A stretch of DNA of 64,000 bases from Oryzomonas sagensis. GTDB taxonomy: Bacteria > Desulfobacterota > Desulfuromonadia > Geobacterales > Pseudopelobacteraceae. The stretch is taken from NCBI RefSeq assembly GCF_008802355.1, contig NZ_VZRA01000001.1, forward strand, positions 986,525-1,050,524, in the 5' to 3' direction. This document shows, one piece after another, positions 1-64,000 of this stretch (positions are counted from its first letter, which is position 1; every line of letters starts with the position of its first letter). The notes below the pieces were generated by a model, which worked only from the letters and a program-made list of their open reading frames with translations, was not told where the DNA came from and did not search any database. Both the position numbers and the translations under genes were made by a program.

Positions 1-219
1 AAAGACAATATCATAGGGGGTCTCCACACCTGCATAGAAGCCGAGGCGTGGCGGCGTGATGAAGAGCGGCGGGTTCGGGATCACCACGTTGGGCGGACCA
101 ACGGCAACGGCTGGCTGGGGGGCCGGGCCGCTGCCGGTGACGTCCCCCGTGGCCGCAGCCGGTGCGGTGGACGCCATGAGCAGGACGGCGGCGATTGATA
201 CCACGAAGCTCGTGCGCAT
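1..219 (-). CDS. secreted protein of unknown function (3' end outside window)
   Basis: Seen: an open frame of 73 codons runs from an ATG at 219 leftwards off the window edge. The start is preceded by AGGAGA at good spacing. The first ~24 residues (MRTSFVVSIAAVLLMASTAP...AA) form a classical Sec signal peptide with basic n-region, hydrophobic core and Ala-rich cleavage region. A proline-rich stretch follows and then an FYAGVETPYD-type motif. Inference: an exported, probably periplasmic or outer-membrane associated protein. I do not recognise the family with confidence. Only the N-terminus is present, so no function is proposed. A frame on the opposite strand here is a shadow. Confidence 0.6.
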   Translation of the reverse strand, partial: MRTSFVVSIAAVLLMASTAPAAATGDVTGSGPAPQPAVAVGPPNVVIPNPPLFITPPRLGFYAGVETPYDIVF

Positions 220-374
220 GGAGGTCTCCTTTGCGACGGGTTTTTTATTCGAATTATAGCAAGTGTGGTGCCGGCCGGCCATTGCGAATTGCACTCTGGG
301 GGTTACCGACCCTGCGGCGGCTTGCTTGGGACGGTGCAGGAGTATGCCGGGGGGGGGCGGGCGGGAAGGTGGTT

Positions 375-860
375 TTACCGAGGGGCTCCGGCCGGGCGCG
401 TGGCGCCGATGTCGGTAATATAGACCGTCAGATCGCCATTGGGGCGCCTGATAACAACCTCGTCGTCGAGCTTTTTCTGCAGCAGGGCCTGGCCGACCGG
501 CGAATCGATGCTGATTCGCCCCTGGCTTACGTCGAATTCATCCGGGCCGACCAGCTGATAGCAGCGCTCGTTGCCATCCTCGTCTTCGTAGGTTACCCAG
601 CAGCCGAAGGAAACCATCTGGGGGTTGGCCGGGGGGGTGGCCGGTTTGAGCAGCTTGAGCCGGCTCCCCAGGTGTTTCAGCTTGCGGTCGATCTCCCGCA
701 GCCTTTTTTTGCCGTAGATGTATTCCGCATTCTCGGAGCGATCCCCTTCCGCCGCCGCGTCGGACACCCCCTGAACGATCTTGGGGCGTTCCACCCGCCA
801 GAGGTAGTGGAACTCCGCTTCCAGTTTCTTTAATCCCTCAGGGGTAATCAGGTTTGTCAT
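375..860 (-). CDS. greB: transcription elongation factor GreB
   Basis: 161 residues, the usual length of the GreA/GreB family. The N-terminal coiled coil (residues ~1-75) carries the GreB-type signature around RPKIVQGVSDAAAEGDRSEN and AEYIYGKKRLREIDR, including the acidic tip (D and E) that reaches the RNA polymerase active site. The C-terminal half (~80-155) is the FKBP-like domain that binds polymerase. Known role: stimulates transcript cleavage by backtracked RNA polymerase, rescuing stalled complexes in the cytoplasm. The gene is transcribed alone on the minus strand, downstream of the cold-shock gene and separated from it by a strong symmetric hairpin. GreB rather than GreA is chosen because of the Y-I-Y-G-K-K-R-L-R-E-I-D string. 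Confidence 0.93.
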   Translation of the reverse strand: MTNLITPEGLKKLEAEFHYLWRVERPKIVQGVSDAAAEGDRSENAEYIYGKKRLREIDRKLKHLGSRLKLLKPATPPANPQMVSFGCWVTYEDEDGNERCYQLVGPDEFDVSQGRISIDSPVGQALLQKKLDDEVVIRRPNGDLTVYITDIGATRPAGAPR

Positions 861-899
861 AAGCCATCCATGCCGATTTATTTTCGAACCAACAAAAAT

Positions 900-925
900 A
901 AAGCCCCGGATTTCTCCGGGGCTTT
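900..925 (-). terminator. intrinsic terminator after the cold-shock gene
   Basis: Perfect inverted repeat AAGCCCCGG / CCGGGGCTT (901-909 and 916-924) with a 6-base loop. It is flanked by A-rich sequence on one side and T-rich on the other, so it could work in both directions. It lies 28 bases past the csp stop codon and 40 bases before the greB start. Confidence 0.85.
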
Positions 926-952
926 ATCAATCACGCTATAGGATATAAGTGA

Positions 953-1153
953 TTAAACCCTGGTAACGTTGGCGGCCTGCAGACCTTTCGGACCACGGGT
1001 TATTTCGAACGTAACCCTGTCGCCTTCAGCGAGGGATTTGAAGCCGTCGCCAACAATCGCGGAAAAATGAACGAAAACATCCTCGCCACCTTCCTGCTCA
1101 AGAAAACCAAACCCCTTGCTGTCGTTAAACCATTTCACTGTTCCGTTTACCAT
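953..1153 (-). CDS. cold-shock protein (CspA family)
   Basis: 66 residues beginning [20 protein letters not shown], a single cold-shock domain (OB fold). RNP1-like (KGFGFLEQ) and RNP2-like (VFVHFSAI) nucleic-acid binding motifs are visible. The ATG at 1153 was chosen over the longer in-frame extension because it starts exactly at the family N-terminus and is preceded by AGGAG. Known role: single-stranded nucleic-acid chaperone that melts RNA structure. A promoter candidate lies on the minus strand with TTGACA at 1241-1246 and TTACGT at 1218-1223, spacing 17. This would give a leader of roughly 60 bases. The gene ends in a strong terminator. Confidence 0.94.
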
Positions 1154-1217
1154 GTCTTTACCTTCTCCTGATACAACTCGTTTAATGTGTCCGGGACGAA
1201 CCGTAGACGTTATATCA

Positions 1218-1246
1218 ACGTAACAGTATTTTATCCACAATGTCAA
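1218..1246 (-). promoter_or_regulatory. sigma-70 promoter candidate for csp
   Basis: On the minus strand, a perfect TTGACA (plus coordinates 1241-1246) is followed after 17 bases by TTACGT (1218-1223). It lies 65 bases upstream of the csp start. Prediction only. Confidence 0.5.
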
Positions 1247-1274
1247 ACTTATTAATTATCCGATGCAAAATAAT

Positions 1275-2912
1275 TTATTCCCGCAAAGCTGCCGCGGCAT
1301 GAGACTTGCCGAGGTAATATTCGTAATTCCCCTCGTAGACGCGCATTTCGCCGTGGTCGATCTCGAATACCCGGTCCACCAGCAGGCGCAGGAAGTGGCG
1401 GTCGTGGCTGACCAGCACGACGGTTCCGCCGAACCCCTGCAGGGCCTCCAGCAGGATCTCCCGGGATCTGATGTCCAGATGGTTGGTCGGCTCGTCCAGC
1501 ACCAGGAAATTGACCGGCCGCGCCAGCAGCGTCGCCAGCACCACCCGGCTCTTCTCGCCGCCGGACAGGTTTTCGATGCGTTTGTCCACCGTGTCTCCCT
1601 GGAAGAGAAAGGCGCCCAGCAGGTTGCGGATCATGCCGATAGTGGCCAGGGGCATGGCTGCCTGCACCGTTTCGAAGACGCTCTTCTTTGGGTCGAGGAT
1701 GTCCATGGCGTGCTGGCTGAAATAGCCCAGTTCCACATTGGCACCCAGATTGACGTGGCCCGCGGTCTGTTCGGTCCGGCCGGCAAGGACCTTGAGGAAG
1801 GTGGACTTTCCGGCGCCGTTGACCCCCACCACGGCGATCTTGTTCTGGCGGCGGATGATGCCGGATACCCCGCTGAAAACCGGGTGTACCCCGCCGCCGG
1901 GCAACTGCCAGCTCTTGGCCAGCCCCTCCATGACCACTACGTCGTCCCCGCTCCGGGGCGGTTCGCTGAACTCGAAGCGCACCACCCGCTCCTCGGGCGG
2001 GATCTCGATGCGCTCGATCTTGTCGATCTTCTTGACCCGCGACTGCACCTGGGCCGCATGGGAGGCGCGGGCGGCAAAACGGGCGATGAACTCCTCCTCC
2101 TTGGCCAGCATCTCCTGCTGGCGGCGGTGGCTGGCCAGAAGCTGCTCCCGGCGGATGTCGCGCTCCCGTTCGTAGAAATCGTAATTGCCGCCGTAGGTGG
2201 TAACGGTCTTGTTGGCCACCTCGATGATGCGGGTGACGATGCGGTTCATGAAGTCCCGGTCATGGCTGGTCATGAGCAGCGCGCCGTCGAAGTCGTTGGC
2301 CAGCCACTCCTCCAGCCAGATGATCGACTCCACGTCCAGGTGGTTGGTCGGTTCGTCCAAGAGCAGCACGTCAGGTTTGAGGGTCAGTATCTTGGCCAGG
2401 TTGATGCGCATCTTCCAACCGCCGCTGAAGGACTCCACCGGGTGGTCGAAGCGGTCCGGCCCGATGCCGAGGCCGGTCAGCACGGTCTGGGCCCGGGTGT
2501 CCAGGTCGTAGCCGCCCCGATGCTCGAACTCCTCCTGGGCCACGCCGTAGCGCTCCAGCAGGGCGGCCATGTCGTCGTCGGACCGGGGCAGGCACATGGC
2601 CGCCTCCATCTCCTTCAACTCAGCCGCCAGGCGCATGGTCTCCGCCGAGCCGGCCATGACCTCCTCCAGGGCCGAGCGCCCCGCCATCTCCCCCGCATCC
2701 TGGGAGAAATAGCCGATGGTGGTCCGTTTGGCGCAGGTGATCTCGCCGCCGTCCACCTCTTCTTCGCCGGTGATGATGCGGAAGATGGTGGTCTTGCCGG
2801 CCCCGTTCGGCCCCACCAGGCCGTTGCGCGTGCCGGGGAGTATCTGGAAGCTGGCGTCGCGGAACAGGACCTGCGAGCCGTGCTGCTTGGTGATATTGGA
2901 AAGGTGGATCAT
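1275..2912 (-). CDS. ABC-F family ATPase (Uup/EttA/YbiT-like translation factor)
   Basis: 545 residues from the ATG at 2912 (MIHLSNITKQHG). Two ABC ATPase cassettes occur in tandem without membrane segments. Walker A motifs are GPNGAGKT (N-terminal) and GVNGAGKS (C-terminal). Signature motifs are FSGGWKMR and LSGGEKSR, and Walker B LLLDEPTNHLD occurs in both halves. A charged linker rich in R, Q and E (about residues 240-300) corresponds to the P-site tRNA interaction motif region of ABC-F proteins. Known family role: binds the ribosome E-site and relieves stalled or drug-bound translation. The exact subfamily cannot be fixed by eye. The start was placed at M42 of the open frame because that is where homology to the family begins. 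The gene is divergent from bacterioferritin. Confidence 0.9.
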   Translation of the reverse strand: MIHLSNITKQHGSQVLFRDASFQILPGTRNGLVGPNGAGKTTIFRIITGEEEVDGGEITCAKRTTIGYFSQDAGEMAGRSALEEVMAGSAETMRLAAELKEMEAAMCLPRSDDDMAALLERYGVAQEEFEHRGGYDLDTRAQTVLTGLGIGPDRFDHPVESFSGGWKMRINLAKILTLKPDVLLLDEPTNHLDVESIIWLEEWLANDFDGALLMTSHDRDFMNRIVTRIIEVANKTVTTYGGNYDFYERERDIRREQLLASHRRQQEMLAKEEEFIARFAARASHAAQVQSRVKKIDKIERIEIPPEERVVRFEFSEPPRSGDDVVVMEGLAKSWQLPGGGVHPVFSGVSGIIRRQNKIAVVGVNGAGKSTFLKVLAGRTEQTAGHVNLGANVELGYFSQHAMDILDPKKSVFETVQAAMPLATIGMIRNLLGAFLFQGDTVDKRIENLSGGEKSRVVLATLLARPVNFLVLDEPTNHLDIRSREILLEALQGFGGTVVLVSHDRHFLRLLVDRVFEIDHGEMRVYEGNYEYYLGKSHAAAALRE

Positions 2913-3092
2913 TGGTGTGACGTCGCTCCTCGTACTGGAATGGACTGCACCAGATAGCACGAGCGGCGTCGCCCCGCAACCAATTTTTGCGCCGGCGGCT
3001 CCGGGTACTTGACCGGCGGGGAAAGTATGTTTCAATAAACCTGGTGCCCCAAGCGGGACCGAACGAAATCACCGGGTAAAGGAGCTGTCGCC

Positions 3093-3560
3093 ATGAAGGG
3101 AAACGACAAGATCATCGAACACCTCAATCTGCGCCTGGCAGAGGAGCTGACCGCCATCAACCAGTATATGGTCCATGCGGAGATGTGCGACAACTGGGAC
3201 TACGACCGGTTGCACAAGGCCATCGAGAAGCGCGCCATCGACGAGATGAAGCACGCCGAAAAACTGATTGCCCGCATCCTCTTCCTGGAAGGGCGCCCCA
3301 TCGTCAGCGACCTCAACAAGATCCATATCGGTGCCGAGGTGCCCAAGATGCATGCAAACGACCGGAGTGCCGAAGAGGCCGCCATCAAGGGATACAACGA
3401 GAGCATCAGGCTGGCGGTGGAGGTGGGCGACAACGGGACCCGCGAATTGCTGGAGGACATCCTGGAGGAGGAAGAGGCGCACATCGACTGGCTGGAAGCA
3501 CAGCTCGACCAGATCAAGCAGATGGGTGCCCAGAACTACCTGGTGGAGCAGATGCACTGA
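3093..3560 (+). CDS. bfr: bacterioferritin
   Basis: 155 residues, normal length for a 24-mer bacterioferritin subunit. All ferroxidase ligands are in place by my count: E18, E51, H54, E94, E127 and H130, plus Y25. Met52, the axial ligand of the inter-subunit haem, is present (DEMKHAEK), so this is a haem-type bacterioferritin rather than a plain ferritin. Known role: oxidises Fe(II) with oxygen or peroxide and stores ferric mineral in the cytoplasm, protecting against Fenton chemistry. The gene is single, with an AGGAG-like ribosome site (AAAGGAG) just upstream. It is followed immediately by a 201-bp palindromic element. In an iron-respiring bacterium it would buffer iron supply. Confidence 0.95.
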   Translation: MKGNDKIIEHLNLRLAEELTAINQYMVHAEMCDNWDYDRLHKAIEKRAIDEMKHAEKLIARILFLEGRPIVSDLNKIHIGAEVPKMHANDRSAEEAAIKGYNESIRLAVEVGDNGTRELLEDILEEEEAHIDWLEAQLDQIKQMGAQNYLVEQMH

Positions 3561-3561
3561 C

Positions 3562-3762
3562 AGGCTGTTGAAAAACAGCCATCAGGCCTTCGTCCTCGAA
3601 CGCCCTTTCGTGCGGCGTAGCGCCCCTCATCCTATCCTTCTCCCTAGGGGAGCAGGGATACCGTTACCCTCTCCCTCTGGGAGAGGGTGGCCAAAGGCCG
3701 GGTGAGGGCCTCCGCGGGGCTTGTCTAGCGAGTGCGCCGATCCGACTATTCTTGAACAACCT
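3562..3762 (+). repeat. 201-bp palindromic element, family 1, copy A
   Basis: Begins AGGCTGTTGAAAAA and ends with the imperfect complement TTCTTGAACAACCT. It contains a series of hairpins: GGCTGTT/AACAGCC, a CTTCTCCC-type arm pair, CCCTCTCCC/GGGAGAGGG and GGCC/GGCC. Nearly identical copies of the same length lie at 23186-23386 and 54384-54584, and a shortened one at 46514-46633. The right end overlaps the 3' end of mocA and supplies its stop codon. No coding potential. Confidence 0.9.
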
Positions 3763-4354
3763 TGAGTTCTCTCCAGACCGTGACGATGTGGCGGTAATCC
3801 TCGGGGGTGTCCATGTCCAGCACCACCCCTTGATCCTCGGTCTCCAGATGGCGGAGCCGCCCCGGGTCGCGGCGGACCAGGTCGCGCAGGGTGCCGGTGT
3901 CGTCGAGTTCGTCGAGAATCCCGCGGGGGAAGCAGGTAGGGTGGCCGCGCCTCCCCCCGTGGGAGGGGATGATGATGGCCCTCGGGTCGCGGCGGTGCGC
4001 CGCCAGCAACCCGGCGACGGTTGCGGGCAAGACCAGGGGGTGGTCGCAGGGGGCGATGAGGACCCCGCTGACGGTGGGCGGCAGTGCCGCGCGGCCGGTC
4101 CTGACCGAGCATGCCATATCGCCGTGTGGGTCCGTGGTCCGCACGATGCGAACCGGATGGCGGCGGGCCTCCTCGGCCACGGCCTCCCCCTGGGGGCCCA
4201 CCACCACGATGACCTCTTCCGCCCCCCCGGCCAGCAGGCCTTCCAGGCAGCGGGTAATGACCGTCGTACCGCCCAAGGGGAGCAGTTGCTTGCAGGTCCC
4301 CATGCGCCGGGAGAGGCCGGCGGCCAGGAGGATCGCCCCGACCCGGCCCGTCAC
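3746..4354 (-). CDS. mocA: MobA-like nucleotidyltransferase (molybdenum cofactor cytidylyltransferase type)
   Basis: 202 residues from the GTG at 4354, which overlaps the xdhC stop in a GTGA arrangement, so translation is probably coupled. The N-terminus [20 protein letters not shown] is the NTP-transferase signature (GLSxRMG, with K binding the nucleotide). PCDHPLV and the D-x-D-type [12 protein letters not shown] segment match MocA. Known role of the family: attaches CMP to molybdopterin to make the dinucleotide form used by xanthine-oxidase-type enzymes, which fits the iorAB and xdhC genes in the same operon. Odd: the last codons (VVQE and stop) lie inside a dispersed 201-bp repeat, so the native C-terminus has been replaced. 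Confidence 0.85.
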
Positions 4355-5118
4355 GGTTTTTTCCTGAGTTGGATCAACTGCCCTACGATGCTGACTGCGA
4401 TCTCCTCCGGGGTCTGGGCGCCGATGTCCAGGCCGACCGGGGTGACGATCCGCCTTCGCTGTTCCTCGCCAACCCCCTCCTGCTCCAGGAGCGCCAGCAG
4501 GGTCTCCCGCTTGCGCCGGCTTCCCAACAGGCCCACGAACCCGGCCTCGGTGGCCAGGCATCCCCGCACGGCGTCGAAGTCGTGCAGGTGCCCCGGCGTG
4601 GCGATCACCACGAAGCTCTCCCGGTCGAGCGCCAGCTGCCCGAAAGCCTCTTTCCCCGGGGCGCAGACGATGGCGTCGGCCCCGGGGAGCAGGGCGTGGG
4701 TGCTGCAGTCGGGACGGTCGTCAACCACGGTCACGCGGAAGCCGCAGGTATGGGCGAGCAGTGTGACCGCCCTGCCCACATGACCGGCCCCGAACATGAC
4801 CAGGAGCGGCCGGCGCCCCTGGGGGTCGATAAAGACCGTCATGCTGCCGCCGCAGGCAAAGCCCTGCTCCTCGGTCAGCACAAAGGGGAGGGTACGCTGT
4901 TCACCGTCGCCGAGGGCGGCCTGGGCCGCCCGGACGCTCTCCAACTCCACCCTGCCGCCTCCCACGCTCCCCAGCACGGTCCCGTCATTCCGCACCAGCA
5001 TCTTGGCGCCGGACTTGCGGGGGGACGAGCCGCTGTGGGCGACGACGGTGGCCAGGACAAACGGTTCGCCCTGCCGGGCGAGCCGCGCCATCTCCTCGTA
5101 GAGTTCCAGATCGGTCAT
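4351..5118 (-). CDS. xdhC: XdhC/CoxI family molybdenum-enzyme maturation protein
   Basis: 255 residues starting [10 protein letters not shown] at 5118; the start overlaps the upstream stop as ATGA. The N-terminal XdhC/CoxI domain contains the conserved [13 protein letters not shown] and GFACGGSM strings. The C-terminal Rossmann-like XdhC_C domain starts at [14 protein letters not shown] (about residue 105). Known role: binds molybdenum cofactor, promotes its sulfuration and inserts it into xanthine-oxidase-family enzymes. It sits third in a four-gene operon iorA-iorB-xdhC-mocA with 4-base overlaps throughout, so it most likely serves the hydroxylase encoded just upstream. Confidence 0.88.
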
Positions 5119-7292
5119 GCCGTGCCCCGGGCGGCCGCTACCTTCTCCGGCGTCAGGGGGAGCGAACGCACCCGGGCGCCCGTGGCGGCGAACAGGGCGT
5201 TGGCCACGGCCGGCGCGATGGGGGGGACGCCCGGCTCGCCCACGCCGCCGGGCGGCTCGTCGCTGGGGATGATGTGCACCTCCACCCGGGGCGAGCCCTG
5301 CATGCGCACCAGCGGGTAGGTATCGAAGTTGCCCTGCTCCACCCGGCCGTTCTTGAGGGTGATGGCTCCGTAGAGCGCCGCCGAGAGCCCGAAGACGATG
5401 CCCGATTCCATCTGGGCCGCGATGGTGTCCGGGTTGACGATCCGGCCGCAGTCGATGGCGCAGACGACGCGATGGACCTGCACCTGGCCCGCGGCATCCA
5501 GGGAGACCTCGGCCACCTGGGCGATAAAGCTGCCGAAGGACTCGTGCACGGCGATGCCCCGGCCGGTGCCGGCTGGCAGCTTCGTACCCCAGCCCGCCTT
5601 TTCGGCCGCGGTCTGTAGCACGGCCAGGTGGCGGGGATGGTGTGCCAGCAGCGAGCGGCGGTACTGGTAGGGGTCTAAGCCTGCGCTGTGGGCCAATTCG
5701 TCCAGGAAGCTCTCCACCACAAAGGCGTTGTGGGAATGCCCCACCGAGCGCCACCAGAGCACCGGCACCCCGTTCGTCGTGGTGTGCAGGTCCACCAGCA
5801 CGTTGGGGATGTTATAGGATATCTCCGAGGCGCCCTCAACCGAGGTGTGGTCGATACCCCCTTTCACCATGGCCGACTCGAAGGGGGTGCCGGCGATGAT
5901 GGACTGCCCCACGATGGTGTGGCGCCAGGCCAGGGGGAAGCCCGTGCCGTCCAGGCAGGCGGCGATGCGGTCATACCACATGGGGCGGTAGTAGCCGGCC
6001 CGCATGTCGTCCTCGCGGGAGCGGATCACCTTGACCGGTTTCCCGACCGCCTTGGCCACCTGCACCGCCTCGATGACGAAGTCCGACCCGGTGCAGGCCC
6101 TCCGGCCGAACCCCCCGCCCAGGAAGGTGGTCTCCAGGCTGACCTGTTCCGGCTTGAGCCCGGCCTCCCGAGCAGCGGCGTTGCGGTCCGCGGTCTGGAA
6201 CTGGGAGCCGGTGCGGATCAGGCAGCTCTCCTTCTTCAGATCCACGAAGCAGTTGAGCGGTTCCATGGTGGCATGGGCCAGGTAGGGCACCTCGTACTCG
6301 GCCTGGAGGGTGCGGGCCGCCTTGGCCAGTTCGGCCGGGGCGTCGCCGTCATGGCGTGCCGCCAACCCCGGCATGGCGGAGAGCCGGCTATACTCCTCGC
6401 GCATGGCGGGTGTGGAGATTTGCGCCCACTGCCCCTCGTTCCAGGTAATCTCCAGCAGTTCGCGCCCCTTCTGGGCCGGCCAGAAGCCGTCGGCCACCAC
6501 CGCCACCCCGGCGGGCACGGCCACCACCTGCTTCACCCCCGGCACCGCCAGGGCCTTCTGCGGATCGAAACCTTTCACCGTGCCGCCGAAGACCGGCGGC
6601 CGGGCGATGACCGCGGTCAGCATGCCGGGGGTGTGCACGTCGATGCCGAAGAGCGCCGTGCCGTTGATCTTGGCCGGGCTGTCCAGGCGGTGGATCGCTT
6701 TGCCGAGCAGTTGCCGTTGTTTTAGGCCCTTCAGCTTCGGCTCCCGGGGTACCGGCAGTTTGGCGGCCCGGGCCGCCAGGCTGCCGTAGCCGGAGCGCTT
6801 GCCGCCGGGGCCGATGACCACGCCGTTCTCGGCCCGGCAGGTTGCAGGCTCCACCCGCCACCCCTTGGCTGCCGCCGCCACCAGCATCTCGCGGGCCGCC
6901 GCGCCGGCCCTGGAGAGCCGCTCCCATTCGGAGCGCACGCTGCTGCTGCCGCCGGTCACCATGAAAGGGCCGTACTGGGCATGGTTGTATTCCGGCGCCA
7001 CCGGTGCCGCCTCGACCCGCACCTTGTTCCAGTCGCACGCAAGCTCCTCGGCGATCAGCATGGGGAGGGAGGTGTAGACCCCCTGGCCCATCTCGGACTT
7101 GTTGACGATGACGGTCACGCTGCCGTCGGTGCCGATGCGCAGGAAGGCGTTGGGGGCGAAGGTCGTTGTCGCGGCAGCGGCGGCAGCGGCGCGGCCGCCC
7201 AGGGGGATATGGCAGGCCAGGACCAGCCCGCCTCCCGCCAGTAGGCCGGTCTTGATGAAGTCCCGTCGGCTCACCTTGATGATCCCGCTCAT
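5115..7292 (-). CDS. iorB: molybdopterin-binding large subunit of a xanthine-oxidase-family hydroxylase (IorB-like)
   Basis: 725 residues. The N-terminus has a twin-arginine signal ([15 protein letters not shown]...), so the folded cofactor-loaded complex is probably exported to the periplasm. Aldehyde-oxidase/xanthine-dehydrogenase molybdopterin domains follow, with [15 protein letters not shown] and [18 protein letters not shown], the latter containing the catalytic E of the GVGE motif. Length and TAT signal match the isoquinoline 1-oxidoreductase beta-subunit group, not classical XDH. Substrate cannot be read from sequence: an aldehyde or N-heterocycle is possible. The start at 7292 overlaps the small-subunit stop (ATGA). 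No FAD subunit gene is present, as usual for this group, which passes electrons to a cytochrome. Confidence 0.88.
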
Positions 7293-7753
7293 GACTGTTT
7301 ACCTCCCTTCCCGCCCGCGGCGGCGGTATGGATCGCCCGCCGGATGCGGCCGTAGGTGCCGCAGCGGCAGAGGTTGCCGCTCATGGCGCTGTCGATGTCC
7401 GCATCCGTGGGGTGGGGCTTCTCTTTCATGAGCGCCACGGCGCTCATGATCTGCCCCGGCTGGCAGTAGCCGCACTGGGAGACCTCGTCGGCCAGCCAGG
7501 CCTTTTTCACGGGATGGTTTGCGGCGATCCCCTCGATGGTGGTGACCTTTTTGCCCTGTACCTCGCTCAGCGGCGTGATGCAGGAGCGTTCCGCCCGGCC
7601 GTCGATATGGACCGTGCAGGCGCCGCACAGACCCTCGCCGCAGCCGAACTTGGTGCCGGTGAGATGCAGGTGGTCCCGCAGCACCCAGAGGAGCGGGGTG
7701 TCGGGGCTGAGGTCCACGGACTGTTTCTTGCCGTTGAGGGAGAAGGTGATCAC
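7289..7753 (-). CDS. iorA: [2Fe-2S] small subunit of molybdenum hydroxylase (IorA-like)
   Basis: 154 residues from a GTG at 7753 preceded by AAGGAGG, an almost ideal ribosome site. Longer in-frame starts lack one. The plant-ferredoxin-type cluster motif [15 protein letters not shown] lies near residues 40-55, and the C-terminal four-helix [2Fe-2S] domain has CGYCQPGQI and [11 protein letters not shown]. These are the two clusters that carry electrons away from the molybdenum site in xanthine-oxidase-family enzymes. First gene of the operon; no promoter of recognised class is obvious in the 280 bases upstream. It lacks its own signal and would be carried out with the TAT-tagged large subunit. 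Confidence 0.9.
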
Positions 7754-7960
7754 GGTTTCCTCCTTTAGTATGGCGCTGCCATGGGGGGAGAAGGCGGAGA
7801 GGTCGTTCTCATGTCGTGCAGAAAAATTGTAGCCGGAAACCGTGCCATGGCAAGGGGGGGATGCATTAAAATGGTATAAAGTCAAGTGGGGTATCAGGCT
7901 GCAATAGCAGTGGAAATGTCTCGGGAAGGGAAAAGGGCGGTTGCCGTAAAATGAGCTAGT

Positions 7961-8020
7961 GCAGCCTCACCCACCCCCGAACCCCCTCCCGTTGGAGAGA
8001 CCGGAGTCAGGGGAGGGGGC
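7961..8020 (+). repeat. REP-like GC-rich palindromic stretch
   Basis: Between the pcrA stop and the iorA promoter region lies a C-rich then G-rich stretch (CCCCCTCCC ... GGGAGGGGG type) able to fold on itself. It resembles the hairpin modules of the 201-bp family but is not a full copy. No gene is seen in 7754-8037. Confidence 0.4.
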
Positions 8021-8037
8021 TTGAATGCTTCAATCTG

Positions 8038-10272
8038 CTAGGCCCGCTCCAGCCCGGCGAACCGGAGCAGGAGCTTCTTGGGGCCGGCCGAGTTGAACCA
8101 GACGATGGCCTTCTGGGATTCGCCGCTCCCCTCGATCTTCCTGATGGTGCCCTGGCCGAATTTGGCGTGGCGCACCTTCATGCCCACATAGACCTCGCCG
8201 TACTCCTCCGGCGGCTCGGGAACGATCTCGACCTCGTTGGTCGTGCCGAACTGGGCGGCAGCGGCCAGGTTGTGGCTTGGGGCATATTCCTGGCGGATCG
8301 CTGACGTTTGCCCGAACGGCCGCTCCGTCCGGTAACCGCTCACCCCCCCGGTTCCCTCCTCATCCAGCAACTCCCCCGGTATGTCCTTGAGAAAACGGGA
8401 GGGCGGGTTGGACTGGTCCTGGCCGAACAGGTAACGCCGCCGGGCGTTCAGCAGGTAGAGCCGTTCCCGGGCGCGGGTCATGCCGACGTAGCAGAGGCGT
8501 CGCTCCTCCTCCATGCCGTCCATATCGTCCAGGGCGCGCACATGGGGGAAGAGCCGCTCCTCCATGCCGATCATGAAGACCGCCTTGAATTCCAGCCCCT
8601 TGGCGGCATGCAGGGTCATGAGCGTCACCGAGGGCTTGCCCTGCTCCCCCTGTTCCAGGTCAGACACCAGGGATACCTGCTCCAGGAATTCGGACAGGCC
8701 GGTCTCGGGGTTCTTCTCGCAGAACTCTTCCATGGCCGCCAGGAGCTGCTCCAGGTTCTCCAGCCGTTCCGCGTCCTCCTCGTCCCGGCTCTCCTTGAGC
8801 CGGGTCAGGTAGCCGCTCTCCTCCATCACCATGCGGGCCAGTTCCGGCAGCCCCAGGGATGCGCCGGTCTCACGGAAGCGTTCCATCATGGCGGCAAAGA
8901 CCGCGACCTTGCCCCGCGGCCCGGCCCCCAAGAGTCCGCTTTCGGCGGCATCTTGCAGGGCGGCGTACATGCTGATTCCCCCCCGGCTGGCCTGGAGGGA
9001 AATCTTGTCGATGGTGGCGGTGCCGATGCCTCGGGCCGGGACGTTGATGACCCGTTTCAGGGAGATCTCGTCGGCCGGGTTGTCCAGCACGCGCAGGTAG
9101 GCCAGGATGTCCTTGACCTCCATGCGGGCGTAGAACCTGACGCCCCCCACGATGTGGTAGGGGAGCGCCTCGGACACGAGAGCCTCTTCAACCTGGCGCG
9201 ATTGGGCGTTGGTGCGGTAGAAGACCGCCATCTCCTCCAGGGGGACGCCGTCCGCCCGCAAACGGGAGATCTCGCGGCAGACGGTGCGCGCCTCGTCCCG
9301 GTCCGACTCCACCCGCAGGTAGCGGATGTTCTCGCCGGCAGGGTTTTCGGTCCAGAGGGTCTTCCCCTTGCGGCCGAAGTTGTGTTTGACCACCTCGCCG
9401 GCGGCCTTGAGGATCGTGGCGGTGGAACGGTAATTCTGTTCCAGCCGGACCACGCGCACGCCGGGGAAATCCTTCTCGAATTCCAGGATGTTGCGGATGT
9501 CGGCCCCGCGCCAGGAGTAGATGGACTGGTCGTCGTCCCCCACCACGCACAGGTTGCGCCGTTCCCCCGCCAGGAGCTTGATCAGGCGGTACTGCACCGG
9601 GTTGGTGTCCTGGTATTCGTCCACCAGGATCCACTGGAAGCGTTCCTGGTAGGTCTGGCGCACCTCGGGAACGTCGGTCAGCAGGCGGACGGTCTGGATC
9701 AGCATGTCCCCGAAGTCCAGGGCGTTGCACTTCTTCAGGCGTTCCTGGTAGGCGGCATAGATCTGCACCAGCCGCTCGTTGAAGATGTCGCCGGTGGCCA
9801 CGGCGTCCAGGTCCTCGGGGAAGAAGCCCCGGTTCTTGAAGTCGTCGATCTTGGCGCCGATGGTCTTGGGGGGAAAGCGTTTGTCGTCCAGGTCGAGTTC
9901 GGCCAGCACATCTTTCAGGAGCCGTTCGGAGTCCTTGTCGTCGTAGATGGCGAAGGACGACTCGAAGCCCAGATGATGGATCTCCCGGCGGAGGATGCGG
10001 CCGCAGGCGGCGTGGAAGGTGGCAATCTGGGGCACCTCGCCGCCGCCGAGCAGTTTTCTGACTCGCTCGGCCATCTCGTTGGCGGCCTTGTTGGTGAAGG
10101 TCACGGCCAGGATGTTCCGGGGGTGTACGCCCCGCTCCCGGATCAGGTGGGCGATGCGGTGGGTAATGACGCGGGTCTTGCCCGATCCGGCGCCGGCCAG
10201 GATCAAAAGCGGCCCCTCGCCGTGCAGCACGGCCTCTTTCTGGGGCGGGTTGAGGTTGGTAAGGAGATTCAT
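8038..10272 (-). CDS. pcrA: UvrD/PcrA-type superfamily 1 DNA helicase
   Basis: 744 residues, full length for PcrA. Motif I is AGAGSGKTRV (about residues 27-36). Motif Ia is VTFTNKAANEM, motif II DEYQDTNPVQY, motif III GDDDQSIYSWRGAD, motif IV RLEQNYRS, motif V TLMTLHAAKGLEF and motif VI VGMTRARERLYL. The C-terminal ~45 residues (VGMKVRHAKFGQGTI...) form the Tudor-like domain that contacts RNA polymerase in PcrA/UvrD. Known role: 3'-5' unwinding in nucleotide excision and mismatch repair, clearing of RecA and stalled polymerase. The ATG at 10272 lies in a 50-bp segment that is duplicated at 12978-13026, next to gdhA. Confidence 0.93.
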   Translation of the reverse strand: MNLLTNLNPPQKEAVLHGEGPLLILAGAGSGKTRVITHRIAHLIRERGVHPRNILAVTFTNKAANEMAERVRKLLGGGEVPQIATFHAACGRILRREIHHLGFESSFAIYDDKDSERLLKDVLAELDLDDKRFPPKTIGAKIDDFKNRGFFPEDLDAVATGDIFNERLVQIYAAYQERLKKCNALDFGDMLIQTVRLLTDVPEVRQTYQERFQWILVDEYQDTNPVQYRLIKLLAGERRNLCVVGDDDQSIYSWRGADIRNILEFEKDFPGVRVVRLEQNYRSTATILKAAGEVVKHNFGRKGKTLWTENPAGENIRYLRVESDRDEARTVCREISRLRADGVPLEEMAVFYRTNAQSRQVEEALVSEALPYHIVGGVRFYARMEVKDILAYLRVLDNPADEISLKRVINVPARGIGTATIDKISLQASRGGISMYAALQDAAESGLLGAGPRGKVAVFAAMMERFRETGASLGLPELARMVMEESGYLTRLKESRDEEDAERLENLEQLLAAMEEFCEKNPETGLSEFLEQVSLVSDLEQGEQGKPSVTLMTLHAAKGLEFKAVFMIGMEERLFPHVRALDDMDGMEEERRLCYVGMTRARERLYLLNARRRYLFGQDQSNPPSRFLKDIPGELLDEEGTGGVSGYRTERPFGQTSAIRQEYAPSHNLAAAAQFGTTNEVEIVPEPPEEYGEVYVGMKVRHAKFGQGTIRKIEGSGESQKAIVWFNSAGPKKLLLRFAGLERA

Positions 10273-10307
10273 GGTTCTTTTTTAGACGCTGGAGGGGGGC
10301 GCGTCAA
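10258..10307. repeat. 50-bp direct repeat, left copy (5' end of pcrA)
   Basis: Covers the first five codons and the upstream region of pcrA. A second copy (12978-13026) differs by two substitutions and one deleted G and lies in the same orientation. The pair brackets the sigma-54 regulator/DUF169 module. Confidence 0.9.
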
Positions 10308-10358
10308 GCGGAAAGCCTTCAGGAAAGCGTCAAACGACCTTTCGCGCGGGGGCCGCAT

Positions 10359-11882
<1,524 letters not shown>

Positions 11883-11920
11883 GATCGTTGCCCCTGATGA
11901 GGTCGGTTGCCGGATGCAAC

Positions 11921-11961
11921 TGCCGTATTCAGCAATTTATCCATTTTAGCTGAATACGGCA
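11921..11961. promoter_or_regulatory. perfect 13-bp inverted repeat, probable upstream activator site
   Basis: TGCCGTATTCAGC (11921-11933) and GCTGAATACGGCA (11949-11961) are exact complements with a 15-base A/T-rich spacer. The centre is about 96 bp upstream of the -24 element for the DUF169 gene, a normal distance for a sigma-54 activator. It also lies just upstream of the activator's own start. A weaker related half-site, TGCTGTATTT, occurs at 11971-11980. Confidence 0.7.
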
Positions 11962-12034
11962 ATAATTAACTGCTGTATTTAACAAACATGGTGAGCATAA
12001 GATTATAACACGCTGATTTATATGTATTTATATT

Positions 12035-12051
12035 TTGGCACGGACTTCGCT
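12035..12051 (+). promoter_or_regulatory. sigma-54 (-24/-12) promoter of the DUF169 gene
   Basis: TTGGCACG then TCGCT, with GG at 12037-12038 and GC at 12049-12050, exactly 12 apart. Only one deviation from the TTGC consensus. The expected start point is about 12062, 45 bases before the ATG at 12107. Confidence 0.75.
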
Positions 12052-12106
12052 AATACCGATGGGATATTGGCTGTTTCACGTACTGCATTCCAGAAAGGGA
12101 GATCAC

Positions 12107-12925
12107 ATGGAAAGCCTTATCGCAAAAGCGCTACACCTGGAAACCGAGCCTGTTGCCATCTGCTATTCCGACACAAAGCCGGAAGGGGCGGTCCAATTCG
12201 CGCCCGGAACCGTCACCTCGTGCGTCATGTTCCTGTTCGCGTCCGCCCTCCGCGGGAAAACCGTCGTTTTCGACCGTGAGTCCTACGGTTGTTTCGGCGG
12301 CGGGGTCGGTATCGGGTTGGGCAACACCTATGAGCAGTTTCCGGGGGGAGTCCCGGGTTTCTGCCGCTTCCTGTCCAACGGCAATGAGAGCGACCCGGTT
12401 GGGAATGCGATTGGCGAGGGAATGAAAACCGCCGGCGTTCCGGGCCAGTTTGTGGACCAATTCCTCCACGGCGAGCTTTACAAAAAATCGCCGGAACTGG
12501 CCGACCAGTTCGTAGCCGATCTTCCGATCATGGAAATACCGGCGCGCTACGTTGTCATGAGACCTCTCTCGCAGATCGTTCCGGAAAGGGACAAGCCGGT
12601 TTCGGTGTCGTTCCTGGTGAACCCTGACCAGCTTTCGGCGCTGGTCATCCTTGCCAACTATGACCGGCCCGGTCAGGAGAACGTGGCGATCCCCTATGCC
12701 GCGGCATGTCAGGTCATCGGGATTTTGTCGTACAAAGAGGCGGCCTCCGAACGGCAGCGGTGCATGGTCGGTATGACCGACATCTCCGCGAGAAAGAATC
12801 TCAAAGGGCAGGGGATGGCGGACAAGCTCACTTTCACCGCTCCTTTCCGCCGCCTCTGCGAAATGGAGTCCCAGGTGCCGGGAAGTTTCTTCGAGAGGAC
12901 GACATGGGGGAGTATCGTTTCCTAA
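12107..12925 (+). CDS. DUF169 family protein
   Basis: 272 residues from the ATG at 12107, preceded by AAGGGAGA. An upstream in-frame TTG overlaps the sigma-54 promoter and was rejected. The N-terminal part (ETEPVAICYSD, FAPGTVTSCVMFLF, YGCFGGGVGIGLG) is typical of DUF169 (COG2043), a family of unknown function found in anaerobes and archaea. There is no signal peptide or membrane span, so the protein is probably cytoplasmic. Conserved cysteines (near residues 40 and 65) could bind metal or cofactor, but this is inference. It is transcribed divergently from a GAF/sigma-54 activator and appears to be that activator's single target. The pair forms a self-contained cassette inserted between pcrA and gdhA. 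Confidence 0.85.
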   Translation: MESLIAKALHLETEPVAICYSDTKPEGAVQFAPGTVTSCVMFLFASALRGKTVVFDRESYGCFGGGVGIGLGNTYEQFPGGVPGFCRFLSNGNESDPVGNAIGEGMKTAGVPGQFVDQFLHGELYKKSPELADQFVADLPIMEIPARYVVMRPLSQIVPERDKPVSVSFLVNPDQLSALVILANYDRPGQENVAIPYAAACQVIGILSYKEAASERQRCMVGMTDISARKNLKGQGMADKLTFTAPFRRLCEMESQVPGSFFERTTWGSIVS

Positions 12926-12959
12926 AAGCTGCACGGTCAGGACCAGCATGCCGCCGAAG

Positions 12960-12992
12960 TCATGCCGCTTTCCGGGGGGTAAGGAGATTCAT
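12960..12992 (-). pseudogene. duplicated stub of the pcrA 5' end
   Basis: An ATG at 12992 (minus strand) starts the same five codons as pcrA (M-N-L-L-T) in a duplicated segment, then diverges and hits a stop after ten codons. It is a by-product of the event that placed the 2.7-kb module between gdhA and pcrA, not a functional gene. Confidence 0.75.
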
Positions 12993-13026
12993 GGTTCTTT
13001 TTTAGTCGCTGGAGGGGGCGCATCAA
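12978..13026. repeat. 49-bp direct repeat, right copy
   Basis: Direct partner of 10258-10307. It carries the same ribosome-site and start-codon region and the T-rich tract that follows. It directly abuts the gdhA terminator, which is what the original gdhA-pcrA junction would look like. Confidence 0.9.
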
Positions 13027-13031
13027 CGAAA

Positions 13032-13057
13032 CAAGCCCGGCCGTCGGGCCGGGCTTG
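13032..13057 (-). terminator. intrinsic terminator of gdhA
   Basis: GC-rich inverted repeat AAGCCCGGCC / GGCCGGGCTT with a short loop, 22 bases past the gdhA stop on the minus strand, followed by a modest T-rich tail. Confidence 0.75.
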
Positions 13058-13078
13058 GGGGAACTGTCCTCAAGGGGG

Positions 13079-14769
<1,691 letters not shown>

Positions 14770-14785
14770 CGGCACGCTTCCTGCT
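14770..14785 (+). promoter_or_regulatory. sigma-54 (-24/-12) promoter of the etf operon
   Basis: CGGCACG then CTGCT, with GG at 14771-14772 and GC at 14783-14784, 12 apart; close to consensus TGGCACG-N4-TTGC. Predicted start point is near 14796, giving a leader of about 115 bases that contains an ANTAR-type hairpin and a terminator. Confidence 0.75.
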
Positions 14786-14825
14786 CATGGTAAACTTCAT
14801 TCCGTCTTTGGCGGGATTCGAGATT

Positions 14826-14873
14826 GGGCACCGGAGCCCGGCATTGACCAGAGTGCCGGGCTTATTCTTTTTT
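14826..14873 (+). promoter_or_regulatory. ANTAR-type hairpin overlapping a leader terminator (etf operon)
   Basis: Hairpin GGGC-ACCGGA-GCCC (14826-14839) has a hexaloop with A at position 1 and G at position 4. Its 3' arm GCCC is also the start of the terminator stem GCCCGGCA/TGCCGGGC (14836-14843 and 14854-14861), which is followed by a T-rich run to 14873. The two structures exclude each other, as in ANTAR antitermination sites. The usual upstream partner hairpin (P1) is not clear. Confidence 0.65.
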
Positions 14874-14911
14874 AAAATTCAGCCGCGAGGCACTGCAGGA
14901 GAACTTCATCC

Positions 14912-15727
14912 ATGCTCGTAGTTGCCTGTATCAAACAGGTCCCCGACACCACCCAGGTGCAGATCGATCCGGTCACCAACACCCTGGTGCGCGAGGGCAT
15001 CCCCTTTATCGTCAACCCCTATGATACCCATGCCCTGGAAGAGGCGCTGCGCCTGAAGGACCGCTTTGGGTGCAAGGTCGCCGTCCTCTCCATGGGACCG
15101 CCCAATGCCGAGGCAACCCTCAGGAAGGCCCTGGCCCTGGGAGTCGATATAGCCATCCTGCTCTCCGACCGGGTCTTCGGCGGAGCCGATACCCTGGCCA
15201 CCAGCAATGTGCTTTCGGCGGCAATCCGCAAGCTGAACAGCGAGGTGGACGAGGTCGGTCTGGTGCTGTGCGGCAAGCAAACCATCGACGGCGATACGGC
15301 CCAGGTCGGCCCCGGCATCGCCACCCGCCTCGCCTACCAGCAACTCACCCTGGTGGACCGCATCGACAACCTGGATGTCGGGGGCAAGCGCATCCGGGTC
15401 AGCCGCAAACTGGAAGGACGCCACGAGATCGTGGAGGCGCCCCTGCCCGCCATGCTGACCGTGGTGCGCGAACTGAACCGGCCGCGCTATCCCCGCGTCC
15501 CCATGCGCCTGGCCGCGGCCGATGCCCAGGTGGAGGTCTGGAACAATCAGGTCCTCAAGCTGGACGAGCAGTCCATCGGTCTCAAGGGGTCGCCTACCTG
15601 GGTCAGCAAGATCTTTTCGCCGGAGCGGGCCAAGGGCGAGATCCTGGGAGACGGCGCCGCCGATCCCGAGGGTACGGCGGCGCTTTTGATCGACAAGCTG
15701 CTGGCGAAGGACATGCTGCCGCTGTAA
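14912..15727 (+). CDS. etfB: electron transfer flavoprotein beta subunit
   Basis: 271 residues, with AGGAG upstream. The start MLVVACIKQVPDTTQVQIDP and the segments NPYDTHALEEALRLKD, GKQTIDGDTAQVGPGIATRL and ATTLPAMLTVV-like EAPLPAMLTVVREL are characteristic of EtfB/FixA. Known role: with EtfA forms a heterodimeric FAD protein that carries electrons between dehydrogenases and a membrane oxidoreductase. In some types it bifurcates electrons. The operon order etfB-etfA-hdrD-like matches the ETF:menaquinone oxidoreductase systems of Geobacter. Upstream is a sigma-54 promoter plus a terminator leader of the same design as those of nifB and nifH, so expression is probably tied to nitrogen status. 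Confidence 0.92.
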   Translation: MLVVACIKQVPDTTQVQIDPVTNTLVREGIPFIVNPYDTHALEEALRLKDRFGCKVAVLSMGPPNAEATLRKALALGVDIAILLSDRVFGGADTLATSNVLSAAIRKLNSEVDEVGLVLCGKQTIDGDTAQVGPGIATRLAYQQLTLVDRIDNLDVGGKRIRVSRKLEGRHEIVEAPLPAMLTVVRELNRPRYPRVPMRLAAADAQVEVWNNQVLKLDEQSIGLKGSPTWVSKIFSPERAKGEILGDGAADPEGTAALLIDKLLAKDMLPL

Positions 15728-15832
15728 TAGATGTGAAACGTGAATAGTGAAACAAATGCTTGAAGTTTTTTCACCATTCATCTGGTTATTGAAGATTTTC
15801 TGAACCATTCACCTTTTATCCAAGGAATTCCC

Positions 15833-17161
15833 ATGAGTGAACCACAACCTAAAGTGAAAAAACCCCGGGGCAAGGCGCACCTCATCACCGGCAAGTGTAT
15901 CGCCTGCGGCGCCCGCTGTCAGAGCGTCTGCCCGGTCAATGCCATCGAGATGAACGATGCCGGCGAACCGATCGTCATCCCGGAGAAATGCATCGGCTGC
16001 GTCAAATGCGTCAAGATCTGCCCGGCCAGCGCCCTGGAGATGTTCTTCACCCCCGAGGAGTTGAAGATACTGGAGCAACTGGCGGCAAGCGCCGCTCCGG
16101 CCGAAGAAGAGGTGGACGAGGAGGCCGCGGCCCTGGCCAAAAAACTGGCCGCCTACCGGGGAGTCTGGGTCTTCGTCGAACAGACCGAGGGGGAACCGGC
16201 CAAGGTCTCCTGGGAACTGCTCGGGGCGGGAGCCCGGCTGGCCGCCTCCCTGGGGGTCGAGTTGTGCGCCCTGGTGATCGGCGACAAGGTGGAACACCTC
16301 TGCACCGAGGCCTTCGCCCACGGGGCCGCCAAGGCCTATCTGCTGGATGCGCCGGTGTACCGCAACTACCGCACCGAGGCGTATCTGGAGGCCTGCTGCC
16401 ACCTGATTGCCACGTACAAACCGGAAGTCGTCCTGATGGGCGCCAGCGGCATGGGGCGCGACCTGGCCGGAGCTGTCGCGACCCGGGTGGCCACGGGGCT
16501 GACCGCCGACTGCACCGGTCTGGATATCGACGACAAGCGTAACCTGATGCAGACCCGCCCGGCTTTCGGCGGCAACATCATGGCAACCATCATGTGCGAC
16601 AAGTTCCGCCCCCAGATGGCCACGGTCCGCCCCAATGTCATGCCGATGCCGGAACGGAAGGAAGGCGCCACGGGCACTATCGTCCGGGTGGACTTCGTGG
16701 TCCCGGAGGAGAGCATCCTCACCAAGGTCATGGAGATCATCCGCGACGCCACGAGCAAGGGGCACGTGGACATCACCGGCGCCGACTTCATCGTCTCCGG
16801 CGGCCGCGGCATGATGGCGCCCGAGAACTTCGCCATCCTGCAGGAGTTGGCCGAGGAGTTGGGCGGCGTGGTGGGGGCCTCCCGCAGCGCCGTGGATGCC
16901 GGCTGGATGCCGGGTGACCGCCAGGTCGGCCAGACCGGCAAGACCGTCCGCCCCAAGATCTACATCGCCTGCGGCATCTCCGGCGCCATTCAGCATCTGG
17001 TGGGCATGCAGGACTCGGACATGGTCATCGCCATCAACCGCGACCGCCAGGCGCCGATCTTCGAGGTCGCCACCTACGGCATCGTCGGCGACCTGTTCCA
17101 GGTGGTGCCGGCCATAACGAAACGGATCAGGGAATTGAAACAGCAGCAAAGTACCCACTAA
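15833..17161 (+). CDS. etfA: electron transfer flavoprotein alpha subunit with N-terminal ferredoxin domain
   Basis: 442 residues, longer than a plain EtfA (~320). The extra N-terminal ~75 residues hold two [4Fe-4S] motifs, CIACGARCQSVCP and CIGCVKCVKICP. After an acidic linker comes the EtfA N-domain (about 105-300). The C-terminal FAD-binding domain follows with VVGASRSAVDAGW, QVGQTGKTV and YIACGISGAIQHLVGM. Known: FAD sits between EtfA and EtfB. The ferredoxin extension gives a path for low-potential electrons. It lies 105 bases after etfB; the gap has an imperfect inverted repeat (GTGAATAGTGAA / TTCACCATTCA) of unknown meaning. The following gene is separated by a 169-bp palindromic element. 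Confidence 0.93.
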   Translation: MSEPQPKVKKPRGKAHLITGKCIACGARCQSVCPVNAIEMNDAGEPIVIPEKCIGCVKCVKICPASALEMFFTPEELKILEQLAASAAPAEEEVDEEAAALAKKLAAYRGVWVFVEQTEGEPAKVSWELLGAGARLAASLGVELCALVIGDKVEHLCTEAFAHGAAKAYLLDAPVYRNYRTEAYLEACCHLIATYKPEVVLMGASGMGRDLAGAVATRVATGLTADCTGLDIDDKRNLMQTRPAFGGNIMATIMCDKFRPQMATVRPNVMPMPERKEGATGTIVRVDFVVPEESILTKVMEIIRDATSKGHVDITGADFIVSGGRGMMAPENFAILQELAEELGGVVGASRSAVDAGWMPGDRQVGQTGKTVRPKIYIACGISGAIQHLVGMQDSDMVIAINRDRQAPIFEVATYGIVGDLFQVVPAITKRIRELKQQQSTH

Positions 17162-17171
17162 CATAGCTCCC

Positions 17172-17340
17172 GAATCCGTGACGCCTCCATGCCACAGTGC
17201 CCGGAAGGCCTCAGCCTTTGCCGTTAAGAAGACGCCGGCAACCCGTCCGAGGACCGGCAGAGTGAGCGGCTTGCTGCGACACGGGCGACGTGCGGGCTCC
17301 GGATCTTCCGGTCACTGCGGCACTCCGGCGTCACGGATTC
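17172..17340 (+). repeat. palindromic element, family 2, copy 1 (169 bp)
   Basis: Ends are perfect 14-bp inverted repeats GAATCCGTGACGCC (17172-17185) and GGCGTCACGGATTC (17327-17340). A second copy is at 20057-20228. Interior segments (for example CCGGAAGGCCTC and GCCTTTG) are shared. No open frame of its own. MITE-like: it sits inside the etf operon between etfA and the HdrD-like gene. Confidence 0.88.
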
Positions 17341-17376
17341 AGGCAGTTTTCATTTGCAAAAGATCGAGGTTTAGAC

Positions 17377-19350
17377 ATGACACCCAATCCGACCATATTC
17401 ACCCCCCTCCTGATCATCTCCCTCGGCATCTTTGCCTGGGGGTGTTGGCGCAGGCTCAGTCTGGTGGCCATAGGCCAAGCGGAGAACCGGTTCGACAATA
17501 TCGGCACCCGCATCGGCGAAATGCTGAAATACGCCTTCGGCCAAAAACGGGTCCTGGCCAAGCCGTTCGGCCTCAATCATTTCGTCATCTTCTGGTCGTT
17601 CATCATCCTGCTGGTCTCCAACACCGAGTTCCTGCTGCACGGCGTCTTCCCGTCCATCAGTCTGGCGCACCTGCCCGACGGCATCTATTTCCCGCTCCTC
17701 TTGGTGATCGATATCGTGTCGCTTCTGGCCCTCGTGGCGGTGGTCATCGCCATGGTCAGACGGATCATCGCGCCCCCCTATCCCGAGGCCCGCACCATCG
17801 AGGCGTTCTTTATCCTGGCGCTGATCGCCACCCTGATGCTGGCCAACTTCGGCATCAACGGGGCCAGGATATCCCACATGCCGGAGAATTATCTCGCCGT
17901 TGCCCGCACCTATATGCCGGTTTCGAGCTTTGCGGCCGGCCTGATTACGCCCTCCGCCGGAGCCCTGGTGTTCGGTGTCAGCTGGTGGGCCCATGCCGCC
18001 GCCCTTCTGCTCTTCATGTGCTATCTGCCCCACAGCAAGCACATGCACATCCTGACCGCCATCCCCAACTGCTTCTTCCGGCGGCTGGAGAAGCCCAATA
18101 CCCAACCCCGCGAGGAGTTCGTCAGCGGCAACACCTTTGGCGTCGCCCAGGCGGACCGCTTCACCTGGAAAGATCTGCTTGATTCCATGGCCTGCACCGA
18201 ATGCGGCCGCTGCCAGAAGGTCTGTCCGGCCAATATCACCGGCAAGCCGCTCAATCCGCGGGCCGTTGTCCACGATATCAAGGTCAACCTGCTGGAGAAC
18301 GGCGCCCTGCTCAAACAGGGGGCAACGCCGGCTACCCCCCTGATCGGTGACGGGGGCGAGGGGAGCGTGGCCGAAGAGGTGATCTGGGGCTGCACCACCT
18401 GCGGAGCCTGCATGGAGGTCTGCCCGGTCTTCATCGAGCAGATGCCCAAGATCGTCAAGATGCGTCGCCACTTGGTGGAGAACGAGGCCCGCTTCCCCGA
18501 GGAGTTGCTCAATCTGTTCGAGAACATGGAGGGGCGCAGCAACCCCTGGGGCATCGCCCCGTCGGAGCGCACCAAGTGGTGCGCCCAGATGGAGGTCAAG
18601 CCTTTCGACAAGAATACCACCGAGTACCTGCTCTACGTCGGCTGCGCCGGTTCGTTCGACTCGCGCAGCAAGCACGTCAGTGTGGCCCTGGCCCAACTGC
18701 TGGACAAGGCCGGCGTCTCCTGGGGCATCCTGGGCAAGGACGAAAAATGCTGCGGCGACAGTCTGCGCCGCCTGGGCAACGAGTACGTCTTCGACCGCAT
18801 GGCCAAAGAAAACGTGCGGATCTTCACCGAGCGGGGCGTCAAGAAGGTCATCACCCAGTGCCCCCACTGTTTCTCGACCCTGAAAAACGATTACCGGCAG
18901 TATGGGCTCGAGCTGGAGGTGATCCACCACAGCGAGTTCCTGCGCAACCTGGTGCAGGACGGCCATCTCAAGCTGGAGGGGACGTCCGCGGAGTTGGGGG
19001 CCACCGTGTTCCACGATTCCTGCTACCTGGGGCGGCATAACGATGTGTACGACGCGCCGCGCGAGGTGATCGAACTTGCCACCGGAGCCGCCCCGGCCGA
19101 GATGGAGCGCAACCGCAACAACGCTTTCTGCTGCGGGGCCGGCGGCGGCAGGATGTGGATGGAGGAGCATACCGGCGAGCGGATCAACCTCACTCGGGTC
19201 AGGGAAGCGTTGGAAGAGAAGCCGGACACCATCTGTGTCTCCTGTCCCTACTGCCTGACCATGTTCGAGGACGGGCTCAAGGACGTGAAGGCCGACAGCG
19301 TCAAGGTGCGCGACGTGGCAGAAGTCCTGGCCGAGGCGGCGCTCCGGTAA
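17377..19350 (+). CDS. HdrD-like membrane Fe-S oxidoreductase (ETF:menaquinone oxidoreductase type)
   Basis: 657 residues from the ATG at 17377, preceded by GAGG; the longer in-frame start lies in the repeat element. The N-terminal ~250 residues contain about five or six hydrophobic spans of the NarI/DsrM type. Then come two [4Fe-4S] motifs, CTECGRCQKVCP and CTTCGACMEVCP. Two cysteine-rich CCG domains follow, with KCCGDSLRRLG...CPHCFSTL, HDSCYLGRHND and FCCGAGGGRMW. This architecture matches the EMO/HdrD-like partner of EtfAB that exchanges electrons with menaquinone at the cytoplasmic membrane. Context: third gene of a sigma-54/ANTAR-controlled operon. Inference: it may provide reducing power for nitrogenase, as FixABCX does elsewhere. 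It could instead serve acyl-CoA oxidation. Confidence 0.88.
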   Translation: MTPNPTIFTPLLIISLGIFAWGCWRRLSLVAIGQAENRFDNIGTRIGEMLKYAFGQKRVLAKPFGLNHFVIFWSFIILLVSNTEFLLHGVFPSISLAHLPDGIYFPLLLVIDIVSLLALVAVVIAMVRRIIAPPYPEARTIEAFFILALIATLMLANFGINGARISHMPENYLAVARTYMPVSSFAAGLITPSAGALVFGVSWWAHAAALLLFMCYLPHSKHMHILTAIPNCFFRRLEKPNTQPREEFVSGNTFGVAQADRFTWKDLLDSMACTECGRCQKVCPANITGKPLNPRAVVHDIKVNLLENGALLKQGATPATPLIGDGGEGSVAEEVIWGCTTCGACMEVCPVFIEQMPKIVKMRRHLVENEARFPEELLNLFENMEGRSNPWGIAPSERTKWCAQMEVKPFDKNTTEYLLYVGCAGSFDSRSKHVSVALAQLLDKAGVSWGILGKDEKCCGDSLRRLGNEYVFDRMAKENVRIFTERGVKKVITQCPHCFSTLKNDYRQYGLELEVIHHSEFLRNLVQDGHLKLEGTSAELGATVFHDSCYLGRHNDVYDAPREVIELATGAAPAEMERNRNNAFCCGAGGGRMWMEEHTGERINLTRVREALEEKPDTICVSCPYCLTMFEDGLKDVKADSVKVRDVAEVLAEAALR

Positions 19351-19391
19351 GCCTGCTGGATAAGGGACTGAAACAATTGTGCAAATTCGTG

Positions 19392-19420
19392 GCCCCGGCA
19401 GTAAATGCCGGGGCTTTTTT
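19392..19420 (+). terminator. intrinsic terminator of the etf operon
   Basis: Perfect stem GCCCCGGCA / TGCCGGGGC (19392-19400 and 19406-19414), 5-base loop, then six T. It lies 41 bases past the stop codon. Confidence 0.93.
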
Positions 19421-19428
19421 GTGGACAA

Positions 19429-19444
19429 TGGCATATTAGATGCA
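19429..19444 (+). promoter_or_regulatory. sigma-54 (-24/-12) promoter of the ANTAR regulator gene
   Basis: TGGCAT then ATGCA, with GG at 19430-19431 and GC at 19442-19443, 12 apart. Predicted start near 19455, about 29 bases before the ATG at 19484. No terminator leader here, unlike the three target-like operons. Confidence 0.7.
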
Positions 19445-19483
19445 CATCAAGTCCGTATCCGATGGTTACCGGGAGGATGCTAC

Positions 19484-20047
19484 ATGAAAACAGTTTTGAT
19501 ATGCGACGATGAGCCACTCATCAGGATGAGCCTGAAGGCCATGCTCATGGAGCTTGGCTTCGAGGATGTGCTGGAGTGCGGGGACGGCAAAAGCGCCGTG
19601 GAAATGGCCATGGCGAGCTTTCCCGATATGGCGGTGCTGGATGTGGCCATGCCCATAATGGACGGTATAACCGCGGCAAAAGAGATCAAGAAAAAGCTCA
19701 AGATCCCCATCATGCTCCTGACCAACTGCTACGATGCCCAGACCGCGAAACGGGCAGCGGAGAGCGGAATTGCCGCTTTTTTAACCAAGCCGCTCCGGGA
19801 GCAGGACCTCATCCCGGCTATCGAGATCGCCCTGGCCCATACCGAACAGGTGGAAGACCTCAAGGAAAAGATCGAGGACCTCAAGGAAACCATCGAGAAT
19901 CGGAAGGTGATTGAAAAGGCCAAGGGGACGTTGATGGAAAAACAGCGCTTGAGCGAGGCCGACGCCTATCGCGCCATGCAGAAACTGGCCATGGACAAAC
20001 GCAAAAGCCTGCGCCAGGTTGCGGACGGCATCCTGAAGGGGGTATAA
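19484..20047 (+). CDS. response regulator with ANTAR RNA-binding domain (GnfR-like antiterminator)
   Basis: 187 residues from the ATG at 19484 with GGGAGG upstream. Receiver domain (~1-120): acidic pair DDE near residue 8, phospho-acceptor D in VLDVAMPIMDG, then T/S region LLTN and K in FLTKPLREQ. A coiled coil of repeated EDLKEKIEDLKETIE follows. The ANTAR domain (~137-187) contains KVIEKAKGTLMEKQRLSEADAYRAMQKLA. Known: ANTAR proteins bind paired RNA hairpins and block terminator formation. In Geobacter sulfurreducens the GnfK/GnfR system controls nif genes this way (recalled from the literature). The gene lies between the etf operon and the nif genes, both of which have matching leader structures. 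Its cognate kinase is not in this window. Confidence 0.93.
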   Translation: MKTVLICDDEPLIRMSLKAMLMELGFEDVLECGDGKSAVEMAMASFPDMAVLDVAMPIMDGITAAKEIKKKLKIPIMLLTNCYDAQTAKRAAESGIAAFLTKPLREQDLIPAIEIALAHTEQVEDLKEKIEDLKETIENRKVIEKAKGTLMEKQRLSEADAYRAMQKLAMDKRKSLRQVADGILKGV

Positions 20048-20056
20048 GGTCTACCC

Positions 20057-20228
20057 TGAATCTGTGACGCCTCCATGTCTCCGCTGGTCCGGAAGGCCTC
20101 TGCCTTTGCGTTTGAGCACTCTGCGACCATCAGGCGGCGGACCAGCCTGGTGAGTGGGCTGTCACGATACGGCGGCGTTCGGGCCCCGGCTCTTCCGGGC
20201 GCTGCGGCATTCCGGCGTCACAGATTCA
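20057..20228 (+). repeat. palindromic element, family 2, copy 2 (172 bp)
   Basis: Terminal inverted repeats TGAATCTGTGACGCC (20057-20071) and GGCGTCACAGATTCA (20214-20228), 15 bp and perfect. Similar in length and interior to 17172-17340. It lies between the convergent ANTAR gene and draG and ends 3 bases from the draG stop codon. Confidence 0.88.
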
Positions 20229-20231
20229 GAT

Positions 20232-21137
20232 TTACATCATGCTTCCCGCCGGGCTGGCGGCAATCAACCGCCCGGCCAGCGTGGTGATCTCGCTAATCAC
20301 GTTCCTATCCACCTTCTTCAGCCAGCGCTGGGGAATCCCTTCCATGCCGTAGTAGGCCCCGGCCAGCATGCCGCAGATGGCGCCGGTCGTATCCGCGTCA
20401 GCCCCCTGATTGACGGTCCCCACGACGCACTCCTCGAAGTTCTTCCCTTTGAAAAACCAATGAAAGACGGTCTGGAGCGTATCCACCACGTAGCCGGTGG
20501 CCAGCCCCCGGTAGGGCTCGAAATGAAAGGTGGGAAACCGGGCCACCAGGCCGTCGGCCTGACGGCGCAGACGAGTCCGGGATGCACCGCAGATCGCCAG
20601 GTGCAGAAGTTCTCCCAGGCAGACGCAGGCCGCGTCCGACAGGGGGTTGTTGTGGGTGATGTGGGCCTGTTCGAGCGCATATTTCTTCAACAGTTCACCG
20701 TCGGGGAGGGAGAAGAGCGCCACCGGCACGATCCGCATGGCAGCGCCGTTGCCGGCGTCCCACTCGTTCGGGGGCGATTCCAGGGTGCCGTTCAACATGT
20801 AGGCGCGGATACCCTTGCGGCAGGTGTCGCCGCAATCCACCGGCCGGGATTTGAGCCAGGCGGCAAAATTGCGGGCGATGCTCTCCACGGACCATCCCTG
20901 GTTTTCGACGATTGCCCGGGCGATGCAGAGGGCCATCTCGGTGTCGTCGGTTACCTGCCCCGGCTTCAGGCGGAGCCAGCCGCCGCCGATGATCTCCTTG
21001 AAGGTGCCGTATTTTGCGGCAATCTCCGACGCCGTCATGAACTCGACCGTCGCGCCGAGGGCGTCGCCGATGGCCATGCCGATAAAGGCTGCCGTGGCTC
21101 TGCTGCTGATTTCTGCGGGATTGTACAGGTTGAACAT
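20232..21137 (-). CDS. draG: ADP-ribosylglycohydrolase, dinitrogenase reductase activating (DraG)
   Basis: 301 residues from the ATG at 21137. The family core is clear: AAFIGMAIGDALGATVEFM, the metal site VTDDTEMAL, and the C-terminal NQGADADTTGAICGMLAGAYYG, which supplies the dinuclear Mn ligands. Known role: removes ADP-ribose from the regulatory arginine of NifH, reactivating nitrogenase after an ammonium or energy shock. That target arginine is present in the NifH encoded here (R99). The start has only a weak ribosome site; a longer start at 21197 is possible but begins before family homology. A -24/-12 element lies upstream. No draT transferase is encoded in this window, so the modifying partner must be elsewhere or absent. 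Confidence 0.88.
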   Translation of the reverse strand: MFNLYNPAEISSRATAAFIGMAIGDALGATVEFMTASEIAAKYGTFKEIIGGGWLRLKPGQVTDDTEMALCIARAIVENQGWSVESIARNFAAWLKSRPVDCGDTCRKGIRAYMLNGTLESPPNEWDAGNGAAMRIVPVALFSLPDGELLKKYALEQAHITHNNPLSDAACVCLGELLHLAICGASRTRLRRQADGLVARFPTFHFEPYRGLATGYVVDTLQTVFHWFFKGKNFEECVVGTVNQGADADTTGAICGMLAGAYYGMEGIPQRWLKKVDRNVISEITTLAGRLIAASPAGSMM

Positions 21138-21192
21138 GGGGCAACCGTCCAGAGGGGAATTGGCAGAACTTCCACGTATCCCTGCTAAGGCC

Positions 21193-21209
21193 TGCAAAAG
21201 CGAAACCAG
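21193..21209 (-). promoter_or_regulatory. candidate sigma-54 promoter for draG
   Basis: On the minus strand CTGGTTTCG then TTTTGCA: GG at 21207-21206 and GC at 21195-21194, spacing 12. The -12 half is strong, the -24 half weaker (TGGTTT). Predicted start near 21183, about 46 bases before the chosen ATG. Confidence 0.5.
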
Positions 21210-21352
21210 AATGCAAAATAATATTAATGCTCAAGAAATAGGCATTATCTCGGCCCGCTCCGTCGCCACCAAAGGGTAAAACTGTGGAGGATCAGATGGC
21301 AACAGGCCGTTATACGAGCCTTTGCAGCATAATTTGAAATCGAAAGGACTCT

Positions 21353-21369
21353 CTGGCACGCTCTATGCC
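21353..21369 (+). promoter_or_regulatory. sigma-54 (-24/-12) promoter of the nifB operon
   Basis: TCTGGCACG then TATGCC, with GG at 21355-21356 and GC at 21367-21368, 12 apart. Predicted start near 21380, leaving a leader of about 98 bases before nifB. A small hairpin ATGCGT/ACGCAT would form at the very 5' end. Confidence 0.8.
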
Positions 21370-21421
21370 TTACCCCTATGCGTAGGACGCATCAGAGGAC
21401 AATGATATCAACTCAGCGACA

Positions 21422-21458
21422 AGGCAACGGAGCCTGCGGAGAGAGCCGCAGGCTTTTT
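21422..21458 (+). promoter_or_regulatory. ANTAR-type hairpin overlapping a leader terminator (nifB)
   Basis: Hairpin AGGC-AACGGA-GCCT (21422-21435) has a hexaloop with A1 and G4. Its 3' arm is the first half of the terminator stem GCCTGCGG-AGAGAG-CCGCAGGC (21432-21453), followed by TTTTT. Forming the first hairpin blocks the terminator. The nifB ribosome site AAGGAG comes right after. Confidence 0.7.
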
Positions 21459-21477
21459 GTTTGAAAGGAGCATACCC

Positions 21478-22350
21478 ATGGCGAGTGCATGTGACATGAA
21501 GAACAGGATTCAAGGGCACCCCTGCTTTGGCGGCAACCATCACAAAAACGGCCGCATGCATCTGGCGGTGGCCCCCCGGTGTAACATCAAGTGCGGTTAT
21601 TGCACCCGCAAACACGACTGCGCCAACGAATCCCGGCCCGGTGTGACCAGCCGCCTGCTGACCCCCCAGGAGGCGATCGTCAAGGTGCGGGAGGTGATGG
21701 CCAGCCCGGTGGTGGGCCCGATCATCAAGGTGATCGGCATCGCCGGCCCCGGCGACCCGCTGGCCAACGAGCAGACCTTTGAAACCTTCGAACTGGTCAA
21801 AAAGGAATTCCCGCACCTCATGCTGTGCATGAGCACCAACGGCCTGCTGCTCCCCGAGTCCATCGACCGTCTCTACGAACTGGGACTGCATAGCCTGACC
21901 GTCACCATCAACGCCGTCGATCCCGAGGTTGGAGCCCAGATCTATCGCCATGTCATCTATCACGGTCACCACTATACCGGCGTGGAGGGGGCCCGGATCC
22001 TGATCGCCAACCAGTTCGAAGGGCTGAAGCGGGCCGCCGAATTGGGGCTGACCATCAAGGTCAATACCGTGCTGGTGCCGGGAATCAACGATAGCCAGGT
22101 GCCGTTGATCGCCGAGCGGGTCAAGAAATTGGGCGCCTTTGTGATGAATATCATGCCGCTCATTCCCCAGGCCGAACTGGCACACATCGAACCGCCCGAC
22201 GAACAGCGGCTGGCGGAGGTGCGCAAGGCCAACGAGGCCATCATCGGGCAGTTCAGCCATTGCAAGCAGTGCCGCGCCGACGCCATCGGCCTGATCGGGC
22301 AGGACGTGACGGTCGGGGAATCCGCCTGTGCGGCACCGCCGCAAGGATAG
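21478..22350 (+). CDS. nifB: nitrogenase cofactor biosynthesis radical SAM protein NifB
   Basis: 290 residues from the ATG at 21478, with AAGGAG 10 bases upstream. Diagnostic NifB features: HPCF at residues 14-17, the radical-SAM cluster CNIKCGYC (C35, C39, C42), HDCANESRPGVTS, and the C-terminal CKQCRADAIG that binds a further Fe-S cluster. Known role: fuses two [4Fe-4S] clusters with insertion of carbide and sulfide to make NifB-co, the core of FeMo-co. It ends after the radical-SAM and cluster region and lacks the NifX-like domain fused in many proteobacteria. It is followed 20 bases later by a GNAT gene and then nifV. Controlled by a sigma-54 promoter and a terminator leader. Confidence 0.95.
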   Translation: MASACDMKNRIQGHPCFGGNHHKNGRMHLAVAPRCNIKCGYCTRKHDCANESRPGVTSRLLTPQEAIVKVREVMASPVVGPIIKVIGIAGPGDPLANEQTFETFELVKKEFPHLMLCMSTNGLLLPESIDRLYELGLHSLTVTINAVDPEVGAQIYRHVIYHGHHYTGVEGARILIANQFEGLKRAAELGLTIKVNTVLVPGINDSQVPLIAERVKKLGAFVMNIMPLIPQAELAHIEPPDEQRLAEVRKANEAIIGQFSHCKQCRADAIGLIGQDVTVGESACAAPPQG

Positions 22351-22369
22351 GGGCGAGGAGTAACCGGGC

Positions 22370-23179
22370 ATGACCATCGAGCCGTTTCGAAAAGAGGATG
22401 TGCCGCGTTTTCTGAGGCTGGCCGCCGCTGAGAACTGGGTGGCGGAACCGTGGGAATTCGATTTCCTGCTGTCCACCTTCCCCGACGGCTGTCTCTCGGC
22501 GCGGGACGAGGCGGGCGCTGCCGTCGGCTTCGTGACCTCCCTGCGCCACGATTGCAGCGGCTGGATCGGCAATCTTATCGTCGATCGGGACTGTCGCGGC
22601 ACCGGCATCGGCGAAGCGCTGTTCCTCGGGGCGTTTGACAGCCTGCGGGCGGCCGGCGCCGAGACCTTCTGGCTGACCGCCTCGAAAATGGGCAAGGCCC
22701 TGTATGAAAAGCACGGATTCAATAGCACCGACACCATCATCCGCTGGACCGGCAGGACCGGTGCGCCAACGGATACGGCTCCTGCCGCGGCAGGGGCGTG
22801 GGACGCGGCCCTTGACCGGCTCGGATGGGGGGATCGGCGCGACGGCCTGCTTGCCGCTACCTGCCGGCGCGGGACGGTCCTGGCGGCTGATTCCGCCTTT
22901 GCGGTTATTCAGCCCTGCGGCCAGGCGGTGCAGCTGGGACCGTTCGGCGCCGTTTCGCCGGATCGGGCCGCGCGCCTGCTCGACGAGGCCCTGAGCAGCC
23001 TGCCGGCCGGCGTCACCGTGTATATCGACACCCCGGCCTGCAACTCGGGCGCGGTTGCGCTGCTCCAGGAGCGGGGCTTCAGGGATCACGGCACCAATGT
23101 CCTCATGTATGCCGGCGTCAAGCCGGATTACCGGCCGGAGTACATCTACGGCCTGGCAACCATGGGCAGCTGCGGATGA
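22370..23179 (+). CDS. GNAT-family acetyltransferase, probably two tandem GNAT folds
   Basis: 269 residues, with GAGGAG before the ATG. The N-terminal half (~1-140) is a clear GNAT domain: acetyl-CoA loop DRDCRGTGIGEALF (Q/RxxGxG/A), then LTASKMGKALYEKHGF, the classical C-terminal strand/helix. The second half (~150-265) has the weaker GNAT look of a degenerate copy (LLQERGFRDHGTNVLMYAG). It is 20 bases after nifB and therefore in the nif operon; a linked role is likely but the substrate is unknown. A 201-bp repeat lies between it and nifV. Confidence 0.8.
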   Translation: MTIEPFRKEDVPRFLRLAAAENWVAEPWEFDFLLSTFPDGCLSARDEAGAAVGFVTSLRHDCSGWIGNLIVDRDCRGTGIGEALFLGAFDSLRAAGAETFWLTASKMGKALYEKHGFNSTDTIIRWTGRTGAPTDTAPAAAGAWDAALDRLGWGDRRDGLLAATCRRGTVLAADSAFAVIQPCGQAVQLGPFGAVSPDRAARLLDEALSSLPAGVTVYIDTPACNSGAVALLQERGFRDHGTNVLMYAGVKPDYRPEYIYGLATMGSCG

Positions 23180-23185
23180 TGTAAG

Positions 23186-23386
23186 AGGTTGTTGAAAAAC
23201 AGCCATCAGGCCTTCGTCCTCGAAGGCCCTTTTGTGCGGCGTAGCGCCCCTCATCCTATCCTTCTCCCCAAGGGAGAAGGGATACCGTTACCCTCTCCCT
23301 CCGGGAGAGGGTGGCCAAAGGCCGGGTGAGGGCCTCCGCAGGGCTTGTCTCGCGGGTACGACGATCTGACTATTTTTGAACAACCT
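23186..23386 (+). repeat. 201-bp palindromic element, family 1, copy B
   Basis: Starts AGGTTGTTGAAAAA and ends TTTTTGAACAACCT, which are complementary ends with one mismatch. Same length as copies A and D. It sits inside the nif cluster, between the GNAT gene and nifV. It carries strong hairpins that could reduce read-through or alter mRNA stability. Confidence 0.9.
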
Positions 23387-23419
23387 AAATTTTTCAACAG
23401 TTTAACGAAGGAGGCGACC

Positions 23420-24550
23420 ATGAACGAGCCAGCCATCATCATTGACGATACTACCCTGCGGGACGGGGAACAGACCGCAGGCGTGGTCTTCAGCAGGCGC
23501 GATAAGATCGCCATCGCCCGCATGCTCGACTCCATCGGCGTACAGGAGCTGGAATGCGGCATCCCGGCCATGGGCAAGGATGAGCAGAGCGATGTCAGGG
23601 CGTTGGTGGACCTGGGGCTCAATGCCCGGCTGATCACCTGGAACCGGGCCACGGTGCCGGATATCCAGGCCAGCATCGACAGCGGCGTCACGGCGGTGGA
23701 TATCTCCCTGTCGGTTTCGGACATCATGATCCGCAACAAGATCAGGAAGACCCGCGAATGGGTCAAGGAGCAGCTCAAGGTGGCCCTGGGATTCGCCAAG
23801 GGGAAAGGGTTGTACGTCTCGGTCGGCGGGGAGGACGCCAGCCGGGCCGATATCCCCTTCCTCATCGAACTGATGCAGATCACCTGGGCCATGGGTGGCG
23901 ACCGCTTCCGTTTCTGCGATACCCTTGGCATCCTCGATCCCTTCGGCACGTTCGACATGGTGCGCGCCCTGCGTACGGCCGTGCCCGAACTCCCCCTCGA
24001 GGTGCATACCCATAACGATCTGGGGATGGCCACCGCCAACGCCATTGCCGGCATCCGCGCCGGTGCCGTGTTCGTCAATACGACGGTCAACGGCCTGGGG
24101 GAACGGGCCGGCAACGCCGCACTGGAAGAAGTGGTGATGGGGCTCAAGCATGCCAGCGGCATCGACACCGGCATCGATACCCACCGCTTCCGGGAGTTGT
24201 CCCTGTTCGTGGCCAAGGCCTCCAATCGGCCGCTGCCGGCCTGGAAGGCGGTGGTCGGCGAACGGGTCTTTGCCCACGAATCGGGGCTGCACGCCGACGG
24301 GGTCATCAAGGACCCCCGGAACTACGAAGGATTCGACCCGGCCGAGGTGGGACTCGTGCGGCAGATCGTGGTGGGCAAGCATTCCGGCACCAGTGGGCTG
24401 ATCGAACGGTACAAGGATATGGGGATTGCCATCAGCCGTTCCGAGGCCATGCACCTGATGGACAAGGTAAGAAAGATTGCCCAGCAGACGCGGCGGCCGC
24501 TCAACAACAACCAGTTGATCAAGCTGTATGGCCTCAAGAAAGCCGCGTGA
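23420..24550 (+). CDS. nifV: homocitrate synthase NifV
   Basis: 376 residues from the ATG at 23420, preceded by GAAGGAGG. The longer frame begins in the repeat and is rejected. DRE-TIM metallolyase features: DDTTLRDGEQTAGVVF at the N-terminus, HTHNDLGMATANA for metal binding, TVNGLGERAGNAALEEV, and HESGLHADGVIKDP. Known role: condenses acetyl-CoA with 2-oxoglutarate to give homocitrate, the organic ligand of FeMo-co. The nif context and length favour NifV over isopropylmalate or citramalate synthase. It ends in a strong terminator, so nifHDK is a separate unit. No promoter of its own is evident between the repeat and the start. Confidence 0.92.
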   Translation: MNEPAIIIDDTTLRDGEQTAGVVFSRRDKIAIARMLDSIGVQELECGIPAMGKDEQSDVRALVDLGLNARLITWNRATVPDIQASIDSGVTAVDISLSVSDIMIRNKIRKTREWVKEQLKVALGFAKGKGLYVSVGGEDASRADIPFLIELMQITWAMGGDRFRFCDTLGILDPFGTFDMVRALRTAVPELPLEVHTHNDLGMATANAIAGIRAGAVFVNTTVNGLGERAGNAALEEVVMGLKHASGIDTGIDTHRFRELSLFVAKASNRPLPAWKAVVGERVFAHESGLHADGVIKDPRNYEGFDPAEVGLVRQIVVGKHSGTSGLIERYKDMGIAISRSEAMHLMDKVRKIAQQTRRPLNNNQLIKLYGLKKAA

Positions 24551-24583
24551 GCCTGCCTTCTGCGGGGAGGGGCGCATCACACG

Positions 24584-24610
24584 AAAGGCACCGACCACGG
24601 TGCCTTTTTT
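24584..24610 (+). terminator. intrinsic terminator after nifV
   Basis: Perfect 10-bp stem AAAGGCACCG / CGGTGCCTTT with loop ACCA, then further T. It lies 33 bases after the nifV stop. Confidence 0.93.
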
Positions 24611-24745
24611 GTGGGCATACTCGTGAGGGGCGGGGCGAACCGGGAAGATGCATGGGTGCATAATATATGGGCAGTTTGCAGGCGCTCCAGCGGCACGGTG
24701 GAGGAGCTTTTTGAAAGAGTTGCTTGAAATTCGGCAGGTTGCAAA

Positions 24746-24762
24746 TTGGCATGTAGGATGCA
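24746..24762 (+). promoter_or_regulatory. sigma-54 (-24/-12) promoter of nifHDK
   Basis: TTGGCATG then ATGCAT, with GG at 24748-24749 and GC at 24760-24761, 12 apart. The predicted start is near 24773, so the nifH leader is about 140 bases. No coding frame in 24611-24911. Confidence 0.82.
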
Positions 24763-24806
24763 TTAGCCAATAACAAAACATTCGGCATGCTTGGTAATAG
24801 CAATAA

Positions 24807-25778
<972 letters not shown>

Positions 25779-25796
25779 TTTCGGAAGGCATACGGC

Positions 25797-25813
25797 AGAG
25801 GCTGTTCGCCTCT
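25797..25813 (+). other. nifH-nifD intercistronic hairpin
   Basis: AGAGGC / GCCTCT with a 5-base loop and no T run, in the 56-base gap. More likely an mRNA-stability or processing element than a terminator. Confidence 0.45.
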
Positions 25814-25834
25814 CATAATCAGAGGAGACCTATT

Positions 25835-27280
25835 ATGTCAGACAAGATACGAAAAGTTGAAGGTATCACCAAGGAGTCGACGGAAGCCTTGATCGCCGAA
25901 ACCCTGGCGGTATACCCCGAAAAGGCCAAAAAGAAGCGCGCCCCGCATCTGGGCGCCAATGACCCGGCATCCGGTTCGGCCTGCGTCAAGTCCAACAAAA
26001 AGACCGTCCCCGGCGTCATGAGCGCCCGCGGCTGCGCCTATGCCGGTGCCAAAGGGGTGGTCTGGGGACCGATCCGCGATATGGTCCACGTCTCCCATGG
26101 CCCGGTCGGCTGCGGCTGGTACTCCTGGGGCACCCGCCGCAACATGATGAGCGGCATCACCGGCGTTACCAGCTTTCCGATGCAGTTCACCTCCGATTTC
26201 CAGGAAAAGGACATCGTGTACGGCGGCGACAAGAAACTTAAGACCCTGCTGGAAGAGGCCCATGACTTGTTCCCGCTGGCCAAGGGAATCTCGGTCCTTT
26301 CCGAATGTCCGGTCGGCCTGATCGGCGATGACATCAACTCGGTAGCCAAACAGTCGGCCAAGGATCTGGACATCCCCATCATCCCCTGTAACTGCGAGGG
26401 GTTCCGCGGTGTCTCCCAGTCGTTGGGGCACCATATCTCCAACGATACGATTCGCGACTTCATCATCGGCACCCGCGAGTATCCCGAGCCGGAAAGCCCC
26501 TACGACATCGCCCTGATCGGCGAATACAACATCGGCGGCGATGCCTGGTCGACGAAGCCGCTTCTCGAAGAGTGCGGTTTCAACGTCAAGGCCGTATGGA
26601 CCGGCGACGGCGAGCTGGAGAAGATCGCCGCCACCCACAAGGTCAAGCTCAACGTCATCCACTGCTACCGTTCCATGAACTACATGTGCAAGGTTATGGA
26701 AGAGAAGTACGGCATTCCTTGGGTCGAGCTCAATTTCTTCGGTCCGACCAAGATTCGTAACAGCCTCAGGCAGCTTGCCGCGTTGTTCGACGATACCATC
26801 AAGGCGAAGGTGGAGGCGGTGATCGCCAAATATGACCCGATCATGCAGGCAGTGATCGACGAGTACAAGCCGCGTCTGGATGGGAAGAAGGTCATGCTGC
26901 TGGTTGGCGGGCTCCGCCCGCGCCACACCATCGGCGCATACGAGGACTTGGGCATGGAGTGCGTTGGCTCCGGCTACGAATTTGCCCACACGGACGACTA
27001 TGACCGTACCGCGCCGGAGATGCCTGACGCCACCGTGGTCTACGACGACCCAGCCGAATACGAGTTCGAGAAGTTTGCCGGCGCCCTCAAGCCCGACCTG
27101 ATCGGTTCCGGCATCAAGGAGAAATACGTCTTCCAGAAGATGGGTGTCCCCTTCCGCCAGATGCATAGTTGGGACTATTCCGGTCCGTACCACGGCTACA
27201 AGGGTTTCGAGGTATTTGCCCGCGATGTTGACATGGCGATTAACAGCCCGACATGGCAGCTGGTGAAGGCGCCTTTCTGA
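25835..27280 (+). CDS. nifD: nitrogenase molybdenum-iron protein alpha chain NifD
   Basis: 481 residues, with GAGGAG before the ATG. P-cluster cysteines are at C67 (ARGCAYAG), C93 (PVGCGWYS) and C158 (LSECPVG). FeMo-co ligands are C277 (VIHCYRSM) and H444 ([12 protein letters not shown]). These place it firmly in the Mo-dependent NifD group rather than VnfD or AnfD. Known role: with NifK forms the alpha2beta2 dinitrogenase, holding the FeMo-cofactor that reduces N2. Second gene of nifHDK. Nothing unusual in length or key residues. Confidence 0.98.
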
Positions 27281-27359
27281 TCATGTCGGTTGCCCCTACG
27301 GGAAAAAATAACCGTACCGTGGACAGATTGGTCCCGGACGGCTTAAGGAGAGATAAATC

Positions 27360-28829
27360 ATGTCAAACGCACTAGGACTTGAAGTCAAAACGATCGTCGA
27401 GACGCCGCCGGAAGAGGTGGAGCGGGTCAAAGAATGGATCAACACGGAAGAGTATAAAGAAAAAAACTTTGCCCGTCAGGCTCTGGTGATCAACCCGGCT
27501 CACGCCTGCCAGCCGTTGGGCGCCCAACTGGCGGCCCACGGCTTTGAAGGGACGCTCCCCTTTGTCCACGGCTCCCAGGGGTGCGCATCCTACTACCGCT
27601 CGACCCTCAACCGTCATTTCCGCGAGCCGGCTCCGGCCGTGTCGGATGCCATGACCGAGGACGGCGCGGTGTTCGGCGGCCAGAACAACCTGCACGAGGG
27701 GCTGGAGAACGCCAACGCCCTCTATAAGCCGAAGATGATTGCGGTCTTCACCTCCTGCATGCCCGAGGTCATCGGCGACGACCTGACCGCCTTCATCAAG
27801 AACGCCAAACAGAAGGGATTTGTGCCCAAGGAACTGCCGGTTCCCTACGCCAATACCCCCAGCTTCAGCGGCACCCATATCAACGGTTACGACTCCATGC
27901 TGCTTTCGATCCTGCAGAATCTGACCGAGGGAAAGCAGATTGAAGGCCGCTGCACCGGCAAACTCAACCTGATCCCCGGCTGCGACTTCAACACCGGCGA
28001 TTACCGGGAGTACAAACGCATCCTGGAGGCATTCGGCATTCCCTACACCGTCCTGGCCGACATCTCCGACAGCTTCGATTCTCCCTGCGACGGCGATTAC
28101 CACATCTACGCCGGGGGCACCAAGCTGGAGGACGCCGCCGACTCCATCAACTGCAAGGCCACCATCGCCATCGGTTCCTACTCCACTGCCAAGACCTTCG
28201 GCTGGCTCAAGGACAACTTCTCGGGCAAGCATGCCTCCCTGCCGATGCCCATGGGGATCGGGAAAACCGACGCCTTTATCATGAAGGTGGCCGAACTGTT
28301 CGGCAAGGATGTGCCGGCCTCCCTGAAAAACGAACGCGGCCGCGCCGTGGACGCCATCACCGACACCCATCAGTACATCCACGGCAAGAAGTTCGCCGTG
28401 TACGGAGACCCGGACTATCTGCTGGGCTACGTCTCCTTCCTGCTGGAAGTGGGGGCCCGTCCGCACCACATCCTCTGCAGCAGAGGAAACAAGAAGGTCG
28501 AGAAGGATCTGCAGGCCCTGTTGGATAGCTCCCCGTTCGGCCAGGGGGGCAAGATCTACATGAACAAGGACCTGTGGCACCTGCGGAGCCTTTTGATGAC
28601 CGACCCGGTGGACGCCATCATCGGCGATAGCCACGGCAAGTTCGCCGCCCGTGATGCGAAGGTTCCGCTGTTCCGTTTCGGCTTCCCGGTTTTCGACCGG
28701 GTCAACAAGCATCGTTACCCGTTGATCGGCTACCAGGGTGCCATCAACATGATGACCGAGATCTGCAACAAGTTCATCGATATCAAGGATGACACGTGCG
28801 AGGATCGTCAGTTCGAATTGATGCGGTAG
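27360..28829 (+). CDS. nifK: nitrogenase molybdenum-iron protein beta chain NifK
   Basis: 489 residues, somewhat shorter at the N-terminus than Azotobacter NifK (~520), as in many anaerobes. P-cluster ligands are C50 (AHACQPLGA), C75 (SQGCASYY) and C133 (FTSCMPEV). SFSGTHINGYD contains the serine region near the P-cluster. The C-terminal region has GDSHGKFAARD. Preceded by AGGAGAG and separated from nifD by 79 bases. Ends 35 bases before a strong terminator. nifE and nifN, the scaffold genes, are not in this window and must be elsewhere. Confidence 0.98.
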   Translation: MSNALGLEVKTIVETPPEEVERVKEWINTEEYKEKNFARQALVINPAHACQPLGAQLAAHGFEGTLPFVHGSQGCASYYRSTLNRHFREPAPAVSDAMTEDGAVFGGQNNLHEGLENANALYKPKMIAVFTSCMPEVIGDDLTAFIKNAKQKGFVPKELPVPYANTPSFSGTHINGYDSMLLSILQNLTEGKQIEGRCTGKLNLIPGCDFNTGDYREYKRILEAFGIPYTVLADISDSFDSPCDGDYHIYAGGTKLEDAADSINCKATIAIGSYSTAKTFGWLKDNFSGKHASLPMPMGIGKTDAFIMKVAELFGKDVPASLKNERGRAVDAITDTHQYIHGKKFAVYGDPDYLLGYVSFLLEVGARPHHILCSRGNKKVEKDLQALLDSSPFGQGGKIYMNKDLWHLRSLLMTDPVDAIIGDSHGKFAARDAKVPLFRFGFPVFDRVNKHRYPLIGYQGAINMMTEICNKFIDIKDDTCEDRQFELMR

Positions 28830-28864
28830 GCGGGATGGAATTTCTACAATACGGATAACAGAGG

Positions 28865-28891
28865 GAGGCGGCCATGGTGCCGCCTCTTTTT
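28865..28891 (+). terminator. intrinsic terminator of nifHDK
   Basis: Stem GAGGCGGC / GCCGCCTC (28865-28872 and 28879-28886) with loop CATGGT, followed by TTTTTAT. Confidence 0.92.
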
Positions 28892-28971
28892 ATTTGTGAA
28901 CGGGAGAGCCGGGCGGGACGGGGTCCAACGCATACCTGCTCAACATGCAACCATACGACGGGGAGGTATCC

Positions 28972-29409
28972 ATGGCGCGGGTGATTTTCTACGAAAAACC
29001 GGGGTGCATAAACAACGGGAAGCAGAAGGCGTTGCTGCGGGCTGCGGGGCATGACCTGGCAGAGCGCAGCATCCTTACCCATCCCTGGACCGCAGAGGAA
29101 CTTGTGGCGTTCTTCGGTGCCCTGCCGGTGCGGGAGTGGTTCAACCGGGCCGCGCCGCGGGTGAAAAACGGCGAGGTGGTCCCGGAGCGGATGGAGCCGG
29201 ACAGCGCCATCGCCGCCATGCTGGAGGAGCCGCTCCTCATCAGGCGCCCCCTGATGCAGTCGGGCGAACGGCGCATGGTCGGTTTCGATCAGGATGCCGT
29301 CCATGCCTGGATCGGCCTCTGGCCGGAGGAGGCGCCCCGGCACCGGGAGGATCTGCAGCACTGCCCCAGGACCGGGACGGGAGAGAACTGCACCGAACCC
29401 TCAATATGA
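28972..29409 (+). CDS. ArsC/Spx-family nitrogenase-associated protein (NifO-like)
   Basis: 145 residues from the ATG at 28972 with GGGAGG upstream. The N-terminus ARVIFYEKPGCINNGKQKALL is a thioredoxin-like ArsC/Spx fold start with a single cysteine (CxxN rather than CxxC). LRAAGHDLAERSILTHPWTAEEL is typical of the nitrogenase-associated ArsC-like group often found beside nifHDK. Known: similar proteins (NifO) affect molybdenum or nitrate handling in nif clusters; the biochemical role is not settled. It follows the nifHDK terminator by ~80 bases and may be expressed by read-through or its own promoter, which I cannot identify. Confidence 0.78.
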   Translation: MARVIFYEKPGCINNGKQKALLRAAGHDLAERSILTHPWTAEELVAFFGALPVREWFNRAAPRVKNGEVVPERMEPDSAIAAMLEEPLLIRRPLMQSGERRMVGFDQDAVHAWIGLWPEEAPRHREDLQHCPRTGTGENCTEPSI

Positions 29410-29460
29410 CGGTTTTGTTGCCGGTCCCCCGTTTGATCGGAAACAAGGCGGATCGTTGCA

Positions 29461-29502
29461 AAAAGCCGCACCTGCGCTCTTTCTCGCTGGTGCGGCTTTT
29501 TA
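29461..29502. terminator. bidirectional terminator between the ArsC-like gene and katG
   Basis: Stem AAAAGCCGCACC / GGTGCGGCTTTT (29461-29472 and 29489-29500) with A on one side and T on the other, suited to both convergent genes. Confidence 0.9.
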
Positions 29503-29535
29503 CATCTCGGTTGGAAGCCTTGGAAGGCGTTTGTG

Positions 29536-31908
<2,373 letters not shown>

Positions 31909-31936
31909 TCAAAAAAAACACCAGCCACCGGGGCAG

Positions 31937-32371
31937 TTATCCGCCCAGACAGTTTTTACAGATCCCGTAGGCCACCACGCTCCGGTTGTCGATCCTGCCC
32001 CACTCTTTGACCGTTTCCGGCAGCGGCGTCTCGTCCATGGACGGCCATTGGAAGTCCATGATCGTGTTGCATCTGCTGCAGATCAGGTGATGGTGGGGAG
32101 CGAGCGTCACCTCGAAGCGCCCCTGGCTCTCGACGGTTTCCACCTTGGTAATCATACCATGTCGTGCGAAGGTTGCCAGTGTCCGGTACACCGTATCCAG
32201 CGACAAGGTGGGGATCTTTTTGCGCAACCGCTGGTGCAGCGCTTCCGCAGAGGGGTGGTCGGGTGACCGGACCAGTTCGCTGAAGATCTCCAGGCGCTGA
32301 TGGGTGAGCTTAAGGCCTGCTTCCCGGCAGGCCTCCCCGAACTGTTGTACCTGCTTCTGCAAAGCGTCCAT
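31937..32371 (-). CDS. perR: Fur-family regulator, PerR type
   Basis: 144 residues from the ATG at 32371. Winged helix LKLTHQRLEIFSELV...HPSAEALHQRL...LSLDTVYRTLATFARHGMITKV. Metal site APHHHLICSRCNTIMDF, and the structural zinc pairs CSRC and CKNC. The gene order perR-katG suggests PerR rather than Fur. Known role: Fe/Mn-loaded repressor inactivated by peroxide oxidation of a histidine. A 30-bp imperfect palindrome (32396-32425) sits just upstream of its start and resembles the katG-side site, suggesting autoregulation. Confidence 0.9.
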   Translation of the reverse strand: MDALQKQVQQFGEACREAGLKLTHQRLEIFSELVRSPDHPSAEALHQRLRKKIPTLSLDTVYRTLATFARHGMITKVETVESQGRFEVTLAPHHHLICSRCNTIMDFQWPSMDETPLPETVKEWGRIDNRSVVAYGICKNCLGG

Positions 32372-32395
32372 GGTCCGTCCTCTGATCCTTGTTGG

Positions 32396-32425
32396 AGTTA
32401 CTATTACTATGTAAGAATAATAACT
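32396..32425 (-). promoter_or_regulatory. imperfect palindrome upstream of perR
   Basis: Begins AGTTACTATT and ends AATAATAACT, with a TTACTAT core like the katG-side site. Probable PerR autoregulatory site between perR and the divergent rhomboid gene. Confidence 0.5.
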
Positions 32426-32574
32426 ATCTGCTGCGGGCGTGTCAAGCAACACGCGGGCGGTACGTGCATGCCGCTGTCGATAAATCACCGTCACCCTCGC
32501 AGGGAGGCGGCGCGGTCGGCGCAATTTTAAGCGGTACCCTGGTAAAGTGTGGCAGGGGTGGTTATAGTTACTCC

Positions 32575-33531
32575 ATGGAGCACACGGGCGAAATACGCGA
32601 GTCATACGAGGAAGAATGGTCGGAGGTCACTCCCGGGCCGGTCGCGTCGTCGGCGATCATGCCTCCTGCCACGGGGCGGGTCCAGCTCTGGGCGCTGGTC
32701 CTGGATGCCCGCTCCGTGCCGTGCCGTCTCGAACGCAGCGGGGGCGGCTTATGCCTGTTGGTGCCGGTCAGCCATCTGGAGCGGGCCCGGGAAGAGCTGC
32801 GCCTCTTTGAGGAGAAAAACCGCGACTGGCCACCGGCGGCCCCTCCCGCCCGCCCCCTGGCCGAAAATACCCTGGCCACCCTCTCCATTCTGGTGCTCCT
32901 GGCAACCTTCCACAACCTGACTCAGCTTGAAGGCATGCTGCTCACCTTTTCCCAACCGGACTGGGCTGCGCTCGGCACTGCCCAGGCCGCCGAGATCAGG
33001 GGGGGGCAGTGGTGGCGGCTCGTGACCGCCCTGACGCTGCACGCCGACAGCCTGCACCTGGTCAGCAACCTGGCCATCGGCGGCATCTTTGTCCTCTTCC
33101 TCTGTCGTGAACTCGGCTCCGGCCTGGCCTGGAGCCTGCTCCTGGGGGCCGGCGTTCTCGGTAACCTTGCCAATGCCTACGTTCAGGCACCCGGCCATAG
33201 TTCGGTGGGGGCCTCCACCGCGGTATTCGGCGCTGTGGGCATTCTGGCGGCGCTCAGCCTGGTGCGGTACCGGCAGCAGTTGCAACGGCGCTGGCCGCTC
33301 CCCGTGGCGTCGGCCCTGGCCCTGTTGGCCCTGCTCGGCACAGAGGGGAAAAACACCGATCTGGGGGCGCACCTGTTCGGTTTTCTGTTCGGGACCTGTC
33401 TCGGCCTGCTGACGGAATATCTGCTGGGAAGGTACGGCCGCCCCGGCCGCCTGATGAACGTCCTGCTGGCGCTGCTCAGCGCTGTCGTGGTCATTGCCGC
33501 CTGGTGGGCGGCGCTGGCGTTCGGGGAGTAA
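32575..33531 (+). CDS. rhomboid-family intramembrane serine protease
   Basis: 318 residues from the ATG at 32575; the ribosome site is weak. A ~95-residue soluble N-terminal region precedes about six or seven hydrophobic spans. Catalytic Ser214 is in the GASTAVFG loop motif, catalytic His266 in DLGAHLFGFLFG, and the conserved HLVSN region lies on an earlier helix. All key residues are present, so it is likely active. Known role: cleaves transmembrane segments of other membrane proteins; substrates cannot be inferred. Divergent from perR, with no clear functional link. Confidence 0.88.
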   Translation: MEHTGEIRESYEEEWSEVTPGPVASSAIMPPATGRVQLWALVLDARSVPCRLERSGGGLCLLVPVSHLERAREELRLFEEKNRDWPPAAPPARPLAENTLATLSILVLLATFHNLTQLEGMLLTFSQPDWAALGTAQAAEIRGGQWWRLVTALTLHADSLHLVSNLAIGGIFVLFLCRELGSGLAWSLLLGAGVLGNLANAYVQAPGHSSVGASTAVFGAVGILAALSLVRYRQQLQRRWPLPVASALALLALLGTEGKNTDLGAHLFGFLFGTCLGLLTEYLLGRYGRPGRLMNVLLALLSAVVVIAAWWAALAFGE

Positions 33532-33716
33532 TGCGGAGAATTGTTCGCCGCTCCGTCTGGCAGGCTGCAAGCGGCTCGCCTGGGACTAAAATGGCAAACA
33601 AGAATATGGCAATCCTGAAACAAATGCTATAATAAGCAAAAATACCGGGTGCGGACGGATTTTGAATGGGCGCGGTTCGACAGGATACCCGTGCGTGGCG
33701 GGGAGGGAGGTTCTCC

Positions 33717-34034
33717 ATGAACGTGATTGTGGATCTGTGTATCATACCGATCGGCGTGGGCGTATCGTTATCGCCGTATGTGGCGGCCTGTGAGAAGGTC
33801 ATTTCCCAGGCGGGCTTGAAGGGGGTGCTGCATGCGAACGGGACGAATATCGAAGGCGAGTGGGATGCGGTGTTCGCGGCGGTCAAACGGTGCCACGAGG
33901 TCGTGCATGGCATGGGCGCCCCCCGGATCTCCACGACCATGAGGGTCGGGACGCGCACGGATCGTATCCAGACCATGGAAGACAAGGTGAAGAGTGTGCA
34001 GGGTAAGCTGGGAGGAGCGGTTGAAGGTGTCTGA
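33717..34034 (+). CDS. thiamine-binding protein, MTH1187/YkoF family (DUF77)
   Basis: 105 residues from the ATG at 33717, with GGGAGGGAGG upstream. The sequence MNVIVDLCIIPIGVGVSLSPYV, GTNIEGEWDAVFAAVKRCHE and STTMRVGTRTD matches the MTH1187/YkoF-like ferredoxin-fold family (DUF77). Known: members bind thiamine or related pyrimidines; the physiological role is uncertain. A TATAAT hexamer lies about 95 bases upstream (near 33620). Followed by an overlapping shikimate-kinase-like gene. Confidence 0.82.
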   Translation: MNVIVDLCIIPIGVGVSLSPYVAACEKVISQAGLKGVLHANGTNIEGEWDAVFAAVKRCHEVVHGMGAPRISTTMRVGTRTDRIQTMEDKVKSVQGKLGGAVEGV

Positions 34035-34551
34035 CCGGCGGGGCGATGCCGCCAATATCGTGCTGATCGGCATGCCGGGGGCGGGCAAAAGCACGGTCGG
34101 CGTGATCCTCGCCAAGCTGGCCTCGCTGGGTTTCATCGACACCGACGTCCTTATCCAGAGTTGCGAGCGCCGCTCACTCCAGAGCATCATCGACTCCCAG
34201 GGGTATCTGGCCCTGCGGGAGATCGAGGAACGCATCCTGCTCGGCCTGGAGTGCCGGGGGCACGTCATCGCCACGGGCGGGAGCGCGGTCTATAGCCGGC
34301 CCGCCATGGCGCACCTGGCCGAGAACGGGGTTGTCGTTTTCCTGGATGTTGACCTGGCTACCCTGGAGTCGCGGGCTCTGGACCTGGGGAGGCGAGGGAT
34401 CGCGAAACACCCGGATCAGAGCTTTGCCGAACTCTTCGAAGAACGCCGCAGGCTCTACCTGGCGTGCGCCGATGTGGTGATCGACTGCCGCGGGCTTGGG
34501 CACGACCTGGTCTGCACCGAGATCCTCGGCACGCTGCACGTGGCGGGCTAG
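34021..34551 (+). CDS. shikimate kinase-like P-loop kinase
   Basis: About 176 residues. The start is either TTG at 34021 or GTG at 34027; GGAGG lies at 34011-34015, so the GTG has the better spacing. Walker A GMPGAGKST, the substrate-binding D-T-D (FIDTDVLI), the R-E region ALREIEER and the TGGSAVY loop are all typical of shikimate kinase. Known role: phosphorylates shikimate in aromatic amino-acid synthesis. The gene is not next to other aro genes and the substrate-site arginine pattern is not canonical, so it could be a paralogue acting on another small molecule. Overlaps the preceding gene by about 10 bases. Confidence 0.72.
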   Translation: MKVSDRRGDAANIVLIGMPGAGKSTVGVILAKLASLGFIDTDVLIQSCERRSLQSIIDSQGYLALREIEERILLGLECRGHVIATGGSAVYSRPAMAHLAENGVVVFLDVDLATLESRALDLGRRGIAKHPDQSFAELFEERRRLYLACADVVIDCRGLGHDLVCTEILGTLHVAG

Positions 34552-34572
34552 GAGGAAAAAGGAGATATTGTC

Positions 34573-35100
34573 ATGCCGATTCTTCGCCAGATCGCCCAAC
34601 TGGGCCAGCCGGTTCTCCGCCAGGAAACCGCCTGTGTCGGCAACCCGGCCGATCCGCTTATCCAGACCCTGATCGACGACATGCTGGCGACCATGGCCGA
34701 GGCCAATGGCGTCGGCATCGCCGCCCCACAGGTCTTCGAGCCGCTGCGCCTGTTCATCGTGGCTTCCCATCCCAATCCCCGCTACCCTCAGGCCCCGGTA
34801 ATGGCACCCACCGCCATGCTCAATCCGGAGATCCTTTGGCGATCCGATGAGATCGAACAGGGGTGGGAGGGGTGCCTCAGCGTGCCCGGCATCCGCGGCC
34901 TGGTGCCGCGCAGCCTGCGCATCGGCGTGCGCTACCTGTCCCGCGGGGGCGGGGTGTGCGAGGAGGAGTTGTCCGGCTTCATCGCCCGCGTCTTCCAGCA
35001 TGAACACGATCACATCAGCGGCATGGTCTTCCTCGACCGGGTCGCAAGCAACCGTGATCTGATCAGCGAACGGGAGTACCTGCGGCTCGTCTCGGCCTGA
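34573..35100 (+). CDS. def: peptide deformylase (paralogue 1)
   Basis: 175 residues. Motif 1 GVGIAAPQ, motif 2 EGCLSVPG with the metal-ligand cysteine, and motif 3 QHEHDH with the two histidine ligands and catalytic glutamate are all intact. GGAGAT precedes the ATG. Known role: removes the N-formyl group from nascent proteins at the ribosome. A second deformylase is encoded at 60711-61217; this copy has a longer insert between motifs 1 and 2. Not associated with fmt, the usual operon partner. Confidence 0.93.
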   Translation: MPILRQIAQLGQPVLRQETACVGNPADPLIQTLIDDMLATMAEANGVGIAAPQVFEPLRLFIVASHPNPRYPQAPVMAPTAMLNPEILWRSDEIEQGWEGCLSVPGIRGLVPRSLRIGVRYLSRGGGVCEEELSGFIARVFQHEHDHISGMVFLDRVASNRDLISEREYLRLVSA

Positions 35101-35144
35101 AGCGGAGGTGCCGTCGAATTCCAGTCCAAATTGAGGAGCATGAC

Positions 35145-35642
35145 ATGAAACACCACCCACGTATCGCGCTGGCAGGGCTGGCCCTCCTCCTGGCCATCTT
35201 CGGCCACAGCCCAGCCTCGGCCGCCCCCAGTGCGGGCGAATACCGGCTTTCAAAGGGACAGGCCGTGTACGTGCCGGTCTATTCCAATGTCTTCAGCGGG
35301 CCGAAAGCGCTGCCTTTCAGTCTGGCGACCATGCTGAGCATCCGGAATGTGGACCTGCACCACCCGATGAGGGTCACCGCCATAGACTACTACGACACCG
35401 GCGGCAAATTGCTCCGCTCGCACCTCGCCAAGCCGCTGACGCTGCCGCCGCTGGGCTCCACGTATGTCTACCTGGGAGAGCAGGATACGGCCGGCGGATT
35501 CGGGGCCAGTTTCGTCGTCCGCTGGGACGCCCGCACGGCCATCAACGCGCCCATCGTGGAGTGCGTCATGATCGGCGCCAAATCCGGGCAGGGGATCTCC
35601 TTTGTCAGTCCGGGGCAGGTGATTAAAGAGAACACGCGCTGA
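35145..35642 (+). CDS. DUF3124 family exported protein
   Basis: 165 residues with a Sec signal peptide (KHHPRIALAGLALLLAIFGHSPASA, cleavage near residue 26). The mature part, with YVPVYSNVFSGP, LSIRNVDLHHPMRVTAIDYYDTGGKLL and SFVVRWDA, matches DUF3124, a small periplasmic beta-rich family of unknown function. GAGGAG before the ATG. No clear link to neighbours. Confidence 0.8.
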   Translation: MKHHPRIALAGLALLLAIFGHSPASAAPSAGEYRLSKGQAVYVPVYSNVFSGPKALPFSLATMLSIRNVDLHHPMRVTAIDYYDTGGKLLRSHLAKPLTLPPLGSTYVYLGEQDTAGGFGASFVVRWDARTAINAPIVECVMIGAKSGQGISFVSPGQVIKENTR

Positions 35643-35733
35643 CGGCGGGCAGTAAAGAGATGATTTTTACCGGCCGGGATGCTATAGTCCCTGCCCACAA
35701 GCAGGTTTGAATCCCATGCGGGGGACGCAGGCA

Positions 35734-36957
35734 ATGACACAGCAGAAGATCTATCTGGTGGGGGCGGGCATCACGGGCTGGGAGGGGTTCGGCTCCAAGG
35801 CGCTGGAGATCATCGCCAAATCCGAGGTGATGATCGGCCACCAGCGGCACCTGGATTGCTTTCCCGATTTCGCCGGCGAAAAGATGCTCTTTGGCGAGCT
35901 TTCCGACCTCCTGGATTTTCTGAAAAAGACCGAAAAGCGCGTGGCCATACTGGCTTCGGGCGATCCCACCTTCTTCGGCGTCTCCCGGTTCCTGCTGCGC
36001 AACCTGGCCAAGGAGCGCATCGAGATATTCCCCAATGTCACCAGCATGCAGTACGCCTTTGCCCGCATCAAGGAACCGTGGGACGACTCCATCTTCGTGT
36101 CGGTGCATGGCCGCGGCCTGCAACCGGCGGTGGACAAGATCGTGGCCGCTGAAAAGGCGTGCGTGCTGACCGACAAGAACAATACCCCGGCCGCCATTGC
36201 GGCCGAACTGATCGAACGGGGCGCCGAGGGGTACGAGGCGTGGCTCTGCGAAGACCTGGGGCTGCCGGGAGAGAAGTTCACCAAGACCTCGGTGCGCGGC
36301 CTGCTGGAGTTGCCGTTGCAGCCTTCCGGCCTCAATATCCTGATTCTGATCCGGACCTACGCGCCGAATCTCACCCACTACCCCCTGATCGGCATCGACG
36401 ATGAGGAGTTCCAGACCTCGAAGAAGCTGATCACCAAGCAGGAGGTGCGGGCCGTCACCCTGGCCAAGCTCCAGCTGCAGGACGACCTGGTGCTGTGGGA
36501 CGTGGGGGCCGGCAGCGGTTCCGTCTCCATCGAGGCGTCCAACCTGATGCCCAATGGCCGTATCTTTGCCGTGGAGCAGAACGCCCAGTGTCTGGCCTTT
36601 ATCCGGGAAAACCTGAAAAAGTTCACGACCCGCAACGTGAAGCTGGTGGAAGGGGAGGCGCCGGACGCCTTGGACGAACTGCCGGACCCGGACCGGGTCT
36701 TCATCGGCGGCTCGGGGGGACACTTGGAGGAGATCATCATTACGGTGGACAGCCGCCTCAAACCGGAGGGGGTGGTGGTGCTGAACGCCGTGACCCTGGA
36801 TACCCTGACCAAGTCGATCGAGTTTCTGGAAGACCACGGCTTTACGACCGAGGCGGCCTGCGTCAATATCGCCAAGACCCGCAACCTGACCGAGTACAAG
36901 ATGTTCGAGGCCCAGAATCCGGTCTACGTGATCACCGCCCGCAAGGGGAACGAATAA
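35734..36957 (+). CDS. cobL: precorrin-6Y C5,15-methyltransferase (CbiE-CbiT fusion, CobL type)
   Basis: 407 residues from the ATG at 35734. The N-terminal ~210 residues are the CbiE tetrapyrrole methylase fold (IYLVGAGITGWEGFG, LASGDPTFFGVSRFLL). The C-terminal ~190 residues are the CbiT class I SAM methyltransferase with WDVGAGSGSVSIEASNL. Known role: two methylations and a decarboxylation of the corrin ring. The next gene (cobI) overlaps it by one base (TAATG), so the two are translationally coupled. No cobalamin riboswitch is seen in the short upstream gap, but a TATAGT hexamer lies near 35682. Confidence 0.93.
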   Translation: MTQQKIYLVGAGITGWEGFGSKALEIIAKSEVMIGHQRHLDCFPDFAGEKMLFGELSDLLDFLKKTEKRVAILASGDPTFFGVSRFLLRNLAKERIEIFPNVTSMQYAFARIKEPWDDSIFVSVHGRGLQPAVDKIVAAEKACVLTDKNNTPAAIAAELIERGAEGYEAWLCEDLGLPGEKFTKTSVRGLLELPLQPSGLNILILIRTYAPNLTHYPLIGIDDEEFQTSKKLITKQEVRAVTLAKLQLQDDLVLWDVGAGSGSVSIEASNLMPNGRIFAVEQNAQCLAFIRENLKKFTTRNVKLVEGEAPDALDELPDPDRVFIGGSGGHLEEIIITVDSRLKPEGVVVLNAVTLDTLTKSIEFLEDHGFTTEAACVNIAKTRNLTEYKMFEAQNPVYVITARKGNE

Positions 36958-37664
36958 TGGCCACGATCTTTGCCGTCGGTGTCGGCCCCGGCGATCCCGA
37001 GTTGCTGACCCGCAAGGCCGAGCGCGTCCTGCGCCAGGCGGATACGATCCTTGCGCCGGTATCCAATCCTTCAGAGGCCAGCGTCGCCCTGGCGACGATC
37101 CGCGGATTTCTGGATGAAAGCCGCCAGGAGGTCATCGTCCACCAGTTTCCCATGACCTCGGACAAGGCCCGCCTGCTGCACGCCTGGCAGGAGGCGGCCG
37201 CCCTGATCGCCGTCCGGGCCGAGGACGGCAAGGATGTGGCCTTCGTGACCATCGGCGACCCGCTGTTCTATTCCACCTTTATCTATCTGCAGCGTATCCT
37301 GCGGGAGATCTGCCCCCATATCCCCATCGAGATCGTCCCCGGCATCTCCAGTGTCAACGCCTCTGCGGCCGCGGCCGGCATACCGCTGGTGGAGGCCGAT
37401 GAGAAGATGGTGGTCATCCCCGCCACCGCCGGCGTGGAGAAGATCGCCTTTGCCTTGGCGCGGTTCGAAACGGTCGTGCTGCTCAAGGTCAAGCCGGTCT
37501 TCGGGGATATCCTGGAGCTTATCCGGCAGACGGGCCGCGAACGGAGTACCGTTTTTGTGGAACGGGTCGGGAGCGACCGCCAGAAGGTCCTGACCGATTT
37601 TGCCGAGATCGCCGCCCATGCGCCCGATTACCTGTCGCTGATGATCATCAGATGTTCCTGCTGA
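36957..37664 (+). CDS. cobI: precorrin-2 C20-methyltransferase
   Basis: 235 residues. A single tetrapyrrole methylase domain: FAVGVGPGDPELLTRKAERVL at the N-terminus, VTIGDPLFYSTFIYL, and VPGISSVNASAAAAGIPL. Together these match CbiL/CobI. Known role: adds the C20 methyl group in corrin synthesis. The ATG overlaps the cobL stop. The 3' end overlaps the start of a small membrane-protein gene by 13 bases. Which variant (cobalt-precorrin or precorrin) is used cannot be decided by eye. Confidence 0.88.
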   Translation: MATIFAVGVGPGDPELLTRKAERVLRQADTILAPVSNPSEASVALATIRGFLDESRQEVIVHQFPMTSDKARLLHAWQEAAALIAVRAEDGKDVAFVTIGDPLFYSTFIYLQRILREICPHIPIEIVPGISSVNASAAAAGIPLVEADEKMVVIPATAGVEKIAFALARFETVVLLKVKPVFGDILELIRQTGRERSTVFVERVGSDRQKVLTDFAEIAAHAPDYLSLMIIRCSC

Positions 37665-37981
37665 AGCTTGCCGCCGCCAACCTCCTCATCATCGCCTGCG
37701 TACTGCTGGGCAGGCGCGTCCCGTCCCTGGGGGGGCTGATCGCCGCCATGCCGCTCATCAGCCTGATCGTCCTGGTGTGGCTGGCCACGGATCGGCCGGG
37801 AGACGGAGCGCTCATCGACGGCTATCTCAAAGGGGTATTGTGGGGGTTGCTGCCCACGTGCGTCTTTTTTGCGGCGGCATACCTCTGTCTGCGGAAGGGG
37901 ATGGGGCTGCCGGCGGCGCTGGGCATGGGGGGCGTCCTGTGGCTGGGAGGGGCGCTCCTGCACCAATGGCTCTTGCGCTGA
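37652..37981 (+). CDS. small DUF3147-like membrane protein
   Basis: 109 residues with four hydrophobic spans (residues ~4-20, 26-45, 58-80, 88-106). The pattern LGGLIAAMPLISLIVLVWLATD resembles DUF3147 inner-membrane proteins. It overlaps the cobI end by 13 bases and so is part of the same message. A role in cobalamin or cobalt handling is possible from context only. A strong terminator follows. Confidence 0.75.
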   Translation: MFLLKLAAANLLIIACVLLGRRVPSLGGLIAAMPLISLIVLVWLATDRPGDGALIDGYLKGVLWGLLPTCVFFAAAYLCLRKGMGLPAALGMGGVLWLGGALLHQWLLR

Positions 37982-37999
37982 GAAGCGTATAACGTCATA

Positions 38000-38045
38000 A
38001 ACAACGACGCCTTTCCGAAGAGTACCGGAAAGGCGTCGTTGTTTT
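38000..38045. terminator. strong intrinsic terminator after the cobalamin operon
   Basis: 18-bp perfect stem from AACAACGACG (38000) to CGTCGTTGTT (ending 38043) with an 8-base loop. It may also serve the convergent lipoprotein gene. Confidence 0.93.
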
Positions 38046-38089
38046 CTGGGCAGGACCCCCTAACCGGGGACGTCCGGCAGGACTGGCCG

Positions 38090-39070
38090 TTACAGCGTGC
38101 TCCCCTTGGCGGGGACGATCTCGTCGGTGGCCGGCGCGACAGGAACAGCAGGTGCGGCCGGAGCCACGGACGGCACGGCGGCAGGCTGGCTTGCCGCTGC
38201 GGGTGGGGCGGGCTGTTCGACCGGCTTCGGCTGTTCCGCCGGGCGGGGCACCGGCTTGCTGGCCGGTATGGTGCCTTTCTTCTCGTCGTCGGCATCATAC
38301 TTCAGCAGCGAGACGATATCCCCGAACTGCTTGCCGTAGACCTCCGATTCCTGGGTCTCCCGCAGCAGGAGGTCCTTTTGCCGCTGGTCCAGCGTTCGCC
38401 TGATGCCGTCGATGGTTTTGAACTTCAGGTCGGCTTGGCTTGCAAAGTTGGCTTCCGCCTCGCTGAAATCGGGATACTGGAGATTGATCAGGGGCGAGTA
38501 TGACAGTATCCGCCCGCGGAAGTTGGGGTACTCCCAGAGGATGGTGCCGTCGCCGTCAAGTATCTGGGCAGTCAGAATGAGGTAGTTATAGTCGCTGGTC
38601 TGGGACGCCAGCAGGGTGTTGGAGTACACCTTTTCGTTCTGGGTGAGGCCGCTGACTACCAACAGCATGACCGCATCCAGATTGTTTTTCTTGAGGTAGT
38701 CCCGCAATTCGTCGGTTTTCCAAAAGTATTTGTTATACCGGATGGTGGCGTCGTCCCGTTTTTCGCTGCGGAAGAAGAGATTGGCGAAGATGCGCTGCGG
38801 GTCGCCGTCCAGGAGCGCCACGGTGTAGAAGTTGCCGGTCGCTTTGAGCTTGCGCACGAGTTGCTGCTCATACTTGCGGTTCATGTCGCCAAGCAGGGCG
38901 ACGAGTTGCTCTTTCTCGGGGTGTTTGATCTCGGAGTTCACATCGACGATGATGGGCGCCACGCCGAGGACCTTGACCTGTGCAGCAAAATGTTCCGCAG
39001 GGACATTGAAATGATTCTGGGCGCAACCGAACATCACCGCCAAAAACGGCAACAAGAACAGGCGTTTCAT
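38090..39070 (-). CDS. lipoprotein of unknown function with Pro/Ala-rich C-terminus
   Basis: 326 residues. The lipobox is FGCAQN (Cys16) after a short hydrophobic signal, so it is predicted to be lipid-anchored. The middle (~25-240) is mixed alpha/beta with LGVAPIIVDVNSEIKHPEKEQLVALLGDMN and a repeated aromatic pattern. The last ~70 residues are low-complexity Pro-Ala-Val (PVEQPAPPAAASQPAAV), like a periplasm-spanning or flexible tether. No enzyme motif is recognised. GAGGAAA precedes the start. Single gene. Confidence 0.7.
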   Translation of the reverse strand: MKRLFLLPFLAVMFGCAQNHFNVPAEHFAAQVKVLGVAPIIVDVNSEIKHPEKEQLVALLGDMNRKYEQQLVRKLKATGNFYTVALLDGDPQRIFANLFFRSEKRDDATIRYNKYFWKTDELRDYLKKNNLDAVMLLVVSGLTQNEKVYSNTLLASQTSDYNYLILTAQILDGDGTILWEYPNFRGRILSYSPLINLQYPDFSEAEANFASQADLKFKTIDGIRRTLDQRQKDLLLRETQESEVYGKQFGDIVSLLKYDADDEKKGTIPASKPVPRPAEQPKPVEQPAPPAAASQPAAVPSVAPAAPAVPVAPATDEIVPAKGSTL

Positions 39071-39294
39071 ATTTCCTCCTCGGACGTGCTTGATCCTTCA
39101 TGATTTCGGCATGTTTTATATCAGATGCCCCGCCCCTTTTCCAGCTAATTTGACACCGTGGGGAGCCGCCTCGGGCCGGGTTTTTCCCGTCTCGCCATCA
39201 TCTGCCGGATACGGGGCCGTCGCACCCCGCCACGCTCCTCCCTCCACGCGTCGCAGGGCGGGCGGCACGCTGGTTACTGCGGCAGCATATTTGG

Positions 39295-39324
39295 TTGACA
39301 ATGTTCATGTTCTTCCACTATTCT
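39295..39324 (+). promoter_or_regulatory. sigma-70 promoter for the metX leader
   Basis: Perfect TTGACA at 39295-39300 and TATTCT at 39319-39324, spacing 18. It lies just upstream of the riboswitch aptamer. Confidence 0.65.
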
Positions 39325-39339
39325 TGTTCGATAGACCTG

Positions 39340-39435
39340 CTTATCGAGAGTGGTGGAGGGAAAGGCCCTGCGAAGCCACAGCAACCGGCCAATGAGGCGT
39401 CAGGTGCTAATTCCTGCCGAAAGGCAAAGATGAGG
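39340..39435 (+). ncRNA. SAM-I (S-box) riboswitch
   Basis: The conserved aptamer pattern is present: CTTATCGAGAG, GGTGGAGGGA, GGCCCTGCGAAGCC, CAGCAACC, GGTGCTAATTCC and GCCGAAAGGC. CTTATC can pair with GATGAG near 39430 to close P1. It controls the methionine gene metX. A terminator follows at 39460-39492. Confidence 0.92.
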
Positions 39436-39459
39436 GGTGTGCTGTAAACGTCGCGTTTC

Positions 39460-39492
39460 AGCCCCTTCTCATACCGCGTGAAGGGGCTTTTT
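39460..39492 (+). terminator. riboswitch-controlled terminator overlapping the metX ribosome site
   Basis: Stem AGCCCCTTC / GAAGGGGCT followed by TTTTT, ending two bases before the metX ATG at 39494. The only Shine-Dalgarno-like sequence for metX (AAGGGG, 39481-39486) is inside the 3' arm. Confidence 0.85.
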
Positions 39493-39493
39493 C

Positions 39494-40609
39494 ATGTCCG
39501 TCGGCATCGTCACGGCACAATCCAGAACCTTCGAGTCCGGCATCAGGCTGGACAGCGGGCGCCTCCTTGCCCCGATCACGCTTGTGTATGAAACCTACGG
39601 CCGCCTCAACGCATCCCGTTCCAACGCCATCCTGGTGGAACACGCCTGGACCGGTGACGCCCACCTGGCGGGCAAACACCGGGAAGAAGACGCCAAACCG
39701 GGCTGGTGGGACGCCATCGTCGGGCCGGGGCGCCTGCTGGACACCGACCGCTATTTTGTAATATGCTCCAACGTCATCGGTTCGTGCCACGGCTCCACCG
39801 GCCCCACATCCATTAACCCCAAAACCGGCAAACGTTACAACCTCGCCTTTCCGGTCATCACCGTACGCGACATGGTGCGCGCCCAAAAGCTGCTGATCGA
39901 TGCCCTGGGCATCGAAAAGCTCTTCTGCGTCATGGGGGGGAGCATGGGGGGGATGCAGGCCCTGGAGTGGGCCACCCAGCATCCCGGGAGCGTCGCCTCG
40001 GCCATTGTGCTGGCGACGACGCCGCGCCCGTCCCCCCAGGCCATCTCCCTCAACGCCGTGGCCCGCTGGGCCATCTTCAACGACCCTACCTGGCGCAAGG
40101 GGGAGTACAAGCACAACCCCAAGGACGGTTTGGCCCTGGCCCGGGGCATCGGCCATATCACGTTCCTGTCGGACGAATCCATGAACACGAAATTCGGCCG
40201 GCGTTTCTCGGCCAAGGACGGCCAGTTCGACTTTTTCGGCCAGTTCGAGGTGGAGCGCTACCTGAATTACAACGGCTACAACTTCGTGGACCGCTTCGAT
40301 GCCAACTCCTTCCTGTACTTGGCCAAGGCGCTGGATCTTTATGACGTGGCCCTGGGGTGTGAATCGCTGGCCGAGGCCTTTGCCCCGGTCGCTGCACCGG
40401 TGCAGTTCTTCGCCTTTACCTCCGACTGGCTCTATCCCCCCTACCAGACCGAGGAGATGGTTGAGTGCCTGCGCGGCCTCGGGAAGCCGGTGGAGTATCA
40501 CCTGATCACCTCCGCGTACGGCCACGACGCCTTCCTGCTGGAACACGAAACCTTTACCCCCCTGGTGCGGGACTTCTTCTCCCGTGTGGAACAAAGCGGG
40601 GGATTGTGA
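39494..40609 (+). CDS. metX: homoserine O-acetyltransferase
   Basis: 371 residues, alpha/beta hydrolase fold. Nucleophile Ser150 in [14 protein letters not shown]; oxyanion and homoserine regions [13 protein letters not shown] and [16 protein letters not shown]-terminal Asp and His in [14 protein letters not shown] and [11 protein letters not shown]. Known role: acetylates homoserine, first committed step of methionine synthesis by direct sulfhydrylation. Control by the SAM-I riboswitch immediately upstream fits. Its translation start lies at the foot of the terminator hairpin, so SAM could also act on initiation. Confidence 0.95.
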
Positions 40610-40613
40610 CGCT

Positions 40614-41444
40614 ATGATGCCGGCGCTTGACGAATTCAAAAACAAGGGGCTTCTCAGAAGGTTGCGGCATGGGGTCGGCCGGGCCGTTGCCGACTTCGGC
40701 CTGATCGAGGAGGGGGACCGTATTGCCGTGGCGGTGTCGGGGGGGAAGGATTCCTATACCCTGCTGCTGTTGTTGGAGGAGTTGCGGCGGCGCGCGCCCG
40801 TTTCATTCGAGATCGTGGCGGTCAACATCGATTCCGGGTATCCCGGTTACCGCACGGACGTCATCGAGCGGTTCCTGCGGGAGAACGGGTTCACCTACCG
40901 CATGGTGCCCACCGAGCACTTCACCCTGATCCAGGAGAAGCGCCGCCCCGGTTCCTCCTACTGTTCGATCTGCGCACGCTTCAAGCGCGGCGCCCTCTAT
41001 ACGGCGGCCCAGGAGTTGGGCTGCAACAAGCTGGCATTGGGACACCACCAGGACGATTTCATCGAGACCCTGCTCTTGAACCAGTTCTTTGTCGGCTCGC
41101 TCAAGTCCATGGCCGCCTCCATGCTGGCGGACAACGGCGAGACTGTGGTGATCAGGCCGCTGGTGTATCTGCCCGAAGAGGATATCATCCGTTTTTCCCG
41201 CGAAGCCGCCCTGCCGGTGGTCTGCTGCTGCTGCCCGGTCTGCGGCACCGCCGACCTGCAACGCAAGCGGATGAAACGGCTTCTGAAAGAGGTGGAAAAG
41301 GATATCCCCCACGTTAAGAACAGCCTGTTGAAGGCGATTTCAAACGTACACCCCCGCCACCTTCTTGATCGGCGCTTGCAGGTAGCGCCCCCCGCCCCGT
41401 GCACGTCCGTCCCGCCTGGCGGCACGGATGGGCAGCAGGGCTGA
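40614..41444 (+). CDS. ttcA: tRNA 2-thiocytidine biosynthesis protein TtcA-like
   Basis: 276 residues from the ATG at 40614, 4 bases after metX. PP-loop AVSGGKDSYTLL; the two CxxC-type cysteine sets YCSICARFKRG and CCCCPVCGT match TtcA, which uses a [4Fe-4S] cluster. GHHQDDFIETLLLN is the second signature. Known role: thiolates cytidine 32 of some tRNAs. The last ~35 codons run antisense through the start of a small convergent gene (41340-41525), and the C-terminal tail is low in family resemblance, suggesting the original stop was lost and the frame extended. Confidence 0.88.
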   Translation: MMPALDEFKNKGLLRRLRHGVGRAVADFGLIEEGDRIAVAVSGGKDSYTLLLLLEELRRRAPVSFEIVAVNIDSGYPGYRTDVIERFLRENGFTYRMVPTEHFTLIQEKRRPGSSYCSICARFKRGALYTAAQELGCNKLALGHHQDDFIETLLLNQFFVGSLKSMAASMLADNGETVVIRPLVYLPEEDIIRFSREAALPVVCCCCPVCGTADLQRKRMKRLLKEVEKDIPHVKNSLLKAISNVHPRHLLDRRLQVAPPAPCTSVPPGGTDGQQG

Positions 41445-41525
41445 AACATCCTTCCGCAGGTCCAGCCACGCCACGTACCCCCCATAGGCAACCGCGATCA
41501 ATCCCAGCAATACCATCGGTTCCAT
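41340..41525 (-). CDS. small single-span membrane protein
   Basis: 61 residues from the ATG at 41525, preceded by TGGAGGTG, one of the best ribosome sites in the window. Residues ~3-20 (PMVLLGLIAVAYGGYVAW) are a transmembrane span, followed by a basic, Arg-rich cytoplasmic tail. It is too short for most gene callers and overlaps the end of ttcA by 105 bases on the opposite strand. No family recognised. It lies between ttcA and motB. Confidence 0.6.
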   Translation of the reverse strand: MEPMVLLGLIAVAYGGYVAWLDLRKDVSALLPIRAARRDGRARGGGRYLQAPIKKVAGVYV

Positions 41526-41670
41526 CGAGCACCTCCATATTGTTTTAGGAAACAATAGCACGGGGATGTGACAGAACATGTCGCTATTGGGAAGAAGGCG
41601 CTTTTCGAGGGAGATGCGGCACAAACTGTGGGGAGGAAGGCGGGAAAATGGAGACCGGCCGGGTGTTGTT

Positions 41671-42456
41671 TCAGGGCTCGCCGCGCTCGCCATCCCCGGA
41701 GAGCAGAACCATATCCACGCGACGGTTCTTGGCACGGTTTTCAGGTGTGGAGTTGTCCGCGACCGGGCGGAATTCCCCGTACCCGGTGGCGGAGATCTTT
41801 TCGGGCTCCGCGTCGTAGTATTTGAGGAGGTATTTGAGGACATTGGTGGCGCGGGTGGTGGACAGCTCCCAGTTGGATGGGAACTGGGCGGTGCTGATGG
41901 GGGCGTTGTCCGTATGCCCCTCGATCCGCAGCGGGTTGTTATACTGGGTCATGACCTCGGCGATGGTGTTGAGCAGTTCATAGGCGCTCTGTTTGATCTG
42001 GGCCTGGCCGGAATCGAAAAAGCCTGCCTCCTTGAGGCTGACGATCAGGCCCCGCCGGGTAATGGTGAGGTTGACCTTGTTTTGGGCGCCCTGTTTCACC
42101 AGATAAGCCTCGATGGAAGATTTGATCTGGCGGAAGTCCTTCTCCTCGGCTCGGGTACGGGCCTGACCGCTCCGTGACCTTCCGGATGGGGCAACGGACA
42201 TCTCCGGCTTGATGGTCGGTATGATGCTGATCGGTTTGGACTGGATGACGTTGATCTTGGGCGCGGGCGCACCGGCGGTGACCATGCCGAAGGATTGCTG
42301 AAGCGACTGCATGACCTCCTCGACCTTTTTCTTGTCGGTCTGGGACATGGCATACAGGGTGACGAACACCGCGAACAAAAGGGTGATGAAGTCGCCGTAG
42401 GAAACGAGCCAGCGTTCGTGGTTCGGATGTTTTTCGGGCTCTCGCTTCAGTGCCAT
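41671..42456 (-). CDS. motB: flagellar stator protein MotB
   Basis: 261 residues. A single N-terminal membrane span with the proton-channel aspartate D22 in WLVSYGDFITLLFAVFVT, then a plug/linker, then the OmpA-like peptidoglycan-binding domain (~130-250) with EGHTDNAPIS...NWELSTTRATNVLKYL. Known role: anchors the stator to the cell wall and conducts protons with MotA. Third gene of flbD-motA-motB, 6 bases after motA. Confidence 0.93.
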   Translation of the reverse strand: MALKREPEKHPNHERWLVSYGDFITLLFAVFVTLYAMSQTDKKKVEEVMQSLQQSFGMVTAGAPAPKINVIQSKPISIIPTIKPEMSVAPSGRSRSGQARTRAEEKDFRQIKSSIEAYLVKQGAQNKVNLTITRRGLIVSLKEAGFFDSGQAQIKQSAYELLNTIAEVMTQYNNPLRIEGHTDNAPISTAQFPSNWELSTTRATNVLKYLLKYYDAEPEKISATGYGEFRPVADNSTPENRAKNRRVDMVLLSGDGERGEP

Positions 42457-42462
42457 GGCGGG

Positions 42463-43209
42463 TTAGTGGGCGCCTACAAAGGCTTTGAGCTTCTGTTCGA
42501 TGAAGTGCGGGTTCTCGCCGTTCTGGATGGCGATCAGCCCCTCAAGGATCATGACCCGCCGCAGCACCTCTTCCTTCATGCGGATCTTGAGTTTGGTGCC
42601 GATGGGGATGCAGACGATGTTGGCCACCATCAGGCCGTAGATGGTGGCGACAAAGGCCACGGCGATGCCTGCCCCCAGTTTGGAGGTGTCGGACAGGTTG
42701 CTCATGACGTGGATCAGGCCGAGGACGGCGCCGATGATACCGATGGTCGGTGAGTAGCCGCCGGCCGACTCGAAGAACTCGACACTGTGTTTGGTGTGAT
42801 CTTCGTAGGACATGATGTCGGCTTCCAGGGTTTCCCGCAGCTTTTGCGGGTCAATGCCGTCAACCACCAGCGAGATCCCCTTCTTGATGAAGGGGTCCTT
42901 GGCCGACTGTGCCTCCTGTTCCAACGATATGAGGCCGTTGCGCCGCGCCTTGGTGGCGTAGTTGATGATGTCCTTGACAACCGCCTCGTGATCGACCTTG
43001 GGGGGGAGGAAGGCGTTTTTGACATCCTTGAAGGCCTTGATGATGGCAGGAAGCGGGAAGCTTACGAACGTGGCGCCAAAGGTGCCACCAAGAACGATCA
43101 GGGCTGCGGTCGGCTGAATCAGGGCGCTCATGTGCAGCCCTTCCAACGCAGCGCCGCCGAAGACGGCCCCGAACCCCATTAACAAACCTATAAGTGTTGC
43201 TATATCCAT
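42463..43209 (-). CDS. motA: flagellar stator protein MotA
   Basis: 248 residues, four membrane spans in the MotA/PomA arrangement (two N-terminal, two C-terminal around a large cytoplasmic loop). GTFGATFVSFPL and GGYSPTIGIIGAVLGLIHVM are the family signatures, the latter including the Pro near the channel. Known role: stator subunit that turns proton flow into rotation. It starts 3 bases after the flbD stop. Confidence 0.93.
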   Translation of the reverse strand: MDIATLIGLLMGFGAVFGGAALEGLHMSALIQPTAALIVLGGTFGATFVSFPLPAIIKAFKDVKNAFLPPKVDHEAVVKDIINYATKARRNGLISLEQEAQSAKDPFIKKGISLVVDGIDPQKLRETLEADIMSYEDHTKHSVEFFESAGGYSPTIGIIGAVLGLIHVMSNLSDTSKLGAGIAVAFVATIYGLMVANIVCIPIGTKLKIRMKEEVLRRVMILEGLIAIQNGENPHFIEQKLKAFVGAH

Positions 43210-43212
43210 GTC

Positions 43213-43533
43213 CTAGAATTCCTGGCTGTGAAATGGAACGCGCTCGTGCTCGTCGCGATTGGCGATGGAACTGTCTCTGTTCAGCGTGGCCCTGCTAAAA
43301 AGATTCTTTTTCGTCTTGTCGAGGTACTTCCTGCCGGTGGGGCCTCCGGCGCGTCGAATGATCCTTGCGCGGAATGCCACGACCTTGGTGATGATGTCGG
43401 CAGCGGGTTCCTTGACGATGAAGTGGTAACCGTTGAAGAGTGTTATGACCGTATCGGGTGTCTCCTCGATACTGACGATGTGGTCGGGGTTGACATACAT
43501 CACCTGCTTGTCCAGACGGGTCAATGGGATCAT
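43213..43533 (-). CDS. flbD: flagellar protein FlbD
   Basis: 106 residues. The N-terminal ~60 residues (MIPLTRLDKQVMYVNPDHIVSIEETPDTVITLFNG, written here in parts: IPLTRLDK, YVNPDHI, IEETPDT) match the small FlbD family that precedes motA in many flagellated bacteria. The C-terminal ~40 residues are basic and not conserved. Function is poorly known; the family is linked to motility by context. First gene of the motility operon. No flagellar sigma-28 or sigma-54 promoter was recognised upstream. Confidence 0.85.
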   Translation of the reverse strand: MIPLTRLDKQVMYVNPDHIVSIEETPDTVITLFNGYHFIVKEPAADIITKVVAFRARIIRRAGGPTGRKYLDKTKKNLFSRATLNRDSSIANRDEHERVPFHSQEF

Positions 43534-43646
43534 AATACCACCGGAAATATGAATGTTTGTCTATAAATATCAAAAACCGTGTCAGGTCAAGAAGTTTTTG
43601 CCTGAAATTAAAAGCGGCATATTATCGTTCATCACAACAATGTGCA

Positions 43647-44741
43647 TTACAACAATGCATCGATAGCCGCAAAGTCGATGTAGCTTTCAGAGGTGGAGTT
43701 GATCAGTTCGATCTTTTCCAGGTCATCCGGGCCGATCTTCGAGACATGCTCCCTGAGGCGGTAAAAAACCTCCGAAGAGGTCTCCTCGACGCGGATATAG
43801 GGGATTTTGCTGTCGTCGAGAATCTGCTGGGTGATGAGCGACATGGGGGCGTGCCCGCTGATGACCAGGCCGGTCAGGCGCTTTTTGAAATCCGGTATAT
43901 GGTGCAGCGAAGAGGCGGTGACAATCAACTCATCCCTCGAACTGGTCACGATAAGCAGCGTGGACTCCTCAAGATGGTCGATGACCCGCTGCGACGATGC
44001 CGCTCCCAACTGGATATTATGGCAGATGCGGCTTTTCTCTGCGGGGTTCCCCTTGAGCGGCAGGCCGAGCATCTGGGCCACATGTTGCAAGGTCGGATGG
44101 GCCAGGACCGGGCTGTAATCGAAGGCGCTCGTCACCAGCAGGTCGCTTCCGCCAAAGGCCTTTTTCAGATAGGCAAGGGAGCGTTCGCGCTTTTCCGGCA
44201 GCAGCTTGTTGACCATGACAACGCGAACGTCGGCTTTTTCCCGCTCGTAGAGTGCCAGGTTCAACTCCACGGCGTCTACCACATTGCCGATGCCGCCGTT
44301 GGTAACCATGAGCACCGGTGCGCCCGCCATGGTCGCCACCTGGGCGTTGTTCGCCCCGACCACCGATCCGACGCCACCGTGGCCCGCCCCCTCGATGATC
44401 AGAAAATCGTATTTCTGCTCAAGCTCGCGAATCGCGCCGGTGATAAGCATGCGGGGCGTTTCCGGGGCAATCTTGCCGTCCAGGAATTTTCTGGTCGAAC
44501 CGGGCGTGAGGGTCATGGGCGACATGAGGTGCGCGTCCTCATCCAGCCCGTAAACGCTGGCCACCATGGCCGCATCCATGTCCATGGTCAGGCCGTGGTA
44601 CTCGATGCACTTGGGGCCGATCGGCTTGATGAAGCCGACCCGCTCATATTTTTTGCGGGCCAGATGCATGAGCGACAGGCTGATGGTGGTTTTGCCGCAA
44701 TGCTGCCCGGTGGCGGCTATGAATATCTTTTTGCACACCAT
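43647..44741 (-). CDS. BioD-like ATPase with DRTGG domain (phosphotransacetylase N-domain type)
   Basis: 364 residues from the ATG at 44741, after GGAAGGATGG. N-terminal P-loop domain FIAATGQHCGKTTISLSLM of the dethiobiotin-synthase/CobB superfamily; EGAGHGGVGSVVGANNAQVA is the second signature. The C-terminal ~130 residues are the DRTGG domain (GLVISGHAPMSL...SEVFYRLREH). The same pairing forms the N-terminus of long phosphotransacetylases but here there is no catalytic Pta domain. Probably regulatory; substrate unknown. It is downstream of a PilZ gene on the same strand, 63 bases away. Confidence 0.78.
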   Translation of the reverse strand: MVCKKIFIAATGQHCGKTTISLSLMHLARKKYERVGFIKPIGPKCIEYHGLTMDMDAAMVASVYGLDEDAHLMSPMTLTPGSTRKFLDGKIAPETPRMLITGAIRELEQKYDFLIIEGAGHGGVGSVVGANNAQVATMAGAPVLMVTNGGIGNVVDAVELNLALYEREKADVRVVMVNKLLPEKRERSLAYLKKAFGGSDLLVTSAFDYSPVLAHPTLQHVAQMLGLPLKGNPAEKSRICHNIQLGAASSQRVIDHLEESTLLIVTSSRDELIVTASSLHHIPDFKKRLTGLVISGHAPMSLITQQILDDSKIPYIRVEETSSEVFYRLREHVSKIGPDDLEKIELINSTSESYIDFAAIDALL

Positions 44742-44804
44742 ACTCTGCCATCCTTCCCAAGGCCATGAAACCGTCGAGAGTCCATCGTCTGCCGCCAACC
44801 GTGG

Positions 44805-45131
44805 TTATGCCGTTTCAAGAAACCGGAGGAAGTGCTCTTCGCCGGCCTGAAAATGTAAAAAACGCACCCCCATGCCGCTTTTCTTGACCAGGTGGAAGAG
44901 GTTTTGCGGCACTTTCTTTGCCCACATGACCCGGGCATCAACCTGAACCAGCTGGTCATCGACAGTAAATTCGATCCTGATTCTGCTGTTGGGCGGGCAG
45001 ACATTGGCGCTTTTGATGAACATGCCGGTTGCCGATATATCCTCGCTGAATGCCACACGGTTGGCGCCGTCGATGCCGAAACGGATCGTTAAACGCTTTT
45101 TGAGCCGCCGTATAATCCTCTTTTCGGTCAT
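44805..45131 (-). CDS. PilZ-domain protein
   Basis: 108 residues. N-terminal RRLKKRLTIRF gives the RxxxR-type c-di-GMP clamp, and SEDISATGMFIKS is the D/NxSxxG motif, so ligand binding is plausible. The rest is a single beta-barrel PilZ domain. Known role: c-di-GMP receptor, often acting on motility or surface polymers; the flb/mot genes 1.3 kb downstream make a motility link possible. The ribosome site is not obvious. Confidence 0.83.
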   Translation of the reverse strand: MTEKRIIRRLKKRLTIRFGIDGANRVAFSEDISATGMFIKSANVCPPNSRIRIEFTVDDQLVQVDARVMWAKKVPQNLFHLVKKSGMGVRFLHFQAGEEHFLRFLETA

Positions 45132-45302
45132 TATGGCCTCAAACTAAAGAGCTTATTCTGTAACGAAAACGCCAAGACTATAGCACAAAATAGCGGATGG
45201 GGGAGAAGAATTGAAAAAACGCGGGGTTCAGTTTTTTATTTTCGCCCCTGTGCCGGTATAAATTCGATTGACAGCGTCGCGTCAATACACTAGGTTAATG
45301 TA

Positions 45303-45386
45303 AACGCTGGGGGAGTTTCGACTGAGAGCGGCGCTGCGTCGCGACCCTTAGTACCTGATCCGGGTAATGCCGGCGTAGGGAAGCGC
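45303..45386 (+). ncRNA. TPP riboswitch (THI element)
   Basis: Conserved blocks are visible: GGGGGAG, CTGAGAG, ACCCTTAGTACCTGATCCGG (pyrophosphate and pyrimidine binding strands) and GTAATGCCGGCGTAGGGAA. It heads the thiS-thiG operon. Confidence 0.95.
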
Positions 45387-45403
45387 AAACATTCAGATGT
45401 TCC

Positions 45404-45425
45404 AAGCCGCTTCCGCGGCTTTTTG
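45404..45425 (+). terminator. TPP riboswitch expression-platform terminator
   Basis: AGCCGC-TTCC-GCGGCT followed by TTTTT, 18 bases after the aptamer and 19 before thiS. Confidence 0.85.
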
Positions 45426-45443
45426 CGTTTTGGGGGCACAGAC

Positions 45444-45644
45444 ATGAATATTGTACTGAACGGCGAGACGACAGACATCGCCGCGGGGTGTACGGTCGCC
45501 GGGCTTCTGGAACATCTGCAACTCCCGCGCGAACGGGTGGCGGTGGAGGTCAATCTGGCTATCGTTCCCAAGGCGGCCTACGACAGCCGTGGGCTGTCGG
45601 AGGGGGACAGGATAGAGATCGTCCACTTCGTGGGCGGAGGATGA
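45444..45644 (+). CDS. thiS: sulfur carrier protein ThiS
   Basis: 66 residues from the ATG at 45444. A ubiquitin-like fold starting [14 protein letters not shown] and ending in VHFVGGG, whose last two glycines are the thiocarboxylate site. Known role: carries sulfur as a C-terminal thiocarboxylate to ThiG for thiazole synthesis. First gene after the TPP riboswitch. The activating enzyme ThiF is not in this window. Confidence 0.94.
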
Positions 45645-45732
45645 AAAACGGGCAGGGAGGCGGTGGGGCAAATTGCGCGCCAGCCCCCTGCGCCTGAAGT
45701 CAACACGTTGCTGCACAAGGAGACATGCTGCT

Positions 45733-46512
45733 ATGACAACCCAAAAGGATACATGGACGATCGCCGGCCGCGAGTTTACCTCCCGCCTGATGGTAGGCAC
45801 CGGCAAATACGCCAGTTTTCAACAGACTGCCGAGGCCCTGGAGGCCTCGGGGGCCGAGATTATTACCGTGGCGGTACGGCGGGTCAACCTGGACCGGAGC
45901 AAGGAATCGCTCCTGGATTATATCGACCCCCGGAAATACACCCTGCTCCCCAATACCGCCGGCTGCTACACGGCTGACGACGCCGTGCGCACCTGCCGCC
46001 TGGCCCGCGAGGCGGGCATGTCGGATTTCGTCAAGCTCGAAGTGCTGGGGGACGAGAAGACCCTGTTCCCGGATAACGAGGAGTTGCTCAAGGCCGCCCG
46101 GATCCTGGTCAAGGAGGGCTTCACCGTGCTCCCCTACACCAGCGACGACGTGATCATGTGCCGGAAGCTGGAGGATATCGGCTGCGCCGCGGTCATGCCG
46201 CTGGGGGCTCCCATCGGCAGCGGCCTGGGGATCCGCAACCCCTATAACATCAGGATCATCCTGGAGTCGGTCAAGATCCCGGTGATCGTGGACGCCGGGG
46301 TCGGCTCGGCCTCCGATGCGGCCGTCGCCATGGAGTTGGGCTGCGCCGGCGTGCTTATGAACACCGCCATTGCCGGAGCCCGGGACCCCATTGCCATGGC
46401 CCGCGCCATGAAGTTGGCCGTGGAGGCGGGACGGCTTTCCTACAAGGCCGGCCGGATTCCCCGCAAGCTTTATGCGAACGCCTCCAGCCCCCTGGACGGC
46501 ATGATAGTCTGA
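45733..46512 (+). CDS. thiG: thiazole synthase ThiG
   Basis: 259 residues from the ATG at 45733, with AAGGAG upstream. The TIM-barrel enzyme shows [13 protein letters not shown], the catalytic lysine region [14 protein letters not shown], and the phosphate loop [19 protein letters not shown]. Known role: builds thiazole phosphate from deoxyxylulose-5-phosphate, a glycine-derived imine and ThiS-thiocarboxylate. The gene ends right at a shortened copy of the 201-bp repeat that separates it from thiE. Confidence 0.95.
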
Positions 46513-46513
46513 T

Positions 46514-46633
46514 AGGTTGTTGAAAAACAGCCATCAGGCCTTCGTCCTCGAAAGCCCTTTCGTGCGGCGTAGCGCTGCTACGCCTCCTCATGGCTCTCTG
46601 CGGGTGCGACGATCTGACTATTTTTGAACAACC
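46514..46633 (+). repeat. palindromic element, family 1, copy C (120-bp deleted form)
   Basis: Same ends as the 201-bp copies but the central two hairpins are missing. Inserted between thiG and thiE-radical SAM. After it, GTTTTTCAACAA repeats the end motif once more. Confidence 0.85.
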
Positions 46634-46690
46634 GGAGTTTTTCAACAATCATCTTCACGGCTTCTTGTTACGTATGTTCACCATGTCCCT

Positions 46691-48265
46691 ATGAAACCCG
46701 TCGATTTCTCACTCTATCTGATTACCGACCGCACCCAGACCGCCGGCCGGCCGCTTTTGGACGTGGTGCGCGCCGCCCTGGCCGGCGGGGTGCGCGCCGT
46801 GCAACTGCGGGACAAGGACCTGCCGGACGGCGAGTACGTGGAACTTGCCCGGGCGCTTCGGGTACTGACCCGGGAGTTCGGAGCCCTGCTCTTCATCAAC
46901 AGCCGGGTCGATGTCGCTCTGGCGGTGGGGGCCGACGGCGTCCATCTCGGGGCGGCCTCCGCACCCGTGGCCGAGGTGCGCCGCCGCTGCGGTCGGGCGA
47001 TGCTGATCGGCTATTCCAGCCACGGCCTGGCCCAGGCGCGCCAAGCGGTGCGTGACGGGGCGGATTTCATCACCTTCGGCCCGGTCTTCGCCACCCCCTC
47101 CAAGGCGGCCTACGGGGCGCCCCTGGGGCGTGAAGCCCTGCAGCGGGCGGTGGAGGCGCTGCCGGTCCCGGTGTTCGCCCTGGGCGGCGTGAAGCCGGAA
47201 AACCTGCCCGCCCTGTGGGAGGCCGGCTGTTCCCGCATCGCCTTGATCTCGGCCGTCAGCGCGGCCCCCGACCCGTGCCGCGCAACGCAGGAGCTCCTGG
47301 TAAACCTGGGAAACCCGCTGCCCACCGCAATCCATCACGAACTGCGCATCAACTCCTACGGCCATTACCTGCGGCGGCGCTTCGGCTGCCGGATCAGCAA
47401 GGTCAACGTGGACGCCGGCTTCACCTGTCCCAACCGGGACGGCAGCAAGGGAACCGGCGGTTGCATCTACTGCAACAACGTCTCTTTCTCCCCCAAGGAC
47501 ACCCAACCGGTCATCCCGCTGGAAGAACAGCTCGCGGCGGGCATGGCCTACCATCGGCACCGTCTCGGCTCCGGGAAGTTCATCGTCTATTTCCAGAAAT
47601 ACACCAACACCTACGCCTCGGTGGAACTGCTGGCCGACCTCTACCGCCGCGCTCTGGCCCATCCCGATGTGATCGGCATCTCGGTCGGCACCCGGCCCGA
47701 CTCCCTGACCGACGGGGCGCTGGGCCTTTTGACGGAGATCGCCCGCGATCATTACGTCTGCCTGGAGTTGGGGCTGCAATCCCGGGACGACGCCATCCTG
47801 GCGCGGATCAATCGCGGCCATACGGTGGGGGATTTCATCGCCACCGTGAAGCGGGCGGCGGGGCGGAATTTCGACATCTGCGCCCACCTGATCCACGGCT
47901 TTCCCGGGGAACGGCGGGAGGAATTCCTCAAAAGCGCCGACCTGATCGCCTCCCTGCCGATCGACTCGGTCAAGCTCCATCAGCTCCATGCCGTCGAAGG
48001 GACCGAGTTGGCCGCCATGTACCGCCGGGGCGAATTCGTACCGCTCACCCTGGAGAAATACGTGGCCGCGGCCGCCGATTTTCTGGAACGGCTGCCTGCC
48101 CGCGTCACGGTACAGCGTCTGTACGGTTCGGCGCCGCTGGCGATCTGCGTCGCGCCCCGGTGGGGGCTGAAGAACAACCAGATGTGGTTCGCCGTGGTCA
48201 ACGAACTGCGGCGGCGCGGCACGTGGCAGGGCTTTCTGGCCGGCCGGGGCGCCGGAGAGCGGTGA
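46691..48265 (+). CDS. thiE: fusion: thiamine-phosphate synthase (ThiE) + TIGR01212-type radical SAM protein
   Basis: One uninterrupted frame of 524 residues. Residues 1-~205 are a complete ThiE barrel: YLITDRTQTAGRPLL, VQLRDKDL, FINSRVDVALAVGADGVHLG, TFGPVFATPSKAAYGAPLG, FALGGVKPENLPALWEAGC. Residues ~212-524 are a YhcC/TIGR01212-type radical SAM protein with the cluster motif C246-x11-C258-x2-C261 (FTCPNRDGSKGTGGCIYCNN) and ELGLQSRDDAILARINRGHT. Known: ThiE joins thiazole phosphate and HMP-PP to thiamine phosphate; the radical SAM family is of unsettled function. Junction near 47303-47325 with no start or ribosome site evident for a separate second protein. The arrangement could be a true fusion or a lost stop codon. 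Confidence 0.88.
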   Translation: MKPVDFSLYLITDRTQTAGRPLLDVVRAALAGGVRAVQLRDKDLPDGEYVELARALRVLTREFGALLFINSRVDVALAVGADGVHLGAASAPVAEVRRRCGRAMLIGYSSHGLAQARQAVRDGADFITFGPVFATPSKAAYGAPLGREALQRAVEALPVPVFALGGVKPENLPALWEAGCSRIALISAVSAAPDPCRATQELLVNLGNPLPTAIHHELRINSYGHYLRRRFGCRISKVNVDAGFTCPNRDGSKGTGGCIYCNNVSFSPKDTQPVIPLEEQLAAGMAYHRHRLGSGKFIVYFQKYTNTYASVELLADLYRRALAHPDVIGISVGTRPDSLTDGALGLLTEIARDHYVCLELGLQSRDDAILARINRGHTVGDFIATVKRAAGRNFDICAHLIHGFPGERREEFLKSADLIASLPIDSVKLHQLHAVEGTELAAMYRRGEFVPLTLEKYVAAAADFLERLPARVTVQRLYGSAPLAICVAPRWGLKNNQMWFAVVNELRRRGTWQGFLAGRGAGER

Positions 48266-48380
48266 TGTATTCGTTTTCCGCCGGGGAAAGTGCTTTTTTC
48301 GACCGGCCGGCGGTGCTATAGTAACCGTCCGCAAAGATGCCACGCTTCTGCCGCACTTAAAATAGTCAAGGAGATTCACC

Positions 48381-49781
48381 ATGTCCGACCTGCGCGTCCG
48401 TTTCGCACCCAGCCCCACCGGCTACCTCCACGTGGGGGGAGCCCGTACCGCCCTGTTCAATTGGCTGCTGGCCAGAAAACAGGGGGGCACCTTCATCCTG
48501 CGCATCGAGGATACGGATGTGGAACGTTCCACCCAGGCCTCCATCGACGCCATCCTCCAGGCCATGGAATGGCTCGGGCTGGACTGGGACGAGGGCCCCT
48601 TCTACCAGACCGACAACTTCGGCCTCTACCGGGAGTATGTCCAGAAGCTGCTGGCGGCGGGCAAGGCCTACAAGTGCTACTGCACGGCCGAAGAGCTGAC
48701 GGCCAAGCGCGACCAGGCCATGAAGGAAGGGCGCAAGCCCAAGTATGACGGCACCTGCCGCGAACTGGGCGAACAACCGGCCGACAAGCCGTTCGTGGTC
48801 CGCTTCCGCGCCCCCCAGGAGGGGGAGGTGGCTTTCGACGACCTGATCAAGGGGCGCATCGCCTTCCCGGCCGAGGAGCTTGACGACCTGATCATCCAGC
48901 GCAGCGACGGCACGCCGACCTACAACTTCTGCGTCGTGATCGACGACGCCATCATGAAGGTCACCACCGTGATCCGCGGCGACGACCATGTCAACAACAC
49001 CCCGCGCCAGATCCAACTCTACGAGGCACTGGGCTTTCCGGTGCCCCGGTTCGCCCACGTTCCCATGATCCTGGGGAGCGACAAGGCCCGCCTCTCCAAA
49101 CGCCACGGCGCCACCAGCGTGATGGCCTACCGCGACATGGGCTTTCTCCCCGAGGCGCTGGTGAACTATCTGGTACGCCTGGGGTGGAGCCACGGCGACG
49201 ACGAGATCTTCACCCGCAAGGAGATGATCCAGAAGTTCGACATCACCAACATCGGCCGCTCCGCCAGCGTCTTCAACACGGAGAAGTTGTTGTGGCTGAA
49301 TGCCCACTACATCAAGACGGGCGATCCTGTCCGGCTGGCCGGGCTGCTCCTGCCCCACTTGGCAACCCGCGGCATCGACCCCCAGGGCGGGCCCGAGGTG
49401 GCCGCGGTGGTAAAGACGCTTCAGGAACGGGCCCAGACCCTGGAAGAGATGGCCGACCGGGCCGCGTTCTATTTCAAGGCCCCCGACGCCTACGACGCGG
49501 CTGCTTTGGCCAAGTTCGACAAGGAACATCTGCGGGCGGTCTACGATGCGGTGGCCCAAAGGCTGGTCGGTTCCGCCGCAACCACGGTCCCGGAGATCGA
49601 CGCCCTGTTCAAGGAGATTTGCGCCGACAAGGGGTGGAAGATGGGCCAGGTGGGACAGCCGGTACGCGTCGCCCTCTCGGGCGGCAGCCAAGCCCCCGGC
49701 ATCGGCGAGATCGTCGTCACCCTGGGGATCGGGGAGGCCGTCAAGCGGATTGTCAAGGCCAGGGAGACCGTGGCGGCGTAG
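48381..49781 (+). CDS. gltX: glutamyl-tRNA synthetase
   Basis: 466 residues, with AAGGAG before the ATG. HIGH-type motif [24 protein letters not shown]-type motif [15 protein letters not shown], and the C-terminal anticodon-binding helical domain. Known role: charges tRNA-Glu (and possibly tRNA-Gln in organisms using the amidotransferase route). A TATAGT hexamer at about 48315 may be its -10 box. No unusual features. Confidence 0.96.
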
Positions 49782-49785
49782 CAGC

Positions 49786-49892
49786 CTCACCTCTTCCCCT
49801 CACCCGGCCTCCGGTCACCCTCTCCCCGGGGGCGAGGGTGGATTCCTGCCCTTCTCCCACAGGGAGAAGGTGCCCTAAAGGGGCGGATGAGG
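49786..49892 (+). repeat. REP-like hairpin cluster
   Basis: Contains CCCTCTCCCC...GGGGCGAGGG and CCTTCTCCC-ACA-GGGAGAAGG arms, the latter identical in stem to the central hairpin of the 201-bp family. Not a full copy: lacks the AGGTTGTTGAAAAA ends. A similar fragment ends the window. Confidence 0.7.
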
Positions 49893-49927
49893 GGGACGAG
49901 GTGAATATGAATGCCTTGCCCCCCCGC

Positions 49928-49955
49928 CTGACATCCCCTCGAAGCGTGGTACACT
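49928..49955 (+). promoter_or_regulatory. candidate promoter for a leaderless hydrogenase gene
   Basis: CTGACA (49928-49933), 16 bases, TACACT (49950-49955). The expected start point falls within a few bases of the ATG at 49963, and no ribosome site precedes that ATG. Confidence 0.4.
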
Positions 49956-49962
49956 CTTCACC

Positions 49963-51372
49963 ATGGGCACGACCATCACCATATCCCCGGTGAGCCGCAT
50001 CGAGGGGCACGCCGCCATCACCATCCGGCTGGACGAGGCCGGACAGGTGGCGGAGGCCCGCCTGCACGTCCGGGAATTCCGCGGGTTCGAATCCTTTTGC
50101 CTGGGGCGTCCCTTTTGGGAGATGCCGACCATCACCGCCCGGGTCTGCGGCATCTGCCCGGTCAGCCACGCCCTGGCCGCGGCCATGGCCGGGGAACGCA
50201 TCATGGGGGTGGACATCCCCCCGGCAGCGCAGCACCTCCGCCGGATTCTCTCCCTGGCCCAGTTGATCCTCAGCCATTCCCTCAGTTTTTTTCACCTCTC
50301 TGCCCCGGACATCGTCCTCGGCCTTGACAGCGACCCCACGGAACGGAATATCGTCGGCCTGGCGCGCCACCGCCCCGAGGTCATCCGCAAGGGCATCCGC
50401 CTGCGCCAGATCGGCCAGGAGATCGTCAACCTGATTGGCGGCGGCCGCCTGCACCCGGAGCATATCGTGGCGGGGGGCATGGGTGAGCCGTTGGGCGAGG
50501 CGGGACGCGACGCCATTGCGGCCCTGCTCCCCGAGGCGCGGGAGTTGACGCGCTTTGCCCTCGATCTGTGGCAGGAACGGAGCGAGGGCTTTCGGTCCGA
50601 GATGGGGCCCTGCGGCGATTTCCCCAGCCTGTTCCTGGGGTTGGTGGGCGTGGACGGGTGCCTCGACCATTACGAGGGGCGGCTTACGTTCGCGGATGCG
50701 GCCGGCGGGACGGTCGGCGACCTGGCGCCGGAGAGGTACGCCGCCGCCATCCGGGAGACCGTGACCCACGACAGCTACCTGAAACCGACGGAATGCGCCT
50801 TTGGCGGGGATCGTCTCTACCGGGTCGGCCCCCTGGCCCGCCTTTCCGTGGCCCCGTTCGCGGCTGCGCCCCAGGCGGAACAGGCCCGCACGGAACTGCT
50901 GGGGGGGCGGCGGACCGCCACCGCCAGCCTCGATTACCACCAGGCCCGGCTGATCGAGATGCTCTACGCCGTGGAGCGCATCGCCGGCCTGGTGGACGAC
51001 CCGCTGTGCGTCGAGCGGCAGGTCCTGGCCCGGGCAGGGGGCAACGCCGCCGAGGGGGTGGGCGTCACCGAGGCGCCCCGGGGCACCCTGATCCACCACT
51101 ACCGGGTGGACCGTGACGGCCTGTTGACCGGGGTCAACCTGGTCGTGGCCACGGCCCACAACAGCCGCGCCATGGACCTGACCATCACCGACATCGCCCG
51201 GCACCACCTCCAAGGGGGGGCGCTCGGCGAGGGGCTCCTCAACCGGGTGGAGCACGGCATCCGCCTCTACGACCCCTGCCTCTCCTGCGCCACCCACGCG
51301 GTCGGCAGGATGGGCATGACCGTCGTGCTCAGGGCGGCGAACGGGAAGGTGCTGGACAGGGCCGTCCGGTAA
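49963..51372 (+). CDS. orphan NiFe-hydrogenase large subunit (group 3, HoxH/MvhA-like)
   Basis: 469 residues. N-terminal metal motif L1 [10 protein letters not shown] (C62, C65) and C-terminal L2 [11 protein letters not shown] (C439, C442) supply all four cysteine ligands of the NiFe site. A 24-residue tail after His445 would be removed by a maturation protease in active enzymes. Soluble, no signal; looks like cytoplasmic group 3 enzymes (HoxH, MvhA, FrhA). No small subunit, diaphorase or maturation genes are next to it: gltX is upstream and uvrB 15 bases downstream. Either its partners are encoded elsewhere or this is a remnant of an operon. The gene has no Shine-Dalgarno sequence. Confidence 0.85.
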
Positions 51373-51387
51373 GGCTAGAATAACTCC

Positions 51388-53418
51388 ATGAGTTCGAGTG
51401 CATCCCCCTTCAAACTTGCCACAGCCTATACCCCCCGGGGCGACCAGCCCCAGGCCATTGCCGAACTGGTGGAAGGGATCGAGCGCGGCGACCAGCATCA
51501 GGTATTACTGGGGGTGACCGGCTCGGGCAAGACCTTCACCGTGGCCAACGTCATCGCCCAGACCGGCCGGCCGGCCCTGGTGCTGGCCCCCAACAAGACC
51601 CTGGCGGCCCAGCTCTACGGCGAGTTCAAGGAACTCTTCCCGGACAACGCCGTGGAGTATTTCGTCTCCTACTACGACTACTACCAGCCGGAAGCGTACC
51701 TCCCCACCACCGATACCTTCATCGAGAAGGACTCGTCCATCAACGACGAGATCGACAAGATGCGCCACTCGGCCACCCGCAGCCTCCTGACCCGGCGCGA
51801 CGTGATCATCGTGGCCTCGGTCTCCTGCATCTACGGCATCGGCTCGCCCGAGGCCTATGCCAGCCTGCACATCTTCTTCCACCAGGGGGAGGAGTACGGC
51901 CGCGACACCCTGCTGGAAAAGCTGGTGGAGATTCAGTACGAACGCAACGACATGGACTTCCACCGCGGCACCTTCCGGGTGCGGGGCGACGTGGTGGAGG
52001 TCTTCCCCGCCTACGACAGCGACAAGGCGCTGCGCATCGAGTTCTTCGGCGACGAGGTTGAGGCCATCAGCGAGATCGACCCCCTGCGGGGGGCGGTACT
52101 CCAGAAATTGCCCAAATGCGCCATCTATCCGGCATCCCACTATGTCTCCACCCGCGAGACCCTGGAAAGGGCGGTGGAGCAGATCCGCACGGACCTGGGG
52201 GAACGCCTCCGTTATTTCGGGGAGCGGAACATGCTGCTGGAGGCCCAGCGCATCGAGCAGCGCACCTTCTTCGACATCGAGATGATGGAGGAGATGGGCT
52301 TCTGCCAGGGGATCGAGAACTATTCCCGCTATTTCGACGGGCGCACGGAGGGGGAGCCCCCCTACACCCTGATCGACTACTTCCCCGAGGATTTCGTGCT
52401 CTTCGTGGACGAGTCCCATATCACCATCCCCCAGGTGGGGGGGATGTACCGGGGAGACCGCAGCCGCAAGGAAACGCTGGTGCAGTACGGCTTCCGCCTG
52501 CCGGCGGCCCTGGACAACCGGCCGCTCAACTTCCAGGAGTTTGAAAAGCGCATCCGCCAGGCGGTGTACGTCTCGGCCACGCCGGCGGATTTCGAGATGG
52601 AGCGGAGCGGCGGCGTCTTCGTGGAACAGGTCATCCGCCCCACCGGGCTGGTGGACCCGCGGATCGAGGTCCGGCCAGCCACGGCGGGGGCGGAGGCTTC
52701 CCTCGGCCAGGTGGACGATCTTCTCCACGAGGTCCGGGAGACCGTGGCCAAGGGGGAGCGGGTACTGGTGACTACCCTGACCAAGCGCATGGCCGAGGAG
52801 TTGACCAACTATTATCAGGAGTTGGGGGTCAAGGTGCGCTATCTGCACTCGGACATCGTCACCATCGAGCGCATGCAGATCCTGCGCGACTTGAGGATGG
52901 GGGAGTTCGACGTGCTGGTGGGCATCAACCTGCTGCGGGAGGGGCTGGACCTGCCGGAGGTCTCCCTGGTGGCCATCCTGGACGCCGACAAGGAGGGGTT
53001 CCTCCGTTCCGCCCGCTCCCTGATCCAGACCTGCGGCCGGGCCGCCCGCAACGTGGACGGCCGGGTGCTGATGTACGCCGATACGGTGACCCGCTCCATG
53101 CAGGCCTGCCTCGACGAGACCGAGCGCCGTCGCGCCAAGCAGTTGGCCTATAACCAGGAGTTCGGCATCACCCCCGAGACGGTCAAAAAGGGGATGGGCA
53201 CGATCCTGGGGTCCATCGAGGAGAAGGATTACTACACCCCGGCAAGCGGCGTGGCCGAGACGGCCGAGGAGTACGTGGCGCCCAAGGAGATTCCCAAGCT
53301 GGTCAAGAAGCTGCGCAAGGAGATGCTGGCGGCGGCCAAGGCGCTGGATTTCGAAAGCGCCGCCGGGCTTCGGGACCGGATCAAGCGGCTGGAGGAGATG
53401 GAGTTGGCGCTGCGGTGA
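51388..53418 (+). CDS. uvrB: excinuclease ABC subunit B
   Basis: 676 residues. Walker [14 protein letters not shown], the beta-hairpin [12 protein letters not shown] that clamps DNA at lesions, helicase motifs FVDESHIT and [32 protein letters not shown], and a C-terminal UVR motif (~640-676) for UvrC contact. Known role: damage verification in nucleotide excision repair. It starts 15 bases after the hydrogenase-like gene and probably shares its transcript. Confidence 0.97.
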
Positions 53419-53515
53419 ACCCAATTGTCTGGAATCGTTGTTTTTTGTTTGTCTTACGCTTGGTTTTCCCCGTGTCTCCGTGGCAGATTTGCCGTTTGGA
53501 TCATAGGATCGAAGT

Positions 53516-54382
53516 TTGAACTTGACCCCTGAGCACCTCACCAACCACTACTGTGAGACCGGCCCCCTTGCCCCCGCAACGGTCACGGCCTTCCGGAAAC
53601 TTGTCCTGGCCCACCACCGGGCCAACCCCCGCCCCATGCCGTGGCGGGAGACCCGGGATCCCTATTGCATCCTCATCTCCGAGATCATGCTCCAGCAGAC
53701 CCAGGTGGAACGGGTCAAGGCCAAGTATGCCGAGTTCCTGGCGGCCTTTCCCACGCTTGCCGACTTGGCCGCCGCTCCCTTGCCGGAGGTATTGCGGGTA
53801 TGGCAGGGGTTGGGCTACAACCGCCGTGCCCTGGCCCTCAAGCGGTGCGCCGAGGAGATCGTGGAGCGCTTCGCCGGTAACTTCCCCACTACGATTGAGG
53901 CGCTGGAATCCTTGCCCGGCATCGGCCCGTACACGGCCCGGGCCGTGGCGACCTTCGCTTTCGGGGCGGTAGAGGCGTTCATCGAGACCAACATCCGCAC
54001 GGTCTTCATCCATTTCTTTTTTCATGGCAGGGACAAGGTGGGGGACCGGGAGATCATGCCCCTGGTCGGGGCGACCCTGGACCGGGCAGATCCCCGCACC
54101 TGGTACTACGGGCTGATGGACTACGGCGCGCTGCTCAAGCAGAGCTATCCCAATCCGGGCCGCCGCAGCGCCCACCACACCCGGCAGTCGCGATTCGAGG
54201 GGTCGAACCGCCAGCTGCGCAGCCGCATGTTGCGGGCGGTCATGGCGCATCCGGGGATAACGGCGGAAGGGTTGGCCGAACTGCTCGGGGCCGAGGCGGA
54301 GGCGGTGCAGAGCAATCTCGAGACCATGAAGCGCGAGGGGTTTCTCTGCAAACAGGGGAAGGGGATGGGGATCAGGGGATAG
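53516..54382 (+). CDS. mutY: MutY-like adenine glycosylase lacking the Fe-S cluster
   Basis: 288 residues from a TTG at 53516 (a second TTG two codons on is possible). HhH-GPD fold: ILISEIMLQQTQVERV with the catalytic glutamate E56, VWQGLGYNRRALALK, and the hairpin LPGIGPYTARAV. The usual catalytic Asp position reads FIETN, so Glu157 replaces Asp. The four cluster cysteines after MDYGALL are absent. Instead of the NUDIX-like domain there is a winged-helix C-terminus (LRAVMAHPGITAEGLAELLG). Known for MutY: removes A opposite 8-oxoG. These changes put it in a divergent group; activity is likely but specificity is uncertain. Confidence 0.8.
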   Translation: MNLTPEHLTNHYCETGPLAPATVTAFRKLVLAHHRANPRPMPWRETRDPYCILISEIMLQQTQVERVKAKYAEFLAAFPTLADLAAAPLPEVLRVWQGLGYNRRALALKRCAEEIVERFAGNFPTTIEALESLPGIGPYTARAVATFAFGAVEAFIETNIRTVFIHFFFHGRDKVGDREIMPLVGATLDRADPRTWYYGLMDYGALLKQSYPNPGRRSAHHTRQSRFEGSNRQLRSRMLRAVMAHPGITAEGLAELLGAEAEAVQSNLETMKREGFLCKQGKGMGIRG

Positions 54383-54383
54383 C

Positions 54384-54584
54384 AGGCTGTTGAAAAACAG
54401 CCATCAGGTCTTCGTCCTCGAACGCCCTTTCGTGCGGCGTAGCGCCCCTCATCCTATCCTTCTCCCCAAGGGAGAAGGGATACCGTTACCCTCTCCCTCC
54501 GGGAGAGGGTGGCCAAAGGCCGGGTGAGGGCCTCCTCGGGGCTTGTCGAGCGGGTGCGACGATCTGGCTATTTTTGCACAACCT
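54384..54584 (+). repeat. 201-bp palindromic element, family 1, copy D
   Basis: Same length and hairpins as copies A and B; the right end has one change (TTTTTGCACAACCT). Lies between the convergent mutY and ppc genes. Confidence 0.9.
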
Positions 54585-54597
54585 GCTGAAACAGGAA

Positions 54598-54621
54598 GAG
54601 GGCAGCACCGGTGCTGCCCTC
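54598..54621 (-). terminator. terminator-like palindrome after the cytochrome gene
   Basis: Perfect 12-bp palindrome GAGGGCAGCACC / GGTGCTGCCCTC, 30 bases past the minus-strand stop; the T tail is weak. Confidence 0.65.
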
Positions 54622-54650
54622 CCTTCAAGCGTCGTCAACCGTTCAAACGG

Positions 54651-54917
54651 TTACTGTTTGTGGCAATCTTTGCAGGAGGTCGGCCCTTTGGCCATGGTGC
54701 TGTGGCAACCTTTGCAGGTCTTGTGGGCCCAGTCCTTGCCGAACCCTTCGATCTTGCCGCCGGCTGCGGAAGCGTGGCATTTCGTACAGTCCTTCAGCAT
54801 TTCCTGGTGGGCCTTGTGATTGAACGTGACGCCTCTTTTCAGTGTGATCACGTCGGCGGCAAAAGCGGTCCCGGCAAAGGCTGCGATGGCGAGGATGGCG
54901 ATGGCGGTCTTTTTCAT
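54651..54917 (-). CDS. ppcA: periplasmic triheme cytochrome c7 (PpcA family)
   Basis: 88 residues from the ATG at 54917, with AAGGAGAG upstream. The Sec signal (MKKTAIAILAIAAFAGTAFA) is followed by a ~68-residue mature part with exactly three CxxCH sites (CTKCH, CKGCH, CKDCH) and the distal histidines in FNHKAHQ. Size, spacing and lysine-rich surface match the Geobacter PpcA-E group. Known role: periplasmic electron carrier between inner-membrane quinol oxidases and outer-membrane conduits in metal respiration. Monocistronic. A weak promoter candidate lies on the minus strand (TTGACG at 54990-54995 and CATTAT at 54966-54971). The paralogue letter (A-E) cannot be fixed. Confidence 0.93.
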   Translation of the reverse strand: MKKTAIAILAIAAFAGTAFAADVITLKRGVTFNHKAHQEMLKDCTKCHASAAGGKIEGFGKDWAHKTCKGCHSTMAKGPTSCKDCHKQ

Positions 54918-54999
54918 GATTTCTCTCTCCTTGATGGTGGTGTGCTGCAAATTTTTGTATACGTGATAATGCATTGTAAGGCCGAGGTCCGTCAATCTA

Positions 55000-55350
55000 T
55001 TTTTTATCCGTGACTTTTCCGGCCGCGTCCCTTGTTTTCCCTGCGGCTTCCGGCAGCTGGTTCGCCCGGGGCAGGGCGCTTGCGTCGACGAGATGGCCGG
55101 CTTTTTCATGCTCAGTTGTTCGTTGCTCTGACACAATACATGTTGCGTGCCAAAAGATCAGAATTTAGCAACAGGCTTAAATCATTGCGTTTGTTTGAGG
55201 CGGTGCCAAAGGGATGTGCCGGCTCTCTGCCGCAATTGCGGTAGCGCCTTGTTCTTTTGGGATAGATGGCGGCGGCCTGAAAAAGCCTTGCCATGCGGCC
55301 CTGTTCATGTAAAATCCCTAGCAGCAGGGAATCACACAGATGGAGGACAC
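55000..55350. other. intergenic region between ppcA and gspG; no gene seen
   Basis: About 350 bases without convincing coding frames, riboswitch or terminator. Presumably holds the divergent promoters; none with good consensus for gspG was found. Confidence 0.5.
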
Positions 55351-55356
55351 GGAGAT

Positions 55357-55797
55357 ATGAAACAACTCAACAACCGGCGCGGCTTCACCCTCATCGAGAT
55401 CATGGTGGTGATCGTCATCCTGGCGCTTCTGGCTGCCTTGGTCGGACCCAAGATCATGGGCCGCACCGACGACGCCAAGATCCAGACCACCAAGACCCAG
55501 ATCAGAAACCTGGAGTCGGCCCTCAAGCTCTATAAACTCGACAACGGCGTCTATCCCTCCACGGAACAGGGGTTGAACTCCCTGGTGACAAAAACGGCCG
55601 TGGGGGTTATCCCCAAGAACTTCAAGGAGGGGGGCTATCTGGAGAGCAAGAGCGTGCCCAAGGATGGCTGGGGCAACGACTTCCTCTATGTGTCGCCGGG
55701 CGAACACGGGGATTACGACCTCTACTCCTACGGTGCCGACGGAGCCAAGGGGGGTGACGGGAAGAATGCCGATATCACCAGTTGGGATCTGAAGTAG
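55357..55797 (+). CDS. gspG: type II secretion major pseudopilin GspG
   Basis: 146 residues from the ATG at 55357, with GGAGG 10 bases upstream. Type IV prepilin leader RRG|FTLIEIMVVIVILALLAALV (cleavage after G, methylated F). The C-terminal part has YPSTEQGLNSLV, KDGWGNDF and LYSYGADGAKGGDG, the calcium-binding loop typical of GspG. Known role: main subunit of the pseudopilus that drives outer-membrane secretion. Unusual only in standing alone: no other gsp genes are adjacent in this window. Confidence 0.92.
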   Translation: MKQLNNRRGFTLIEIMVVIVILALLAALVGPKIMGRTDDAKIQTTKTQIRNLESALKLYKLDNGVYPSTEQGLNSLVTKTAVGVIPKNFKEGGYLESKSVPKDGWGNDFLYVSPGEHGDYDLYSYGADGAKGGDGKNADITSWDLK

Positions 55798-55844
55798 CCC
55801 CTGGTTCGCATTTAAGGTTGAAATTTTGTTTTTCTGCGTTATAG

Positions 55845-55873
55845 TTGACCGTCTAACCTATTATTTTAATTAT
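55845..55873 (+). promoter_or_regulatory. sigma-70 promoter candidate for ppdK
   Basis: TTGACC (55845-55850), 17 bases, AATTAT (55868-55873), 62 bases before the ppdK ATG at 55935. An A/T-rich island in a GC-rich neighbourhood. Confidence 0.45.
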
Positions 55874-55934
55874 GAATAAAAGTTTTTAGCCGGTCTAAAG
55901 CACGGTTCTCTATCATCCTTGAGGAGGCAGCATT

Positions 55935-58595
55935 ATGACGCAGAAGTATGTGTATTTCTTTGGCAACGGTCAGGCTGAGGGCCGGGCGGAGATGAAAAAT
56001 CTGTTGGGGGGCAAGGGGGCCAATCTGGCGGAAATGACCAGTATCGGACTTCCCGTCCCCCCCGGTTTTACCATCACCACCGAGGTCTGCACCGAATTTT
56101 ATAAGAACAACCAGGTGTATCCCGAATCCCTGACTGCGACCGTAGCCGAAAACCTCAAAAGGGTCGAGGCGCTGATGGGGAGAAAATTCGGCGACCCCAA
56201 GAACCCCCTGCTCGTCTCCGTCCGTTCCGGCGCCCGCGCCTCCATGCCGGGCATGATGGACACCATCCTCAATCTCGGCTTGAACGATACCACGGTTCAG
56301 GGCATCATCGCCCAGAGCGGGGACGAACGGTTCGCCTATGACGCCTACCGCCGTTTCGTGCAGATGTATTCCGACGTGGTCATGGGCATGGAGAAGGATA
56401 TCCTCGAACACCTGCTGGAACAGAAGAAGGAGCAGCGGGGCGTCCACCAGGATACGGAGCTGACGGCCGCCGACTGGCGGGAACTGGTCGGGGCGTTCAA
56501 GCTCAAGATCAGGGAGGAACTGGGGAAGGAGTTTCCCGAAGACCCCCACGAGCAGTTGTGGGGGGCCATCGGCGCCGTTTTCGGCTCGTGGATGAACCCG
56601 CGCGCCATTACCTACCGCAAGCTCAACAGCATCCCCGCCGAGTGGGGCACCGCCGTCAACGTCCAGTCCATGGTGTTCGGCAATATGGGCGACGATTGCG
56701 CCACCGGCGTGGCGTTCACCCGCGACCCCTCCACCGGCGAAAACTACTTCTTCGGCGAATTCCTGGTCAACGCCCAGGGAGAGGACGTGGTGGCGGGCAT
56801 TCGCACCCCCCAGCCGATCAACCGCGTCAAGGACAAGGACGGCAAGCTCCCCTCCATGGAGGAGGTTCTGCCCGAATGCTACCGGCAGTTGGCGGATATC
56901 CGCAACATCCTGGAAAAGCATTACAAGGACATGCAGGACATCGAATTCACCATCGAGAAGGGCAAGCTCTTCATGCTGCAGACCCGCAACGGCAAGCGCA
57001 CCGCGCCGGCGGCCATCAAGATCGCCGTGGACATGGTGAAGGAAGGGCTGATCGACGAGAAGGAGGCGGTCCTGCGGGTCCAGCCCTCCCAGCTCGACCA
57101 GCTCCTGCACCCTTCCCTCGATCCCGCCGCCGCCAAGCAGATCATCGCCAAGGGGCTGCCGGCCTCGCCGGGCGCCGTTTCCGGCCAGGTGGTCTTCAGC
57201 GCCGATGAGGCCGAGGCCGAAGCCAAGGTGGGCAAGAAGGTGATCCTGGTGCGCATCGAGACCAGCCCCGAGGACATCCACGGCATGCACGCCGCCCAGG
57301 GCATCCTCACCGCCCGGGGCGGCATGACCTCCCACGCGGCGGTCGTGGCCAGGGGCATGGGGAAATGCTGCGTGGCCGGCTGTGGCGACATCAAGGTGGA
57401 CTACGCCGGCGAAACCTTTACGGCCCGGGGCGGCGTGGTGGTGAAGAAGGGGGACACGATCACCCTGGACGGCTCCTGCGGTGACGTGATGCTGGGCGCC
57501 GTGCCGACGGTCGCCCCGGCCATGACCGGAGACTTCGCCCAATTGATGACCTGGGTCGATACCTACCGCAAGCTCAGGGTCCGCGCCAATGCCGACACCC
57601 CCCACGATGCCAAGGTCGCCCGCCAGTTCGGCGCCGCGGGGATCGGCCTGTGCCGCACCGAACATATGTTCTTCGACGCCGAGCGTATCGCGGCCGTCCG
57701 GGAGATGATCCTCTCCGAGGAGGTGGAAGGGCGCGAAAGGGCCCTGGCCAAGATCCTGCCCATGCAGAAGGGGGATTTCATCGGTCTCTTCCGCGAGATG
57801 AAAGGGCTGCCGGTAACCATCCGTCTGCTGGACCCGCCGCTCCACGAGTTTCTGCCCCAGGAGGAAAAGGACCTGGAGGAGCTGTCAAAGACCATGAAGG
57901 TGCCGGTGGGCGCCCTCAGGCACAAGGTGGAGTTCCTGCACGAATTCAACCCGATGCTCGGTCATCGCGGCTGCCGCCTGGGCATCACCTTTCCCGAGAT
58001 CTACGACATGCAGGTGCGGGCCATCATGGAGGCGGCCTGCGAACTGGTCAAGAACGAGGGATTCACCATCGTCCCGGAGATCATGATCCCCCTGATCGCC
58101 ACGGTCAAGGAGCTTCAGGTGCTCAAACAGAACGCCGTGGCCATCTGCGACGAGGTCGTCGCCCGGTACGGCGTCACGCTGGAGTACCTGATCGGCACCA
58201 TGATCGAGTTGCCCCGCGCGGCGCTGACCGCCGACGAGATCGCCGGCGAGGCCGAATTCTTCTCCTTCGGCACCAACGACCTGACCCAGACCACCTTTGG
58301 CCTTTCCCGGGACGATGCCGGTAAATTCCTGCCGTTTTACGTGGACCACGGTATCCTGGCGGAGGACCCTTTTGTGTCGCTTGACCAGAACGGCGTCGGC
58401 CAATTGGTCAAAATGGCGGTGGAGAAGGGGCGCGCCACCCGCCCGAAGATCAAGCTGGGCATCTGCGGCGAGCATGGCGGCGACCCGTCTTCGGTCATCT
58501 TCTGTCACAAGGCCGGGCTGGACTACGTCTCCTGCTCCCCCTTCCGGGTACCCATCGCCCGGCTGGCAGCGGCCCACGCGGCCCTGGCCCCCTGA
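55935..58595 (+). CDS. ppdK: pyruvate, phosphate dikinase
   Basis: 886 residues, full length. N-terminal ATP-grasp nucleotide domain ([12 protein letters not shown]...[22 protein letters not shown]). Phosphohistidine domain with [15 protein letters not shown] around residue 455. C-terminal PEP/pyruvate TIM barrel with [25 protein letters not shown] and [13 protein letters not shown]. Known role: reversible interconversion of pyruvate, ATP and phosphate with PEP, AMP and pyrophosphate. In acetate-using Geobacter relatives it serves PEP formation for gluconeogenesis. GAGGAGG precedes the start. Single gene with a strong terminator. Confidence 0.97.
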
Positions 58596-58625
58596 TCCCG
58601 CTTCCCCGCAACAGAGCCTGATTAC

Positions 58626-58665
58626 GAAGGCCCCCCGGAATAATATCTCTCCGGGGGGCCTTCGT
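58626..58665. terminator. intrinsic terminator of ppdK
   Basis: 13-bp stem GAAGGCCCCCCGG / CCGGGGGGCCTTC with a 12-base A/T-rich loop. Symmetric, so it may work both ways. Confidence 0.88.
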
Positions 58666-58844
58666 TAATTCTCTGCCTGTGGTGTTGGAACGTAACGTTT
58701 TAACGTGCTGAATATGTGGGTATATTTTTTTTACAAGCGTTCTTCATTATGTCGTTTTGAGACATTTGGGGATATCGACTGGATTTCCATTCCAGGCTCG
58801 TGGCAGAACTGCTCGAAAAATGGTCGCCCTGGGTATAAACGTGG

Positions 58845-60026
58845 CTAGGAAAGTTTAAAGCGGTTTACCATCTGCTGGAGTTCCGCGGCCGATGTGGCCA
58901 AGCCGGAGGCGGCCGACTCCGTCTGCTCAGCCCCGGAGGCGGCCTCGCTGATGACGCGGGTAATGAGATGCATGTTCTCGGTTATGGCCGAGGTGGTTGT
59001 GGACTGGCCGGTGGCGGCGGTCGACACCTGGGACACCTGGCCGTGGAGGACGCCGATCTGGCGGAGGATTGCGCCAATGGCCTCGCACGAGTGGCGTACC
59101 CCTTCGCCACCTTCGCGTACGCTGCCTGAGCTCTGCTCCATGGAAGAGACCACGTTTCCGACATCCTTCTGGAGAGCGTCAATAATGGTCTGAATCTCGC
59201 GGGTCGCCGACGTGGTCCGCTCGGCGAGGCTGCGCACCTCGTCGGCGACCACCGCAAACCCGCGTCCCTGCTCGCCCGCCCGTGCCGCTTCAATGGCTGC
59301 GTTCAGGGCCAGCAGGTTGGTCTGGTCGGCGATGTCGCCGATGGTGGCCAGGATGTCGCCGATGCGCGTCGAATTGTCCCCCAGGGATTTTACCGCCTCG
59401 GTGGTCTCGGTGATTACCCCCTCGATGGCCCCCATGGTTCCGGACATGCCGGAAATGATCTGTTCCCCCTCCCGTGACACCTGCTCCGCCTCCCTGGCCA
59501 TGTCGGACATTTCGAGGCATCTGGTGGATATGTCCGTGCTCGCGGTCGCCAGGTTATCGACTGCGGCGCTGACCGAGGCGGCCTGGGTGGCGGCGCTTTC
59601 GGTGCCGTCGGCGATGGTTGCGGAGGTCTGCCGCAGCTGCTCCGAGGAAGCGGCGATCTGGCCCGACGTCGTCTGGATCCCCATGACGATTCCCCGCATC
59701 GAGTGCTGAAGTTCCCGAAGGGAACGCAGTATGGCGCTCACCTCATTGTTGCGTTTGATCTGGATATCCCGCTGCAGGTCGCCGGTGGCCATTTCCTTGA
59801 GATAGCCAATGGTCCTGTTGATGGGCGAGGTGATGGACCAGATGTTGATCCCACTGAACAGGGTGCCGAGAATGGTGAAGAGGATGACGGCCAGGGATGT
59901 GGCCGAGAGGGATTGGGTCTGGCCGACCGCTCCGGCTGCGATGATGCAGAAACTGTAGCATATGCAGAGGATGATGATGCGGACGCGGATGGTCAGGTTA
60001 AGATACATGTTCCAGAGAGTTTTCAT
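58845..60026 (-). CDS. methyl-accepting chemotaxis protein with a minimal sensor region
   Basis: 393 residues from the ATG at 60026. Two closely spaced hydrophobic spans (about 15-35 and 42-65), then a HAMP-like segment ([22 protein letters not shown]). The long coiled-coil signalling domain has the hairpin tip [32 protein letters not shown] (shown in parts: [27 protein letters not shown]). There is practically no periplasmic ligand domain, so it probably senses membrane or cytoplasmic state. No C-terminal CheR/CheB tether pentapeptide. No che gene adjacent. Confidence 0.88.
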
Positions 60027-60153
60027 TGAACGTCCCCATTCTGTGCAATGTTTGGACCGCGTGCCGGCGTAGTGCATCGGCTCAGGGATATCCCCTGACG
60101 ACATGCCACGGGTCCGGATGGTGCGATTCAGCCCCTGGTAAACCGCTTCGCGA

Positions 60154-60702
60154 TTACTGCTCGCCGAACACCAGGGCGCTAAAGATATAGATGTCGCACT
60201 CCTTCTGCCAGGCGTTCTCGGGCAGACCGGCCTTGATGCAGGTATGTTTCAGGAAGGTGTCCCGATCCCAACCGTATTCGGTGGCCACCTGGGGGAGCAG
60301 GACGCCCCGGTAGCTGTCCTTGACGATATAGAGGCCGTGTTTCCCCACCTGGATCTGGTCGGCCGACGTGATCTTCTCCAGGGGGGAGAGTACCGATATC
60401 TCAAGGTTGAAATCGTCCAGGTCCTGGGGTTTCATGGGGTAGAAGCGCGGGTCGCGGGTCGCGGCCGACACGGCCATCTCCTGCACCAGACTGGAGAGCG
60501 GCTTGTCCGAGACGAAGTTGCCGATGCAGCCGCGCAGGCGCTCCTGCTGCTTGATGGTCACGAAACAGCCGTTTTCGCAGGCGAGCCCCTTCGAGGGGGG
60601 CCCGACCGGGGGGACCTGCCCGGTGGCCACATAGGCGACGATGGTGTCGCGGGCAATCTTCAGCAGTTCCTTCCGTTCCTTTTTGGTCAAAAGTTCCGCC
60701 AT
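60154..60702 (-). CDS. AMMECR1-domain protein (AmmeMemoRadiSam system protein A type)
   Basis: 182 residues from the ATG at 60702, with TAGGAGG upstream. [19 protein letters not shown] is the AMMECR1 hallmark; [22 protein letters not shown] follows. In many bacteria and archaea this protein is encoded with a MEMO-domain protein and a radical SAM protein (AmmeMemoRadiSam). The two partners are not next to it here. Biochemical function is unknown. It lies 8 bases after def on the minus strand, the last gene of an ACT-def-AMMECR1 operon. Confidence 0.88.
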
Positions 60703-60710
60703 AACGCCTC

Positions 60711-61217
60711 CTACCTGTAGTTCTTGCGCCGGAACAGTCCGGTCTTCAGGCTGACGATCCGGTCCAGAAACAGGATGCCGTCCAGGTGGTCCATCTCGTG
60801 CTGGATGGCCACCGCCTCGAATCCGGTTGCGGTGATGACCCGCTCCGTTCCCCCCGGCTCGTCGTACCTGACCGTGATCTCGGTGGCCCGTTCCACATCC
60901 CCGGTATAGTCCGGCACGCTCATGCACCCCTCGCGCATGACGGCGGTGCCGCTCCGGGCCGTAATCTCCGGGTTGATCATGCACAGTTGGCCGTGGTTGT
61001 TCTCCTTGCCGTGCCGGCTGGCCGACACGTCCACCACGCAGACCCGCAGGGTGACGCCGATCTGGGGCGCCGCCACCCCGACCGACCCCGGCCCCTCGCG
61101 CATGGTGTCCAGCAGATCCCGGATCAGGTCATGTATCTCGTTGTCAATGGTTACAACCCGGTGGCAGAGTTTCTTGAGCACCGGGTGCGGATAACGCAGG
61201 ATAGGTTGAGTTGCCAT
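60711..61217 (-). CDS. def: peptide deformylase (paralogue 2)
   Basis: 168 residues. Motifs GVAAPQIG, EGCMSVPD and QHEMDHLDG are all intact, with spacing nearer the canonical type I enzyme than the other copy at 34573-35100. Known role as for that copy: removes formyl from N-terminal methionine. It begins 3 bases after the stop of the ACT-domain gene, so the pair is cotranscribed. Having two complete deformylases is common but could affect sensitivity to natural deformylase inhibitors such as actinonin. Confidence 0.93.
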   Translation of the reverse strand: MATQPILRYPHPVLKKLCHRVVTIDNEIHDLIRDLLDTMREGPGSVGVAAPQIGVTLRVCVVDVSASRHGKENNHGQLCMINPEITARSGTAVMREGCMSVPDYTGDVERATEITVRYDEPGGTERVITATGFEAVAIQHEMDHLDGILFLDRIVSLKTGLFRRKNYR

Positions 61218-61220
61218 AGG

Positions 61221-61781
61221 TCAGAGGGCCACCGGCGTAACCACCCGCACGCCGATTTCCACGTTCAGCTCCTTTTTCAGATCTCCCAGCAGCGCTTCAA
61301 GCTCTTCAGGGGTTTGCCCGTCCGGCAGGGCCGCTTCCAGCATCATCACGTAGACCGGCTCGTCGTCCGTGCCGATCAGTTTGGTATTCAGGTCCGTGAT
61401 ATTGACGCCCCGCTCCGCCAGTTCATTGGTCACGCGGTAGACGATGCCCGGCTGGTCGGCTCCGTAGACCGAGATCAGGCAGATCTCCCCCGGGGTTTCC
61501 AGGCGGGCGATCTCGTCGGCCTGGAGGGTGCGTACGGCCAGGGACATGCCGAGCCCATCGCAGACCGGCTTCAGTTCGTCGTAGAGGCGGCTCTTGCTGA
61601 ACGGCTTTACATGGGATACGATCAGGATCACGGCAAACTCGCCGGCCAGCATGGTGCAACTGGAGTCGGCGAGGTTGCACCCCAGGCGGAAGAGCGCTGC
61701 GGCAATGCCGGAAACGATGCCGGTGCGGTCCTTGCCGACAACGGATACGGCATAATGCAGGATGTCAGGCTGCGGTGTCAT
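61221..61781 (-). CDS. double ACT-domain protein (GcvR-like)
   Basis: 186 residues. Two ACT domains in tandem: HYAVSVVGKDRTGIVSGIAAALFRLGCNLADSS at ~9-41 and ISVYGADQPGIVYRVTNELAERGVNITDLNTK at ~104-136 (key glycines GKDRTGIV and GADQPGIV). Matches the GcvR family, which binds glycine and counteracts GcvA in gamma-proteobacteria. Here no gcv gene or GcvA is adjacent, so a more general amino-acid sensing role is likely. First gene of the operon with def and the AMMECR1 gene; divergent from the molybdopterin oxidoreductase. Confidence 0.83.
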   Translation of the reverse strand: MTPQPDILHYAVSVVGKDRTGIVSGIAAALFRLGCNLADSSCTMLAGEFAVILIVSHVKPFSKSRLYDELKPVCDGLGMSLAVRTLQADEIARLETPGEICLISVYGADQPGIVYRVTNELAERGVNITDLNTKLIGTDDEPVYVMMLEAALPDGQTPEELEALLGDLKKELNVEIGVRVVTPVAL

Positions 61782-61895
61782 ATAACCCCCCTCGGGATTC
61801 GGTCATGGTCTTCGTGACGGAATCGAATTTGGTCTGCACAAGAAAGAAAATCCAAGTATAATATTTTATCCCGCATATCAGGAAGGAAAATCTCC

Positions 61896-63908
61896 ATGAG
61901 CCCCAACATTGTTCGCTCCGTCTGCCCCTACGATTGTCCCGACACCTGCGGTTTGCTGGTGGAGGTGGAGGATGGCCGTGCCGTGCGTGTTGCCGGCGAC
62001 CCCGCCCATCCCGTGACCCGCGGCCTGCTCTGCCCCAAGATGCATCACTACGAGCGTACGGTCCACTCGCCGCGCCGTCTGGCGACTCCGCTGATGCGCA
62101 CCGGTCCCAAGGGGGAGGGGCGTTTCGAACCTGTTTCGTGGCCGGAGGCGATCGAGCGCATCTGCACCTGTTGGAAGGGGCTGATCGCCAGCTACGGGGG
62201 TGAATGCGTCCTCCCCTATTCCTATGCCGGCACCATGGGGCTGGTGCAGCGGAACAGCGGACACCCTTTCTTCCACAAGCTGGGGGCCTCGCGCCTGGAA
62301 CGGACCATCTGCTCCCCGGCCAAGGATGCGGGATGGAAAGCGGTCATGGGGGACACCCCGGCCATGGAACCGGGGGAGGTGGAGCAGAGCGACCTGGTGA
62401 TCCTGTGGGGGATCAACGCCAGCGCCACCAGCATCCACGCCATGCGGGACGTCCAGGTACCCCGGCGGCGCGGCGCCCGGGTGTGGGCCATCGACACCTA
62501 CCGCACCCCCACCTGCGAGGCGGCGGACGAGGCCTTTATCGTGCGTCCCGGCGGCGACGGCGCCCTGGCCCTGGGGATGATGCATGTCATGGTCCGGGAC
62601 GGCTTGGCGGACCATGATTTTATTCGTGATAACGTCCTCGGCTTCGAGGAGTTCGCCGCAAAGGTGCTCCCCGAGTGCGCCCCGGAGCGGATGGCGGAGG
62701 TCTGCGGCCTGCCCGCCGCTGTCATCGAACGCCTGGCGCGGGAGTTTGTGGCTGCAAAGGCCCCCTTCGTCCGTCTGGGGAGCGGCCTCTCCCGCTACGG
62801 CAACGGCGCCATGACCGTCCGCACCATCGCCTGCCTCCCCGCCGTCAGCGGGGCCTGGCAACGTCCCGGCGGCGGCGTGTTCCCCGGCACCTCCACCGGC
62901 GGCGCCTTCCCCCTGCACCGGGTCACGCGGGAGGAATTCATGGAACGGCCGACGCGCCTGGTGAGCATGAACCAACTGGGGAGCGCGCTGACCGAACTGG
63001 ACGACCCGCCCATCATGTCCCTCTACGTCTATCACTCCAATCCGGCCGCCGTGACCCCGGATCAGAATGCGGTCATCAGGGGGCTCGAGCGCAACGACCT
63101 GTTTACGGTAGTGCACGAGCGTTTCCTGACCGATACGGCCCGCTATGCCGACATCGTCCTGCCGGCCACCACCTCCCTGGAACAGCCGGACCTGTACCGC
63201 TGTTACGGCGGCTACCACAGCCAGCGTTGCGGGGCGGCCCTGCCGCCGGTGGGGGAGGCCAAATCCAACTGGGAGGTGTTCTCGCTTTTGGCGGCCGGCA
63301 TGGGGTGGGACGAGCCCTTTTTCAGGCTGTCGGCCGACGACCTGGTGGAACAGCTGCTGGACTTCGACACCCCCTGGCGGGACCGGGAGACGACCCGGCG
63401 CCTGCGCCAGGGGGAGCCGGTGTTGCTGACGCCCCCCTCGAATCCCAAAGGCGACTGGAAGACCCCCTCGGGCAGGATCGAGATCCTGAACTCCCGGGAG
63501 TCGGAGCCCCTGCCGCGCCTGCTCCCCACCCATGCCGCAGGGGACGGCTTTCCCCTGCGCCTGCAGCCGGCCACCACCCCCTATGCCCTCAATTCCAGCT
63601 TCTACGAGCAGGACGACCTGCGGGAGAACCAGGGAACCGTGGCGTTGCGGATGCACCCGTTGGATGCGGCTGGGCGGGGGTTGTGTGACGGCCAACGGGT
63701 GACGGCATACAATGGGCTTGGCGAGGTGGCATTTGTTCTGCGGGTTACGGAGATGGTTCCGGCGGGGACCGTGGTCACGGAAGGGGTCTGGTGGCGGGAG
63801 TTCTGCCCCGGCGAGCGGGGGGTGAACGCCCTGACGTCCCAACGCCTCACCGACGGTGGCCGGGGGAGCACGCTGTACGATGTGGCGGTGGAGGTGCGGG
63901 GGGCGTAA
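61896..63908 (+). CDS. molybdopterin oxidoreductase (DMSO-reductase superfamily, catalytic subunit)
   Basis: 670 residues, with AAGGAAAA upstream. The N-terminal [4Fe-4S] motif is C-PYDC-PDTC (VCPYDCPDTCGLLVE), with a fourth cysteine in GLLCPKMHHY. Molybdopterin domains follow, with ILWGINASATSIHAM and AIDTYRTPTCEAADE. A C-terminal molydopterin dinucleotide-binding domain (~555-670) has YALNSSFYEQDDLRENQ. Cysteine in ERTICSPAKDAGW is at the position where the Mo ligand is expected; it is Cys, not selenocysteine. There is no TAT signal, so it is cytoplasmic. The substrate is unknown: this solo type is annotated variously as formate dehydrogenase-like or generic oxidoreductase. No partner subunit in view. 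Confidence 0.83.
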   Translation: MSPNIVRSVCPYDCPDTCGLLVEVEDGRAVRVAGDPAHPVTRGLLCPKMHHYERTVHSPRRLATPLMRTGPKGEGRFEPVSWPEAIERICTCWKGLIASYGGECVLPYSYAGTMGLVQRNSGHPFFHKLGASRLERTICSPAKDAGWKAVMGDTPAMEPGEVEQSDLVILWGINASATSIHAMRDVQVPRRRGARVWAIDTYRTPTCEAADEAFIVRPGGDGALALGMMHVMVRDGLADHDFIRDNVLGFEEFAAKVLPECAPERMAEVCGLPAAVIERLAREFVAAKAPFVRLGSGLSRYGNGAMTVRTIACLPAVSGAWQRPGGGVFPGTSTGGAFPLHRVTREEFMERPTRLVSMNQLGSALTELDDPPIMSLYVYHSNPAAVTPDQNAVIRGLERNDLFTVVHERFLTDTARYADIVLPATTSLEQPDLYRCYGGYHSQRCGAALPPVGEAKSNWEVFSLLAAGMGWDEPFFRLSADDLVEQLLDFDTPWRDRETTRRLRQGEPVLLTPPSNPKGDWKTPSGRIEILNSRESEPLPRLLPTHAAGDGFPLRLQPATTPYALNSSFYEQDDLRENQGTVALRMHPLDAAGRGLCDGQRVTAYNGLGEVAFVLRVTEMVPAGTVVTEGVWWREFCPGERGVNALTSQRLTDGGRGSTLYDVAVEVRGA

Positions 63909-63924
63909 GCCCCCTCGGCCACGG

Positions 63925-64000
63925 TAAAGGCCCCCTCATCCGCCCCTACGGGGCACCTTCTCCCTGAGGGAGAAGGGTCAAATTTTACCCTCGCCCACCG
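63925..64000 (+). repeat. REP-like hairpin fragment at the window end
   Basis: Contains GCCCCTACGGGGC and CCTTCTCCC-TGA-GGGAGAAGG, the same hairpin unit as at 49786-49892 and in the 201-bp elements. It may continue beyond the window. Confidence 0.6.

Follow-up and report, generated by a model that had tools for sequence, protein, structure and literature searches.

The window analyzed here, a stretch of 64,000 nt of the 3.6 Mb genome of Oryzomonas sagensis, a Geobacter-related soil bacterium (contig NZ_VZRA01000001.1, hereafter C1, positions 986525-1050524), carries an electron transfer flavoprotein (ETF) operon close to genes of nitrogen fixation. The gene order is gdhA (minus strand), etfB-etfA-etfD, a gene for an ANTAR response regulator, draG (minus strand), nifB, a GNAT acetyltransferase gene, nifV, nifH, nifD, and nifK. 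NCBIfam models for nifH, nifV, nifE, and draG scored above their cut-offs, and that for nifB fell just below (335.7 bits versus a cut-off of 343.65). The EtfA encoded here shares 97% identity with EtfA of O. japonica Red96. At the gathering score, Rfam retrieved only a SAM riboswitch (39338-39436) and a TPP riboswitch (45299-45398) from the whole window. The genes and signals around the etf operon are as follows.

14912-15727, plus strand: etfB (Pfam ETF)
15833-17161, plus strand: etfA with an N-terminal 4Fe-4S dicluster domain (Pfam ETF, ETF_alpha, and Fer4)
17377-19350, plus strand: etfD, encoding a HdrD/EtfD-like membrane Fe-S protein with two CxxCxxCxxxC motifs and the CCG domain in two stretches
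19392-19421, plus strand: terminator behind the etf operon, recognized by eye
19429-19444, plus strand: sigma-54-type promoter of the ANTAR regulator gene, without a hexaloop leader
19484-20047, plus strand: ANTAR response regulator gene (GnfR-like), directly after the etf operon
20232-21197, minus strand: draG, encoding ADP-ribosyl-dinitrogen-reductase hydrolase (above the NCBIfam cut-off), between the ANTAR regulator gene and nifB

Among solved chains, EtfB lies nearest to 7koe, 6fah, 5ol2, and 4kpu (E 2.7e-57 or better), all of which we take to be bifurcating ETFs, and is far from 1efv (E 3.9e-23). The HdrD/EtfD-like protein displays five N-terminal hydrophobic segments, with a sixth predicted segment overlapping a cysteine motif, and matches 9ojn_A with an E value of 5.4e-117; this entry, listed as an iron-sulfur-binding reductase, is presumably mycobacterial EtfD. 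A domain search of the genome retrieved no ETF-domain protein other than EtfB and EtfA. The ETF-QO domain (PF05187) gave 0 matches in the genome in a search whose control found the domain in 3 of 14 genomes, and matches to RnfC stayed below the cut-off throughout the genome. Two copies of an element of about 170 bp with inverted ends (GAATCCGTGACGCC / GGCGTCACGGATTC) were also seen by eye, one at 17170-17342 between etfA and etfD and the other at 20060-20230.

A profile search of the genome with PF03861 recovered one ANTAR protein only, the response regulator at 19484, which is the single candidate reader of the ANTAR-type RNAs of this genome. Its nearest relatives in the PDB are 1s8n and 6wsh, presumably Rv1626 and EutV, respectively. 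The regulator gene possesses its own sigma-54-type site and no hairpin, as expected if the regulator is made first. A protein combining GAF and sigma-54 activator domains is encoded at 10359-11882 on the minus strand; its top NCBIfam model is NifA, under the cut-off, and it is a candidate nif activator.

Anatomy of the etf leader

A preliminary description of this DNA proposed that the etf operon carries the same sigma-54 promoter, ANTAR hairpin, and terminator as the nif leaders. The elements of the etf leader, and their counterparts before nifB and nifH, are the following.

14770-14785, plus strand: sigma-54 promoter of etf, CGGCACGCTTCCTGCT, with the -24 GG at 14771-14772 and the -12 GC at 14783-14784
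14799-14817, plus strand: P1 hairpin, ATTCCG-TCTTTGG-CGGGAT, without a canonical hexaloop
14826-14839, plus strand: P2, an ANTAR-type hexaloop hairpin, GGGC-ACCGGA-GCCC (A1, G4), from reading of the sequence, the genome pattern search, and folding
14836-14873, plus strand: intrinsic terminator of the etf leader, with a stem at 14836-14861 and a T tract, sharing the 3' arm of P2
21354-21369, plus strand: sigma-54 promoter of nifB, read from the sequence
21422-21435, plus strand: P2 hairpin of the nifB leader, AGGC-AACGGA-GCCT, from the genome pattern search
24747-24762, plus strand: sigma-54 promoter of nifH, read from the sequence
24814-24827, plus strand: P2 hairpin of the nifH leader, CGGC-AAAGGC-GCCG, from the genome pattern search

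The promoter elements that had been named, GG at 14771 and GC at 14783, were confirmed in the sequence, as was a hairpin whose 3' arm begins the terminator. P2 consists of GGGC (14826-14829), the loop ACCGGA (14830-14835), in which the previously noted A1 and G4 are present, and GCCC (14836-14839). In the terminator, GCCCGGCA (14836-14843) pairs with TGCCGGGC (14854-14861), after which TTATTCTTTTTT follows (14862-14873). The nifB and nifH hairpin sequences likewise stood up, each occurring once in the window, with 0 matches in 100 shuffles. All three leaders have the hairpin, but the wording that it lies in the same place is only approximate, since the distance from the promoter GC to P2 is 42 nt in etf, 54 nt in nifB, and 53 nt in nifH.

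Folding of the terminator region (14827-14872) yielded -23.3 kcal/mol (z -3.9), and the leader folded alone (14795-14872) adopts P1 together with the terminator (-32.3 kcal/mol, z -3.4), whereas a leader RNA ending at 14840 folds as P1 and P2. P2 in the short RNA and the terminator in the full leader are mutually exclusive, which is the layout expected of antitermination.

The preliminary description overlooked P1, and the likeness it drew between the ANTAR hairpins applies to the P2 hexaloop shared with nif; P1 has no hexaloop. In the window, the P1 loop counts either 7 nt or UUU, and a hexaloop P1 is present in none of the etf, nifB, and nifH leaders. If P1 is counted as the first stem, the linker to P2 spans 8 nt (14818-14825). 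The P1 stem is preserved in eight aligned etf leaders, the window included, with 96% of cells paired and one pair showing changes on both sides; shuffles reach 93.3%, so this alignment is weak alone. A canonical P1 was rejected as a general feature, given that 6 of 37 leaders contain an A1/G4 hexaloop within 60 nt 5' of P2 (the tally of 7/38 against a shuffle mean of 2.3 includes, in both figures, a faulty WIN_nifE row of 3,111 nt instead of 60). Among etf leaders, a hexaloop P1 with a purine at position 1 and G4, placed 18-22 nt before P2, is found only in L149, L067, and L068.

Distribution of the proposed switch in the genome and among relatives

The leader was also searched for as an ordered pattern comprising a sigma-54 site, GGC-RNNGNN-GCC, and a T run, with the pattern read backwards as the control; genes beside whole-genome sites were named by tblastn. 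Across the genome, the pattern matches five distinct places, namely nifE (C1:951779), etf, nifB, nifH, and one stray on contig C2, and the reversed control gave 0 matches in the whole genome. On the sequence evidence, the proposal of the preliminary description that the Oryzomonas etf operon belongs to the nif regulon, here one of the sigma-54/ANTAR type, is strongly supported. A covariance model (R1) trained on the nifB and nifH leaders alone ranked the etf leader third within the window (E = 5.6e-4), after the two training members, but at genome scale etf dropped to sixth (E = 0.031). The model was rejected as a genome finder, as ordinary terminators outrank etf and nifE is missed.

The etf site is present in all six Oryzomonas genomes searched. 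Together these genomes contain 24 distinct pattern sites (etf 6, nifB 6, nifE 6, nifH 4, and strays 2; control 0), with the nifE label in G116 and G118 resting on leader similarity. The conservation of the hexaloop in related etf leaders that the preliminary description wanted checked was found within the genus, with the hairpin and G4 in 6/6 sites and A1 in 5/6. A sigma-54 site and P2 directly before etfB are also found in G066, G067, G077, G114-G118, and G121, which are nearer relatives. Across the family, the pattern occurs in 65 of 76 genomes, compared with 5 control matches in total. A subset of these matches, 30 loci with one per genome, was retrieved: 26 precede nif-type genes (8 nifE, 6 nifH, 2 nifB, 1 nifV, and 9 a gene whose product starts with MKIAFTTS), 2 precede etfB, and 2 are strays next to neither. 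The L199 site and the stray L255 both lie inside a coding frame. The MKIAFTTS gene (L190, L200, L204-L206, L209, and L215-L217) scored as Nitro_FeMo-Co in one of the nine loci; in family genomes this gene of the Nitro_FeMo-Co kind has a sigma-54 plus hexaloop leader, often with small ferredoxin-like genes after it.

In a survey blind to the loop sequence, the window and 80 named loci (81 sequences) contributed 1,014 terminators, and hairpins that overlap a terminator's 5' arm were collected; 59 of them combined three GC pairs with a loop of 6 nt. All 27 of those that precede etfB (13), nifB (13), or nifH (1) possess a GGC stem and G4, with position 1 being A (21) or G (6). For the remaining 32, GGC was found in only 11 and G4 in only 14, and five, two of which precede nifV, resemble the same motif. 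Position 1 is A in 14/14 nifB and nifH sites and G in 6/13 etf sites. Every one of the six G1 loops thus belongs to an etf site, so this position is less strictly kept before etfB than before the nif genes. Hairpins of the form GGC-ANNGNN-GCC on strong terminators were noted at L049 (near 14828), L070 (near 3205), and L074 (near 2343), and before nifV at L045 and L047, and are likely further targets of such a regulator.

A hairpin over a terminator was counted in 23 of 79 etf leaders, compared with 0.65 per shuffled set; the terminator rules behind this count and the loop-blind survey miss the etf leaders of the window and L002, probably because the T run is broken, and both are uncounted. The option of counting all hairpins 5' of etfB as etf leaders was rejected, because 15 of the 23 are situated 241-313 nt from etfB, and these were kept apart. 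Twelve of the 15 lie behind a gltA-like gene end, as identified with a regular expression. In the survey, 5 of the 13 etf sites (L012, L028, L030, L039, and L042) are far upstream, three of them behind such a gene end. Terminators at gltA ends with GGC-RNNGNN-GCC before etfB were observed in L008, L010, L012, L018, L022, L023, L029, L030, L035, L036, L040, and L042. Such hairpins may allow ANTAR-controlled read-through from gltA into etf, or may arise as a by-product of the terminator stem.

These surveys bear on whether P2 could be an accident of an ordinary terminator, with sigma-54 controlling etf and no ANTAR protein acting on the leader. Such an accident is consistent with the lack of a canonical hexaloop in P1 and with the relatives L005, L006, L031, and L032, in which a sigma-54-like site is retained and no P2 with terminator is seen. 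It is nevertheless improbable given that GGC and G4 are constant in 13/13 etf survey sites while other loop positions vary, that hairpins over etf terminators exceed the shuffled expectation (15 of the 23 being far upstream and 12 behind a gltA-like end), and that the pattern coincides genome-wide with nifE, nifB, and nifH. P2 could also be a real ANTAR site that answers a signal other than fixed nitrogen. ANTAR regulators elsewhere respond to ethanolamine, nitrate, or amides. In this genome, however, a different signal is very improbable, since the gene for the one ANTAR protein found neighbors draG and nif genes and the nifH, nifB, and nifE leaders contain the same hairpin.

The etf switch is not general across relatives. 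All 11 etf leaders retrieved from two further families in the order (f4, 8 leaders; f3, 3 leaders) lack the combination of sigma-54 site and P2. Several f3/f4 leaders (L225-L227, L229-L231, and L233) have in common, by eye, a near-palindrome like TTGCTTAAATTATAAGCAA, possibly the operator of a different regulator that replaces the sigma-54 switch. In G020, from another family, the etf genes reside within the nif cluster (nifB ... etfB etfA hdrD ... nifV), and seven named loci have etfB preceded by nifB and a gene that looks GNAT-like by eye. The switch is also absent in 11 etf leaders of genus g7, with 0 pattern sites in the DNA of those 11 loci, and a search for the regulator at E 1e-30 found none in 14 of 15 g7 genomes and a weak one in the other. 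The joint lack of etf switch and regulator agrees with the model in a comparison uncontrolled for relatedness. Eleven of the 15 g7 genomes (G124-G126, G129-G134, G137, and G138) do contain 1-3 pattern matches at unlisted locations, repeats of one place included, so that no strict link holds between the pattern and this regulator. Within f1, the etf leader lacks the switch in some genomes that do encode the regulator (e.g., L019 and L031). In a tree of 81 EtfA proteins, the switch was judged by eye to be scattered within the larger clade, which fits repeated gain or loss.

Proposed regulation and role of the ETF complex

We interpret positions 14770-14873 as a two-step nitrogen switch, a sigma-54 promoter followed by ANTAR antitermination, common to etf, nifH, nifB, and nifE, and assign this reading a probability of roughly 0.85. 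In the proposed mechanism, sigma-54 RNA polymerase, started by a nif activator, would transcribe the etf leader, and the transcript would stop at the intrinsic terminator unless the phosphorylated GnfR-like regulator (19484-20047) holds P2. Because P2 uses the first four bases of the terminator, a held P2 would let transcription enter etfB-etfA-etfD. Binding by the regulator, dependence on its phosphorylation, and antitermination at the etf leader are modeled on the precedents of GnfR and EutV. A nif-type switch before etf means that the ETF complex is probably made during nitrogen fixation, and with the same switch on nifH, nifB, and nifE, production of the sole ETF complex detected in this genome would coincide with that of nitrogenase.

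This arrangement bears on the source of low-potential electrons for nitrogenase in the Geobacter group. As the only detected ETF complex, under a nif switch and in a genome with no ETF-QO and no RnfC above the cut-off, EtfBA-EtfD is a candidate nitrogenase donor and may help power nitrogen fixation. A supply of low-potential electrons to nitrogenase by this complex is plausible, and is favored by the lack of other ETF-domain proteins, ETF-QO, and above-cut-off RnfC in the genome as well as by the proximity of EtfB to ETFs regarded as bifurcating. In its specific form, with electrons from NADH being split so that one reaches menaquinone via the EtfD-like protein and one reaches ferredoxin for nitrogenase, the proposal has somewhat better than even odds. 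The conserved leader is silent on the direction of electron flow.

Alternatively, the leader could be regulated as proposed while the complex serves general respiration, passing electrons from NADH or ferredoxin to menaquinone or even operating by confurcation, with nif control raising its dose when fixation drains electrons. In Geobacter sulfurreducens, GSU2795-2797, probably a complex of the same kind as Oryzomonas EtfBA-EtfD, is essential on fumarate and displays signature residues of confurcation-bifurcation complexes, with confurcation or bifurcation having been proposed (PMC5585712). With ammonium assumed to be present in that fumarate medium, this essentiality and the 11/11 f3/f4 leaders without the switch speak against the complex being dedicated purely to nif throughout the Geobacterales. 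Placement of the sole ETF pair found directly behind a sigma-54 promoter and attenuator would, however, be odd for a housekeeping enzyme, although additional promoters may lie upstream of the operon or within it. We give this respiratory reading odds clearly short of even.

The donor role can be extended into an evolutionary proposal, which we hold tentatively and rate a little under an even chance. A ferredoxin-fused EtfAB and its EtfD/HdrD-like membrane partner would, in Oryzomonas and certain relatives, replace FixABCX as the nif-dedicated, quinone-linked bifurcating donor, a former respiratory complex having been recruited via a sigma-54 promoter and an ANTAR attenuator. With the proposed switch, the RNA targets of a nif-linked ANTAR regulator would no longer be confined to nif genes, and the relatives supply naturally occurring leaders that either have or lack A1 or P1.

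Comparison with known systems

For the GnfM/GnfR system of G. sulfurreducens, Ueki and Lovley reportedly described in 2010 nif sigma-54 promoters followed by terminators that are relieved by an ANTAR response regulator. The Oryzomonas locus resembles that system in combining a sigma-54 promoter, a terminator, and a nif-linked ANTAR response regulator; the difference is that the Oryzomonas target here is the etf operon. In G. sulfurreducens, gnfR corresponds to GSU2822 and gnfK to GSU0941 (PMC7962754).

EutV, NasR, and AmiR are named as ANTAR regulators (PMC3369931), and their target RNAs carry, at an intrinsic terminator, a hexaloop in which position 1 is A and position 4 is G (PMC3369931, PMC8164766). 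By the dual-hairpin definition of such RNAs, a linker of 2-25 nt separates the two hairpins (PMC8164766). The etf leader shares the A1/G4 hexaloop in P2 and, if P1 is accepted, has a conforming linker of 8 nt, but it possesses a single canonical hexaloop, with P1 offering a 7-nt or UUU loop. By sequence, it is of the same kind as the neighboring nif leaders and fails the strict dual-hexaloop definition. Among the literature matches listed, which do not extend to the 2010 GnfR target tables, none named an etf operon as an ANTAR target, and none was found that joins "ANTAR domain" and "electron transfer flavoprotein".

EtfB is closest in sequence to 7koe_A, from what we take to be the Thermotoga bifurcating FixABCX/EtfABCX complex, and a link of ETF to nif is likewise shared with FixABCX. 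In contrast to FixABCX, no ETF-QO ferredoxin domain was found in the Oryzomonas genome, the ferredoxin domain is fused to EtfA, and a HdrD-like membrane protein stands in place of FixC/FixX. In Geomonas grown on N2, fixA is upregulated (log2 4.41), with fixB at 0.73, in a study that also cites EtfAB induction in G. sulfurreducens (PMC10746287). The match of the HdrD-like protein to 9ojn_A connects the complex to ETF:quinone oxidoreductases of the EtfD/EMO type. A role in beta-oxidation is attributed to mycobacterial EtfD (PMC13083937), whereas etfD of Oryzomonas lies under a nif-type switch.
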